Shown one piece after another: positions 1-64,000 of a stretch of 64,000 bases of DNA. Source of the DNA: Kaistia soli DSM 19436 (GTDB lineage: Bacteria > Pseudomonadota > Alphaproteobacteria > Rhizobiales > Kaistiaceae). The number at the start of each line of letters is the position of its first letter. Positions within the stretch are counted from its first letter, which is position 1. The stretch lies in the NCBI RefSeq assembly GCF_900129325.1, contig NZ_FQUP01000002.1:140668-204667 (forward strand). The letters run 5' to 3'. The notes beneath the pieces are model-generated. The model saw nothing but the letters and a program-made list of their open reading frames with translations. It was not told where the DNA came from and ran no database searches. A program made the translations under genes and the position numbers.

Positions 1-258
1 TGGTGCCAGCGCGACAGCCGGGCACAAGAGCGGCGCTCTAGCCTTTCTACGCTCGTCACCGGTTTCGATTGTGTCGTTAAGATTTGACGCAAATTCCGCG
101 AACTTGTCCCACCGTGGCACGGACCACGTCTTAATCGAGTTTCATCGGCTCAATATCCGGGAGCTACCTAATAGATCATGCTCCTTCGATCGACATCGAT
201 GGAGCTGAGCATCCCGGCTCCGTGATGCCACTGGCGGCAATGTCAGACCGGGCCGAAC
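1..258. other. Left-edge intergenic stretch, nothing identified
   Basis: This stretch lies beyond the 3' end of the leftward DUF3108 gene. It is somewhat more AT-rich around 60-150 than the rest of the window. I see no reading frame with family resemblance, no RNA gene and no convincing terminator hairpin with a T-tract. A gene further left could have its control region here, but nothing in the bases decides this. Confidence 0.4.
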
Positions 259-1116
259 TCAATTGGCGGCGGCTGCCCGCTCATCCCGGCCGGTGCTGGC
301 GAACCGCGAAGCATGGATGGTCAGAACGCCTGCTTCCGTGCCGATCTGCATCCGGTAGGGAAGCATCAGTCCGATGTCCTCTGCCGGCGCCAGCCAGACC
401 TCGAGATTGGTGTTGGCCTCCATGAACTTCACTTCCTCGCGGCTCGGCCGATGCCCGGCAACCGGCACATAACGCGCACCGCAGACATAGACGGTGCCGG
501 AATAGGAGCCGTTCTCGCCCTTCACCTCGGCCGTCGACTTGTAGAACAGGCGGATATCGAAGCGCTGCCAACCATCGAAGACAGGGATGGTCCGATTGCA
601 GGCACGCGCCATATCGCCCTTGTAGAGCGGCGCAATCATCGCGGAGAGCGGATCGACGATCTTGTGCTTGTGTTGCGGCAGCAGCGGCACCCGGTCAGCC
701 TTGATCGGCAGCGGCGGCAGCGCGGCCACCGAGACGATCGTGCCCGAGCGCATGCGCATATTGACGACGCTTGAGGTCTGGCCGCTCTCCGTTGTGTCGA
801 GATAGTAGTCGTTCGGCAGGACGGTCGTGCCCGCGATCTGGCCACTGCTCTTGAGAAGTCCGGTGCCGTCGGAGACCAGACGGCTGATGCCGCTGGTGGT
901 GCCGCGGATCGTCATCGTGTAGCGGCTGCGCTCGACAGTTGCGTCCAACTTGAAGCGGCCGATCGTGATGCCGTTGAGGCCCATCGTATAGCTCGCCTCG
1001 ACCTGGCCGCTGCGTGGCAGCGCCGTCGGCGCCCGCGCCGCGGCTGGAAAGCTGCCGGCCAGCGCCACCAGCATCACTGCGGGTCGCAGCATCCGGAACA
1101 TCCGGCTCGGGATCAT
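259..1116 (-). CDS. DUF3108 domain-containing exported protein
   Basis: About 285 residues with a classical signal peptide (Arg-rich start, hydrophobic core, AAARA cleavage region near residue 28), so the product is periplasmic or envelope-associated. The mature part is the beta-rich DUF3108 fold (YTMGLNGITIGRF near the start, SYSGTVYVCGARY later); two cysteines (ACNRT and VCGARY) could form a disulfide. The start at 1116 is preferred over the upstream in-frame ATG at 1149 because AGGAG sits seven bases before it. The family's function is not established. In related genomes it often sits beside rpmB and the cobST region, as here. It ends about 260 bases from the window edge. Confidence 0.85.
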   Translation of the reverse strand: MIPSRMFRMLRPAVMLVALAGSFPAAARAPTALPRSGQVEASYTMGLNGITIGRFKLDATVERSRYTMTIRGTTSGISRLVSDGTGLLKSSGQIAGTTVLPNDYYLDTTESGQTSSVVNMRMRSGTIVSVAALPPLPIKADRVPLLPQHKHKIVDPLSAMIAPLYKGDMARACNRTIPVFDGWQRFDIRLFYKSTAEVKGENGSYSGTVYVCGARYVPVAGHRPSREEVKFMEANTNLEVWLAPAEDIGLMLPYRMQIGTEAGVLTIHASRFASTGRDERAAAAN

Positions 1117-1284
1117 GGGGTTACTCCTCATCCGGACCGTGCGCGCCATCGCGGCCGTTCGCTGATCTCATGATTTCGTTAACCATGATGCGGGTCGTTT
1201 CTGACTAAAGTGTTAGCTTCAGTCTCGACATCGTCATTTTGCGTTCTGCATGACCTTCAGCTCGCGCAAGCAGCGAGGCCGCGC

Positions 1285-1313
1285 TTGACGTGCCGGGCTG
1301 CGGTGACTATGAG
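1285..1313 (+). promoter_or_regulatory. Predicted sigma-70 promoter for rpmB
   Basis: TTGACG at 1285-1290, a 17-base spacer and TATGAG at 1308-1313 fit the vegetative alphaproteobacterial promoter pattern. It lies about 75 bases upstream of the rpmB start codon and is the best match in the 240-base gap between the divergent genes. Confidence 0.5.
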
Positions 1314-1389
1314 ATGCGCCACTTATCCAGAATATGGCCGTGATGACTGCCGAGGCCGGCGCGCGCGGCGGAAGAGAAGGATCTTTGTT

Positions 1390-1692
1390 ATGTCCCGTGT
1401 CTGCGAATTGACCGGCAAGGCGGTGATGACCGGCAATACCGTCAGCCATGCCAACAACAAGAGCCGTCGCCGCTATCTGCCGAACCTCGTCAACGTGACG
1501 CTGATCAGCGACGCGCTTGGCCAGAGCTTCAAGCTGCGCGTCAGCGCCTATGGCCTGCGCTCGGTCGAGCATCGTGGCGGCCTTGACGCCTTCCTCGCCA
1601 AGGCTGACGTCAGCGAGCTTTCGGCCAAGGCACAGCTTCTGAAGCGCCAGATCGCTAAGAAGACGGCTGCAACGGAAGCTGCTGCCGCCTGA
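1390..1692 (+). CDS. rpmB: 50S ribosomal protein L28
   Basis: 100 residues, the usual length for alphaproteobacterial L28. The N-terminus [19 protein letters not shown] is diagnostic of the family, followed by the basic [11 protein letters not shown] segment and the [15 protein letters not shown] region; an Ala-rich tail ends the protein. The product is a structural protein of the large ribosomal subunit. The start is the ATG at 1390; a longer frame opens upstream but those codons lack family similarity. It is monocistronic, between a predicted promoter at 1285 and a strong terminator at 1716. Confidence 0.97.
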
Positions 1693-1715
1693 TCGGCAGC
1701 GGATCGAAGATTTGG

Positions 1716-1741
1716 AAAAGGCCGCCTCAGGGCGGCCTTTT
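1716..1741 (+). terminator. Rho-independent terminator after rpmB
   Basis: An 11-bp stem AAAAGGCCGCC / GGCGGCCTTTT with a four-base loop, 24 bases after the rpmB stop and ending in a T-run. The A-run on the other side means it may also stop leftward transcription, although the only gene here that converges on it is the phytase-like gene ending at 1758. Confidence 0.9.
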
Positions 1742-1757
1742 CATTTCAGCTACTGGT

Positions 1758-2792
1758 TCACTCGGCCACGGCGACGGCTGGGCCGGTCCAGACGAATTCG
1801 AGCAGCAGCGTCCGCTGGAGGGGATTGAGATTGTCATCCGAGACGATCGTCACCCGGGTCTTGCCATCGGGATCAGTCGAAACGGCCAAGCCTTCCATAT
1901 TGTCGATCTGCTCGGACATCGCGGCTTCGAGCGCCACGGGCCCGTCAAGCACGGCACCCGGGCGGATGGCATCGCCCGCGATACGACGTAGCCGCATATT
2001 GACGCCAATTGGCAGTGCCGAGACTTTGCGCTCCAGCAGCAATAGATCGCCATTCGGCATGAAGGCGCCGTCTGTCACGTCATAGTCGTCGCTGCGGACA
2101 ATAGAGAAGGCGCCGGCCTGCTTGCCGCTGACGATGAAGGCGCGATGATTGCCGTCCGCGTCCAGCGAGCGCTCCGTGACCAACACGGGGGAACCGGCGA
2201 GTGGTCCACCCAGCGGCGCCACCGCGACCGTTTCCAGACCCTGATTGGCGACCAGCCCGCGCGCCGCGCGCGGCACCGCCACGATCTCCGCCCGCGCGAG
2301 CGCGGGGTCGCGGGTGAAGGCGTAGAATTTCAGGTCGTTGCTCTGCTCGAACGTCACGTAAGCGCCATTGCCGGAAGACGCGAGGCGCACCGATTCCGCA
2401 TCAGAGCGAACGCGGCGCGTCAGCGGGCGCCCGCGGATGTCGCGCATCGGCCCCCACCGCGTCGCCTCGATGCCGGTCAGACGGCCGGCGTTGCGCACTA
2501 GGCGGCCGGAAAACCATTTGCCGCGGTCGGACACAGCAACGAAGTCCGTGCCATTGGGACGAACGTCAAACCCGGAAAGCCCGCCGAAGCCCTTCATTGG
2601 CGATGAAAGCACGAGCCCACCGCGAAATTCGAACTCGCCGAACTGCGTCTCCGGACTGACGCGCCCGAACGACGCGATCGGTTCGACATGGACGTCGATC
2701 GGCGCCATGCCAGGCTTGGTCTGGCTCGCCGCACCGGTAGCGGCAATCGGCAACACCGCCGCCAAGAATAGCGACAGGACGGCACGCCTCAC
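1758..2792 (-). CDS. Esterase-like activity of phytase family protein
   Basis: 344 residues with an N-terminal signal peptide ([21 protein letters not shown]), hence exported. The body matches the phytase-like beta-propeller family (PF13449): [22 protein letters not shown] near residues 70-90, DAESVRL, the NQGLETVAV segment and a late DNMEGLAV element. These proteins are annotated as having esterase-like activity, but substrate is unknown in bacteria. The start codon is GTG at 2790-2792 and overlaps the cobT stop by four bases (GTGA), so it is translated as the last gene of a cobS-cobT-phytase-like transcript. A link to cobalamin is only positional. Confidence 0.85.
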
Positions 2793-4684
2793 CCGGCGCG
2801 CCTCCGCCGCATCTGGGGCGCGGCTGCGAGCGTCTTCTCGTCGAACAATTCGGCGAGCTTTTCGGTCATCGCGCCGGCAAGTTCCTCGGCATCGACGATG
2901 GTAACGGCGCGCTTGTAGTAACGCGTGACGTCATGACCGATGCCGATGGCGATCAGTTCGACCGGCGAGCGGTTCTCGATCTCGTCGATGACGAAGCGCA
3001 GATGCCGCTCAAGATAATTGCCGGTATTGACCGAAAGCGTTGAATCGTCGACCGGCGCGCCATCCGAGATCATCATCAGGATCTTGCGCTGCTCCGTCCG
3101 CACCAGCAGCCGCTGATGCGCCCAATCCAGCGCCTCGCCGTCGATGTTCTCCTTCAGCAGGCCCTCGCGCATCATCAGCCCGAGATTGCGCCGCGCACGC
3201 CGCCAGGGCGCGTCAGCCGCCTTGTAGATGATGTGGCGAAGGTCATTGAGCCGGCCCGGCGCCGCGGGCTTGCCGGCCTGCAGCCACGCCTCGCGCGACT
3301 GTCCGCCCTTCCAGGCCCGCGTCGTAAAGCCGAGGATTTCCACCTTGACGCCGCAACGCTCCAGCGTCCGCGCCAGGATATCCGCGCAGGTCGCGGCCAC
3401 GGTGATCGGCCGGCCGCGCATCGAGCCTGAATTGTCGATCAGCAGCGTCACCACGGTGTCGCGGAAATCCGTGTCCTTCTCAATCTTGAAGGATAGCGGC
3501 TGCATCGGATCGGTGACGACGCGGTGAAGCCGCGCCGGATCGAGGATGCCTTCTTCGCGGTCGAAATCCCAGGAGCGGTTCTGCTGCGCCATCAGCCGGC
3601 GCTGCAGCCGGTTGGCAAGCCGACCGACCGCGCCCTGCAGATTGGCAAGCTGCTTGTCGAGGAAACCACGCAGCCGATCGAGCTCGGCGGAATCGCAGAG
3701 GTCCTCGGCCTTGATCGTTTCGTCAAAGCGAACCGTGAACGCCTTGTAGTCGGTCGTCGGCGTGGCTCGGAGTTGGGGCGGCTCAGGCCGGCGTTCCTCG
3801 CCGGCATCGCGCGCATCCTCGCTCTCGTCGCCTTCGCTCTCGTCCTCGGCGCCTGTCTCGGTCGTCTCGGTCTCGCCGGCGTCGGTTTCCTCGCCGCTCG
3901 CCTCGGAATCTTCCGAAGCCTCGCTTTCGGCCTGCTCGGACTGGTCCGAGCCGCTTTCCTGCTCAGCGCCCGAATCCTCGGATGCTTCGCCGTTCTCCTC
4001 ATTGTCGTCGTCGTCGCCCTCGCCGAGTTCATCGCCCATTTCGAGCGAGGCGAGCAGCGAGCGGACTGCGGAGGCGAAGCGACGCTGGTCGCCGACGGTC
4101 GTTTCCAGCCGTGCAAAGCCGTCGCCGGCCTTGTCTTCGATCCAGTCACGCCAGAGATCGACGATCCGGCGGCTTGATTCGGGAGGCGGCAGCCCCGTCA
4201 GCTTCTCGCGCACGAGCAGCGACACGGCATCCTCGAGCGGCGCCTCGGCGCGTTCGGTGATGTCCTGGAAATTGCCGCGGTGATAGCGGTCCTCCAGCAT
4301 CGCGGCGAGATTGCCGGCAACGCCATCCATCCGCCGCGCGCCGATCGCTTCGACGCGGGCCTGCTCGACCGCATCGAACACCGCGCGGGCATTCTTGCCC
4401 TCGGGCGCGACGGACCGGTGCAGCGCTTGGTCATGGCAGGCGAGGCGAAGCGCCATCGAATCGCCGAGCCCGCGCGTCACCGCGATCTCTTGCGCCGTCG
4501 GCTTGCGTCCGGGCTCGGGCAGCCGCGCCCGAAGGCCCGTCAGCACCGGCCGGTCATTGGAGAAGGTGACTTCGAGATCGGCCTTGCCGGAGATCGCGCG
4601 CACGCAGCCGGCCACCGCGCGCTTCAGCGGCTCGATCGCCGCTTCGCCCGGCTTTGGCTTCGGATCACTGTTGGAGCCGCTCAT
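2789..4684 (-). CDS. cobT: Cobaltochelatase subunit CobT
   Basis: 631 residues, the family length. CobT works with CobS and CobN in the ATP-dependent insertion of cobalt into hydrogenobyrinic acid a,c-diamide (aerobic cobalamin route, cytoplasm). Layout: N-terminal helical domain (1-215), a very acidic Glu/Asp/Ser linker (about 218-298), then a C-terminal von Willebrand A domain with the MIDAS motif DNSGS at 417-421 (metal ligands D417, S419, S421). It is the AAA+ partner subunit analogous to BchD. cobS ends 13 bases upstream and the next gene overlaps by four bases, so they form one operon. The large subunit cobN is not in the window. Confidence 0.96.
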
Positions 4685-4697
4685 TGCGCGCGCCGCA

Positions 4698-5684
4698 TCA
4701 GGACAGAACGACGTTGGCCGCCGACTCGGTCAGTTCCTCGCCGAACGCCCGCTGGTAGAATTCGGCCACCAGCGACCGCTCAAGCTCGTCGCATTTGTTG
4801 AGGAACGTGACGCGGAAGGCGAAGGCAATATCGCCGAAGATCTCGGCATTCTCGGCCCAGGTGATGACCGTGCGCGGGCTCATCACAGTGGAGAGATCGC
4901 CATTGACGAAGGCGGAGCGGGTCATGTCGGCGAGGCGGACCATGCGACCGACCAGCGCGCGGCCCTTGGCGTCGGCAAAATGCTTGGCTTTCGAAAGGAC
5001 GATGCCGACCTCGTTGTCATGCGGCAGATAGTTCAGCGTGGTCACGATCGACCAGCGGTCCATCTGCGCCTGGTTGATCTGCTGCGTGCCGTGATAGAGG
5101 CCCGACGTATCGCCGAGGCCGACCGTATTGGCGGTGGCGAACAGGCGGAATGCCGGATGCGGACGGATGACACGGTTCTGGTCGAGCAGCGTCAACCGGC
5201 CCGAGGATTCGAGCACGCGCTGGATCACGAACATCACGTCGGGCCGCCCGGCGTCATATTCGTCGAACACCAGCGCGACATTGTGCTGATAGGCCCAAGG
5301 CAGGATGCCGTCGCGGAACTCGGTGACCTGCAGGCCGTCCTTGATGACGATCGCGTCCTTGCCGATGAGGTCGATACGGCTGATATGGCTGTCGAGGTTG
5401 ACGCGGATGCACGGCCAGTTGAGGCGGGCGGCGACCTGCTCGATATGCGTCGATTTGCCCGTGCCGTGATAGCCGGTCACCATCACGCGGCGGTTGCGCG
5501 CGAAGCCCGCGAGGATCGCAAGGGTGGTGACGCGGTCGAACAGATAGTCCGGATCCGCATCCGGGACATGCTCGTTCGCCGCCGAATAAGCGGGAACGAT
5601 GAGATCGCTCTCGAAGCCGAACGTCTCCTTGACCGACACCTCGGTGTCCGGAAGGGCCGTGCGGTCGCTCGTGGTATCAGTCAT
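4698..5684 (-). CDS. cobS: Cobaltochelatase subunit CobS (AAA+ ATPase)
   Basis: 328 residues. CobS is the MoxR/AAA+ ATPase that, in a two-tiered ring with CobT, powers cobalt chelation by CobN. Walker A is GYHGTGKS at 71-78 and Walker B is LVFDEYD at about 138-144; a sensor-like [14 protein letters not shown] follows. First gene of the leftward cobS-cobT operon; the DnaJ-like gene lies 92 bases upstream on the same strand and could supply the transcript. This CobS-CobT pair with rpmB and BolA/DnaJ genes nearby is a common arrangement in Hyphomicrobiales. Confidence 0.96.
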
Positions 5685-5776
5685 GTTGGCTCCGTCGCGT
5701 CCAAGGGACGCTTTCGGTCGGTTTCGCGTCGGAAGGGACCGGGATTGAAGATGGCCAGGAGAGGCCGTTTTTCGTT

Positions 5777-6394
5777 CTAGCAGAAGCCGGCGGCCTTGAG
5801 GAAGTTGTAAGCCTGGATGATTTCGCGAAGGCGGTCTTCGGAACCGCGATCGCCGCCATTGGCATCCGGGTGATAGAGCTTCACCAATTGCTTGTAGCGC
5901 GCCTTGATCGCTTCGGCTGCTTCGCCGCCTTCGAGATCGAGCGTGTCGAACGCCTTGCGCTCCAGCGTCTTCAGATGGCGCTTCGGCGTCTCCTCAGGCG
6001 GCGGCTTGAACCCGCGCTCGAACATGTCGAACGGATCGCGGATGCCGCCGGTCCAGTCGCTCGCCGCAGTGCGGCGGACATTCTCGCGCTTCTCGCCGGC
6101 GCTGTTGACGCCCATGGTCCAGGTCGGGCGATGCCCCGTCAGCGAATCCTTCTGATAGGCGGCGATCGCGTCGTCGCCCATGCCGGAAAAGTAGTTGTAC
6201 GACTTGTTGTAGAGACGGACGTGATCGATGCAGAAGTGGTGATACTCGCCTTCGCGGTTCCGCCCCTTCGGTGCCTTGTGCGTGCCCGGCCGGTCGCAAC
6301 CCGCCCAGCTGCACTGGGTGGTCGACTCCTTCAGCATCGCGTCGCCATCCGGCTTGATGCGGATGCGGTCGAAGATTTTTGAATCGAGCTTCAT
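5777..6394 (-). CDS. DnaJ-domain protein with N-terminal Cys/His cluster
   Basis: 205 residues. The C-terminal 60 residues form a J domain: the helix around [14 protein letters not shown] followed by the HPD tripeptide at 175-177, which stimulates Hsp70 ATPase. It is C-terminal, unlike in DnaJ itself, and lacks the Gly/Phe and CXXCXGXG zinc regions. The N-terminus has C28, C33, H52/H53, C55 and H58, which looks like a small metal site; I infer this from spacing only. It sits between bolA (divergent) and cobS. Likely a specialised DnaK co-chaperone; client unknown. Confidence 0.85.
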
Positions 6395-6464
6395 CGGCTG
6401 ATTATGCTAGCCACCCATCGCCCGAACAAGGCGATGTTTGGAATGGGGTGAACGGGAGAGAGCG

Positions 6465-6728
6465 ATGGATACCAGGGACCGGATCGCCAAGGTGCTCACG
6501 GAAGCCCTGCAGCCGGCACGTCTAGATGTGATCGACGAGTCGCATTTGCACAAGGGCCATCATGGCGCACGGCCGGGTGGAGAGACGCATTACCGGGTCA
6601 AGATCGCCGCCGAGGCCTTTCGCGGCAAGAGCCGGATCGAGATGCACCGGACAATCAACGCCCTGCTCGCCGACGAGCTCGCCGCCGGCGTGCACGCGCT
6701 CGCCATCGAAGCCGCGGCGGCCGAATGA
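6465..6728 (+). CDS. BolA family protein
   Basis: 87 residues. The BolA fold is shown by the LDVIDESHLHKGH segment, the HY(R)V core after the G-rich loop and RIEMHRTINALLADEL at the end. BolA proteins partner with monothiol glutaredoxins in Fe-S cluster handling or act as regulators. The start at 6465 is chosen because GGGAGAG precedes it by about six bases; a short in-frame extension upstream (to 6438) has no family similarity. Transcribed divergently from the DnaJ-like gene. Confidence 0.92.
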   Translation: MDTRDRIAKVLTEALQPARLDVIDESHLHKGHHGARPGGETHYRVKIAAEAFRGKSRIEMHRTINALLADELAAGVHALAIEAAAAE

Positions 6729-6735
6729 CCAGCCG

Positions 6736-7422
6736 CTAGGCGCGCGTCTTCTGACGACCCGCGGCCAGCAGCTTCTTCGCCAGCGCCCTGCCCATCGCGT
6801 GATAGATCCCGGCAGAGATGCGCGGATCCGCCTGGCCGGCCAGTCGGAGTTGCTCGGTGTCGAGCGCGATCACCTGAAGCGGCCCCGCCGCGCGGATCGT
6901 CGCCGTCGACGGCGCGTCGGCCAGGAAGGCAACCTCGCCGATGAACGCGCCGCGCCCGAGCCGGGCTGCTATCCTGCCGCCAAGCTCGACCTGCGCCTTG
7001 CCCGCGGCAACGAGATAGATCGCACGGACGGCCTCGCCCGTGTTGATCAGCACGGAACCATCGTCAAGATCGACCAGTTCGCCGAATTCGACCAGCCGAG
7101 ACAGTTCCTCGTCGTCGAGATCGGCAAGGCTGTCACGCAGCAGCGCGCCGCCAGGGACCGCGTCGACGATCCGCCGCGCGGCCAGAAGCGCCTTCAGGCG
7201 ATAGAGATTGATCGCGATGAACAGGCTCATCCAGGCGATGCCGGTATAGAGCGGCGTCGGGGTCAGCGCGAAATAGACGATCAGGAAGGCGAAGGAGAGG
7301 ATCAGGAAGACGCGCAGCCAGAGGATATTCGTCAGGAACAGCGACACCGCCATCAGCAGAAAGCCGATATGGCCGGGGATATCGATCCGGTTGCCGAAAA
7401 AGAGGCTCAATATGTCGAGCAT
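6736..7422 (-). CDS. Membrane-anchored cyclic-nucleotide-binding-fold protein
   Basis: 228 residues: three N-terminal membrane segments (about 18-36, 37-53, 58-73), then a cNMP-binding beta-roll (about 100-215). The order resembles Popeye-domain-like bacterial proteins. The phosphate-binding cassette reads GEVAFLADAPSTATIRA: the Gly-Glu pair is kept, but the arginine expected after the proline (PRxAT in protein kinase A regulatory subunits) is Ser, so canonical cAMP/cGMP binding is doubtful. There is no output domain, so a role in membrane complexes or sensing is conceivable. It follows aroB by 12 bases and is probably the third gene of aroK-aroB-x. Confidence 0.8.
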   Translation of the reverse strand: MLDILSLFFGNRIDIPGHIGFLLMAVSLFLTNILWLRVFLILSFAFLIVYFALTPTPLYTGIAWMSLFIAINLYRLKALLAARRIVDAVPGGALLRDSLADLDDEELSRLVEFGELVDLDDGSVLINTGEAVRAIYLVAAGKAQVELGGRIAARLGRGAFIGEVAFLADAPSTATIRAAGPLQVIALDTEQLRLAGQADPRISAGIYHAMGRALAKKLLAAGRQKTRA

Positions 7423-7434
7423 CGCCGCTCCCGC

Positions 7435-8562
7435 TCAAAGGCTGTCGGCGAGGAAATCCCGGACGGCGGCCGGGGGCACGTCCTTCGCGATGAAAGCCTT
7501 GCCGACGCCATGTGTCAGGATGAAGGTCAGCGTACCGCGCGAGACCTTCTTGTCCTGCGCGATCAGCGCCATCAAGCCGTCGGCATCGGGCAGCGTACCT
7601 TCAATGTCAGCCAGTTCGGTGGGCAGTCCGACTCCGGCCAGATGCGCTGTGACCCGCGCCGCGTCGTCGGGCGAGGCAAGGTTCATCCGCGCCGAGAAGC
7701 GATGCGCCAGCACCATGCCGATCGCGACGCCTTCGCCATGCACGAGGCGCTGCGAATAACCGGTCGCCGCCTCGAGCGCATGGCCGAAAGTGTGGCCGAG
7801 ATTGAGCAGCGCCCGTTCGCCAGTCTCGTGTTCGTCCGCCGCAACGACGCGCGCCTTGGCCCGGCAACTCGTCGCCACCGCATGCTCGCGCTCTGGCCCG
7901 CCGGAAAAGACGCCGCGCCAGTTCGCCTCCAACCAGGCGAAGAAGCCCGGATCGTCGATCAGCCCGTATTTCGCCACTTCGGCATAGCCGGCCCTGAGTT
8001 CGCGCGGCGGCAGCGTATCGAGCACGCCCGTGTCCGCGATGACGAGGCTCGGCTGGTGGAAGGCGCCGACGAGATTTTTGCCTTCCGGCGTATTGATGCC
8101 GGTCTTGCCGCCGACGGAGCTGTCGACCTGCGCGAGCAGCGAGGTCGGCAATTGCACGAAGCGCATGCCGCGCCGCACGATCGCCGCGGCAAAGCCGGCG
8201 AGATCGCCGACGACGCCGCCGCCAAGCGCGATGACGACATCGCCGCGCTCCAGCCGCGCGGCGAGAACCGCGCGGACGACATGTTCGAGATTGGCGAAAT
8301 TCTTGGTGCCCTCGCCGGGCTCAACCTCGACAGCGACGGAGCCGATGCCGGCCGCGTTAAGCACGCGGGAAAGATCGGCGCTGTAGAGCCCGCCGACGTT
8401 CCGGTCGCTGACAATGGCAGCGCGAACACGTGGCAGCCGGCGGGCGATTTCGGCGCCGGCCGAGGCGATGAGGCCACGACCGATCAGGATGTCATAGGAA
8501 CGGTCGCTGAGTGCGACGCCGACGCGGATCGGTTCGACGAGCGGCGGGGATAATGTTGTCAC
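7435..8562 (-). CDS. aroB: 3-dehydroquinate synthase
   Basis: 375 residues. Converts 3-deoxy-D-arabino-heptulosonate 7-phosphate to 3-dehydroquinate, second step of the shikimate pathway; NAD+ and divalent metal dependent. Visible family motifs include VEPGEGTKNF, the NAD-binding ALGGGVVGDLAGFAA, TSLLAQVDSSVGGKTGIN and the metal-ligand histidine segment NLGHTFGHALE. Its start overlaps the end of aroK by four bases, so it is translationally coupled to it. Confidence 0.97.
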   Translation of the reverse strand: MTTLSPPLVEPIRVGVALSDRSYDILIGRGLIASAGAEIARRLPRVRAAIVSDRNVGGLYSADLSRVLNAAGIGSVAVEVEPGEGTKNFANLEHVVRAVLAARLERGDVVIALGGGVVGDLAGFAAAIVRRGMRFVQLPTSLLAQVDSSVGGKTGINTPEGKNLVGAFHQPSLVIADTGVLDTLPPRELRAGYAEVAKYGLIDDPGFFAWLEANWRGVFSGGPEREHAVATSCRAKARVVAADEHETGERALLNLGHTFGHALEAATGYSQRLVHGEGVAIGMVLAHRFSARMNLASPDDAARVTAHLAGVGLPTELADIEGTLPDADGLMALIAQDKKVSRGTLTFILTHGVGKAFIAKDVPPAAVRDFLADSL

Positions 8563-9185
8563 GTCGGAGGCCTTTCGGATACGTCTTCGGCGCTGGGAGA
8601 GCCGCCCGCCAGGAAGCCGGCAAGGGCCGACAGGGTCTCCTCGGCAACGATTTCATGTGGCACGTCGCGGGAGACGACATGGATATCGGCGGTCGCGTAG
8701 ACGGGATAGCGCTCATCCATCAGCCGTCGCATCGTCGCTTCGGGATCCTCGGTATGGAGCAGCGGCCGGTTGGAGCGCTTGCGCACGCGCGCCATCAGGA
8801 TATCGAGATCGGCGCGTAGCCAGATCGAGACGGCGCCAACTGCGATCGCCGCCCGCGTCTCCGGGCTCATGAACGCCCCGCCGCCGGTCGCCAGCACCTT
8901 CGCCCGCTTGTCGAGCAACCGTCGGATCACGCGCCGCTCGCCGTCACGGAAATAGGCCTCGCCATGCTTGGCGAAGATCTCGGGAATGGTGGCGGCGGCC
9001 GCCTTCTCGATTTCGGCATCGGCGTCAACGAAAGGCAGCTGCAGCCGCGCGGCGATACGCTTGCCGACCGAGGTCTTGCCGGCGCCCATCAGGCCGACAA
9101 GGACGATCGCTCGCCCGCCGAGCCGTTCGACCAGCTCAGCGACCGATCTCGCCGCATCCTCGCTTCGTATCGCGTCCTGTTGCAT
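8559..9185 (-). CDS. aroK: Shikimate kinase
   Basis: 208 residues. Phosphorylates shikimate at the 3-OH using ATP. Walker A is [15 protein letters not shown] near residue 31; the shikimate-binding DxD-type region ([11 protein letters not shown]), GGGAF and the lid segment [20 protein letters not shown] are all present. First gene of a leftward aroK-aroB transcript; the divergent gene on the other side starts at 9348. An N-terminal extension of about 25 residues over E. coli AroK is usual in alphaproteobacteria. Confidence 0.96.
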
Positions 9186-9347
9186 CCCTGCCCGCCGCCT
9201 CCGCCAATACGGACAAAAGAGGTAGAGCCGCAGCGGACGCGTGCTGTCAAGCGAGGCCGGCCGTGCGCGCCATGGTGCTTGCCAGCGGCGCGCAGCGTGC
9301 CATAAGCAGGATATCAGACTGGAACCCCGCGCCGGGACAGAGCCCGC

Positions 9348-9494
9348 ATGCCGACGCTGTCGCGTTTCATCATGGTCCTGATCGTGCTGGGCCTCGCTGC
9401 CTTCGGTGCCGTCTATGCCCTAGCGACCTTCGTCGAGCCGAAGCAGCGGGAAATCACCATCCGCATCCCGACCGACAAGCTGTTGAAAGACTGA
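9348..9494 (+). CDS. Small single-pass membrane protein upstream of xerD
   Basis: 48 codons: [20 protein letters not shown] forms a membrane segment (about 6-27), followed by a basic/acidic tail ending in [10 protein letters not shown]. It ends two bases before the xerD start, so the two are almost certainly co-transcribed. I recall similar short proteins in front of xerD in other Hyphomicrobiales but know no function; the translation, hydrophobic segment and tight spacing are the support. It is too short for many gene finders. Confidence 0.65.
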
Positions 9495-9496
9495 TC

Positions 9497-10465
9497 ATGG
9501 ACCGCGAATCGCCAGCGCCGCCCGCCTTCCTGAGCGATCTCGAATCCTTCCTGGAAATGATGAGCGCCGAGCGCGGGGCCTCACCCAACACGCTCTCCTC
9601 CTATCGCCGCGACATCGAGGACTATGCGGGCTTCCTCGCGCGCCGCAGGTCCAATGTCCGCAGCGCCGACGCGGCCCAGTTGCGCGCCTATCTCGCCGAA
9701 CTGGAAGCGCGCGGCTTTGCCGCTTCGTCGGCGGCGCGCCGGCTCTCGGCTATCCGCCAGTTGCATCGATTCCTGTTTGCCGAAGGCATCCGTAAAGACG
9801 ACCCTTCGGGCATCATCGCCGGCCCGAAGCGCAAGCCCGCGCTGCCGAAGATCATGTCGGAGGCCGAGGTCGACCGGCTGCTCGAGACCGCCGAGGCAGC
9901 GATCGGCCGGGCGGAAACCCCTGCAGCGGCCCTGAAGGCTGCACGTCTCGTCGCCTTGCTCGAAACGCTTTACGCGTCGGGTCTTCGTGTTTCCGAACTG
10001 GTGGCGCTACCGGCTTCGGCCGCACGACCCGACCTTCGCATGCTGATGGTCCGCGGTAAGGGCGGCAAGGAGCGCGTCGTGCCGCTGACGGCGCGCGCCC
10101 GCGAGGCGATCGCCCGCTTCATGGCACTTCGCCGTGCTGCCGAGGGTGATCGGCCGGCAGGTCCTTGGCTATTTCCGGCGATCAGCGAAAGCGGCACGCT
10201 CACCCGTCAGGCCTTTGCGCGCGAAATGAAGGAGCTGGCAAGCGCCGCCGGCATCAAGCCGGAACGCATCTCGCCCCACGTGCTCCGCCATGCCTTTGCC
10301 AGCCATCTGCTGCAGAACGGCGCCGATCTCCGCATCGTCCAGCAATTGCTCGGCCATGCCGACATCTCGACGACGCAGATCTATACCCATGTCCTCGAGG
10401 ACCGCCTGCGCAGCCTCGTGACCGACCATCATCCACTGGCGCGCGCCGGCGAGATCGACGCCTGA
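9497..10465 (+). CDS. xerD: Site-specific tyrosine recombinase XerD
   Basis: 322 residues. With XerC it resolves chromosome dimers at dif near the terminus. N-terminal SAM-like core-binding domain (about 10-100) and C-terminal catalytic domain with the full set: R164, K188, H261, R264, H287 and nucleophile Y296. Start ATG 9497 follows the small membrane gene by two bases; an upstream in-frame extension opens at 9263 but precedes that small gene and lacks similarity. Sitting opposite aroK is the usual place for xerD in this order, so this is the housekeeping recombinase, not an integrase of a mobile element. Confidence 0.95.
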
Positions 10466-10469
10466 TCGC

Positions 10470-11105
10470 CTACCAGGCGAGGACGCGGCGGCCTATCAGG
10501 GCGCCGGCTAGGGTGAGCGCGGCGATGCCGATTCCATACCAGACCAGCACGAACAGCGGCGAATCGTCGGTGCAGTGGAGCGCATAGAGCGCCGCCCCGA
10601 GGCCGCCCGCGGCAAGCCCGGCACAAGCACCGGCAAGGCCCGGGCGCGTCGGTGCGCCCTTGCGCATCGCTAGAAGCAGCGCCACGAGGATCGGCGCGCC
10701 CATCAGCGGCACGAGAACCATGCAGTAGCGGGCATTGTGACCGATGAGGCCCGGCATCCAGGTTTCGGGTGGCGTCACGCCGAGCACGGCGGCGATACCG
10801 AGCGCCATCATTCCGCCCGGGACGAGAAGTGCGATCACCGCCGGGACGGCCTTGATGCCAGGACGCGCGAGCCGCAACAGCAGCACGAGTGCGACGACAG
10901 CGAGGCTCAGCGTCAAGGCGAATTTGAACGGCAACCAAGGTGTCGCCAGCATCGGCAGGAAGTCCGCCCTGACGCGAAGCAGCAGCACGAAAAGCAGCCC
11001 GGCGACGGCAAACCCTGCCGGCAGCAGCATCGTGACGGCCCGACCCGGGCTCGCTTCGCGCGTAGTGTCGGCAGCGAGGCCGCGAATAAGATCGTCCGTC
11101 CTCAT
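10470..11105 (-). CDS. nrsF: NrsF-type anti-sigma factor (DUF1109 family)
   Basis: 211 residues with about six membrane helices and short loops; a negative regulator of the adjacent ECF sigma factor by family and position. Three cysteines are seen: C128 (ARYCMVLVPLM), C161, and C178 (ALHCTDDSPLF). In Caulobacter NrsF two conserved cysteines (as I recall, C131 and C181) are needed for sensing oxidants/metals; C128 and C178 have the same 50-residue spacing. It lies 16 bases after the sigma gene in the same direction, so the pair is one operon started by the promoter at 11691-11716. Confidence 0.88.
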   Translation of the reverse strand: MRTDDLIRGLAADTTREASPGRAVTMLLPAGFAVAGLLFVLLLRVRADFLPMLATPWLPFKFALTLSLAVVALVLLLRLARPGIKAVPAVIALLVPGGMMALGIAAVLGVTPPETWMPGLIGHNARYCMVLVPLMGAPILVALLLAMRKGAPTRPGLAGACAGLAAGGLGAALYALHCTDDSPLFVLVWYGIGIAALTLAGALIGRRVLAW

Positions 11106-11121
11106 GTCCTGAACCTCGCCA

Positions 11122-11670
11122 TCAATCCTGTGCCCTCAGCCGGGACGCAAGGCTCGCGAAGCCGCGATGCAGCGCGACCCGCACGGCACCCGGCGTCATT
11201 CCGTGCTTCCGCGCCGCCTCGGCAACGGAGGCACCCTCGACGGCCACTGCCCGCAGGACCGCGCGCTGCTTCGTCGGCAGTTCGGCGAGATGGCGCTCGA
11301 CGTCCGCGGCATCGGTTCCAGGCCGCTCTTCGGCGGCCGGCAGGATGTCGGCGAAGTCCTCGATCGGTATCTCGATCCGCCGGCCACGCTTGCGCACATG
11401 ATCGATCAGCTTGTTGCGCGCCACCGTGAACAGCCACGGCCCGAACGGGTCGCTCGTCCGCCAAGTGTGTCGCTTCAGGTGAATCGCCAGCAACGTCTCC
11501 TGCACGATGTCCTCACATGCGTCGACCGACTGGCCCATGCCGGCAAGGCGTCTCCGCACAGATGCGCGAAGCGCCGGCGCAAGCTCGCGCAAAAGGCTCT
11601 CATAGGCGGCTTGGTCACCGGCAAGGGCGCTACGCATGAGGGACGCCCATGCCTCTTCGCGATCGATCAT
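11122..11670 (-). CDS. sigF: ECF RNA polymerase sigma factor, SigF-like
   Basis: 182 residues with sigma region 2 (DPFGPWLFTVARNKLIDHVRKR, -10 recognition) and region 4 (LPTKQRAVLRAVAVEGASVAEAARKHGMTPGAVRVALHR, helix-turn-helix). No extra domains. A TTG codon precedes the ATG at 11670; the ATG is preferred. Downstream lies the NrsF anti-sigma gene, so the protein should be held at the membrane until an envelope/oxidative signal. Upstream is a GTAACG-N16-CGAA element that matches the promoter type of Caulobacter SigF, suggesting positive autoregulation. The gene symbol reflects this homology and not a tested role. Confidence 0.9.
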   Translation of the reverse strand: MIDREEAWASLMRSALAGDQAAYESLLRELAPALRASVRRRLAGMGQSVDACEDIVQETLLAIHLKRHTWRTSDPFGPWLFTVARNKLIDHVRKRGRRIEIPIEDFADILPAAEERPGTDAADVERHLAELPTKQRAVLRAVAVEGASVAEAARKHGMTPGAVRVALHRGFASLASRLRAQD

Positions 11671-11690
11671 CAAATGCTTCCGAAGGCCTG

Positions 11691-11716
11691 TTCGTCCGCA
11701 AGACCCGGATCGTTAC
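11691..11716 (-). promoter_or_regulatory. SigF-type ECF promoter of the sigF-nrsF operon
   Basis: Read on the minus strand: GTAACG (11716-11711), exactly 16 bases, then CGAA (11694-11691). The consensus I recall for Caulobacter SigF is GTAACC-N16-CGAA. The -10 lies about 20 bases before the sigma start codon, giving a very short leader. No other vegetative promoter stands out in the gap. Confidence 0.65.
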
Positions 11717-11860
11717 ATGAAGGACAGGTTTTTTCCCGCTTTTCCTTGCCTTTAGCACAGAACCAAACGCCGCCGAGCGCAGATGGATCGAAACTCATGG
11801 TGGCGCATTGTTACGGACGCGTGGCACGGGGGCCCCGCGATAATCATCGGGTGCAGAGCG

Positions 11861-12961
11861 ATGTCGGACCCTATCGTCAAGTTCGAGGTGCCGACGACGG
11901 AAACACGTCCGATCGAGTCGCCGGACCTCACGGCGCCCGACGGCCCGCTGCCCTCCGATCCGAAAGTCGTCCTTCAGACGGTGATGCTATTCATCGCCGT
12001 CATGGCCGTTTGTTATTTCGCTTCGGCGATCATCCTGCCGATCGTTCTGGCCTTCGTTCTCAAGATGCTGCTGCAGCCGGGCATGCGCGCCTTTGATCGG
12101 GTGCGCATTCCGCGCAGCATCGCTGCGCTGCTTTTGATCATCGGCGTCTTTGCCGTGATCGTTGCGCTCGGCGCCGCGATGTCAGGACCGGCCGCCGACT
12201 GGGCCGGCAAGCTACCTGAGGGCATGGCGAGACTGGAGGAACGGCTGAAATTCCTCGCGCGCCCGCTGCACACGCTGCAGACCTTCCTCAGCCAGTTCGA
12301 CGGCAACGCGTCTTCGAGCGATGGGCCTTCGCTCTCCGCCACCCTGATGAAGGGTACACAGCATTTCGCGTCCGGCTTCTTCGAGACGTTGCTCGTCCTC
12401 TATTTCCTGCTGATCTCCGGCGACACGTTCCTGCGCCGCCTTGTCGAGATCGTGCCGAATTTCCGCGACAAGCGCCGCGTCGTTGAGATGTCGCAGCAGA
12501 TCGAAGACAATGTCTCGGCCTATCTGATCACCATCACCGTCATGAACGCGCTGGTCGGCGTCGCGACCGGCGTCGCGATGTATCTCTGCGGCCTCGGCGA
12601 CCCGCTTCTATGGGGTGCCATCGCCTTCGCCTTGAACTATGTCCCGATCATGGGACCTGCAGCTGGTGTGGCGCTGTTCCTGATGGCGGGCCTCCTGACC
12701 ATCGATCCGCTCTTGCAGGCGTTGCTTCCGGCTGGGCTCTATCTGCTGATCCATCTCATCGAAGGAGAGAGCGTCACGCCGATGCTGCTCGCTCGGCGCT
12801 TCACGCTCAATCCGGTGCTGGTGATCATCTCGCTGATCTTCTGGTTCTGGATGTGGGGCGTCCCCGGCGCGATCCTCGCCGTGCCCATGCTGGCCATCGC
12901 CAAGATCGTCTGCGACGGCGTCAAGCCGCTCAATCCGCTCGGTCGCTTCCTCGAAGGCTGA
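11861..12961 (+). CDS. AI-2E family transporter (PerM-like permease)
   Basis: 366 residues with the AI-2E/PerM layout: two N-terminal membrane segments separated by a short loop (residues about 40-80), a third at about 95-115, a long middle loop with GKLPEGMARLEERLKFL, then a C-terminal helix cluster. FALNYVPIMGP and the late IEGESVTPMLLARRFTLNPV stretch are typical. Substrates of the family vary and are mostly unproven; quorum-signal export should not be assumed. The start ATG 11861 is preferred over an upstream in-frame ATG (11783). Divergent from sigF, but I find no SigF-type promoter facing it. Confidence 0.88.
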   Translation: MSDPIVKFEVPTTETRPIESPDLTAPDGPLPSDPKVVLQTVMLFIAVMAVCYFASAIILPIVLAFVLKMLLQPGMRAFDRVRIPRSIAALLLIIGVFAVIVALGAAMSGPAADWAGKLPEGMARLEERLKFLARPLHTLQTFLSQFDGNASSSDGPSLSATLMKGTQHFASGFFETLLVLYFLLISGDTFLRRLVEIVPNFRDKRRVVEMSQQIEDNVSAYLITITVMNALVGVATGVAMYLCGLGDPLLWGAIAFALNYVPIMGPAAGVALFLMAGLLTIDPLLQALLPAGLYLLIHLIEGESVTPMLLARRFTLNPVLVIISLIFWFWMWGVPGAILAVPMLAIAKIVCDGVKPLNPLGRFLEG

Positions 12962-13070
12962 ACACAGGCAACAGCGTGTCAGCCTTGCAAAGGGTCGCAG
13001 CGACGCCCGCCGCGATACGCCAGTCCCCGGCGGCAAGTAGCAACCGCATGCGATCGGCCGGAGTGGGAAA

Positions 13071-13147
<77 letters not shown>

Positions 13148-13346
13148 GCGGAGATCGTCCCTCTAGCATAGACGTTGCGCCGCGTGCACCCCCGCCGACT
13201 GATCGCCCGACAGGAAATCATGCCATCATGACCACGAAAACGGTCTCTTCGGCAGGTGTTGCAGCGTTGCGACGCGGCGGCGACACTGGCTGCGAAAGCG
13301 CCATCGCGGGTTCAGCGCGCGGTCGCGCCGTGCAAAACTGACACTT

Positions 13347-14186
13347 ATGGGCGAAACTTCTTTCCCCACGAAATGGCTGGCCTGGCGGCCCGGCACAGTC
13401 AGACTGATGCTGGTGCTGTCCTTCGCTCCGATGGCAGCGCCGGCTCTCGCGAGAGCAGAGTGCATCCTTCAGCCAGGCGACGGCGGAACAGTTGCCGCGG
13501 TGATCGATGGCGCCACGCTGCGGCTGGACGACGGCCTTGTCGTCCGCCTCGCCGGGATCGCCGCGCCCGAGCCGCCGCTCGCGGCGACGCCGCCGGCCTG
13601 GCCACTTGCCGCAGCCTCGCGCGAAGCGCTCGTACGGCTTGCGCTCGGCAAGGATGTTGCACTCGAGTTCCCAGGCGCAGATCGTGATCGCTATGGCCGC
13701 GCCGTCGCGGTCGTGACCGCGGAGGGGGCAGCCGGATCGCTGGCCGAAGCCCTCCTCGCCGAGGGTCTCGCGCGCGTGATGCCGGGAGATGAGGCCTCAG
13801 ACTGCCTGTCCCCGTTGTTCGCAACTGAACGTGAGGCTCGCGAAAAGCGGCTTGGCCTTTGGGCCGATCCGTATTACGCCATCCGCGCGGCGCGCGACCC
13901 GGCCCTTGTCGATCGGGCTGACGCTTACGATCTGGTGGAAGGGCGCGTTGTTTCCGTCGGCGTCCGCGGCAGGGTCGCCTATCTCGATTTCGGCAGGGAC
14001 TGGCGAACAGATTTTACGGCGGTGGTGGTCGAGCCCGCGGGCGAGGCGCTTGCGGCGCTCGGACGGGCGCCGGTGTCGCTCAAGGGCCGTCAGGTCCGGC
14101 TGCGCGGCTGGATCGAACGACATGACGGACCGAGCCTCCGGGTGACCAATCCCGCGCAGCTTGAACTGTTGGACGACGGTGATTGA
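13347..14186 (+). CDS. Exported SNase-fold (thermonuclease family) protein with altered calcium site
   Basis: 279 residues with an N-terminal signal (hydrophobic 20-33, ALARA cleavage near 37). The staphylococcal-nuclease OB-fold runs from about 48 to 160. Against the family pattern, D54 (first Asp of IDG), R67, E75 and R118 (DRYGR) are kept, matching D19, R35, E43 and R87 of the classic enzyme. However the second Asp of DGD is A56 and the Asp of GIDAPE is A72, so two of three calcium ligands are gone. The C-terminal 110 residues form an extra OB-like part. The stop overlaps the next start (TGATG), coupling it to an M48 lipoprotein. Nuclease activity is doubtful. Confidence 0.85.
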   Translation: MGETSFPTKWLAWRPGTVRLMLVLSFAPMAAPALARAECILQPGDGGTVAAVIDGATLRLDDGLVVRLAGIAAPEPPLAATPPAWPLAAASREALVRLALGKDVALEFPGADRDRYGRAVAVVTAEGAAGSLAEALLAEGLARVMPGDEASDCLSPLFATEREAREKRLGLWADPYYAIRAARDPALVDRADAYDLVEGRVVSVGVRGRVAYLDFGRDWRTDFTAVVVEPAGEALAALGRAPVSLKGRQVRLRGWIERHDGPSLRVTNPAQLELLDDGD

Positions 14187-15691
14187 TGGCGAATGATAGC
14201 GCTGTAGGCGGCAACATCTCCGGGACGGCCAGGCGGCGGCCCGGGATCGCGGCAGCGCTTCTTGCCGCGATTTTGCTCGCCGGTTGCACCACGGCCTCGC
14301 TGGAGGGCACTTACGGCCCGCCGCCGACAGTCGCCGGAGCGCCGACGCAGCCGCCTGTCGATCCCGAGCAGGCCCGCATCGGCGCCGAGCAGCATCCGCG
14401 CATCGTCGCGAGCTACGGCGGCGTCTATCATGACGACAAGCTGGAACAGACGCTGGCCCGCATCGTCGGCCGCGCCGTCGCTGCTTCGGATGATCCCTCG
14501 CAGTCCTACCGCATCACGATCCTCAACAGCCCCTCGGTCAACGCTTTCGCGCTGCCGGGCGGTTATCTCTATGTGACGCGCGGCCTGCTGGCGCTTGCCA
14601 ATGATTCTTCGGAAGTCGCAGCGGTGATCGCGCACGAGATGGGCCACGTCACCGCCAATCACGCCATGCAGCGCCAGAACAAGGCGCAGGCCGCCGTCAT
14701 CGTCAGCCGCGTCGTTACCGACGTGTTGCAGGACGGCGATGCCGGCAAGGTGGCACTCGCTTCCAGCCAGCGCACGCTCGCCGCCTTCTCGCAGCAGCAG
14801 GAGCTCGAGGCCGACGCAATCGGCGTGCGTACCATCGGCAAGGCCGGATACGATCCTTTCGCTGCCGCGCGCTTCCTCGATCTCATGGGGCGCTATTCCG
14901 CCTACAAGTCGGCCGGCACCGTGCAGGACAAGCGGCCCGACTTCCTCGCCAGCCATCCGGCAACGCCGCAGCGGGTCGAGCTCGCGATCCGTGCCGCGCG
15001 GCAGTTCGGCGCGCCCGGGATCGGCGAGGTCGATCGCGACCGCTACCTCGCCGGGATCAATGGCATCGTCTATGGCGATGACCCGTCGCAGGGCTTCGTG
15101 CGCGGCAAGACCTTCATGCATCCGAGCCTCGGCGTCGGCTTTACCGTTCCCGATGGCTTCGTGCTCGACAATACCAGCGATGCGGTGCTTGCGACCGGAC
15201 CCGACGGAACGGCGCTGCGCTTCGATGGCGCCAATTTGCCGGCCGGCTCATCGCTCTCCGCCTATATCGCGTCCGGCTGGGTCAACGGCCTCGACACGAC
15301 GACGATCAAGACCTTCACGGTCAACGGGCTCGAGGCGGCGTCCGCCCGCGCCGAAGCCAAGGGGTGGGTGTTTCGCATCGCCGTCATCCGCGTCGGCGAC
15401 AGCGCAACCTATCGCTTCATCTTTGCCAATGAGAGCGACACGCCGGGCCTCGAAAGGGCCGCCGATGCAACCGTCGCCAGTTTCCGGCGCCTGACGCCGC
15501 AGGAGGCCGCCGCGCTTCAGCCGCTGCGCATTCGCGTCGTGACGGTGCAACCCGGCGATACGATCGCCTCGATGGCAGCCAAGATGCGAGGTGTCGAGCG
15601 GCCGGAGGATCTCTTCCTGATCCTGAATGACATCAAGCCGGGCACAGGACTTCCCGCCGTAGGCGAGAAGGTCAAGATCGTCGGGGAATAG
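14186..15691 (+). CDS. M48 family metalloprotease, lipoprotein with LysM-like C-terminus
   Basis: 501 residues from ATG 14186 (a TTG precedes it). A lipobox LLAGC places the lipidated cysteine at residue 34, so it is an envelope lipoprotein. The M48 active site HEMGH (zinc ligands and catalytic Glu) lies near residue 152, with the third ligand in ELEADAIG. The last 55 residues (VTVQPGDTIASMAAKM ... VGEKVKIV) resemble a LysM peptidoglycan-binding repeat. Comparable to BepA-like periplasmic proteases in outer-membrane protein quality control. Translationally coupled to the SNase-fold gene. Confidence 0.9.
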   Translation: MANDSAVGGNISGTARRRPGIAAALLAAILLAGCTTASLEGTYGPPPTVAGAPTQPPVDPEQARIGAEQHPRIVASYGGVYHDDKLEQTLARIVGRAVAASDDPSQSYRITILNSPSVNAFALPGGYLYVTRGLLALANDSSEVAAVIAHEMGHVTANHAMQRQNKAQAAVIVSRVVTDVLQDGDAGKVALASSQRTLAAFSQQQELEADAIGVRTIGKAGYDPFAAARFLDLMGRYSAYKSAGTVQDKRPDFLASHPATPQRVELAIRAARQFGAPGIGEVDRDRYLAGINGIVYGDDPSQGFVRGKTFMHPSLGVGFTVPDGFVLDNTSDAVLATGPDGTALRFDGANLPAGSSLSAYIASGWVNGLDTTTIKTFTVNGLEAASARAEAKGWVFRIAVIRVGDSATYRFIFANESDTPGLERAADATVASFRRLTPQEAAALQPLRIRVVTVQPGDTIASMAAKMRGVERPEDLFLILNDIKPGTGLPAVGEKVKIVGE

Positions 15692-15731
15692 CGGCGGCGA
15701 GTCAGGGAGCTGTCGGCAGGCGAAGGATCGC

Positions 15732-15971
15732 TTAGAGCGCTTTGACGCCGCGGTATTTCCGGTAGAGCACGATGAACACGGCGGCGAAGAACAGTGCCGC
15801 CGCAGCGTCGACAATGACCGTCAGCAGAAACTCATAAGGCTGGTCGGCATAGAAAAGCACACCCCGGCGGCCATAGAGCCAGCCCTGCGTCGCCGCCAGC
15901 CCGAGCTGCAGGACGGAGAACGCGGTTGCCACGGCAGCAAAGGCGAGAACGGTGATCGACCCGAACGGCAT
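15732..15971 (-). CDS. Small two-helix membrane protein, unknown function
   Basis: 79 residues from the ATG at 15971, which has AGGAG nine bases upstream; a longer in-frame GTG start at 16025 would give 97 residues but has no clear ribosome site. Two hydrophobic helices (about 4-27 and 46-66 of the short form) flank a loop with GWLYGRRGVLFYADQPYEF, and the tail is basic (YRKYRGVKAL). I do not recognise a family. It follows ilvD on the same strand and may be the end of its transcript. Confidence 0.65.
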   Translation of the reverse strand: MPFGSITVLAFAAVATAFSVLQLGLAATQGWLYGRRGVLFYADQPYEFLLTVIVDAAAALFFAAVFIVLYRKYRGVKAL

Positions 15972-16025
15972 CTGCCGGAACTCCTGGATGAGGGCGTGCC
16001 GGGCATCCGGCCAATCGAGCGCCAC

Positions 16026-16042
16026 GGCGGGACAATCCCGCC
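16026..16042 (-). other. Perfect hairpin GGCGGGA-loop-TCCCGCC after ilvD
   Basis: A 7-bp perfect stem with a three-base loop, 24 bases after the ilvD stop and touching the possible GTG start of the small membrane protein. There is no T-tract, so it is not a standard terminator. It could protect the ilvD 3' end or hide the GTG start. Confidence 0.4.
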
Positions 16043-16065
16043 GTCGCTGGTGACAATTCCCGCTG

Positions 16066-17916
16066 CTACTCGACCTGCGTCACGTCGCGGACGGCGCCGC
16101 GGTCAGCGCTCGTGGCCATCGCGGCATAGGCGCGGAGCGCCGGGGTGACATTGCGCTTGCGCGGTGCCGACGGCTTCCACCCTGCCTTGCCCTTGGCGTT
16201 CATCGCCGCACGGCGCGCCTCAAGCTCGGCATCGGAGATGACGATCCGGATCGTGCGGTTGGGGATATCGATCTCGATGGTGTCGCCGGGCTCGACCAGC
16301 GCGATGGCGCCACCAGATGCTGCTTCCGGCGCTGCATGGCCGATGGAAAGCCCCGACGTGCCGCCGGAGAAGCGGCCATCGGTGATCAGCGCGCAGGCCT
16401 TGCCGAGCCCGCGCGACTTCAGATAGCTCGTCGGATAGAGCATCTCCTGCATGCCGGGTCCGCCCTTCGGGCCTTCGTAGCGGATGACGACGACGTCGCC
16501 TTCCTTGACCTTCTTGTTCAGGATGCCGTGCACGGCGTCGTCCTGGCTCTCGAAGATCACGGCGGGGCCAGTGAATTTGAGGATCGATTCGTCGACGCCG
16601 GCCGTCTTCACGATGGCGCCGTTCGGCGCGAGATTGCCCTTCAGCACCGCCAGGCCCCCATCCTTGGAGAAGGCGTTCTCGACATCGCGGATCGCGCCGG
16701 TCTCGCGATCGAGGTCGAGCTCGTCCCAGCGCGAGGACTGGCTGAACGCGACCTGCGTCGGCACACCACCGGGCGCCGCTCGGAAGAATTCACGCACGCT
16801 CTCGCTGTTGGTCTGGCGGATGTCCCAGCGCTGGATCGCCTCGCCGAGCGTCCGTGCGTGCACGGTCGGGAGGTCCGTATTGAGGAGCCCGGCGCGGGCC
16901 AGCTCTCCAAGGATCGCCATGATACCGCCGGCGCGGTGAACGTCCTCCATATGGACGTCCTGCTTCGCCGGGGCGACCTTGGAGATGACGGGCACGCGAC
17001 GCGAGAGACGGTCGATATCGTCGAGCGTGAAGTCGATCTCGGCCTCATGCGCCGCCGCCAGGATGTGCAGGACCGTGTTGGTCGAGCCGCCCATGGCGAT
17101 ATCGAGCGCCATGGCATTCTCGAAGGCGCCGAAGGAAGCGACCTGACGCGGCAGAACGCTCTCGTCGTCCTGCTCATAGTAGCGGCGAGTGATGTCGACG
17201 ATGAGGTGCCCCGCCTCGACGAACAGGCGCCTGCGATCCGAGTGGGTGGCCAGCGTCGAGCCGTTGCCGGGCAGCGACAGGCCGAGCGCCTCGGTCAGGC
17301 AGTTCATCGAATTCGCGGTGAACATGCCCGAGCAGGAGCCGCAGGTCGGGCAGGCCGCGCGCTCGATCGTCGCGACATCCTCGTCCGAGGTGCGCTCGTC
17401 GGCCGCCGCGACCATGGCGTCGACAAGATCGAGCGCCACCTTCTTGCCGTGCATGACGACCTTGCCGGCCTCCATCGGACCGCCTGAGACGAACACCGCG
17501 GGGATGTTGAGGCGCAGCGCCGCCATCAGCATGCCGGGCGTGATCTTGTCGCAGTTGGAGATGCAGACCATCGCGTCGGCGCAATGGGCGTTGACCATGT
17601 ATTCGACGCTGTCGGCGATGATCTCGCGCGAAGGCAGCGAATAGAGCATGCCGTCATGGCCCATCGCGATGCCGTCATCGACGGCGATCGTGTTGAACTC
17701 CTTGGCGACACCGCCGGCCTGCTCGATCTCGCGCGCCACGAGCTGGCCGAGATCCTTCAGATGGACATGGCCTGGCACGAACTGCGTGAACGAATTCACC
17801 ACCGCAATGATCGGCTTGCCGAAATCGCCGTCCTTCATGCCCGTCGCGCGCCAGAGGCCGCGGGCGCCGGCCATGTTGCGGCCATGGGTGGTCGTGCGGG
17901 AGCGATAGGCAGGCAT
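16066..17916 (-). CDS. ilvD: Dihydroxy-acid dehydratase
   Basis: 616 residues, the usual length. Dehydrates 2,3-dihydroxy-isovalerate and -methylvalerate in valine/isoleucine biosynthesis; contains an Fe-S cluster. The cluster cysteines are in [10 protein letters not shown] and [25 protein letters not shown]-type ([16 protein letters not shown]) active-site segment is present. The start at 17916 ([20 protein letters not shown]) follows a GAGGT ribosome site; the frame stays open 58 codons further upstream without family similarity. No branched-chain-rich leader peptide is seen, so classical attenuation is unlikely. Confidence 0.97.
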
Positions 17917-18180
17917 GGTATAACCTCGCATCAGTGGCGATCGTGCCATCAGGAGACGGCTCCGCGCGCTTCGGAAGCGTGCGGTGGTGGGTAGATAGTC
18001 TCGTTGCACCAGAATCCGAAGGGTGTCGAGTTTTTTTGCCGGTCGCCCGCCCTTGAAACCACGGTTGCGACCTCTTAGCTCCCACTTCACGAGCGGGGTC
18101 CGGGCCCCTCTGGCGGTGCGTCGCCCACCGCGATGTCGGACCCTTGAAGCCCATCGGCACGGCGACGATTGCTCGTACCC
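17917..18180. other. ilvD / terC divergent intergenic region
   Basis: 264 bases between the two divergent starts. An inverted repeat GGTCGC (18041-18046) / GCGACC (18067-18072) abuts a T7 tract at 18031-18037. I see no confident -35/-10 pair, no leader peptide and no known riboswitch core; a manganese-type yybP-ykoY element in front of terC was looked for and not recognised. Confidence 0.35.
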
Positions 18181-19224
18181 ATGGAAATCGCCTCCGTTCT
18201 ACCGGAATTCCTGTTCGTGGATTTCCTCGGCCAGCCTGTCGCAGTCTGGCTTGGATTCGTCGTCATCATCGTCGCGCTGCTCGCCTTCGATCTCGGCTTC
18301 GCCAATAAGGGCGATCATGAGATCGGCATTCGCCGCAGCCTTGTGTTCTCCGCGCTCTACATCGCTGTCGCGCTCGCCTTCGGCGCATGGGTCTGGTGGC
18401 AGATCGGCGCCGATTCCGGCATGGATTATCTGACCGGCTTCGTCGTCGAGAAGAGCCTTGCCCTCGACAACATCTTCGTCATCTCGCTGATCTTCACCGC
18501 CTTCGCGGTTCCGCGCGCCTATCAGCATCGCGTGCTCTTCTGGGGCATTGTCGGCGTGGTGATCCTGCGCGCGATCATGATCGGCCTCGGCGCGGCGCTG
18601 ATCAGCCAGTTCGGCTGGATCCTCTATCTCTTCGGCGCCTTCCTGATCCTGACCGGCATCAAGATGCTGATGGCCGGCGATGAAGAGCCGGATATCGAGA
18701 AGAACCGCATCGTCCGCCTGGTGCGAAAGTTCATCCCCGTGACCCGCGAGCTGCATGGCAGCCGCTTCTTCGTTCGCGTGCCGCATGGGCCCTCGGGCAA
18801 GCTGACGCGGATGGCGACACCGCTCTTCCTCGCGCTGATCACCATCGAGATCATCGATATCGTCTTCGCGGTCGACAGCGTGCCGGCGGTCTTCGCGATC
18901 ACCACCGATCCGTTCATCGTCTATACGAGCAACATCTTCGCGATCCTCGGTCTTCGCGCGCTTTATTTCGCGCTGGCTGCAGCCGTGCATCGCTTCCACT
19001 ATTTGAAATACGCGCTCGCCCTCGTCCTGATCGTCGTCGGGGCCAAGATCTTCTGGTCGCATCTCATCGGACCGGTGGATTCGCTCGTTTCGCTTGGTCT
19101 GACGGTCGGCCTCCTTGCCGGCGGCGTGATCGTTTCGCTCTGGCGCACCCGCAACGAACCTCTGGAGACCGCTCTGCCGAAGAGCGAACTGGTCGCGATT
19201 CCGCCGCAGATCAGATCGCCGTGA
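18181..19224 (+). CDS. TerC family integral membrane protein
   Basis: 347 residues with about nine membrane helices. The TerC signature is clear: [17 protein letters not shown] with acidic residues in the membrane and [22 protein letters not shown] later. Members (Alx/YkoY/MeeF types) are manganese exporters or help metalate exported enzymes. The ATG at 18181 is taken as start; a TTG 12 bases earlier is in frame. Its 3' end overlaps the convergent glycosyltransferase gene by 14 bases. Confidence 0.92.
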
Positions 19225-20623
19225 CGCGGCCGAGCGCGGTCATGATGTCGTCGGCGACCATGTCCCAGGTCCGCAGCCGGTCGCGCCTGATGCGCTGCTC
19301 GAATGAGGCCCGATAGGGTTCATCACTGATCATCCGCAGGATGCCATCGAGCATGTCCTGCGGATCATGCGGATCGACATAGGCCACCATGTCGCCGCCG
19401 ACTTCCGGCATCGAACTGGTGAAGGAGCTGACGACCGTCTTGCCGAACCAGAGACTCTCGCCGATCGGCAATCCCCAGCCCTCATAGACCGAGACGCAAA
19501 CCGAGAAGAGGCAGCTTTTGTAGAGATATGCGAGGTCGGCATCCGACGGGCGTTCAACGATAGCGATCATCCCGTCGCAGCAGCCCGAGCCGCGCATCAG
19601 GTCGTCGAAGTCCTCTTTCTGACTGCCGCTTTTGCCGGCGAGGATGAGGCGCGGGGCTCCGAAGCCGAGCCGCTTGTGGATCTCCATCCAGACGCGCGCC
19701 AACGCATAGACATTCTTCCGCGATTCGATCGTCCCGACGCAAAGGACGAAGGGGAACCGCGACGCATTGAGCGTCCGCGCGTGAACCTCTTCCGGGACGT
19801 CGCGCTTGGACAGGAACACCACCTCCGGTTTCGAAAGCGCCGTCCCCCGGTCCGGCTTCGGAGGCCGGGACGGGAATTCATGGGCCAGCGGAATGACGTG
19901 GCAGGGCCTTCTGGCAGCGCCGGACTTGTCGATGAAGGCAATCAGGTCGCGGCGCGTCGCCTCGGAATTGGCGAGATAGACGTCGACGATCCCCGACATG
20001 GTCTGGAGCCAGTCGAAGAACTTCCTCGGCACATAGTCGCCGACATGCTCGGGCGTCGCCAGCGGGATCAGATCGTGAATGAACTGGACGACACCGACGC
20101 CGTCCGCCCGCAAGCCCTCGAGACGCTCAATATAGGCTGTCATTCCCCACGTGGCGCCGGGAATGAAGATCGTATCGCCGGCCCGTGGCCCCGCCTCGAC
20201 CCGCCCGGGAAGGGGAAGCGCCCCCGTCAGCCGCCAGCTGATGCGTCGCTGGCGAAACCGGCTGCCGCCTGAAAGGAGATTGAGCGCGATGTTGCGGACA
20301 CGGTGCACCCGCCGCAGGCCAGAGGACCTGTAGCGTCGCCTGAGATAGTCGTTCAGATCGACCGAACCGTCAGAGCCGGAAACACCGAAATAGCGGCAGA
20401 ACTCGCGATGATCGAAGCGGTAAGCCCCGCTGAAGAAGTCGATGTCATGATACGATAAGTCCCCCGTCCTCGGGTCAAACCGTATTAATTTGACGTTGCG
20501 CGCCGAAATGCTGTTGGCATAGCGGCGAATGACTTCGATACTGACCCTCTGGATTCCGGAGAGGCTCGAGTTATCTCGGGCATAGTCGACGAGGTCGCTG
20601 ACGTCGATGAAGAGTCTAGGCAT
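19211..20623 (-). CDS. Glycosyltransferase family 4 protein
   Basis: 470 residues of the GT-B fold. The N-terminal half begins with DVSDLVDYARDNSSLSGIQR, typical of mannosyl/rhamnosyl-type GT4 enzymes that start with an acceptor domain. The C-terminal nucleotide-sugar domain has CVGTIESRKN, LILAGKSG and the EX7E motif in EGWGLPIGE. Donor and acceptor cannot be told. The gene stands alone, without other polysaccharide genes; its 5' third and the upstream 100 bases are noticeably more AT-rich than the neighbours, which hints at a separate origin. It converges on terC with 14 bases of overlap. Confidence 0.85.
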   Translation of the reverse strand: MPRLFIDVSDLVDYARDNSSLSGIQRVSIEVIRRYANSISARNVKLIRFDPRTGDLSYHDIDFFSGAYRFDHREFCRYFGVSGSDGSVDLNDYLRRRYRSSGLRRVHRVRNIALNLLSGGSRFRQRRISWRLTGALPLPGRVEAGPRAGDTIFIPGATWGMTAYIERLEGLRADGVGVVQFIHDLIPLATPEHVGDYVPRKFFDWLQTMSGIVDVYLANSEATRRDLIAFIDKSGAARRPCHVIPLAHEFPSRPPKPDRGTALSKPEVVFLSKRDVPEEVHARTLNASRFPFVLCVGTIESRKNVYALARVWMEIHKRLGFGAPRLILAGKSGSQKEDFDDLMRGSGCCDGMIAIVERPSDADLAYLYKSCLFSVCVSVYEGWGLPIGESLWFGKTVVSSFTSSMPEVGGDMVAYVDPHDPQDMLDGILRMISDEPYRASFEQRIRRDRLRTWDMVADDIMTALGRVTAI

Positions 20624-20725
20624 AATTCAAGCTTACCGATCTCGATAAGCCGATTGATCATAGAATCACTCTAAATTGAAGGGGCGATGCCGAGTCAGAG
20701 CGCCGCAGCCTCGACGCGGATGCGG

Positions 20726-21895
20726 CTATCCGCTTGCCAGCGCTGTCTCGACCAGCTTGGCGAGGTAGGACGCGCCGACCGGCAGGGCCTCATCGTTGAA
20801 GTCATAATCGGAATTATGCAGGCCAGCGCTGTCGCCATTGCCCATGAAGATGAACGCGCCGGGCCGTGCCTCCAGCATGTAGGAGAAGTCCTCGCCACCC
20901 ATCATCGGCGCCACGGCCGTATCGACATGGGACGGGCCCGCGATCGCGCTGGCGACGCCTGCGGCGAAATCGGTCTGGGCAACGTGATTGACCGTCACAG
21001 GGTAATTTCGGTTGTACTCGACCTCGATCCGCGCGCCGGAGGCAAGCGCGATGCCGGCTGCAATCGTGCGGATGCGTGCTTCGGCAAGGTCGCGCATCTC
21101 CGGCATCAGCGTCCGCACAGTCCCGACCAGCCGGGCGTTGCCGGGGATGATGTTGTGCGCCTGTCCGGCATGGAACTGCGTGACCGACACGACCGTCGCC
21201 TCCAGCGGATCGACCGAGCGCGACACGATCGTCTGCAGCGCCGTAACCAACTGCGCCCCGGTTACGATCGGATCAACAGTCACATGCGGCTTCGCAGCAT
21301 GGCCACCAACCCCGACAATCTCGATATTGAATTCGTCCGTCGCCGCCATGATCGGGCCGGGGCGGATCGCGAAGCTCCCGACCGGGATGCCCGGCATGTT
21401 GTGCAGTCCATAGACCTCGTCAATGGCGAAGCGGTCCATCAGGCCGTCCTCGACCATGGCGCGGCCGCCGCCGCCGCCCTCCTCCGCAGGCTGGAAGATG
21501 ACGACCGCAGTGCCTTCGAAGTTGCGTGTTTCGGCCAGATAGCGCGCCGCGCCGAGCAGCATCGCCGTATGCCCGTCATGACCGCAGGCATGCATCTTGC
21601 CGGGCACTGACGAGGCATAGTCCTTGCCGGTCGTCTCGAGGATCGGCAAGGCGTCCATATCGGCGCGCAGCCCGATCGTCCGTCCGCTGGCGCTGTTGCG
21701 GCCGCGGATCACGCCGACAACGCCTGTGCGGCCAAGGCCTGTCACGACTTCGTCGACGCCGAATGCCTTGAGGAGACCCGCGACCGTCGCCGCCGTGCGG
21801 TGCACGTCATAGAGCAGCTCGGGATGGCGGTGGAAATCGTGCCGCCAGGCGACGATGTCGTTCTGGAACTCGGCCAGACGGTTGATGATCGGCAT
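20726..21895 (-). CDS. M20 family amidohydrolase (HipO-like)
   Basis: 389 residues. Metal-binding residues are in HACGHDGHTAMLLGAARYL, the EEGGGGG catalytic-Glu segment and a late GGEDFSYMLEARPG. The family includes hippurate hydrolases, N-acyl-amino-acid deacylases and IAA-conjugate hydrolases; the substrate here is open. The start at 21895 has GGAG seven bases upstream; an in-frame codon at 21919 has no ribosome site. It lies 80 bases after ureG on the same strand and could be the last gene of the urease transcript. Confidence 0.9.
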   Translation of the reverse strand: MPIINRLAEFQNDIVAWRHDFHRHPELLYDVHRTAATVAGLLKAFGVDEVVTGLGRTGVVGVIRGRNSASGRTIGLRADMDALPILETTGKDYASSVPGKMHACGHDGHTAMLLGAARYLAETRNFEGTAVVIFQPAEEGGGGGRAMVEDGLMDRFAIDEVYGLHNMPGIPVGSFAIRPGPIMAATDEFNIEIVGVGGHAAKPHVTVDPIVTGAQLVTALQTIVSRSVDPLEATVVSVTQFHAGQAHNIIPGNARLVGTVRTLMPEMRDLAEARIRTIAAGIALASGARIEVEYNRNYPVTVNHVAQTDFAAGVASAIAGPSHVDTAVAPMMGGEDFSYMLEARPGAFIFMGNGDSAGLHNSDYDFNDEALPVGASYLAKLVETALASG

Positions 21896-21975
21896 TTCGC
21901 ACTCCGCGGGCGGCGTCAAAGGTCAACTCTAGCTGCACTGCAGCAGAAAATCACGCCGTCACCGCGCCCTCCGCG

Positions 21976-22602
21976 TCAGGCGGCGGCCTTCAAACCGCCC
22001 GCGGCCTCGATGAAGGCGACGACGTCATCGACATTGTGGCCGGAGCGGACATTGGTAAAGACGAAGGGACGATGACCCCGCATCTTCTTCGAATCGCTGT
22101 CCATCACCTCCAGCGAGGCCCCGACCATCGGCGCGAGGTCGATCTTGTTGATGACGAGCAGGTCCGAGCGGGTAATGCCCGGTCCTCCCTTGCGCGGAAT
22201 CTTGTCGCCGGCCGAGACGTCGATGACATAGATCGTGATGTCGGCGAGTTCCGGCGAGAAGGTCGCCGCGAGATTGTCACCGCCGGATTCGATCAGAATG
22301 ACGTCGAGCGCCGGAAAGCGACGGTTGAGATCGGCAACCGCCGCGAGATTGATCGAGGCGTCCTCGCGGATCGCCGTATGGGGGCAGCCGCCTGTCTCGA
22401 CGCCGAGGATACGGTCAGCTGTCAGGGCTCCCGAGCGGGTCAGGAACTCCGCGTCTTCCTTGGTGTAAATGTCGTTGGTGATCGCGGCGATGTCGTAGCG
22501 GTCGCGCAGTTTCTTGCAGAGCGCGTCCATCAGCGCGGTCTTGCCGGAGCCGACAGGGCCGCCGACACCGACGCGTAGTGGGCCGTTAGGGGAGCGGGTC
22601 AT
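21976..22602 (-). CDS. ureG: Urease accessory protein UreG (GTPase)
   Basis: 208 residues. SIMIBI-class GTPase that drives nickel delivery into apo-urease with UreD/UreF. P-loop GGPVGSGKT near residue 15, the nickel-binding CPH motif ([11 protein letters not shown]), [15 protein letters not shown] and the NKIDLAP base-recognition motif are present. Overlaps ureF by four bases. Confidence 0.97.
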
Positions 22603-23312
22603 GAGCGGAACAGCCTCGTATATTGAGTTTCGTGTTTCATGCTGGCGATATCGGCTCGGAAGGCCGCGCCCCCGAGCGCTTCGAGCGGCAGTCCCTCGAC
22701 GCTGTCGACGACGCGCGCGACCACGGGCCCGAGCCTTGCAATGATCTTCTGGCCGTCGGTCTGGCCAAGCGGCACCGCGCGCAGCCCTGCCGAGATGATA
22801 TTGGCCGCGAAGGCGTGCAGATAGGCATGGACCGCCGGCCGGCGCGGCACACCATGCGCGGCAGCGGTGACCGCAACGGCCACCGCATAGGCCGGTCCTT
22901 CGGTCCCATCGATGATCGCGGCCGCGCGCTCCAGCACGGGGTTCGGCCAGGCCGCACGCACCGCGATGAGAAAGGCGCGCCCCTGCGCCAGCGCCTCGAG
23001 CCGGCGCTCGGCGCCCGGCTGGAAGGCCGCGGCGAGATCGACGATGTCGCGCAGCGCCGCCGCATCATCGATCGCCGCCGCTGCATGGGCGAAGAGGATC
23101 GCGTCGGTCCGGCCGGCGCCATGCATCAGGATGTCGCCGACCCAGGCCTCGAGACTTGGCGCGTCGGTGACCGTTCCGTCCTCGATTGCCCATTCGAGGC
23201 CATGGCTGTAGCTGAACGCCCCGACGGGAAAGGACGGCGACAGCCAGGCGAGCAGCCGATGCAGCGCATGCGGATCGACCGCATCGCCGAGAACGGGATC
23301 ATGGAAGGTCAC
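22599..23312 (-). CDS. ureF: Urease accessory protein UreF
   Basis: 237 residues, all-helical. [26 protein letters not shown] near the N-terminus is the UreF signature, and the C-terminal [29 protein letters not shown] tail contacts UreD/UreG in known complexes. UreF gates nickel transfer and stimulates accurate lysine carbamylation in UreC. GTG start at 23312, overlapping ureE by four bases (GTGA); the stop overlaps ureG. Confidence 0.95.
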
Positions 23313-23929
23313 GACCGGCCCCGGTGCCCACCGCCATGCTCATGGCCATGATGACCGTGGTCATGATGGTCGTGGCCGTGGGAATGATCATGAGCATGCC
23401 CGTGATGACCATGGTCGTGATCCGCCCGCTTCGGCGCTGGGTGGTCATGGTCATGGTCGTGATCGTCGGCCGGGCTGTGATCGTGGCCATGCACTCGGCC
23501 ATGGCCATAGGCGCCGCCCTCGGGATTGAACGCTGCTTCGACCGGGGCGACGACGGCGCCGAGCCCTTCCAGCATCGCCTCGATGACGTGGTCGCGGCGG
23601 ATGCGCAGGCGGTCGCCAAGCAGTTCCGTCGGCAGGTGCCGGTTGCCGAGATGCCAGGCGATGCGCACCAGATGAGCGGGATCGCGCGCCGTGACCTCCG
23701 CCAGCGTCTCCGGTGCTGCTTCGACCGCGATGATCCGTCCGTCCTCGAGCATCAGCCCGTCACCATGGCGCAGCGCCACGGCTCCGGGCAGATCGAGCAG
23801 GAAAGCGCTCCCGCCCTTGGCGGACATCGCAACCCGCCGCCGATGCCGCGCGTCGAAATCAAGCACAACGGTATCGGACGCGGCTTTCGACCACAGGCCG
23901 GCGGGATAGACGGAAATGGCGCGGATCAT
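23309..23929 (-). CDS. ureE: Urease accessory protein UreE, nickel metallochaperone
   Basis: 206 residues from ATG 23929 (a TTG lies six bases earlier). UreE N- and C-domains cover about 1-145, including the [14 protein letters not shown] segment with the dimer-interface metal histidine. The last 65 residues are extraordinarily His/Asp-rich with many HDHDH-type repeats, suited to storing several nickel ions per monomer. It feeds nickel to UreG. Overlaps ureF by four bases. Confidence 0.95.
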
Positions 23930-23987
23930 CGTCAACTCTTTCCGGCCGCCGGCTCTGCGCCGAGGCGGCCTTGGCTATAGCCCCGAG

Positions 23988-25700
<1,713 letters not shown>

Positions 25701-25712
25701 GTCCGTCTCCTG

Positions 25713-26021
25713 TCAGGCGAGCGTGCCCATGATCTTCTGCTGAAAGCCGTAAACGGTGCGGGAGCCGCCATAGGGCACGAGCGTGACGGTGCGGCCCTGG
25801 CCGGGCTCGAAGCGCACAGCGGTACCGGCGGCGATATCGAGCCTCATGCCGCGCGCCTTGTCGCGATCGAAGCTGAGCGCGGCGTTGGTCTCGTAGAAAT
25901 GATAGTGGCTGCCGACCTGGATCGGACGGTCGCCGGTGTTGGCGACTTCAAGCGTCACGGTCGGCTGGCCGACATTCAGTTCGATGTCGCCATGGCCAGT
26001 GATGATCTCGCCTGGAATCAT
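25713..26021 (-). CDS. ureB: Urease subunit beta
   Basis: 102 residues. Begins [16 protein letters not shown] and has the [16 protein letters not shown] motif typical of UreB, ending with [10 protein letters not shown]. Structural subunit of the (UreABC)3 enzyme. It lies between the DUF1272 gene (17 bases upstream) and ureC (12 bases downstream). Confidence 0.97.
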
Positions 26022-26038
26022 GGGGTCCCCTCGCCGGT

Positions 26039-26308
26039 TCAGGCGCCAGCGGCAAGCATGCCGCGGCGCTCAAGACATGGTTGTTCGTCCCTGACGACGC
26101 GGCGCGTCGAGGGCGGGTTGGCGACGAGTTTGCCCGCCGGCCGGACTGGCCGCGCCGTCAGGCCGCCGCCGCAGTTCGGGCAGACGCCGCCATAGACGGA
26201 AGCAGCGCAGTCCGGGCAGAAGGTGCATTCGAAGCTGCAGATCATCGCATCGACCGCCGGCGGCAGGTCGCGGTCACAGCATTCGCAATTGGGGCGAAGC
26301 TCCAGCAT
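26039..26308 (-). CDS. DUF1272 Cys-rich small protein inside the urease operon
   Basis: 89 residues with nine cysteines in the first 46: C8, C10, C11, C24, C28, C31, C34, C43 and C46, arranged as CECC, CX3CX2CX2C and CPNC. This matches DUF1272 (PF06906), presumed zinc-ribbon-like; function unknown. The C-terminal half is basic and without features. It sits between ureA (9 bases upstream) and ureB, so it is co-expressed with urease subunits. A metal-related accessory role is a positional inference only. Confidence 0.85.
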
Positions 26309-26317
26309 GGGTGCCCC

Positions 26318-26620
26318 CTAGCGGATCGGCTGGTGCACGGTGACGAGCTTGGTGCCGTCCGGGAACGTCGCTTCGACCTGCACGTCGTGGATCATCTCGG
26401 CGATGCCGTCCATGACCTGCGCGCGGGTCACGACATGCGCCCCGGCCTCCATGAGATCGGCGACTGTCCGGCCATCGCGCGCGCCCTCAACGACATAGTC
26501 GGTGATGAGAGCAATGGCTTCCGGATGGTTGAGCTTGACGCCCCGCTCCAGCCGCTTGCGGGCGACGATCGCCGCCATGGCAACCAGCAGCTTGTCCTTC
26601 TCGCGCGGTGTCAGATTCAT
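26318..26620 (-). CDS. ureA: Urease subunit gamma
   Basis: 100 residues beginning [20 protein letters not shown], with [21 protein letters not shown] and the closing [14 protein letters not shown], all diagnostic of UreA. Structural subunit. ureD ends 30 bases upstream on the same strand. Confidence 0.97.
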
Positions 26621-26650
26621 TGCTTCAGACCCTGTTCGTCCGTTCGTGCA

Positions 26651-27523
26651 TCAGCATGACCACACGCGCGGCATCGGCCGCCCGCGCAAGGTCAAGATCA
26701 CGCTTTCGACGTCGTGCCGCAAGGCCTGTCCGTTCGCAGCCAGAAACCGGACGGTCAGGACATCGCCGAAGGTGCTGGCGCTGGCCTCGCCTTTGCAGTC
26801 CTCCAGCCGTGCACGCACGGCACCAAGCCGCGCCGCGGCATCCGGGGCCACCATGACGAGGCTCGCCACGGCGACGCCGCCTTTGGCCGTCGCGCCGCGC
26901 TTCAGCAGCGCCTCCGCATCGCCGTCGACAACGATGCCGTCGGCGTAGATCAGCCGGCCGCCGCGACGGACGCGCCAGCGGTCGGCAAGCGAAACCGTGG
27001 TCAGGTTCTCACCCATGGCGGTTCGGCCGAAGACATAGGCCTCCAGCATCAGCGCCGTCGCATCCTCGGCCAGTTCGACCTCGAGGCTGCGCGTGATCGC
27101 CGAGCGATCGAACAGGATCGTCTCCTGTGGCAGCCAGTCGACATGGCCGCCAGTTGCGACGGCAATCCGGTTCTCGACCCGCGCCGGCACTGCCCCGGCG
27201 GAGCGGCGATAGATGCGTTCGGCGGCCTGGGTCGTCACGGTCATGGAGACGCCGGCGCCCACATCGGCCTCATAGACGAGATGGTCTCCGCCCGTGATGC
27301 CACCCGCCGTGTTGAGCAGAACCGCATCCGGGGGTAATCCGGGCTCGCCGCGCGGCAGGCGGACCTTGCAGCAGCCCTCCTGGATGAATTCCGTCAGCCG
27401 TGTCGCATCGCCATCGCGGCGAAAGCCGACGCGCGCCCTGCCCCGCGACCGCTGCATCCGCGCCGCGTCTGACGGCTTGGAGGCATCGGGGCTATGCGGC
27501 ACGATCACTGCGAGATCTGGCAT
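26651..27523 (-). CDS. ureD: Urease accessory protein UreD
   Basis: About 290 residues if begun at ATG 27523; 268 if begun at the ATG 66 bases later. Neither has a strong ribosome site, and the frame stays open to 27667. Family motifs: LLNTAGGITGGDHL, TTQAAERIYR, LPQETILFDRS and AYVFGRTAMGE. UreD scaffolds UreF and UreG on apo-urease and offers a tunnel for nickel. First gene of the leftward urease operon, divergent from the carboxypeptidase gene. Confidence 0.93.
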   Translation of the reverse strand: MPDLAVIVPHSPDASKPSDAARMQRSRGRARVGFRRDGDATRLTEFIQEGCCKVRLPRGEPGLPPDAVLLNTAGGITGGDHLVYEADVGAGVSMTVTTQAAERIYRRSAGAVPARVENRIAVATGGHVDWLPQETILFDRSAITRSLEVELAEDATALMLEAYVFGRTAMGENLTTVSLADRWRVRRGGRLIYADGIVVDGDAEALLKRGATAKGGVAVASLVMVAPDAAARLGAVRARLEDCKGEASASTFGDVLTVRFLAANGQALRHDVESVILTLRGRPMPRVWSC

Positions 27524-27754
27524 GAAGGCACGGTCTGATCCGCTTCCAATCACACGACAAACATTGTGGCGCAACGCGCGGCGCGCGCCATGGGAGGGTG
27601 AGAATTCCATGCCGCCGAGCACGGCGCAAGGCGCCTGAATCCCCAATTCCTGCCTCGACTTTTGCAAAGAGGCGTCGCTTTGGGCTATGAAAGGCGCGGT
27701 TCGCCGCCGACAGACCCATCCCTTTTCGCTCGCAACGACCAGGATCTACCCGTG

Positions 27755-29068
27755 ATGCGTTCGCTCGCCCGCCTCATCGTCGCGCTCATGCTGCTCTTCC
27801 CGGGTGCGATGGCCGCCTTCGCGGTCGAGACGCCGTATATTGTCGTCGACATGGCGAGCGGCCGGGTCCTTTCGCAGCGCAACCCGCACCAGATGTGGTA
27901 CCCCGCATCGGTCACCAAGCTCATGAACGCCTATGTCGTCTTCAAGGCGCTGCGGGCCGGCGAAGTCTCGCTTGCAACCCGCGTGATCGTTTCGAAGAAC
28001 GCGCTGGCGGAGCCGCCGAGCAAGATGGGCTTCAAGGTCGGCACCGCGATCGATCTCGACAACGCCATGAAGATGATGCTTGTCCACTCCTCGAACGACA
28101 TCGCCGTCGCGGTCGCGGAGACGGTTGGCGGCAACGAGGCGGCGTTTGTCGCGCGCATGAATGCCGAGGCGGCGCAGCTCGGCATGAGTTCGACGCATTT
28201 CGTCAATCCGAACGGCCTGCCCGGTCCCGGCCAATATACAACCGCGCGCGACCTCGCAGTGCTCGCCCGCACCATCTGGACCGAATTTCCCGAATGGCGG
28301 CCGATCTTCTCGATCACGGCGATCCAGTCGGGCAAGCGCGTGCTCAAATCCGCCAACAACCTCCTCGATCGCTATCCCGGAACGGTTGGCATGAAGACCG
28401 GCTTCATCTGCTCATCCGGCTTCAATGTCGTCGCAGCCGCGCAGCGCGGCGGCACGACAATGCTCGCCGTGGTGCTCGGCATGGACAATGCCAAGGATCG
28501 CGCCGAGCTGGCCGCACGGCTGATGAATGACGGCTTCGAGGGTCGCTCGAAGCCGGGGCCGGCGCTTGCAGGCTTCCGTGGGAACTCGCCGTTACCCTAC
28601 GCGATCGACATGCGCGACGAGATCTGCAAGCGGAAAGATCGCGGCGAACACGAAGTCGACGCCGAGGCGGCCCAGATCAGCTCGCTGGTGCCGAAGTTCA
28701 AGGTGATGGATCCCGTCCCGGTTACGACGCTCGGCCTCATGACGGCGGACGGAACCATCAAGGCGGTTTCGACGGATCCCGATCCGGCCGCGCCTGCCGT
28801 CAAGAAGAAGGCGGCGGACAAGAAATCGGCCAAGAAGACCGCGAAGAAGGCGGCCAAGGCACCGGTCACGGCAACCGGCGACAGCGAACTGCCGGCCGAT
28901 GCTGCCAACGCCTCGGCCGCGACGCCCGACGCCATACCGGCGAGCGACGTGCCGACGACCAAGAAGGCTACCAAGAAGAAGGCCGCGGCCCCGACCAAGC
29001 TCGAGATCGGCGTCCCCTTCGATTCGACCGACATCGCGCCGCTGCCGGATCAGGGCGAACTGCATTGA
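27755..29068 (+). CDS. D-alanyl-D-alanine carboxypeptidase with Lys/Ala-rich tail
   Basis: 437 residues. Signal peptide (about 1-22, AFA), then a penicillin-binding class C domain: SVTK (catalytic Ser and Lys), SSN in LVHSSNDIAVA, and KTG in MKTGFICSSG. It trims the terminal D-Ala of peptidoglycan stem peptides in the periplasm (DacF/PBP5 type). After about residue 345 the family's usual C-terminal region is replaced by a low-complexity Lys/Ala/Thr stretch with runs such as KKAADKKSAKKTAKKAAKA and a second similar block, reminiscent of histone H1 tails. GTG at 27752 is an alternative start. The stop overlaps the next gene (TTGA). Confidence 0.92.
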   Translation: MRSLARLIVALMLLFPGAMAAFAVETPYIVVDMASGRVLSQRNPHQMWYPASVTKLMNAYVVFKALRAGEVSLATRVIVSKNALAEPPSKMGFKVGTAIDLDNAMKMMLVHSSNDIAVAVAETVGGNEAAFVARMNAEAAQLGMSSTHFVNPNGLPGPGQYTTARDLAVLARTIWTEFPEWRPIFSITAIQSGKRVLKSANNLLDRYPGTVGMKTGFICSSGFNVVAAAQRGGTTMLAVVLGMDNAKDRAELAARLMNDGFEGRSKPGPALAGFRGNSPLPYAIDMRDEICKRKDRGEHEVDAEAAQISSLVPKFKVMDPVPVTTLGLMTADGTIKAVSTDPDPAAPAVKKKAADKKSAKKTAKKAAKAPVTATGDSELPADAANASAATPDAIPASDVPTTKKATKKKAAAPTKLEIGVPFDSTDIAPLPDQGELH

Positions 29069-30186
29069 AGCCGCCCGTCCCGCTCACGGTGCTGACCGGC
29101 TTCCTCGGCGCCGGCAAGACGACATTGCTGAACCGCCTGCTTCAGGATCCAGCGCTCGCCGGAACGGCCGTCATCATCAACGAATTCGGCGATGTGGGCC
29201 TCGATCACCTTCTGGTTGGCGAGTCCGAGGACGGCATCATCGAACTGTCGTCGGGCTGCCTCTGCTGCACGATCCGCGGCCAGCTGGCAACGACGCTGGA
29301 GGCGCTGCTGCGTGCGCTCGACAACAAGCGCATCGCGCGGCTCGATCGCGTCGTCATCGAAACGACCGGCCTCGCCGACCCGGCGCCCGTGCTGCAGAGC
29401 GTGCTGCTCCATCCCTATTTGTCGCTGCGCTACCGTCTCGACGGTGTCGTCACGGTGGTCGATGCGGTCAACGCCATGAAGACGATCGCTGCCCATGACG
29501 AGGCGGCGCGTCAGATCGCAGTTGCCGACCGAATCGTGTTGACCAAGACCGATCTGCCGGCGGCCGATCCGGCGGTAAACGACGCCATCCGCGCGCTGAA
29601 CCCCTCGGCGCCAATCCTCGCTGCCGTCGGAGATGCACCCACGGCCGCACAGCTCTTCGACAGCCAGCCCTTCGCCATCGCCGGCAAGATCGCGGCCGTC
29701 GAAGACTGGCTTGCGGCCGAGGCGCATGATCATCACGCGCACGATCATGATCACGCCCACGGCCATGATCACGGCGCACGACACGATGTCAGCCGTCATG
29801 ACGCCCGCATCCGGACGTTCACGGCGATCCGGACCACGCCGATCGGACGTGCCAGCCTCGAAAGTTTTCTCGAACGGCTCGCCCGCAATCACAGCAGCCA
29901 TCTGCTGCGGGTGAAGGGGCTTGTCCAGACCGTCGATGATCGCGATCGGCCGCTGGTGGTCCAGGCGGCGCAGACGGTGTTCCATCCGCCCGAACGTCTC
30001 CCCGCTTGGCCGAGCGAGGACCATCGCTCGCGCCTCGTCCTGATCGTCATCGATCTGCCGGAGGAAGCTGAAGCGGCGATCGTCGCCTCCTTCTCCAGCC
30101 TTCCCTCGATCGATCACGCCGACGCCGAGACGCTGGCCGACAATCCGCTGGCGATCGCCGGATTTTCGGGGCGGTTCGCGCGCTAG
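29065..30186 (+). CDS. CobW/COG0523 family G3E GTPase
   Basis: 373 residues. P-loop GFLGAGKTTLLN near residue 12, metal-binding CxCC motif in SSGCLCCTIRG, ETTGLADP, and the TKTD nucleotide motif; the C-terminal CobW domain follows. A His/Asp-rich loop (HDHHAHDHDHAHGHDHG) separates the two. Such proteins load zinc, cobalt or nickel into client proteins. The start is TTG at 29065, overlapping the carboxypeptidase stop by four bases; no other start fits upstream of the P-loop. Nearness to urease suggests but does not prove a nickel or zinc role. Confidence 0.92.
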   Translation: MKPPVPLTVLTGFLGAGKTTLLNRLLQDPALAGTAVIINEFGDVGLDHLLVGESEDGIIELSSGCLCCTIRGQLATTLEALLRALDNKRIARLDRVVIETTGLADPAPVLQSVLLHPYLSLRYRLDGVVTVVDAVNAMKTIAAHDEAARQIAVADRIVLTKTDLPAADPAVNDAIRALNPSAPILAAVGDAPTAAQLFDSQPFAIAGKIAAVEDWLAAEAHDHHAHDHDHAHGHDHGARHDVSRHDARIRTFTAIRTTPIGRASLESFLERLARNHSSHLLRVKGLVQTVDDRDRPLVVQAAQTVFHPPERLPAWPSEDHRSRLVLIVIDLPEEAEAAIVASFSSLPSIDHADAETLADNPLAIAGFSGRFAR

Positions 30187-30212
30187 CGTCCACGGACTGA
30201 TTGCGGCCGCCT

Positions 30213-30875
30213 TCAGTCCGCCATCGGCCCGCCGAGCTGCAGATGCTGCAGGCGGGGATGGTGGCTGATATCCGCCGGTGATCGGAAGATCGTGCCATCC
30301 CACCCGGCGTTCCGGGCTGAGGCCACGATTTCCGGCTGGTCATCGAAAAAGAGCGGGCGCCTTGCCGCATCGATGCCGAGTTTCTGGTTGATCGCCTCGA
30401 AAAAGCGAACATCTTTCTTCGGATAGCCGAGCGCGGCGCTGTAGAACATGCCGTCGAAATGCCTGGAAAGGCCGAGCTCGTTCCAGAGATAGGCCGCGCG
30501 GTGATGCTCCTGGCCCGTCGCCATGTAGAGCTGCACATCGCCGCTCTGCTTCAAGGCTGTCACCAGACGCAGGACTTCGTCGTTGAGGTTCGAATCCTTT
30601 TCAAACCAGTAGCCCATGAAGTCCTCCACCCGGCCGTGATAGCCGACCTCAGGCAGGACTTCCGCCAGAGCGTCCGCGAGGTCGCGGCGACCGATGACGC
30701 ACTGGTGCATGAGGGATTCGGATCGCTGTCCGGCCGAGCCGAAAAAGCGGGACTGAAAGGCTGCTCGGTCGACGCCGAGATCCACGGTCAGCGTCGCATC
30801 CCACGGTTTTCGCAGGGCGAGATCGGCGTGCCACCCGTCAATCAGGACGCCATCGACGTCGAAGAAGATCAGCAT
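30213..30875 (-). CDS. HAD family hydrolase
   Basis: 220 residues from ATG 30875; a TTG 33 bases earlier is in frame. HAD motif I is FFDVDGVLID (nucleophile and acid Asp), motif II TGQEHH region, and motif IV FFDDQPE near residue 175. A helical cap lies between motifs I and II (LGVDRAAFQSRFFG), as in subfamily I phosphatases. Substrate unknown. Converges on the CobW gene and follows the DUF1223 gene. Confidence 0.85.
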   Translation of the reverse strand: MLIFFDVDGVLIDGWHADLALRKPWDATLTVDLGVDRAAFQSRFFGSAGQRSESLMHQCVIGRRDLADALAEVLPEVGYHGRVEDFMGYWFEKDSNLNDEVLRLVTALKQSGDVQLYMATGQEHHRAAYLWNELGLSRHFDGMFYSAALGYPKKDVRFFEAINQKLGIDAARRPLFFDDQPEIVASARNAGWDGTIFRSPADISHHPRLQHLQLGGPMAD

Positions 30876-30910
30876 GGGCTGCAAGGGGCTCCGGCTCCAA
30901 AAGGCCAAGC

Positions 30911-31675
30911 CTACCAGCCGCCGGTGGCCTTTTCGACATGCGCGGCGCCAATGATCTGGCCCGGCGCGTCGTCAGCGCCCGTCTCCTGCAGCAGGATAGC
31001 GCAGCCGTCCGTGCCGCTCTCGCGATATTCCGCCATCGGCAGGTCGACCTTGACCGGCTCGCCGCGCCATACGGCAATAGGGCGCAGCCTGCGGACGACA
31101 TTGTAGTAGCTGAGCGTGCGATTGCGGTTCTCGCCGCGCGCGATCGGCACTTTGACGTGGCGCTCGTAAAGCGCGAGCCACAGCGTCGCCTTGCGTGGGC
31201 CATCGCGGTCTGCCGCTCCGACCGACACGCGGATCGCGTCGCCCATCATGCCGACCTTGATCGGCACCGAGGGCGCAGGACCCGCAGCGATGGCCGTTTC
31301 AATCGCCTTTTCGTCGCTGCCGACGATATGAACACGGCCATTGACGACCATTTGCGGCGTGTAGACCTGCCTGTCGCCACGGGCGGCAGCATAGGCCTTC
31401 TGGCGGCTGGTAAACTCGTGCTCGGCGAGCGTGTCCTTCCAGCCCTGATAGTCCCAATAGTCGACCGAGAACGACAGCGCGACGATATCGGGCCGCTTGG
31501 CGAAGGACTCCAGCGCCTCGTCGGCCGGCGGGCAGGAGGCGCAGCCTTGGCTGGTGAACAGCTCCAGCACGGCCTTCACCTGCTCGTCGCCATCCCCCTC
31601 ATCGGCAGCGCCGGCCGCGCCAGCGATGAAGCCGGAGCAGATCAGGATCGCCGCGATGGACGGAAGGCGGGACAT
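30911..31675 (-). CDS. DUF1223 exported thioredoxin-fold protein
   Basis: 254 residues with a signal peptide (AAILICSGFIAGAAG). The DUF1223 fold begins with VLELFTSQGCASCPPADE, which carries a CxxC pair like thioredoxins, followed by LSFSVDYWDYQGWKD and TPQMVVNGR. Likely a periplasmic redox or metal-linked protein; function unproven. The next gene (HAD) begins 35 bases downstream on the same strand. Confidence 0.87.
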   Translation of the reverse strand: MSRLPSIAAILICSGFIAGAAGAADEGDGDEQVKAVLELFTSQGCASCPPADEALESFAKRPDIVALSFSVDYWDYQGWKDTLAEHEFTSRQKAYAAARGDRQVYTPQMVVNGRVHIVGSDEKAIETAIAAGPAPSVPIKVGMMGDAIRVSVGAADRDGPRKATLWLALYERHVKVPIARGENRNRTLSYYNVVRRLRPIAVWRGEPVKVDLPMAEYRESGTDGCAILLQETGADDAPGQIIGAAHVEKATGGW

Positions 31676-31767
31676 GCGTTGAAAAATGCGCTTTCGAGGG
31701 GGACCGCCAGTTGCGGCTCAGGTCACTCAGATACGACCGCACCCGCTCGCGAACCAGTCAATTCAAG

Positions 31768-31793
31768 GTGACCGGCGCCACAGCGCCGGTCAC
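31768..31793 (-). terminator. Hairpin downstream of acnA, terminator-like without T-run
   Basis: A perfect 11-bp stem GTGACCGGCGC / GCGCCGGTCAC with a four-base loop, 16 bases after the acnA stop. On the acnA strand it is followed by CTTGAATTGA, not a clean T-tract, so efficiency as an intrinsic terminator is uncertain; it may instead protect the mRNA 3' end. Confidence 0.5.
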
Positions 31794-31809
31794 GATCGCG
31801 CCTGAAGGC

Positions 31810-34503
<2,694 letters not shown>

Positions 34504-34803
34504 GATGGATCTGGCCCTCGGTTCGATCGAAAGAAACCTGACCGAAGCCGATGCACGAACCATGCCCGCCTCGATCCGGCGAAACCGGCAGGGCGACCGC
34601 ACGAACTGCCGCGAAGCAGCAGATGCGGCGCGCTCTCAAGCGCCGGTCCGGACTATCTGTCCTCGCCGCGGCGCGGCCCCGCGCCGGGTTGCAGGGCTTA
34701 TAGTGAATTTCGTAAGGAGAAGCCACAACGAGGAAAGTCGCCGCGGCTGGAACGGTTCGAATTCGCCGCTCCTCTTCGGCTCGCCGCCAGCGCGGGAGGT
34801 CAA
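34504..34803. other. acnA / ccmA divergent intergenic region
   Basis: 300 bases. A -10-like TATAAG is present on the acnA strand at 34702-34697, without a clear -35 partner at 17 bases. GGGAGGT precedes the ccmA GTG start. No operator repeat or RNA element was recognised. Confidence 0.35.
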
Positions 34804-35400
34804 GTGATCCGTCTCGACGTCAGGGAGCTTGCCGTCGAGCGCGGCGGCAGAGCCGTCCTCGCCGGGATCGGCTTCCAGCTCGCCGCCGGCGAGGCGCTGG
34901 CCCTTACCGGCGCAAATGGCGCCGGAAAATCGACGCTTCTGCGCGCTGTCGCCGGCCTGGTGCCGTTGACCGGCGGGCGGATCGACTGGCAGGGGAGCAG
35001 CGAGCCGATCGGCGAGTCGCTGCATTATTTCGGCCATCTCGACGCGCTGAAGCCAACCCTCGCGGTGGCCGACAACCTCGTTCTGTGGTCAAAAGTCGCA
35101 GGAGCCCCGGGCCTGCCGGTGATCGAAGCGCTGGAACGGGTCGGGCTCGACCATCTCGACGACATGCCGGCTGCCTATCTTTCGGCCGGGCAGCGTCGCC
35201 GGGTCGCTTTCGCCCGTCTCCTCGTAGTGCGACGGCCGCTCTGGCTGCTCGACGAGCCGACCGCCGCACTCGATGCCAGCGCTGAGGCGACATTCGGCGA
35301 CCTCCTCGCCGATCACGTTGCGTCGGGCGGCCTCGCTCTCGTCGCGACGCACCGCCCCTTGCCGATCCCGGCCGCGACGCTGAGGCTCGGCGCATCATGA
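34804..35400 (+). CDS. ccmA: Cytochrome c biogenesis ATP-binding export protein CcmA
   Basis: 198 residues, compact ABC ATPase. Walker A GANGAGKSTLL near residue 36, signature LSAGQRRR, Walker B LWLLDEPTAALD. With CcmB (and CcmC, CcmD, CcmE) it powers release of holo-CcmE heme chaperone in system I cytochrome c maturation. The start is GTG 34804 preceded by GGGAGGT; the long open frame upstream is not coding. Overlaps ccmB by four bases. Confidence 0.95.
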   Translation: MIRLDVRELAVERGGRAVLAGIGFQLAAGEALALTGANGAGKSTLLRAVAGLVPLTGGRIDWQGSSEPIGESLHYFGHLDALKPTLAVADNLVLWSKVAGAPGLPVIEALERVGLDHLDDMPAAYLSAGQRRRVAFARLLVVRRPLWLLDEPTAALDASAEATFGDLLADHVASGGLALVATHRPLPIPAATLRLGAS

Positions 35401-36065
35401 CGGGATTCTTCCTCGCCCTTGTCAGCCGGACCGCACGCCTTTCGCTGGGCGCCGGCGGGGGTGCGTTCACCGGCCTCGTCTTCTTCCTGTCGGTGGTGGC
35501 GGTCGTTCCCTTCGGCGTCGGGCCGGACATGCCGCTTCTCGCGCGCATCGGCCCAGCGATGCTGTGGATTGCCGCGCTGCTCGCGACGCTGCTCGGTCTC
35601 GACCGCCTGTTCCAGGACGACCGCGACGACGGATCGCTCGATCAGATGATCCTCTCCGGCCTACCGCTCGAACTCATCGTCCTCGCCAAGGCGATCGGCC
35701 ATTGGCTCGCCACCGGCCTGCCGCTCGTCGTCGGCGCGCCGCTGTTCGGCCTGATGCTCGGGGCCGACAGCCGGTCGATCCTCTTCGTCACGCTGACGCT
35801 GCTGATCGGCACGCCGGCGCTGACCTTCATCGGCGCGATCGGCGCGGCGCTGATAACGGCCATGCGCCGCGGCGGTCTGATCGTGGCCGTTCTGGTGCTC
35901 CCCTTCACGATTCCCGTGCTGATCTTCGGCGTCAGCGCGGTTGCCGCAGCGAGCGGCGGCATCGACCCGGCGACGCCATTGATGGTGCTCGCCGGGCTCG
36001 CGCTCGCATCTCTGGTCGCCGGTCCGATCGCCGCGGCGGCGGCGCTCCGGGCCGCGCTGGACTAG
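35397..36065 (+). CDS. ccmB: Heme exporter protein CcmB
   Basis: 222 residues with six membrane helices; FQDDRDDGSLDQMILSGLPLEL is the conserved cytoplasmic loop of CcmB and the LLIGTPALTFIGAIGAAL helix is typical. Membrane partner of CcmA. Normally ccmC, ccmD and ccmG follow; here the next gene is putA on the opposite strand, and both stop codons share the palindrome CTAG at 36062-36065. Confidence 0.95.
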   Translation: MTGFFLALVSRTARLSLGAGGGAFTGLVFFLSVVAVVPFGVGPDMPLLARIGPAMLWIAALLATLLGLDRLFQDDRDDGSLDQMILSGLPLELIVLAKAIGHWLATGLPLVVGAPLFGLMLGADSRSILFVTLTLLIGTPALTFIGAIGAALITAMRRGGLIVAVLVLPFTIPVLIFGVSAVAAASGGIDPATPLMVLAGLALASLVAGPIAAAAALRAALD

Positions 36066-39000
36066 CCGATCGACATCAGGCTGGCATTGCCGCCGGCCGC
36101 CGCCGTGTTGATGCTCAGCGAGACTTCCTCGACGAGACCGTCGAGATAGAACGTCTCGCGCCCGGCTGCGAGGCCGTCGCTGGAGACGGCGTGAACCGCA
36201 ACGAGCGGGCCCTCGCGGGCCGCGATCCGCTCTGCGAGAAGCGCGAGACGATCGGCATCCCCTTCGTGGAGCACCGCGCCGAGCGGCATGTCCTCGGCAT
36301 CCTCGACGACATCGATACGCCGCGCGATTTCCGGTGGCAGACTGCCAAGCAGACCGGCGCTGGCCTCGCCGGGCGACAGCAATGCGCGATTGCCAGTCGC
36401 CAGAACCGCGCCGAGCGCCGTCATTAGTCCGCCCGACGTCTGCGCGCTGATCAGCACGCGCCCGCGCGGGCGCGTGAAATAGCTGTCGCGCTGGCCGACC
36501 GGCCCCGCGAGGATTTGCTCGGCACCGACATTGCTGCGCGCGATGAAGCCGCGCACGCGCGCCGCGGCGTCTGAATCGCCCCGACGGGCCAGCCAATCGG
36601 CGAAGGCCGACGCGACGGGGTCCGGCGTACCGGATGGGAGCGCCGCCCCAGCGGCATCGTCATGAGGCTGTACGAGCCGGCCGAGATAGAGCGGGCCACC
36701 CGCCTTTGGCCCGGTGCCGGAAAGGCCGTTGCCGCCGAACGGCTGCACGCCGACCACCGCGCCGACCACATTGCGGTTCACATAGAGATTGCCGGCATGG
36801 ATCCGCGCGGTGACGGCCGCGATGGTCTCGTCGATGCGCGTGTGCAGACCGAAGGTGAGGCCATAACCGGTGCCGTTGATCGCGTCGACCAGCAGGTCGA
36901 GACCATCGCGCCTGTAGCGCAGCACATGCAGTACCGGACCGAATACCTCGCCGGGCACGTCTTCGATCGCCTCGATCTCGATGAGCGCCGGCGCGACGAA
37001 GCTGCCATGCGCACCGGCATCGCCCTGCGCAAGCCGGTGGACCTTGAAACCGCGCGCCGCCATTGCAGCAATATGCGCCTCCAGCCGTTCCGCCGCCTCC
37101 TGCGAGATGACCGGGCCAATATCGGTCGAGAGCAGCGCCGGATCGCCGATCGACAGTTCGGCCATTGCGCCCTTCAGCATGGCGATCATCCGGTCGGCAA
37201 CGTCCTCCTGAACGCAAAGCACGCGCAGCGCCGAGCAGCGCTGGCCCGCGCTGTCAAAGGCGGAAAGGATCGCGTCGCCCGCGACCTGCTCGGCGAGCGC
37301 AGATGAATCGACGATCATCGCGTTCTGGCCGCCGGTCTCGGCGATGAGCGGAAGCGTGTGGCCCTCGGGCGTCAGACGGCTGGCGAGGCTGCGATTGATC
37401 GCCCGCGCGACATCCGTCGATCCGGTGAAAACCACCGCGCGGACCCGCCGATCGGCGACCAGCGCCGCACCGACATCGCCAGCGCCGGGAAGAAGTTGTA
37501 CAGCCGCCGTCGGCACGCCGCTCGCCCGGAGGATGCGGACCGCCTCGGCGGCGATGAGCGGCGTTTCCTCGGCCGGCTTCGCCAGCACGGGATTGCCCGC
37601 CGCAAGCGCCGCCGCCACTTGGCCAGTGAAGATCGCGAGCGGAAAGTTCCACGGGCTGATGGCGACCACCGGACCGAGCGGCCGATGCGTATCGGCGGCA
37701 AAACGTGCCCGCGCCTCGCCGGCATAATAGCGCAGGAAGTCGACAGCCTCGCGCACCTCGGCGACGGCGTTCGGGATGGTGCGACCCGCCTCGCGGACGA
37801 TGAGCCCGACCAACTCCGGCAGACGCGTTTCGAGCGCATCGGCGGCGCGCTCCAATGCCGCGGCGCGCTCGCTGGCTGGCGTCGCGCTCCAGATCGGCGC
37901 GATCGCCTCGGCCGCAGCGAATGCCGCGTCGATGGCGTCTGGCGAGGCTACAATCATGCCGCCAACGCGGTCACGCCGGTCGGCCGGATTGAGAATGTCG
38001 ACCTCATCGCCGGCAAGCGCGTCAGCACCAACCAAAGGTGATGCACACCACGGCGTCGCTGCGCTGCCGATCAGGGCGACGGCGAGCGCCGCAAGCCTCT
38101 GCTCGTTGGCAAGATCGATCCCGGCCGAGTTCTGCCGCGCCGCGCCATAGAGTCCGCGTGGCAGGGCGATCTTCGGATGCGGCGCGCCGACAGGCTCGAC
38201 CGCCAGCGCTTCCGTGACGGGATCGGCGATCAGCGCCTCGACCGGCACCTCGGTATCGGAGATGCGGTTCACGAAAGAAGTATTGGCGCCGTTTTCGAGC
38301 AGCCGCCGCACCAGATAGGCAAGCAGCGTGTCATGCGTGCCGACGGGCGCATAGATCCGGCAGGGCCGGCCAAGCTTGTCCTCGCCGACAACCTCTTCGT
38401 AGAGCGGCTCGCCCATGCCGTGCAGGCACTGGAATTCGTATTGGCCCGGATAGTAGTTGGCGCCGGCCATCTCCATCACCGCGGCGAGCGTCTGGGCATT
38501 GTGCGTGGCGAATTGCGGGAAGATCGCATCGGGCGCGGAAAGCAGGCGCCGGGCGCAGGCGAGATAGGAGACGTCGGTGTGCAGCTTGCGCGTGAAGACC
38601 GGGAAGTCCTCAAGGCCGGCTTCCTGCGCGCGCTTGATCTCGCTGTCCCAGTAGGCGCCCTTGACGAGACGCACCATGATGCGGCGCCGGCTGCGCCTTG
38701 CGAGATCGATCAGCCAGTCGATGACGAACGGGCAGCGCTTGCCATAGGCCTGGATGACGAAGCCGATGCCGTTCCAGCCGGCGAGGTCCGGATCGAAGGC
38801 GAGCGCCTCAAGGAGATCGAGGGAGATCTCCAGCCGGTCGGCCTCCTCCGCATCGATGTTGAGGCCGATGTCGTAGCGCTTCGCCAGCACAGCGAGGTCC
38901 TTCAGCCGTGGCAGCAATTCCGTCATCACACGGTCGCGCTGGGCACGGGCATAGCGCGGATGCAGCGCCGAGAGCTTCACCGAGATGCCCGGCCCCTCAT

Positions 39001-39913
39001 AGATGCCGCGCCCCCCGGCCGCCTTGCCGATCGCGTGGATCGCCTGCTCATAGTCGGCGAGATAGCGCGCCGCATCGGCGGCTGTCATCGCCGCCTCGCC
39101 GAGCATGTCATAGGAATAGCGGAAGCCCTTCGCCTCCATGCGGCGACTGTTGGCGAGCGCCTCGCCGATCGTCTGTCCGGTCACGAACTGCTCGCCCATC
39201 AGCCGCATGGCGATCTCGACGCCCTTGCGGATCAGCGGCTCGCCGCCCTTGCCGATCAGCCGCGTCAAAGCGGCGGAAAGCCCCCGCTCGCTGTTGGTGG
39301 TGTTGAGCTTGCCGGTGACGACGAGGCCCCAGGTCGCCGCGTTGACGAACAGCGAGGGGCTGTGTCCGACATGCGCGCGCCAATCGCCGGCCGAGATCTT
39401 GTCGCGGATGAGCGCCTCGCGGGTGGGACGATCGGGAATGCGCAGCAGCGCCTCTGCAAGGCACATCAGCGCCACGCCTTCCTGGGTCGACAGCGCATAC
39501 TCCCGCACGAGGCCATCAACGCGGCCGGCCGGCTCCTTGAGGCGCAGCCGCTCGACGAGCCCACGCGCCGTCTGCGCCGCCCGGGCATTCGCCGCTGGGT
39601 CAAGCCGGGCCTGGGGAATCAGCAGCGGCAGGCATTCCGTCTCCGGCATGCGTGTCGCCGCCGTGATCCGCGCCCTGAGCGCGCTTTGCGGGGGGAGATC
39701 GCGTGCGAACGCGACGAATGGGCCTTGCAGAGGCTGTGCGAGAGGCTCCGCCTCTTCCTCCGCGTCGAAGCGCTCGCCGCGCTCGGCCTTCTCGATCGCG
39801 GCAATGACGCCGGTCCGAGCCAGCCAATGCGGCGAACGCCCCACCAGGCCTGCGGCGGCCTTGAGCCGTGCCCGCAACGCCTCATCCACCTTGATCGCTA
39901 TCGTTCCCGACAT
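36062..39913 (-). CDS. putA: PutA: proline dehydrogenase / glutamate-semialdehyde dehydrogenase with RHH DNA-binding domain
   Basis: 1283 residues. Oxidises proline to glutamate in two steps. Order: N-terminal ribbon-helix-helix (1-48, SGTIAIKVDEALRARLKAAA then SPHWLART), proline dehydrogenase barrel (about 150-560; VRLVKGAYWDSEIKRAQ, ATHNAQTLA, YEFQCLHGMGE), P5C dehydrogenase (about 630-1100; SPWNFPLAIFTGQ, catalytic Glu in LIAETGGQN, catalytic Cys in SAGQRCSALR), then the C-terminal ALDH-like domain. In E. coli PutA the strand residues T5, G7, K9 contact DNA; here T4, A6, K8, so specificity may differ. Start ATG 39913; an upstream in-frame ATG (39970) would overlap the putative operators. 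Confidence 0.95.
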   Translation of the reverse strand: MSGTIAIKVDEALRARLKAAAGLVGRSPHWLARTGVIAAIEKAERGERFDAEEEAEPLAQPLQGPFVAFARDLPPQSALRARITAATRMPETECLPLLIPQARLDPAANARAAQTARGLVERLRLKEPAGRVDGLVREYALSTQEGVALMCLAEALLRIPDRPTREALIRDKISAGDWRAHVGHSPSLFVNAATWGLVVTGKLNTTNSERGLSAALTRLIGKGGEPLIRKGVEIAMRLMGEQFVTGQTIGEALANSRRMEAKGFRYSYDMLGEAAMTAADAARYLADYEQAIHAIGKAAGGRGIYEGPGISVKLSALHPRYARAQRDRVMTELLPRLKDLAVLAKRYDIGLNIDAEEADRLEISLDLLEALAFDPDLAGWNGIGFVIQAYGKRCPFVIDWLIDLARRSRRRIMVRLVKGAYWDSEIKRAQEAGLEDFPVFTRKLHTDVSYLACARRLLSAPDAIFPQFATHNAQTLAAVMEMAGANYYPGQYEFQCLHGMGEPLYEEVVGEDKLGRPCRIYAPVGTHDTLLAYLVRRLLENGANTSFVNRISDTEVPVEALIADPVTEALAVEPVGAPHPKIALPRGLYGAARQNSAGIDLANEQRLAALAVALIGSAATPWCASPLVGADALAGDEVDILNPADRRDRVGGMIVASPDAIDAAFAAAEAIAPIWSATPASERAAALERAADALETRLPELVGLIVREAGRTIPNAVAEVREAVDFLRYYAGEARARFAADTHRPLGPVVAISPWNFPLAIFTGQVAAALAAGNPVLAKPAEETPLIAAEAVRILRASGVPTAAVQLLPGAGDVGAALVADRRVRAVVFTGSTDVARAINRSLASRLTPEGHTLPLIAETGGQNAMIVDSSALAEQVAGDAILSAFDSAGQRCSALRVLCVQEDVADRMIAMLKGAMAELSIGDPALLSTDIGPVISQEAAERLEAHIAAMAARGFKVHRLAQGDAGAHGSFVAPALIEIEAIEDVPGEVFGPVLHVLRYRRDGLDLLVDAINGTGYGLTFGLHTRIDETIAAVTARIHAGNLYVNRNVVGAVVGVQPFGGNGLSGTGPKAGGPLYLGRLVQPHDDAAGAALPSGTPDPVASAFADWLARRGDSDAAARVRGFIARSNVGAEQILAGPVGQRDSYFTRPRGRVLISAQTSGGLMTALGAVLATGNRALLSPGEASAGLLGSLPPEIARRIDVVEDAEDMPLGAVLHEGDADRLALLAERIAAREGPLVAVHAVSSDGLAAGRETFYLDGLVEEVSLSINTAAAGGNASLMSIG

Positions 39914-40232
39914 CGTCCAGATCCCCAGCCGCGATGAAAAGGTAATACCATTCCTCAAATGAGGTGTCACCTTCTACGCGAACAGCGTCCTCAGTGGTAA
40001 CACCTCCATCCTGCACCCCTCGCCGCCCATTTCCGTCGTCCGCGCAAGCATTCTCGACCCCTAGGCGAGTTGCGACGGGCGGGATGCTGTGCTAACGAAC
40101 GCGCGGCTTACGGGCGGGCCATTCTCGACGGCTTCTAGCCGCTTCGACAAAATCCAATCCGTTCAGTGTGTTGCACGGCAGCGACCGGAGCGGGACCGAA
40201 GCCCGGTCGTGGCGGCTTAAAGCGAGGATCAG
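39914..40232. promoter_or_regulatory. putA / atpH divergent control region
   Basis: 319 bases without a gene. It holds three GGTrwyACC semi-palindromes close to putA (listed separately). For the atp operon, TTGCGA at 40070-40075 with CTAACG at 40092-40097 (16-base spacer) is the best but weak promoter match. No terminator. Confidence 0.35.
39941..40006. promoter_or_regulatory. Candidate PutA operator array: three phased GGTrwyACC sites
   Basis: GGTAATACC (39941-39949), GGTGTCACC (39963-39971, inside the perfect palindrome AGGTGTCACCT at 39962-39972) and GGTAACACC (39996-40004). Centres are 39945, 39967 and 40000: 22 and 33 bases apart, i.e. two and three helical turns of 11. The sites lie 28 to 91 bases upstream of the putA ATG. 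The protein encoded next door carries a ribbon-helix-helix, so autorepression is the natural reading, but another regulator is possible. Confidence 0.5.
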
Positions 40233-42322
<2,090 letters not shown>

Positions 42323-42330
42323 ACCTAGGG

Positions 42331-42362
42331 AAGGGCCGGTCCGCCTCGCGCGGTCCGGCCTT
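42331..42362 (+). other. Intercistronic hairpin between atpA and atpG
   Basis: GGCCGGTCCGC pairs with GCGGTCCGGCC apart from one mismatch, loop about CTCGC, followed by TTCATT. It fills most of the 63-base atpA-atpG gap. Possibly an mRNA-processing or partial attenuation element that adjusts subunit stoichiometry; it is not a strong terminator. Confidence 0.5.
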
Positions 42363-42385
42363 CATTCCGCTCGACAGGGACGCTC

Positions 42386-44742
<2,357 letters not shown>

Positions 44743-44769
44743 GCGTCTGACGAGAAGAGGTAAGTTCCC

Positions 44770-45174
44770 ATGGCCGATCCGTTCCCGTTCGAACTCGTCT
44801 CGCCCGAGCGCCTGCTCCTCTCGGAGCCGGCTCTCTCGGTCGTCGTGCCGGGATCGGAGGGCGAGTTCGAGGTTCTGAAGAACCACGCGCCCTTCATGGC
44901 GACCATCAAGCCCGGCGTTGTCGTCGTGACGCTGGCGTCCGGCCAGGCCCAGCGCTTCTTCGTGCGCGGTGGCTTTGCCGATGTGAATGCGAATGGCCTG
45001 ACGATCCTCGCCGAGCAGGCGATCCCGGTCGAAAGCCTCAATGCCGAGGACATTGCGAGCCAGATTCGCGATGCCGAGGAAGATGTGACCGACGCGCGCG
45101 ACGACGCCTCCAAGACGGCTGCCGCGACGCGGCTGGCTCAGTTGAAGGATGTCCAGGCGGTGCTCGGTCACTGA
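44770..45174 (+). CDS. atpC: F1F0 ATP synthase subunit epsilon
   Basis: 134 residues: the N-terminal beta sandwich (PFPFELVSPERLLLSEPA ... VVPGSEGEFEVL) and a C-terminal helical hairpin. Central-stalk subunit and intrinsic inhibitor. Last gene of the operon, followed by a strong terminator. Confidence 0.97.
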   Translation: MADPFPFELVSPERLLLSEPALSVVVPGSEGEFEVLKNHAPFMATIKPGVVVVTLASGQAQRFFVRGGFADVNANGLTILAEQAIPVESLNAEDIASQIRDAEEDVTDARDDASKTAAATRLAQLKDVQAVLGH

Positions 45175-45194
45175 CCGCGCTCAACGCTCCATGC

Positions 45195-45226
45195 AAAAAG
45201 GCGCCGGATCACCGGCGCCTTTTTTT
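45195..45226 (+). terminator. Rho-independent terminator of the atp operon
   Basis: AAAAAGGCGCCGG / CCGGCGCCTTTTT with loop ATCA, ending in a T7 run, 20 bases after the atpC stop. Confidence 0.93.
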
Positions 45227-45250
45227 GTTACCGCGAAGTCTGACCTCTGC

Positions 45251-45769
45251 TCACGCGGCCAGATGGCTGAACGCCGCCACGACCTGGTCATAGACCTTGC
45301 GCTTGAATGGAACGATCAGGCCGGGCAACGCCTCGAGCCTTTCCCAGCGCCAGGAAATGAATTCCGCCTCGTATTTGCCGCCTCCCGGCGCCAGCACGTC
45401 GATCTCGCTCTCCTCGCCCTCAAAGCGGAACGCGAACCACTTCTGCCGCTGGCCGCGATATTTGCCCTTGAGCGCGATGCCGACGAGATCGGCCGGAAGG
45501 TCGTAGTCGAACCATCCTTCCGCCTCGGCCAGCAGGGAAACCGACTTGATGTTCGTCTCCTCATAGAGCTCGCGATAGGCGGCCGGCAGCGGCGCCTCGC
45601 CCTCGTCGATGCCGCCCTGCGGCAGCTGCCAGACAGGATCCCCGGCCACGAGCTCGGCATTCGGCGAGCGTTCGCCAATGAAGACGTGTCCTGCTTTGTT
45701 GAACACGACGGCGCCTACGCACGGCCGATAGGGCAGTGTCGCGGGATCGACCGGCTTCTTTTTCGGCAT
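45251..45769 (-). CDS. rppH: RNA pyrophosphohydrolase (Nudix)
   Basis: 172 residues from ATG 45769, preceded by GGAGACG. The Nudix box begins GGIDEGE and continues to [10 protein letters not shown] replaces the box's last Gly, as is usual in RppH of this class. [11 protein letters not shown] and QKWFAFRF motifs are also typical. It removes pyrophosphate from 5'-triphosphate mRNA and starts decay. Last gene of the long leftward run; converges on the atp terminator. Confidence 0.95.
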
Positions 45770-45836
45770 AGGACGTCTCCGGATGCGAGAGGGTGCGGCA
45801 GCGGCCATGACCGGCGCCGAGACTATGAAAGGCGGA

Positions 45837-46112
45837 TCAGGGGTCGCGGATGATGATCTGGCCGTTCGGGTCATCCGGCTCGGCCGGCGGCTCGGGCTGA
45901 GGCGGCGCGGCGGCGACCGGTGGCGGCAGCGGCGGCACATCGACGGTGACATGCGGCTGGCCGCCGTAAGGATCACCCTTCAACACCGCCCATGCCGCAA
46001 ACGCTGCGACGATGAGGAGCGTCGGACCAGCGAGAAACGGCCAGATCGGCAACGGGCGGCGCCGCGCGGCCGGGCGGTCGAGACCGAGGGGGGCGCTATA
46101 GTCGTCGGGCAC
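45837..46112 (-). pseudogene. Remnant of divergent polysaccharide deacetylase: N-terminal anchor only
   Basis: 91 codons from a GTG at 46112. The sequence DDYSAPLGLDRP, a basic RRRPLP stretch, one membrane helix (PFLAGPTLLIVAAFAAWAVL), GDPYGGQP and a Pro-rich linker ending GQIIIRDP match, as I recall them, the N-terminal anchor of the roughly 400-residue divergent polysaccharide deacetylases (DUF610/YibQ type) that sit between ctpA and rppH in Hyphomicrobiales. Here a stop follows IIIRDP directly and the next 67 bases to rppH show no deacetylase sequence. It may be a deletion remnant or a shortened but still translated membrane peptide. Confidence 0.55.
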
Positions 46113-46173
46113 GTCCGCTCGCTGTCGTCGGGCGTTGAAAGGAAAACGGCGCCCTCGGGGCGCCGTCATGGAC

Positions 46174-47508
46174 CTAGTTCGGCACGGCCGCCTTGGGGTT
46201 CGGCGGGAAGGCGCTGTTGGCCTGCTTGCCATCCAGAAGGCCGATCGCCTGCTGGAGCTGCTTGTCGTCCTTGGCATCCGGCGGCACATAGGCCTGCGAG
46301 CCCGTGCCCTCGTCGCCGCCCGCCTCGTTGGCGAGATGGCCCTTGAGCGATGCCTCGCCCTTGGTGTCGGTGACCTGGTCCTTCAGTTCCGGCGGCAGGT
46401 CCTGCACGACCTGGATGTCCGGGTCGATGCCCTTGGCCTGGATCGAGCGGCCCGCCGGCGTGTAGTAACGCGCTGTGGTGAGGCGGATCGCGCCGTTGGA
46501 GCCGAGCGGAATGATCGTCTGCACCGAACCCTTGCCGAAGGAACGCGTGCCGAGAATGGTGGCGCGCTTCTGGTCCTGCAATGCGCCGGCGACGATCTCC
46601 GAGGCCGAGGCCGAGCCGCCATTGATCAGCACGATCACCGGCTTGCCATCAGTCAGGTCGCCGTCGCGGGCGTCATAACGGGCGTTCTGGTCGGAATGCC
46701 GGCCGCGCGTCGCGACGATCTCGCCCTGGTTCAGGAAGGCATCCCCAACCGCAACCGCCTGATCGAGCAGGCCGCCCGGATTGTTGCGAAGATCGAGGAT
46801 ATAGCCCTTGAGCTTGTCCTTGCCGATGTCCTTGTTGAGCTTGTCGACGGCACTCTTGAGCCCGTCGAAGGTCTGCTCGTTGAACGAGGAGATGCGGATA
46901 TAGCCGATGTCACCCTCGGCCCGCGACTTGACCGACTGGATGCGGATCACGTCACGCACGACCTTGACGTCGAATGGCTTGGCCGTGCCCTTGCGAGCAA
47001 TCTGCAGCGTGATCGGCGTATTGACCGCGCCGCGCATCTTCTCGACCGCCTGGTTCAAGTTCATGTTCTGAACCGAATCGCCGTCAATGGCGATGATCAG
47101 GTCGCCAGCCTGGATGCCGGCCTTGGCCGCTGGCGTATCGTCGATCGGCGACACGACCTTGACGACGCCGTCCTCCATCGTGACCTCGATCCCGAGCCCG
47201 CCGAACTCGCCGCGGGTCTGGACCTGCATGTCCTTGAAGTCTTTTGGATTCATATAGCTCGAATGCGGGTCGAGCGAGGTCAGCATGCCGTTGACGGCCG
47301 CCTCGATCAACGCGCTGTCATCCGGCTTCTCGACATAGTCGGCGCGGATGCGCTCGAACACGTCACCGAACAGATTAAGCTGCCGATAGGTGTCCGAGAC
47401 AGCGGCGTGGGCCGCGCTCGGCACAAGACCGGGCACCTGAGCTACCGTGATAGCCGCCGTGGCGCCGATGATCGTACCGGCCAGGAGAAGCGAAGCATTC
47501 CGAATCAT
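46174..47508 (-). CDS. ctpA: S41 family C-terminal processing peptidase
   Basis: 444 residues from ATG 47508, which overlaps the EnvC-like stop (ATGA). Signal peptide or anchor (MIRNASLLLAGTIIGATAA), PDZ domain (about 90-170, GGLGIEVTMEDGVVKVVSPI), then the protease core with catalytic Ser in GGSASASEIVAGAL and Lys in RSFGKGSVQT. Periplasmic protease that often targets peptidoglycan hydrolases; coupling to an EnvC-type activator supports that. Long Ala/Pro-poor polar tail follows residue 370. Confidence 0.95.
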   Translation of the reverse strand: MIRNASLLLAGTIIGATAAITVAQVPGLVPSAAHAAVSDTYRQLNLFGDVFERIRADYVEKPDDSALIEAAVNGMLTSLDPHSSYMNPKDFKDMQVQTRGEFGGLGIEVTMEDGVVKVVSPIDDTPAAKAGIQAGDLIIAIDGDSVQNMNLNQAVEKMRGAVNTPITLQIARKGTAKPFDVKVVRDVIRIQSVKSRAEGDIGYIRISSFNEQTFDGLKSAVDKLNKDIGKDKLKGYILDLRNNPGGLLDQAVAVGDAFLNQGEIVATRGRHSDQNARYDARDGDLTDGKPVIVLINGGSASASEIVAGALQDQKRATILGTRSFGKGSVQTIIPLGSNGAIRLTTARYYTPAGRSIQAKGIDPDIQVVQDLPPELKDQVTDTKGEASLKGHLANEAGGDEGTGSQAYVPPDAKDDKQLQQAIGLLDGKQANSAFPPNPKAAVPN

Positions 47509-48950
47509 CCGCCAACCTTTTCGTCGCTGGATCGCGCCCACCATGGGGCCGGGTCGATCGAGGTACCGTCTTTTCTGAATTCGACATAGAGCAGGGGCTG
47601 CTGCGCGCCAATACTTTCAGCGCTCACGCTCGCAAGCTGGCGGGTTCCCATTACGCCGACCGGCTCGCCCGCAAGAACGAATTGCCCGAGTTCGACGTTG
47701 ATGCGCTCCATGCCTGCCAAGAGCACATGATACCCGCCCCCGGCATTGATGATCAAGAGTTGCCCATAGGAGCGGAAGGGACCTGCATAGACCACCCAGC
47801 CATCGCTGGGCGAAGAAACGCCGGCGCCGGCGCGTGTGGCGATCGAGACGCCAGCCGTCGTACCGCCAAGCCCGTCGGCATCGCCGAAGCTCTTTACCTC
47901 GACGCCGTTCACCGGGCGCGGCAGCAGGCCCTTGGTGTCGGCAAAGGCGACGGCGGGCTCGATGCGATTGGCGGCGCCGAGATTGTCCGGCTGGCGCGTC
48001 GCCTCTCCGGACTCGATCGCCGCCTGATTCCTGGCCTCGGCCGCCTTGGCGGTCGCAGCGGCATCGGCCGAGGCGGTCACCTGCTTTTCAAGCGAATCGA
48101 TGAGATCCTGCAAGCTGCTTGCCTGCGCGGCGAGTTGTTCGGAACGCGTCTGTTCGGTGGCGAGCGCCACCTCGGAGGCCGTGCGCGCCTTCTTCTTTTC
48201 CGCGACCAGCAGCTGGATGCGCGTCTGCTCTTCAGCGAGGGCCGTCGCGTCAGCGCGCACCCTGTCGCGCTCGCGCGCCTTTTCGTCCTTGAGCGCCAGG
48301 AGATGCTGAAGATCCGCGGTGAGCCCGTCGGCCTCGGTGCGCAACTCCGGGACGACGGCGCCGAGCAGCATCGCACTACGCACGGCGGCGAGCGCATCCT
48401 CGGGTCGGACGACGATCGCCGGCGGCGGTTTGCGGCCCATGCGCTGTAGAGCGGCCAGCACATTCGCCAGCACCCCACGTCGGGTGGAGAGCGACGCACG
48501 GACGGTCTTTTCCTCGTCGAGGAGGCTGCTCATTCGCGTTTCTGCTTCGCCGAGCTGGCGCTCGAGCTGCTTCGCCCGTTCGCCCGTTTCGACCATGCTT
48601 TGCGTCAGCGACGCGCTGTCCTTGTCGAGCTTGTCGATTTCCGCCTTCAGCTCGTCCTGCCGCGCCCGCGTCACCTCGATGTCATGGGTGATGGCGTCAA
48701 GCTCGGCGCGTCGTTGCGCCCGTGCCGCCTCGGCAGGATCGGCCGGCGCTTCCGAAGCGGACGGCTGAGTCCCCGGAGCCTGCGCCTCGGATCGCCCCGG
48801 CCAAAGCGAAACACTCGCTGCGGCGAAGGCGACGAGAGCAAGGCTGAGCGAAAGCGGCAATGGTCGGATCAAGGAACGGCCCGGATGGCGGCATTGGCTC
48901 GTCCGGACGAAGCGAGGCGGTCTTCGCCGCCGGAAGTGCACGAACGCCAT
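47505..48950 (-). CDS. Murein hydrolase activator EnvC family protein
   Basis: 481 residues: an N-terminal signal/anchor (LPLSLSLALVAFAAASVSLW), two long coiled coils (about 70-190 and 225-310), and a C-terminal LytM/M23-like domain (about 350-475) with SYGQLLIINAGGGYHVLLAGM. The zinc ligands of active M23 peptidases are not all visible (no HxxxD at the usual place; SYGQ replaces it), as expected for EnvC, which activates amidases instead of cutting. Acts at division septa. Overlaps ctpA by four bases. Confidence 0.92.
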   Translation of the reverse strand: MAFVHFRRRRPPRFVRTSQCRHPGRSLIRPLPLSLSLALVAFAAASVSLWPGRSEAQAPGTQPSASEAPADPAEAARAQRRAELDAITHDIEVTRARQDELKAEIDKLDKDSASLTQSMVETGERAKQLERQLGEAETRMSSLLDEEKTVRASLSTRRGVLANVLAALQRMGRKPPPAIVVRPEDALAAVRSAMLLGAVVPELRTEADGLTADLQHLLALKDEKARERDRVRADATALAEEQTRIQLLVAEKKKARTASEVALATEQTRSEQLAAQASSLQDLIDSLEKQVTASADAAATAKAAEARNQAAIESGEATRQPDNLGAANRIEPAVAFADTKGLLPRPVNGVEVKSFGDADGLGGTTAGVSIATRAGAGVSSPSDGWVVYAGPFRSYGQLLIINAGGGYHVLLAGMERINVELGQFVLAGEPVGVMGTRQLASVSAESIGAQQPLLYVEFRKDGTSIDPAPWWARSSDEKVGG

Positions 48951-48983
48951 GCTGAGCGCAAATTGCGGCCGAAGCTGGACGCG

Positions 48984-49463
48984 TTACACGCGATGATAGG
49001 GATGACCTGAGAGGATCGTCGTTGCGCGATAGATCTGCTCGGCGAGCAGGAGCCGCACGATCTGGTGTGGCCATGTCATCGCCCCGAAGGCAAGCCGCTG
49101 GTCCGCCCGCCGCCGCAATGCCTCGCCATGGCCGTCGGCACCGCCGATCGCGAAGACGATGTCCCTGACGCCGCTGTCGCGCAGACTGCCGATCCGCTGT
49201 GCAAAGCCGTCGCTGGAGACCGTATCGCCGCGCTCGTCGAGGGCGACCAGCCGCGCGCCTTCCGGCAGCGCACCGATCAGCGCGGTGGCCTCCTGCGCCA
49301 TCCGCTCGTCAGCGCGCCCCGCCCGACTCTCTGGAAACTCCCGGACGGCGAAGGTCAGCCCCAGTCCACGCCCGGTCTGGCCGGCGCGCTCGAGATAGCG
49401 CTCAACAAGCAAGCGCTCGGGACCGGCCTTCAGCCGGCCCACAGCGACAATGGTGATCTGCAT
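48984..49463 (-). CDS. rlmH: 23S rRNA (pseudouridine-1915-N3)-methyltransferase RlmH
   Basis: 159 residues of the SPOUT fold. IVAVGRLKAGPERLLVERYLERA opens it, and IGGADGHGEALRRRAD plus the C-terminal LLLAEQIYRATTILSGHPYHR tail (conserved YHR) form the knot and cofactor site. Methylates helix 69 of the 50S subunit using S-adenosylmethionine. rsfS ends 15 bases upstream. Confidence 0.97.
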   Translation of the reverse strand: MQITIVAVGRLKAGPERLLVERYLERAGQTGRGLGLTFAVREFPESRAGRADERMAQEATALIGALPEGARLVALDERGDTVSSDGFAQRIGSLRDSGVRDIVFAIGGADGHGEALRRRADQRLAFGAMTWPHQIVRLLLAEQIYRATTILSGHPYHRV

Positions 49464-49478
49464 CGCAGCTCCGGAGAA

Positions 49479-50018
49479 CTACTCCTCCGGCGCTTCGGCG
49501 ACGGGACGGATCCCGCTCCCCTTCGGCGCGTCGGGCGACCACATCTTCTCGAGATTGTAGAAGCTACGCACCTCGGGCCTGAAGACGTGAACGATGACAT
49601 CGCCCGCATCGATCAGCACCCAGTCGCAATGCGGCATGCCCTCGACGCTGCCGACCCGACCGCCGGCTTCCGTGATATCACGATCGAGATGGTCCGCGAT
49701 CGCGCCGACATGACGCTGCGAACGCCCTGTGGCGATGACCATGTAGTCCGCCAGAGCCGATTTGCCCGCAATGTCGATCGAGACGATTTCCTCGGCCTTC
49801 GAATCATCGAGGCTTTCGAGGATGGTTCTGAGAACGTCGTCCGCCGCAATCTGCCGGCGAACCGCCGTCTTATGAGGCAGGCGATCATTCGCAGCCTCGG
49901 TTTGGATTGCCGTCGTCAGTGGTTGATCCTTTCGCCAAAAGGCGCGCTTGATCCGGAAATGGATCTGATCATTCTCTCTCCCTGCGGCACGATGTCCGCA
50001 TGATGAGAAGATAGGCAC
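49479..50018 (-). CDS. rsfS: Ribosome silencing factor RsfS
   Basis: The conserved part begins near LRTILESLDDSKAEEIVSIDIAGK and has SALADYMVIATGRSQRH, HCDWVLIDAGDVIVHVF and FYNLEKMW, all typical. RsfS binds L14 and blocks subunit joining in starvation. Start uncertain: the furthest legal start is GTG at 50018 (179 residues, long and weakly supported); an in-frame CTG at 49919 has AAAGGA seven bases upstream and would give 146 residues, closer to family length. nadD ends 15 bases upstream of 50018. Confidence 0.9.
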   Translation of the reverse strand: MPIFSSCGHRAAGRENDQIHFRIKRAFWRKDQPLTTAIQTEAANDRLPHKTAVRRQIAADDVLRTILESLDDSKAEEIVSIDIAGKSALADYMVIATGRSQRHVGAIADHLDRDITEAGGRVGSVEGMPHCDWVLIDAGDVIVHVFRPEVRSFYNLEKMWSPDAPKGSGIRPVAEAPEE

Positions 50019-50033
50019 GAGCGGGTGAAGCTT

Positions 50034-50681
50034 TCAAGACCGCGCCGATTCCTTAATCGATCCTGCCCGCAACGCCGTCGAAGACATCGCGACACGCGGC
50101 CCATGCAGGAAAACCCAGGCCGGCGTCGCATGTCCCGGCAGGAGGGCGGCATCCGACTCGTCGAGCCTGAACCGGGCCAGTGCTTGCGCGGCGGGCGAGG
50201 CCATCGCGCGGAACGTGCTCGCCGGCCGGTCATAGACGGCGATCGGCATCGTCTGGGCGATCTGCCGCCAGTGGCGCCAGCGGTGAAACTGGCAAAGATT
50301 GTCGGCGCCCATAAGCCACACAAGCTTCACGCCGGCAAGCCGCCGCGCGAGAATCGCCAGCGTATCGGCCGTATAGCGGGTCTTCATCGACGCTTCGACG
50401 GCCGTGACCACGATCCGCGGGTCATTGGCCATGGCCTCGGCTGCCGCCAGCCGGCGGGCCAGCGCGCCTGGCGCATGATCCTTGAGCGGATTGCCGGGCG
50501 TCACCAGCCACCAGACCGCGTCAAGGCGCAGCCGACGGATCGCCATGAGGCTGAGGGTCAGGTGCCCCGCATGCGGCGGATCGAACGACCCGCCGAAAAG
50601 GCCGATACGCTGCCCGGGCAGCGCGAGCGGCAAACGGAGCGCCGATCCGGGCGCCGGATCGGCGGCATCGTCGGTCGTCAC
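50034..50681 (-). CDS. nadD: Nicotinate-nucleotide adenylyltransferase
   Basis: 215 residues. [19 protein letters not shown] is the nucleotidyltransferase HxGH motif and the late SSTALRAG corresponds to the ISSTxIR motif. Makes deamido-NAD from nicotinate mononucleotide and ATP. Overlaps proA by four bases. Confidence 0.96.
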
Positions 50682-51973
50682 GGCCGCGTCTGTCCGCTGC
50701 CATGGACGCGATAGTTGAACGAGGTCAGCTGTTGGGTGCCGACCGGCCCCCGGGCATGCATCCGCCCCGTGGCGATGCCGATCTCGCCCCCGAAGCCGAA
50801 TTCGCCGCCATCGGCGAACTGCGTCGAAGCATTGTGCATCACGATCGCCGAATCGACTTCCGCCAGGAACTTTGCTGCCGCCGCTTCATCCGCCGTCAGG
50901 ATCGCGTCGGTATGATGCGAGCCATAGTGTTCGATATGGTCGATCGCGGCGTCGATATCGTCAACGATACGAACTGAAATGACGGAATCGAGATACTCCG
51001 TCGACCAGTCGGCCTCGGTTGCGGGGCTCGCTTCGCTGACGAGCGCCCGCGTCTCGGCGTCGCCGCGAATGCTGCATCCAGCCTCGATCAGCGCGCGCAC
51101 GATCGGCACCAGATGCGTCGCGGCGGCGGCGCGATCGAAGAGTAGCGTCTCGGCCGCGCCGCAGACACCGGTGCGCCGCATTTTCGCGTTGACGATCAGC
51201 GGAATCGCCATCGCAAGATCGGCCTCGGCATGGATATAGATATGCACGATGCCTTCGAGATGGGCGAAGACAGGCACCCGCGCTTCGCTCTGCACGCGCG
51301 CGACGAGACTCTTGCCGCCGCGCGGGACGATGACGTCGATGGCACCGCCAAGACCGCCAAGCATCGCGCCGACGGCGGCGCGATCGGCCGTTGGCACCAT
51401 CTGGATGGCATCGGCCGGCAGGCCCGCGGCTTCGAGGCCACGCACCAAGGCTGCATGGATCGCATGCGAGGAGCGGAAGGAATCCGAGCCACCGCGCAGG
51501 ATGACCGCATTTCCTGCCTTGAGACAGAGCGCGCCGGCATCGGCGGTGACATTCGGCCGGCTCTCATAGATGACGCCGATGACGCCGAGCGGCGTGCTGA
51601 CGCGCTCCATCTTCAATCCGTTCGGCCGCTCCCAGGCGTCGAGGACGATGCCGACGGGATCGGGCAGTCCTGCGACTTCCTCGACCCCCGCGGCCATAGC
51701 CTCGATCCGCTGCGGATTGAGCGTCAGCCGATCGATGAAGGATGCGAGCGCACCCTCCTTCGAGACCGCGGCGACATCGAGCGCATTGGCGGCGAGAATC
51801 GCCGGCGCATCCGCACGGAGAGCGGCGGCCATAGCATTGAGGGCCGCATTCTTGACCCCGGCCGGCGCCAGCGCGAGGCGCCGCGCCGCGGCGCGCGCCC
51901 GGCGGCCGATCGCGTCCATCGTCGCAGCGACGTCATCGATGGAGTCGGTCCTTTCGAGGGCCGTAAGGCTCAT
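50678..51973 (-). CDS. proA: Gamma-glutamyl phosphate reductase
   Basis: 431 residues. NADPH-dependent reduction of gamma-glutamyl phosphate to glutamate semialdehyde in proline synthesis. Motifs: [27 protein letters not shown], catalytic Cys in [14 protein letters not shown], and [20 protein letters not shown]. Follows proB by 11 bases. Confidence 0.97.
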
Positions 51974-51984
51974 GTCATCCGCTC

Positions 51985-54725
<2,741 letters not shown>

Positions 54726-54751
<26 letters not shown>

Positions 54752-55451
54752 CGTCTCGCGCCTTGCGGCCCTCGCGTACGAGCCTAGCATGACCCTGCCC
54801 GGTCCCGACATCGGCCCGCTCGCCGGCGCCGCCCGCCTCCCGCGTTGCGGCCCGCTCGCTGCCCCAGGACTTGAGGCTCGCCCAGACCCGCTGCTCGAGC
54901 ACGAAGCGCTCGACCGGAACCGTGCCGCGTGTCGCAAGCGACCGGACCAGCCCCGTATCGCGGAACTGGAAGCCGCACTTCTCCGCGACGCGACGCGCCG
55001 ACCCGCTCGTCACCCGGATGGCGCACCACAGGCGTTCGGCCCCGCCCTCCTCGAAGGCGTGATCGACGACCGCATGGGCGATCTCGGTTCCGAAGCCCCG
55101 ACCCCAGAAGGGTTCGGCGACCCAGAACGACAGTTCGAACCCGCCCGGCCAGGTGTCGCTCGGGCGATGAAAGCCGGCACCGACCAACTCACCCGAAGCG
55201 ACGGAAAGGGCAACCAGCGTCGTGCCGGGCGCCTTGCTCGGGACGCGGGCGCGCTCGATCCAGCCTTCCGCGTCGGCGCGCTCATAGGGGTAGGGCACGT
55301 CGAACAGGCTCATCGCGACGCGCGGATTGCCCACGGCAATTGCCAGCGCCGCGGCGTCGCCAGGCTTCGGGGCCCGAAGGCGCAGCCGCCGCGTGAAATA
55401 GCCCCGTGCCTCGTCGTCGCTCGTCTCGTCTTCGCGTGTCGCCTCGGGCAT
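54726..55451 (-). CDS. GNAT family N-acetyltransferase (first of a tandem pair)
   Basis: 241 residues from ATG 55451, with GGGAGG five bases upstream. RimJ-like core: TRRLRLRAPKPGDAAALA, FWVAEPFWGRGFGTEIAHAVVDHAF and SARRVAEKCGFQFRDTG. The C-terminal 50 residues (after QRVWASLKSWG) are Gly/Ala/Arg-rich and outside the domain. It overlaps the next GNAT by 26 bases. A terminator (55475-55503) lies just upstream, so a fresh promoter is needed or read-through occurs. Confidence 0.88.
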
Positions 55452-55474
55452 CGCTGCCTCCCGTCGGGCCAATG

Positions 55475-55503
55475 AAAAAGGGGAGATGGTGTCCCATCTC
55501 CCC
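55475..55503 (-). terminator. Rho-independent terminator after rplU-rpmA
   Basis: On the minus strand GGGGAGATGG / CCATCTCCCC with a four-base loop, then TTTTT. It is 66 bases after the rpmA stop and about 24 bases before the first GNAT start codon. Confidence 0.85.
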
Positions 55504-55568
55504 TCGTCACTGACCGTCACGGTCCACCGGGTCGATGCGACACCGGCGTTCCATGGGAAGGGCCGGTT

Positions 55569-55841
55569 TTATTCTGCAGCCTCCACCGCCGTCGGGGCGA
55601 CGGACACGTAGATGCGGCCATTGGCTTTACGGCGGAACGCGACATTCCCATCCGTCACGGCGAAGATCGTGTGATCCTTGCCGAGGCCAACGCCAGTGCC
55701 TGGGTGCCACTGCGTGCCGCGCTGACGAATGATGATGTTGCCCGAAATGACGGACTCGCCACCGAACTTCTTCACGCCGAGACGGCGGCCGGCCGAGTCA
55801 CGGCCGTTGCGCGAGGAACCGCCTGCCTTCTTGTGTGCCAT
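55569..55841 (-). CDS. rpmA: 50S ribosomal protein L27
   Basis: 90 residues from ATG 55841. Begins [20 protein letters not shown] and carries [20 protein letters not shown]; no extra N-terminal cleavage motif. Its flexible N-terminus reaches the peptidyl-transferase centre. Follows rplU by 108 bases. Confidence 0.98.
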
Positions 55842-55949
55842 GATCGAACTCCAATCTGACTGGTGCATCGCTTGCGCGATGCGCGGCTCACGGGTGCCCT
55901 AACGGGCCGGAGCCATGAAAATCCTGGGCTTGCCTTCGAAGCTCTCGCT

Positions 55950-56264
55950 TCAGGCCATCTTGATCCCGGTGATCTTGACGACCGTGAGGCTCTGCCGATG
56001 GCCGCGGCTGCGCTTCGAATTCTGGCGCCGACGCTTCTTGAACACAAGAATCTTGCGCGTGCGGATCTGGTCGACGATCTCGGCCGAAACGCTGGCGCCA
56101 GCGACGGTCGGCGCACCAATGGTGGTGCCGTCCTCGCCGCCGACGAGAAGCACCTCGTCGAAGGAAACCGTATCGCCGGCTTCGCCGGTCAGAAGCTCGA
56201 CTTCGAGCTGGTCGTTGGCGGCAACGCGATACTGCTTGCCGCCGGTTTTGATGACTGCGAACAT
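55950..56264 (-). CDS. rplU: 50S ribosomal protein L21
   Basis: 104 residues: [20 protein letters not shown] at the start and the basic [17 protein letters not shown] stretch that binds 23S rRNA. First gene of rplU-rpmA, driven by the promoter at 56368-56395. Confidence 0.98.
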
Positions 56265-56367
56265 TGTTCTTTCCAGTTGTTCAGCCGCGCCTCGAAGGGC
56301 GAGCTTCTTCAGTCAGGTTCATTGGGTAATAACGGCGCCGTCTTTCGACACGCCGAGATCGGTCGCT

Positions 56368-56395
56368 GTTATACGGCGGGAGGCCTATCTGTCAA
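56368..56395 (-). promoter_or_regulatory. Strong sigma-70 promoter for rplU-rpmA
   Basis: Minus strand: TTGACA (56395-56390), 16-base spacer, TATAAC (56373-56368). Nearly consensus. It implies a leader of about 95 bases before rplU, long enough for autogenous control, though no known leader motif was recognised. Confidence 0.7.
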
Positions 56396-56445
56396 CCCAG
56401 AAACGGCCGGAACCCCGCGGTTTTCTGCGGATGGCGACGAGATGC

Positions 56446-57150
56446 TCAGCGATCGAGCAGGTCTGGACGACGCTCGCGGGTGATCCGTTCAGCCTCAGTG
56501 CGGCGCCAGCGGGCGATCGCCGCGTGGTCTCCGGAAAGCAGCGTCGGCGGGATGCTCCGCCCCTCCCATTCGCGCGGCCGCGTGTAATGCGGGTATTCGA
56601 GCAGGCCACCCTCGAAGCTCTCTTCAGAGCCCGAATCAGCCGCGCCCATCACGCCCGGCAACAGGCGGACAACGGCATCGAGCAGCACCATCGCGCCGAG
56701 CTCGCCGCCTGAGAGCACATAATCGCCGATCGAGATCTCCTCGAGGCCTCGCGCCTTGATCACCCGTTCATCGACGCCCTCGAAACGGCCGCAGAGGATC
56801 AAGGCGCCCGGCCCTTCGACAAGATCGCGCACGCGCCGCTGGTCGAGCGGCCGGCCGCGCGGGCTCATCAGGATGCGAGGCCGCGTGTCCCCTGCCGGAG
56901 AGGCAGCATCGATCGCGCGCGCCACGACGTCGGCCCGCATGACCATGCCGGGGCCACCGCCAGCCGGCGTGTCGTCGACATTGCGATGCCTGCCCGTCGC
57001 ATGGGCACGGATGTCGAGCGCCTCCAGCGACCAGAGACCTTCAGCGAGCGCCCGCCCCGACAGCGAAAGGCCCAGCGGTCCGGGAAACATCTCGGGATAA
57101 AGCGTCAGCACGCTCGCCGCGAAGGGCGAACGGGGCGCCGGCGCGCTCAC
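56446..57150 (-). CDS. trmD: tRNA (guanine-37-N1)-methyltransferase
   Basis: 234 residues, GTG start overlapping rimM by four bases. SPOUT fold with [30 protein letters not shown]-type [26 protein letters not shown] and [15 protein letters not shown] (trefoil knot). Methylates G37 and prevents +1 frameshifts. rplS, the usual next gene, is absent; the rplU promoter region follows. Confidence 0.97.
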
Positions 57151-57701
57151 GCCTCGTCCTCGGCGCCGGCCTCGCCATCATCGTCTTGCCGCGCCTCGAT
57201 TTCGGGCGGCGGCTCGACGACGATCCGGCCGCCGGCAATATCGACGACCGGCACGACGGCGCGGGTAAAGGGCAGGTAGAAGCTCCGGCCTCCCGGCGCG
57301 GGCATGATCTCGATCAGGTCGCCGGCGCCGAAATTCTGCATCGCGACGACGCTGCCATAGGACGCGCCGTCGGCAAGCTCGGCGCGCAGCCCGACGAGAT
57401 CGGCATAGTAGAAGTCGTCCTCCTCATCGATCGTCGGCAGGACCGACCGATCGACGGAAAAACGCCGGTTGCGCAGCGTCTCGGCGGCGGTGCGATCCCC
57501 GATGTCCTTGACGCGCGCGACGATACCCTCGCCCTGCGGACGCACCGAAATGAACTCGACGACGCGGCCGTCGTCGAGCGTCACCGGGCCGTAATCGGCG
57601 ACGCCGAGCGGATCCTCGGTATAGGCTTGGAGCTTCACCTCGCCGCGAATGCCATGCGCGGCACCGAACTGGCCGAGAATGACGCGGTTGTCGTCAGCCA
57701 T
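57147..57701 (-). CDS. rimM: 16S rRNA processing protein RimM
   Basis: 184 residues from ATG 57701 ([20 protein letters not shown]). Two beta domains: N-terminal RimM and C-terminal PRC barrel ([12 protein letters not shown] ... [16 protein letters not shown]). Assists 30S head assembly by binding S19. Its acidic C-terminal tail ([16 protein letters not shown]) is an addition. Confidence 0.95.
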
Positions 57702-57807
57702 GCGGATATCCCTGGCATGCAAGGCAACCGGCGGCTCCGATCGCCACGCCTGCAACGCGGTCGGGCTAAAGCCCGATCCTTCGCTGCGCTGGCGCCTTCA
57801 TAAGCAG

Positions 57808-57832
57808 GATTGCCGGGTCAAGCCCGGCAATC
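57808..57832. repeat. REP-like palindrome in the rpsP-rimM gap
   Basis: GATTGCCGGG / CCCGGCAATC, 10 perfect base pairs around a five-base centre (TCAAG). The CCGGGCTTGACCCGG-type palindrome is, from memory, a common dispersed intergenic repeat of alphaproteobacterial genomes. Here it may lower rimM-trmD expression relative to rpsP. Only this copy was spotted in the window. Confidence 0.5.
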
Positions 57833-57896
57833 GCACGAAGACTACGATCAGGCCCGGAGCCACATTGCGAGGCACCGGAGACGATCGCAAAACCCA

Positions 57897-58259
57897 CTAC
57901 TCGGCGGTGGCGGCAGCAGCGGCCTCGGCCTTCTTGGCGCGCTCGGCGACGCGCTCCTGGGCCTTCTTTCCGGGCACGGCCTTCTCCGGATTGTTGCGCG
58001 CTTCGCGCTTCAGGAGGCCGGCTGCGTCGAGGAAACGCTCGACGCGATCGGTTGCCTGCGCGCCGACCGACAGCCAATGCTTGGCGCGCTCGATGTCGAG
58101 CACGACGCGCTTCTCATTGTCCTTGGAGAGCATCGGGTCGAACGAGCCGATACGCTCGATGAAGCGGCCGTCGCGCGGCGAACGGGCGTCGGCGATGACG
58201 ATGCGGTAGAACGGACGCTTCTTGGCGCCAGCACGGGCGAGACGGATCTTGAGGGACAT
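57897..58259 (-). CDS. rpsP: 30S ribosomal protein S16
   Basis: 120 residues from ATG 58259 ([20 protein letters not shown]). [19 protein letters not shown] is the family hallmark; an Ala/Lys-rich C-terminal extension of about 35 residues is usual in alphaproteobacteria. Between ffh (61 bases upstream) and rimM. Confidence 0.98.
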
Positions 58260-58320
58260 TGTCTTCCTTTCGGTATCGTTCTGAGTGTCTTCAATCGAAT
58301 AGCGAGACGCCGCAGCGCCG

Positions 58321-59859
58321 TTATTTCTTCTTTCCGGGGAAGCCGGGGAAACCACCGCCAAGACCCGGCAGCCGGTTGCCGAGACCAGGCAATCCCGCAG
58401 GCATACCAGGGCTACCCGGAAGGCCCTTGGGCAGGACAGGCGCGCCGGAACCCATTTGCTTGGCGAGCTTCTCGAGTTCGGCTGGATTGATGTTGGGCAT
58501 GCCGCCCATGCCGCCCCCGCCGAGCGCGCCCATCATCTTGCCGAGCATGCCCCCGCCCTTCTGCTTGCCCATGGCCTTCATCATGTCGGCCATCTGGCGA
58601 TGCATCTTGAGCAGTCGGTTGATCTCTTCGACCTTGGTACCCGAGCCGGCGGCGATGCGCTTCTTGCGGCTGGCCTTGAGGATATCGGGATTGCGGCGCT
58701 CGGCCTTGGTCATCGACGAGATGATGGCGATCTGCCGCTTCATCATGCCATCGTCGAGATTGGCGCCTTCCATCTGCTTCTTGATCTTGCCGACGCCCGG
58801 CATCATGCCGAGCATGCCCGACATGCCGCCGATCTTCTCCATCTGCCGGAACTGGTCGGCCAGATCGTCGAGATCGAAGATGCCCTTGCGCATCTTCTCG
58901 GCCGCCTTGGCGGCCTGCTCCATGTCGATATTCTGCGCCGCCTTCTCGACGAGGGAGACGATGTCGCCCATGCCGAGAATGCGGTTGGCGACGCGGCCGG
59001 GATGGAAATCCTCCAGCGCGTCGGACTTTTCGCCCGTGCCGAGCAGCTTGATCGGCTTGCCGGTCACGGCGCGCATTGAAAGCGCGGCACCGCCGCGGCC
59101 ATCGCCATCCGTACGGGTCAGCACGATGCCAGTGATGCCGACACGCTCATCAAAGGAACGCGCCAGATTGACGGCGTCCTGGCCGGTCAGGCTGTCCGCG
59201 ACGAGCAGGATCTCGTGCGGCTTGGCGATGGCCTTGATGTCGGCCATCTCCATCATCAGCGGCTCGTCGATATGCGTGCGGCCGGCAGTGTCGAGGATGA
59301 CGACGTCATAGCCGCCGAGCCGCGCGGCCTGCTGCGCGCGCGTCGCGATATCGGTCGGCGACTGGCCGGCGACGATCGGCAGCGTATCGATGGAATTCTG
59401 CTGGCCGAGGATGCGGAGCTGCTCTTGCGCGGCCGGACGGCGCACGTCGAGCGAGGCCATCAGCACCTTGAGCTTCTGCTGCTGCGTCAGGCGTCGCGCG
59501 ATCTTGGCCGAAGTCGTTGTCTTGCCCGAGCCCTGCAGGCCGACCATCATGATCGCGACCGGGGCCGGGGCATTGAGGTCGATCGGCTCGGCTTCGGAGC
59601 CGAGCATCTCGACGAGCTGGTCATGGACGATCTTGACGACCATCTGGCCGGGCGTGACCGAGCGGATGACGTCGGCACCGACGGCGCGGGCGCGCACCTT
59701 GTCGGTGAACGAGCGCACGACATCAAGCGCGACGTCCGCCTCGATCAGCGCACGGCGCACCTCGCGCATGGCCTCGTTGACATCGGCCTCCGACAGCGCA
59801 CCGCGGCGGGTGAGCTTGTCGAAAATGCCTGAGAGGCGCTCGGACAGGGTGTCGAACAT
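58321..59859 (-). CDS. ffh: Signal recognition particle protein Ffh
   Basis: 512 residues from ATG 59859. N domain with ALIEADV, G domain with [25 protein letters not shown] and [14 protein letters not shown], and a Met-rich M domain after residue 330 that binds signal peptides and 4.5S RNA. A Gly/Pro/Leu-rich tail follows. First gene of ffh-rpsP-rimM-trmD. Confidence 0.97.
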
Positions 59860-60010
59860 CGGAACCTTTTCCTCAAAGGGATCGTGACCGATCCGCCGAA
59901 TGGACAATGGCGATCGCCGCCCGCGGGCGCGACGCGCTGGCGGACGTTGACCTCCGGACTCTCAGGTCCGGTCGGCGGCTCGGAGGAAACCTCTTCGCGA
60001 ATGACCGCGG

Positions 60011-60039
60011 CTTCTACGTGGAAGCGGCGGCAAAGTCAA
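60011..60039 (-). promoter_or_regulatory. Predicted promoter for ffh-rpsP-rimM-trmD
   Basis: Minus strand: TTGACT (60039-60034), 17-base spacer, TAGAAG (60016-60011), about 150 bases before the ffh ATG. A reasonable vegetative match in an otherwise gene-free 279-base gap. Confidence 0.45.
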
Positions 60040-60040
60040 T

Positions 60041-60076
60041 CAAGGCCGGCCGAGCGGAACGCTGGGACCGGCCTTG
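60041..60076 (-). terminator. Hairpin downstream of the IalB-like gene
   Basis: CAAGGCCGG pairs perfectly with CCGGCCTTG (9 bp) around an 18-base loop, 62 bases after the IalB-like stop. The following bases (ATTGACTTTG) are only partly T-rich and contain the ffh -35 box, so terminator strength is uncertain. Confidence 0.4.
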
Positions 60077-60138
60077 TGAAGGAGAGCAACATCAACGCCG
60101 ATGCGCTGCCCGCTCTGCCGCTGGACGATCGGCGCGGC

Positions 60139-60654
60139 TCAGCGCGCGACCGGGCAGTTCTTGATAACGGCGTCGAGCGAGGCCGAGATGCCAGCGAGGG
60201 AATAGGCGTCTGTCGTCACCGTCCCGCGCTTCGACGTCCCGGAGACCGACATCGCGTGGCCCTTGCGCATGGCCGCCAGCAGCGAGGTCTCCTCGGCAGC
60301 GTTCTCGACCCAGGCGCCGTCGTCCTTGGTAAACATCGCGAATTTCTGGCCGTCGATGTCGATCGTAACCTTCGAGCCTTCCTTGAACGGATAGCCGATG
60401 ATCACAGACACTTCGCTCTTCACATTCTCGGCCGGGCGGGCCGTGATCATGAAATAAGCCGGGTCGCGGTTGAGGCCGTCCGGCTTCTGGCTCTTGGGCT
60501 GCGAGGCCGCGTAGCACACCTTGCCCTTCTTGTCGGCATAGGCGTAGGCGCTCCAGTCCTTGAAGGTCCCGACGCGGTTCGGGGTCTGCGCTTCGGCAAC
60601 GCCGATGGTGCCGGCGGCGATCAGCACGGCAGTCGCGATCCTCAATACATTCAT
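60139..60654 (-). CDS. Invasion-associated locus B (IalB) family protein
   Basis: 171 residues from ATG 60654 with a signal peptide (IATAVLIAAGTIGVAEAQ). The IalB pattern is seen in FKDWSAYAYADKKGKVCYAAS, DPAYFMITARPAENVKSEVSVI, and a late Cys in KNCPVAR. Periplasmic; in Bartonella an IalB protein affects erythrocyte invasion, but the family is widespread in free-living relatives and its role there is not known. Confidence 0.88.
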   Translation of the reverse strand: MNVLRIATAVLIAAGTIGVAEAQTPNRVGTFKDWSAYAYADKKGKVCYAASQPKSQKPDGLNRDPAYFMITARPAENVKSEVSVIIGYPFKEGSKVTIDIDGQKFAMFTKDDGAWVENAAEETSLLAAMRKGHAMSVSGTSKRGTVTTDAYSLAGISASLDAVIKNCPVAR

Positions 60655-60851
60655 TTTCAATCCACCCAATGACCAGCCGCCCCGCGCCCGACCGGATATC
60701 GCGCGCTCCCATGCCTCAAACTGCAAATTGCAGCTTAACATTTCGTGAACCAAACCAGATGCCGCCGCAACTGCGGGGCGCCTACGAATTGGTCCGGTCA
60801 TTGGGGCAATACTGTGACTGTCGCGTCCAGCGCCGCGCGCCGCGCGATGCG

Positions 60852-61241
60852 TCAGGCCCGGCCGGCATCCTCGCCGGCGAGCGCGCGCCGCGCCGCCTCG
60901 CGGTGGACCGGCTTCAGATGCGAGCCGAGCATCGTCAGCGCGGTCATCAGCACGGTCGCGTCGTCGGCAAAGCCGATGCCGGCGAGGAAATCCGGAACCA
61001 CGTCGATCGGCATCACGAAATAGGCCAAGGCCGCAATCAGCATCGCGCGGACGCGAAACGGCGTATTGGTGTCGAAAGCGCAGAAATAGGCTGCGACCGC
61101 ATCCTCAGCGAACGGAATGTTGCGAGCACCGCGGCGCAGCACCTTCCAGAAGTCCCGGCGCACGCGCTCCTCGCGCGCGCCATGGTCCTTGCCGGCTGCA
61201 TTCCCCTTGCCGAGTATCTCGCCGAACAGCGGCCGCGCCAT
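60852..61241 (-). CDS. YkvA family protein (DUF1232)
   Basis: 129 residues from ATG 61241. The DUF1232 motif (AALAYFVMPIDVVPDFLAGIGFADDATVL) is seen at about 70-98, preceded by an amphipathic helical region with RRDFWKVLRRGARNIPF. A short membrane-associated protein of unknown function. A much longer open frame upstream overlaps phaR and is not coding. Confidence 0.88.
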   Translation of the reverse strand: MARPLFGEILGKGNAAGKDHGAREERVRRDFWKVLRRGARNIPFAEDAVAAYFCAFDTNTPFRVRAMLIAALAYFVMPIDVVPDFLAGIGFADDATVLMTALTMLGSHLKPVHREAARRALAGEDAGRA

Positions 61242-61359
61242 CGCAGTCTTCCTTCGCCAGATGCGGCCAAACGGCCGTACCGGCATGATGTAGGAAGCTT
61301 TGCGTCCCGCACAACGGCACGCGATCAGTGATCGATGCCGAAGCTCGGAGACCCGGTGC

Positions 61360-61953
61360 TCAGCCCTTGCCGGCGAGCTGGTCGATCTTCTTCTGCATCT
61401 CGTCGAGCTGGCGCTTGAGCGTGTCGAATTCGCCGTCGACGCGCGCCTCCGTCTTTGGCTCGACACGTCCACCAACAGGCGACGCCGGCAGATCGCCGCG
61501 CCCGCCGCTGAACGGCAGGAACATGCGCATCGCCTGCTCGAACATCTCGGTGTTGCGACGCACCGTCTCCTCGATCGCCGTGAAGGCACTCGGGCCGAAG
61601 GCATTAGCCATCTGGCCGCGCAGCTTGTCGGAATCGCGCGTCAGGCTGTCGATCGAGAAGTCGAGATATGTTGGAACCAAATTCTGCATCGAATCGCCAT
61701 AAAAGCGGATCAACTGCCGCAGAAATGTGATCGGCAGTAGATTATGGCCTTTGTTTTCCTGCTCGAAGATGATCTGGGTCAGAACCGACCGCGTGATATC
61801 TTCACCCGACTTCGCATCGAAAACCACGAAGTCTTCGCCAGTCTTCACCATCACCGCAAGATCTTCGAGCGTGACGTAAGTTGAGGTGCCGGTATTGTAG
61901 AGGCGACGATTCGCGTACTTCTTGATCGTCGTCGGTTCTTGATCCTTGGCCAT
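61360..61953 (-). CDS. phaR: Polyhydroxyalkanoate synthesis repressor PhaR
   Basis: 197 residues from ATG 61953. The N-terminal PHB-accumulation DNA-binding domain has IKKYANRRLYNTGTSTYVT, followed by the second domain (RSVLTQIIFEQENKG, LRQLIRFYGDSMQ) and a C-terminal coiled coil (LKRQLDEMQKKIDQL). PhaR binds PHA granules or DNA and represses phasin and its own gene. Divergent from phaA with a TGC-rich candidate operator between them. Confidence 0.95.
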   Translation of the reverse strand: MAKDQEPTTIKKYANRRLYNTGTSTYVTLEDLAVMVKTGEDFVVFDAKSGEDITRSVLTQIIFEQENKGHNLLPITFLRQLIRFYGDSMQNLVPTYLDFSIDSLTRDSDKLRGQMANAFGPSAFTAIEETVRRNTEMFEQAMRMFLPFSGGRGDLPASPVGGRVEPKTEARVDGEFDTLKRQLDEMQKKIDQLAGKG

Positions 61954-62046
61954 GCCTACTCCCATGATGACCGTCGCGCGACCGGCAGCTCGCCGGCATC
62001 GACCGGCTCTACGCCGATGCGACAGAAACTCCTCCCCGCAACCGGA

Positions 62047-62075
62047 GGATAGGGACTTTTTCGGCGCGCCGCCAA
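62047..62075 (-). promoter_or_regulatory. Predicted phaR promoter
   Basis: Minus strand: TTGGCG (62075-62070), 17-base spacer, CTATCC (62052-62047), about 95 bases before the phaR ATG. The TGC cluster begins eight bases upstream of the -35. Confidence 0.35.
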
Positions 62076-62082
62076 CGATTTG

Positions 62083-62109
62083 TGCATTGCATTGCTGCAG
62101 CTTTGCTGC
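62083..62109. promoter_or_regulatory. Candidate PhaR operator: phased TGC cluster
   Basis: Six TGC triplets on the plus strand begin at 62083, 62088, 62093, 62096, 62104 and 62107. The paired TGCTGC units are 11 bases apart and the 62083/62093/62104 set is 10-11 apart, so they face one side of the helix. PhaR of Paracoccus and Rhodobacter is reported to bind TGC-rich DNA. Confidence 0.5.
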
Positions 62110-62150
62110 GCACACGATGCGCCGCAACAAGGGACGAGTCTTGCCCTCGG

Positions 62151-62179
62151 TTGACAGCGCTGCCGGCCCGGTCTTGGAT
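62151..62179 (+). promoter_or_regulatory. Predicted promoter for phaA-phaB
   Basis: TTGACA at 62151-62156, 17-base spacer, TTGGAT at 62174-62179; about 60 bases before the phaA ATG. Confidence 0.5.
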
Positions 62180-62241
62180 CGCGGCATATCCTCGATCATG
62201 CCGATACCGCCGGATCGGCCGCAGGAAACGGGAGACGAGGC

Positions 62242-63423
62242 ATGGCTCATCAGAACGACATTGTCATCGCAGCAGCGGGCCGCACGGCCGTTGGTGCCTT
62301 CAATGGCGGCTTCGCCAATACGCCCGCACACCAGCTCGGCGCCGCCGTCATCAAGGGCGTGCTCGAACGGGCCGGCGTCGAGGCCGGCGAGGTCGACGAG
62401 GTCATTCTCGGCCAGGTCCTGACCGCGGCACAGGGTCAGAACCCGGCCCGCCAGGCTTCCATCGCCGCCGGTCTCCCGATTTCGACCACCGCCTGGGGCC
62501 TCAACCAGGTCTGCGGCTCAGGGCTGCGCGCCGTCGCGCTCGGCATGCAGCAGATCGCGACCGGCGATGCGTCGATCATCGTGGCGGGTGGCCAGGAATC
62601 GATGTCGCTGTCACCCCATGCCGCCCATATGCGCGCCGGCACCAAGTTCGGCGACCTGAACCTCATCGACACGATGATCAAGGACGGGCTCTGGGACGCC
62701 TTCAATGGCTACCACATGGGCGTGACCGCAGAGAACGTGGCCCGCGAATTCCAGATCAGCCGCGAGCAGCAGGACGAATTCGCGGTCGCCTCGCAGAACA
62801 AGGCCGAGGCCGCGCAGAAGACCGGCCGCTTCAAGGACGAGATCATCCCCTTCGTCATCTCGGGCAAGAAGGGCGACGTGACAATCGAGAGCGATGAACA
62901 CATCCGTGCCGGCACGACGCTGGAGGCGGTCGCCAAGCTTCGCCCTGCCTTCGCCAAGGATGGCACCGTCACCGCCGCCAATGCCTCGGGCCTCAATGAC
63001 GGCGCCGCCGGCTTCGTGCTGATGACAGCCGCCGAGGCCGAGCGCCGCGGTATCACGCCGCTGGCCCGCATCGCTTCTTGGGCGACTGCCGGCGTCGATC
63101 CGAGTGTCATGGGCACCGGTCCGATCCCGGCCTCGAAGAAGGCTTTGGAGAAGGCCGGCTGGTCGAAAGACGATCTCGACCTCGTCGAGGCCAACGAGGC
63201 CTTCGCCGCGCAGGCCTGCGCCGTCAACAAGGGCCTGGGTTGGGATCCGGCCAAGGTCAACGTCAATGGCGGCGCGATCGCCATCGGCCATCCGATCGGC
63301 GCATCCGGCGCTCGCATCTTGGTCACGCTGCTGCATGAGATGGCGCGCCGCGATGCCAAGAAAGGCCTCGCGACCCTCTGCATCGGCGGCGGCATGGGGA
63401 TAGCGCTCACCGTCGAGCGCTGA
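62242..63423 (+). CDS. phaA: Acetyl-CoA acetyltransferase (beta-ketothiolase)
   Basis: 393 residues. Condenses two acetyl-CoA to acetoacetyl-CoA, first step of polyhydroxybutyrate synthesis. Nucleophile C91 in [11 protein letters not shown], catalytic His in [13 protein letters not shown] and second Cys in [11 protein letters not shown] synthase phaC is not next to it, as is usual in this order. phaB follows 55 bases later. Confidence 0.97.
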
Positions 63424-63478
63424 GCACAGCCATTCGACGGCCGGGTCAACCGGCCTCAATCACGGGGGAAACATCACG

Positions 63479-64000
63479 ATGGGTAGAGTTGCGCTCGTCA
63501 CGGGCGGCACGCGCGGTATCGGCGCCGCCATCGCCACCGGCCTCAAATCGGCCGGCTACACGGTTGCGGCCACCTTCGCCGGCAATGTCGAAAAGGCGAA
63601 TGCCTTCAAGGCCGAGACCGGCATCGCCGTCTTCCAGTGGGACGTTGCCGATCCAGACGCCTGCGCCAATGGGGTTACTGCCGTCACAAGCGAGGTCGGC
63701 CCCGTCGACGTGCTGGTCAACAATGCCGGCATCACCCGCGACGGCTGGTTTCACAAAATGGACCACACCGCCTGGTCGCAGGTAATCGCGACCAATCTCG
63801 GCTCAATGTTCTCCATGACGCGCCCCGTGATCGAAGGCATGCGCGACCGAGGCTTCGGCCGCATCATCAATATCTCCTCGATCAACGGCCAGAAGGGCCA
63901 GCTCGGTCAGGTGAACTATTCGACGGCCAAGGCCGGCGTCATCGGCTTCACCAAGGCATTGGCGCTGGAAAACGCCCGCAAGGGCATCACCGTCAACTGC
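63479..64000 (+). CDS. phaB: Acetoacetyl-CoA reductase (3' end outside window)
   Basis: First 174 codons of a short-chain dehydrogenase; the gene runs off the right edge. Rossmann motif TGGTRGIGAA near residue 8, NNAG in VLVNNAGITRDG, catalytic Ser in ISSINGQKGQ and the YSTAKAG (YxxxK) motif. Reduces acetoacetyl-CoA to (R)-3-hydroxybutyryl-CoA with NADPH. ATG 63479 has GGGGGAA about nine bases upstream. Confidence 0.95.
   Translation, partial: MGRVALVTGGTRGIGAAIATGLKSAGYTVAATFAGNVEKANAFKAETGIAVFQWDVADPDACANGVTAVTSEVGPVDVLVNNAGITRDGWFHKMDHTAWSQVIATNLGSMFSMTRPVIEGMRDRGFGRIINISSINGQKGQLGQVNYSTAKAGVIGFTKALALENARKGITVNC

Follow-up and report, generated by a model that had tools for sequence, protein, structure and literature searches.

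PutA is a textbook enzyme that doubles as its own repressor. In the E. coli put control region it reportedly recognises operators with a GTTGCA core (Zhou et al. 2008, structure 2rbf), and T5, G7 and K9 of the protein are said, in the same study, to contact the bases. The accessible parts of PMC5293562, PMC8249747 and PMC5879082 report a proline-driven switch of E. coli PutA from DNA to the membrane. According to the available portion of PMC8249747, genomic SELEX found E. coli PutA bound only to the putA/putP spacer, and the available portion of PMC9132996 gives Lys9 a role in DNA binding. Among alphaproteobacteria, the accessible text of PMC6168545 presents Caulobacter PutA as regulated by the Lrp-like PutR.

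Here we analyse the upstream region of a putA gene in a 64-kb stretch of alphaproteobacterial DNA (hereafter the window), which carries three GGTNNNACC sites. Among the literature matches listed, where subscription journals are thinly covered and sources were accessible in part, we found no description of GGTNNNACC as a PutA operator or of a core variant of the PutA operator.

Three phased sites in front of putA

The putA product classes as a trifunctional (type C) PutA by its ribbon-helix-helix (RHH), both enzyme domains and the equivalog model. It scores 1995.8 bits against NF008772 (cut-off 1750) and carries the Pfam domains PF21775 (PutA RHH), PF01619 (PRODH) and PF00171 (aldehyde dehydrogenase). 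The RHH that the initial annotation had ascribed to this protein is recovered by PF21775 (28.9 bits, cut-off 27) and by structures 2gpe (E 1.1e-7) and 2rbf (E 1.3e-7). Alignment to these two structures also bears out the triad that it had named, T4-A6-K8 where E. coli has T5-G7-K9.

Each of the three sites matches the GGT/ACC arms at 6 of 6 bases, and their cores in the putA upstream are GTT, GAC and ATT (Table 1). Re-reading of the coordinates reproduces the centres given in the initial annotation (39945, 39967 and 40000) with spacings of 22 and 33 bases, and the claimed place of the trio, 28-91 bases upstream of putA, is correct because the ATG lies at 39913 on the minus strand. The region claimed, 39941-40006, begins correctly and runs two bases past the end of the last site at 40004. 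The E. coli-type GTTGCA with its TGC core is absent from the 260 bases upstream of putA. Two other features were seen in the window. The segment 39953-39964, CCTCAAATGAGG, has 5-base inverted arms that overlap the middle site and are not conserved in the related genomes G012, G006 and G011. GGTTGCACC at 14282 and GGTGCAACC at 15544 both lie within the ORF 14183-15691, most likely by chance.

Table 1. Features of the putA locus, with positions in the window
Feature	Positions	Strand	Remarks
Distal operator-like site GGTGTTACC (putA sense)	39996..40004	-	Centre 87 bases before putA ATG; + strand GGTAACACC
Middle operator-like site GGTGACACC (putA sense)	39963..39971	-	Centre -54; + strand GGTGTCACC
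Proximal operator-like site GGTATTACC (putA sense)	39941..39949	-	Centre -32; + strand GGTAATACC
Possible promoter hexamers GTGACA, 17 bases, TATTAC	39942..39970	-	By eye, inside middle and proximal sites; weak
putA, trifunctional proline dehydrogenase / glutamate-semialdehyde dehydrogenase / RHH repressor, 1283 aa	36062..39913	-	NF008772, Pfam
RHH DNA-binding domain, residues 1-47	39773..39913	-	PF21775; 2gpe, 2rbf, 2jxg, 2ay0, 4o8a
Codons G3-T4-I5-A6-I7-K8	39890..39907	-	Strand aligned with E. coli T4-T5-M6-G7-V8-K9
atpH, divergent neighbour	40233..40793	+	Same neighbour in G012, G003, G002, G008

The doubt raised in the initial annotation, that such sites might be equally common elsewhere, receives a mixed answer. 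Single GGTNNNACC sites are ordinary in the window (8 vs 6.75 expected), and the 5.2-Mb genome to which the window belongs shows no excess of pairs with gaps of 1-31 (3 vs 12 for the reversed control pattern); yet two of these three genome pairs belong to the putA trio. No dinucleotide shuffle out of 20,000 reaches three sites in the 200-bp upstream. What is unusual about the trio is its place and not the frequency of its sites.

Link to the RHH and the general form of the operator

Of 67 RHH-putA genes, 52 have a GGTNNNACC site within 200 bp before the gene, vs 1 of 70 RHH-less ones (L093), where RHH-less means that the alignment to the window PutA begins at a residue of at least 28, a class in which a strongly diverged RHH could hide. 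The RHH-less set was given the longer stretch, 380 bp before the match. Taking the alphaproteobacterial genome collection alone, the site is present at 24 of 29 RHH loci vs 0 of 29 RHH-less loci. The p-values of this link overstate independence, since many rows are close relatives (e.g. Pseudomonas). The full site is absent from 15 of the 67 RHH upstreams, most of which have 5-of-6 sites. When 576 gapped palindromes (64 triplets with gaps of 0-8) are ranked by the number of RHH upstreams that contain them, GGT...ACC comes first with 52; the runner-up is found in 30 RHH and 8 RHH-less upstreams. The check named in the initial annotation, whether sites and phasing persist only with the RHH, comes out in favour: both track the RHH and are nearly absent without it, which makes a PutA operator much the likeliest interpretation.

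These counts are defined as follows. One collection provided 80 loci (38 RHH, 41 RHH-less), with L083 omitted (match from residue 132, contig end), and the two genome collections may have species in common. Upstreams are short in two rows, L069 (116 bases) and L063 (189 bases). Omitted were duplicates (L112-L119, L164, L165, L167), short RHH-only or other proteins (L155, L159, L160, L163, L228-L238) and aldehyde dehydrogenases (L017-L031). Fourteen matches of one search and 10 RHH-covering matches of the phylum search, all of them lacking a locus sequence, stand outside the counts. The class search around G937, covering 369 genomes, gave no new RHH-PutA.

Most RHH-putA upstreams have the core TGC, in GGTTGCACC, its complement or a near form, and these TGC-core sites are often 10 or 22-23 bp apart. 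In the putP-putA intergenic region of E. coli K-12 the five GTTGCA sites read GGTTGCACT, GGTTGCACC, GGTTGCACA, AGTTGCAAC and AGTTGCACC; GGTTGCACC, at -206, has full GGT/ACC arms, and in the remaining four sites 4 or 5 of the 6 arm bases match. As judged from these upstreams, the usual PutA operator is GGT-TGC-ACC, a 9-bp pseudo-palindrome with GTTGCA as its inner part, and since GTTGCA lies inside GGT-core-ACC, the window sites appear to be this operator with a different core. We rule out a motif that has nothing to do with GTTGCA: the latter is the middle of GGTTGCACC, whose arms are common to the window sites. The initial annotation had set the sites apart from GTTGCA and proposed an uncharacterised operator type. 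The difference stands for the core but not for the kind, as the GGT/ACC arms and the phasing of about 11 bp are common to both; the proposed type is retained as a PutA operator and becomes a core variant of the known one.

The phasing noted in the initial annotation holds generally, with a loose exact period. Successive full sites give 48 spacings, of which 41 equal 10, 21-23 or 32-34, and with one spacing of 100 removed the vector length R is 0.84 at a period of 11, 0.78 at 10.5 and 0.79 at 12.

We consider it highly probable that the adjacent RHH-bearing PutA controls its own gene through the three GGTNNNACC sites as autogenous operators. The N-terminal RHH dimer of PutA would bind each 9-bp pseudo-palindrome, and the dimers, placed at multiples of about 11 bp, would line up along the same side of the helix and cover the putA promoter. 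When proline is scarce, bound PutA would occlude the promoter and putA would be off. Proline would reduce the flavin, upon which PutA would go to the membrane as enzyme with the relief of repression. Among 14 genomes of the window's genus no PutP-family protein exceeds the cut-off (five of the 14 have weak matches, the window's own genome has none), so the control here is probably of putA alone; a wider put regulon, which we considered, is unsupported. Some control of atpH, which diverges from putA and lies 229 bases from the distal site, is conceivable.

Operator core and DNA-reading strand

Seven of the 14 genomes of the genus have an RHH-PutA, and the site pair stands at putA in six of these seven and in none of the other seven; G008 has an RHH-PutA, yet only degenerate 5-of-6 sites. 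The order acnA-ccm-putA-atpH is common to the window, G012, G003, G002 and G008, and the far upstream regions of G006 and G011 align to that of the window with 112 of 150 columns invariant. G001 encodes a long PutA without the RHH (L187, G001:C1:564000-577000), which shares 63% identity with the window's and is next to a gene for a Glu/Leu-type dehydrogenase. Its upstream is free of GGTNNNACC sites, and none of atpH, ccmB and acnA turned up in the surrounding 13 kb. A further, shorter PutA match in G001 is on C7.

When the seven genomes are aligned, all four whose PutA has G-T-A-K in the DNA-reading strand (the window's, G012, G006 and G011; A-type hereafter) show GGTGACACC as the middle site. 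The same column holds GGTTGCACC, GGTTGCACC and GGTTGCTCC in the three T-T-G-K congeners. All 9 bases of the middle site are invariant in the A-type genomes. At the distal site the arms are kept in G012 and G011 and have one change in G006, with a core that varies among the A-type genomes; at the proximal site G012 differs at one arm base. Of the 27 site columns, 20 are identical in all four genomes (arms 16/18, cores 4/9); of the 67 columns that separate the sites from one another and from the ATG, 9 are. The outer sites of the T-T-G-K congeners are also non-TGC (e.g. G003 GGTGAAACC, G002 GGTTAAACC); as distal and proximal cores are thus non-TGC in both residue types, the middle site alone separates the types within the genus. 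The GTG at 39970 is ruled out as the putA start, the upstream extension being variable in length and sequence across the A-type genomes.

Our wider survey comprises 92 RHH loci, namely the 67 above and 25 of the 26 added by the phylum search (L194 was dropped, its frame being wrong). A TGC-core site was counted when it had at least 5 of 6 arm bases within 200 bp. Such a site is present in 80 of 82 T-T-x-G-x-K loci, in the single S-T-G-K and the single Q-T-G-K locus, in none of the four G-T-A-K loci, not in the one G-T-G-K locus (G667, whose order is represented by 7 genomes only) and in none of three T-T-G-R loci with Arg for Lys9. Its retention in 80 of 82 loci over alpha-, beta- and gammaproteobacteria makes TGC look strongly selected in T-T-G-K PutAs. 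The two exceptions differ in kind. In L061 (Yersinia) GTTGCA is present and good arms are absent in the 200 bp; in L067 (Alcaligenes) two GGGTTAACC palindromes without TGC lie 84 and 62 bases before putA, 22 bp apart. The Alcaligenes locus genuinely contradicts a simple residue rule, as its sites changed and its residues are the same.

In G667 (L152) the GGTNNNACC sites GGTTATACC, GGTATAACC and GGTTTTACC, with A/T cores, stand 50, 29 and 8 bases before putA, in 21-bp steps, and precede a G-T-I-G-I-K PutA; its relatives in its genus with T-T-I-G have TGC-core sites. The three Arg-for-Lys9 PutAs are L064 (Morganella), L072 (Proteus) and L195 (G804). The upstreams of L064 and L072 keep GTTGCA and have lost the outer G. 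These PutAs hint that Lys9 goes with the operator arms.

In a tree of 40 PutAs calculated with the RHH left out, the four G-T-A-K PutAs stand together (100/99) inside T-T-G-K lineages, and G667 stands inside another T-T-G-K group. By this placement the change is derived, made once in the genus and once, at the Thr-to-Gly position only, in G667; the four G-T-A-K genomes together represent one evolutionary event. A 1-in-1000 estimate for the two Thr-to-Gly branches, rough and made after the fact, plays no part here. The remark of the initial annotation on the contact residues gains weight, since the core change accompanies T-T-x-G-x-K to G-T-x-A-x-K in one genus and at one locus. The Thr-to-Gly change that precedes the triad, absent from that annotation, goes with the missing TGC core in two separate lineages.

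The sites, their spacing, the link with the RHH, the conservation of the arms and the derived state of the change are all obtained by sequence comparison, and on this footing the window and its relatives apparently hold a re-specified repressor/operator pair. Within the genus the middle-site core would have gone from TGC to GAC with the GGT/ACC arms unchanged, alongside Thr-to-Gly and Gly-to-Ala in the DNA-reading strand, and the protein change may be its cause. We tentatively propose that operator reading by the RHH has two separable components, with Lys8 (E. coli Lys9) going with the arms and the preceding strand residues with the core. Thr-to-Gly, together with Gly-to-Ala in the genus, would then have re-specified TGC to GAC, and in G667 to TAT/ATA/TTT. 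As there are two lineages and one counter-example, we put this causal role of the strand change at slightly short of an even chance.

The re-specification is opposed by a simpler account, which leaves PutA binding as it is: the core would be contacted without specificity, the RHH would need only the GGT/ACC arms (and DNA shape), and TGC would have drifted to GAC or to A/T-rich cores. The outer-site cores, diverse in both residue types, agree with such drift, as do the distal-site cores that differ among the four A-type genomes and the Alcaligenes sites, changed with the strand residues unchanged. However, drift does not explain why TGC is kept in nearly all T-T-G-K loci (80/82), nor why GAC is invariant in the middle sites of 4/4 A-type genomes amid diverged flanks. 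We regard it as rather unlikely.

Other readings and comparison with known systems

The middle and proximal sites might instead be conserved as the putA promoter, with the changed middle core making a stronger -35 box. The window has GTGACA (-35) and TATTAC (-10) with a 17-base spacer, and the 22-base centre spacing is constant in four genomes. However, a strict sigma-70 scan found no promoter here, the -10 match is poor by eye in G012, G006 and G011, and the GG and CC arms, the distal site and the RHH link are left unexplained, which makes a promoter improbable as the whole explanation. It may well be true in addition to the PutA operator reading, with the operator laid over the promoter, and an overlapping -10 box could explain the A/T-rich proximal cores in both types.

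Operators of FadR-type GntR regulators can have a similar gapped form, TGGTNNNACCA, which the GGTNNNACC form resembles, and the sites could be read as those of a GntR-type regulator. Further GGTNNNACC pairs, not shared between these genomes, may be GntR sites. The accessible text of PMC5343134 gives the GntR regulator HypR as predicted to control putA in Shewanellaceae and Aeromonas. However, operators of this kind should be independent of the PutA RHH, and the sites instead follow it (24/29 vs 0/29 RHH-less alphaproteobacterial loci); no regulator gene is evident beside putA, where the neighbours are ccm, acnA and atp genes and the flanking ORFs were profile-scanned in part. We rule this reading out as very improbable. 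One non-putA GGTNNNACC pair was seen in two A-type genomes, G011 (L180 1500-1540) and the matching place of G006, between LysR-like and peroxiredoxin-like genes (named by eye), and probably belongs to another regulator. Chance matches, for which the ordinary number of single sites in the window and the genome pairs, no commoner than the reversed control, might be cited, are ruled out as next to inconceivable by the shuffles, by conservation amid diverged flanks and by the RHH link.

In the light of the survey, the PutA operator becomes a GGT-core-ACC pseudo-palindrome of 9 bp that occurs in alpha-, beta- and gammaproteobacteria. A further outcome is a small group of natural relatives, all of one genus and compared at a single locus, in which core and reading strand changed together, and this group makes a change of RHH specificity testable with a few short proteins and oligonucleotides. 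If true, two-part reading would mean that operator and repressor changed naturally and step by step at a single locus.

Compared with the Caulobacter system, the window has the same enzyme and pathway, but Caulobacter uses a separate regulator, PutR, according to the accessible part of PMC6168545; the RHH-less PutAs of the window's genus are without the sites. Pseudomonas, with an RHH-PutA (structures 2jxg/2jxh/2jxi), likewise has site pairs upstream of putA, there of the GGTTGCACC type. Its spacing, however, is a 10-base tandem and its cores are TGC, whereas the window has spacings of 22 and 33 bases and the cores GAC, ATT and GTT. Unlike E. coli put, the window sites lack the TGC core, and the divergent neighbour is atpH rather than putP, without shared putP control. 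What the window has in common with E. coli put is an RHH-PutA, several phased sites before putA and the GGT/ACC arms.
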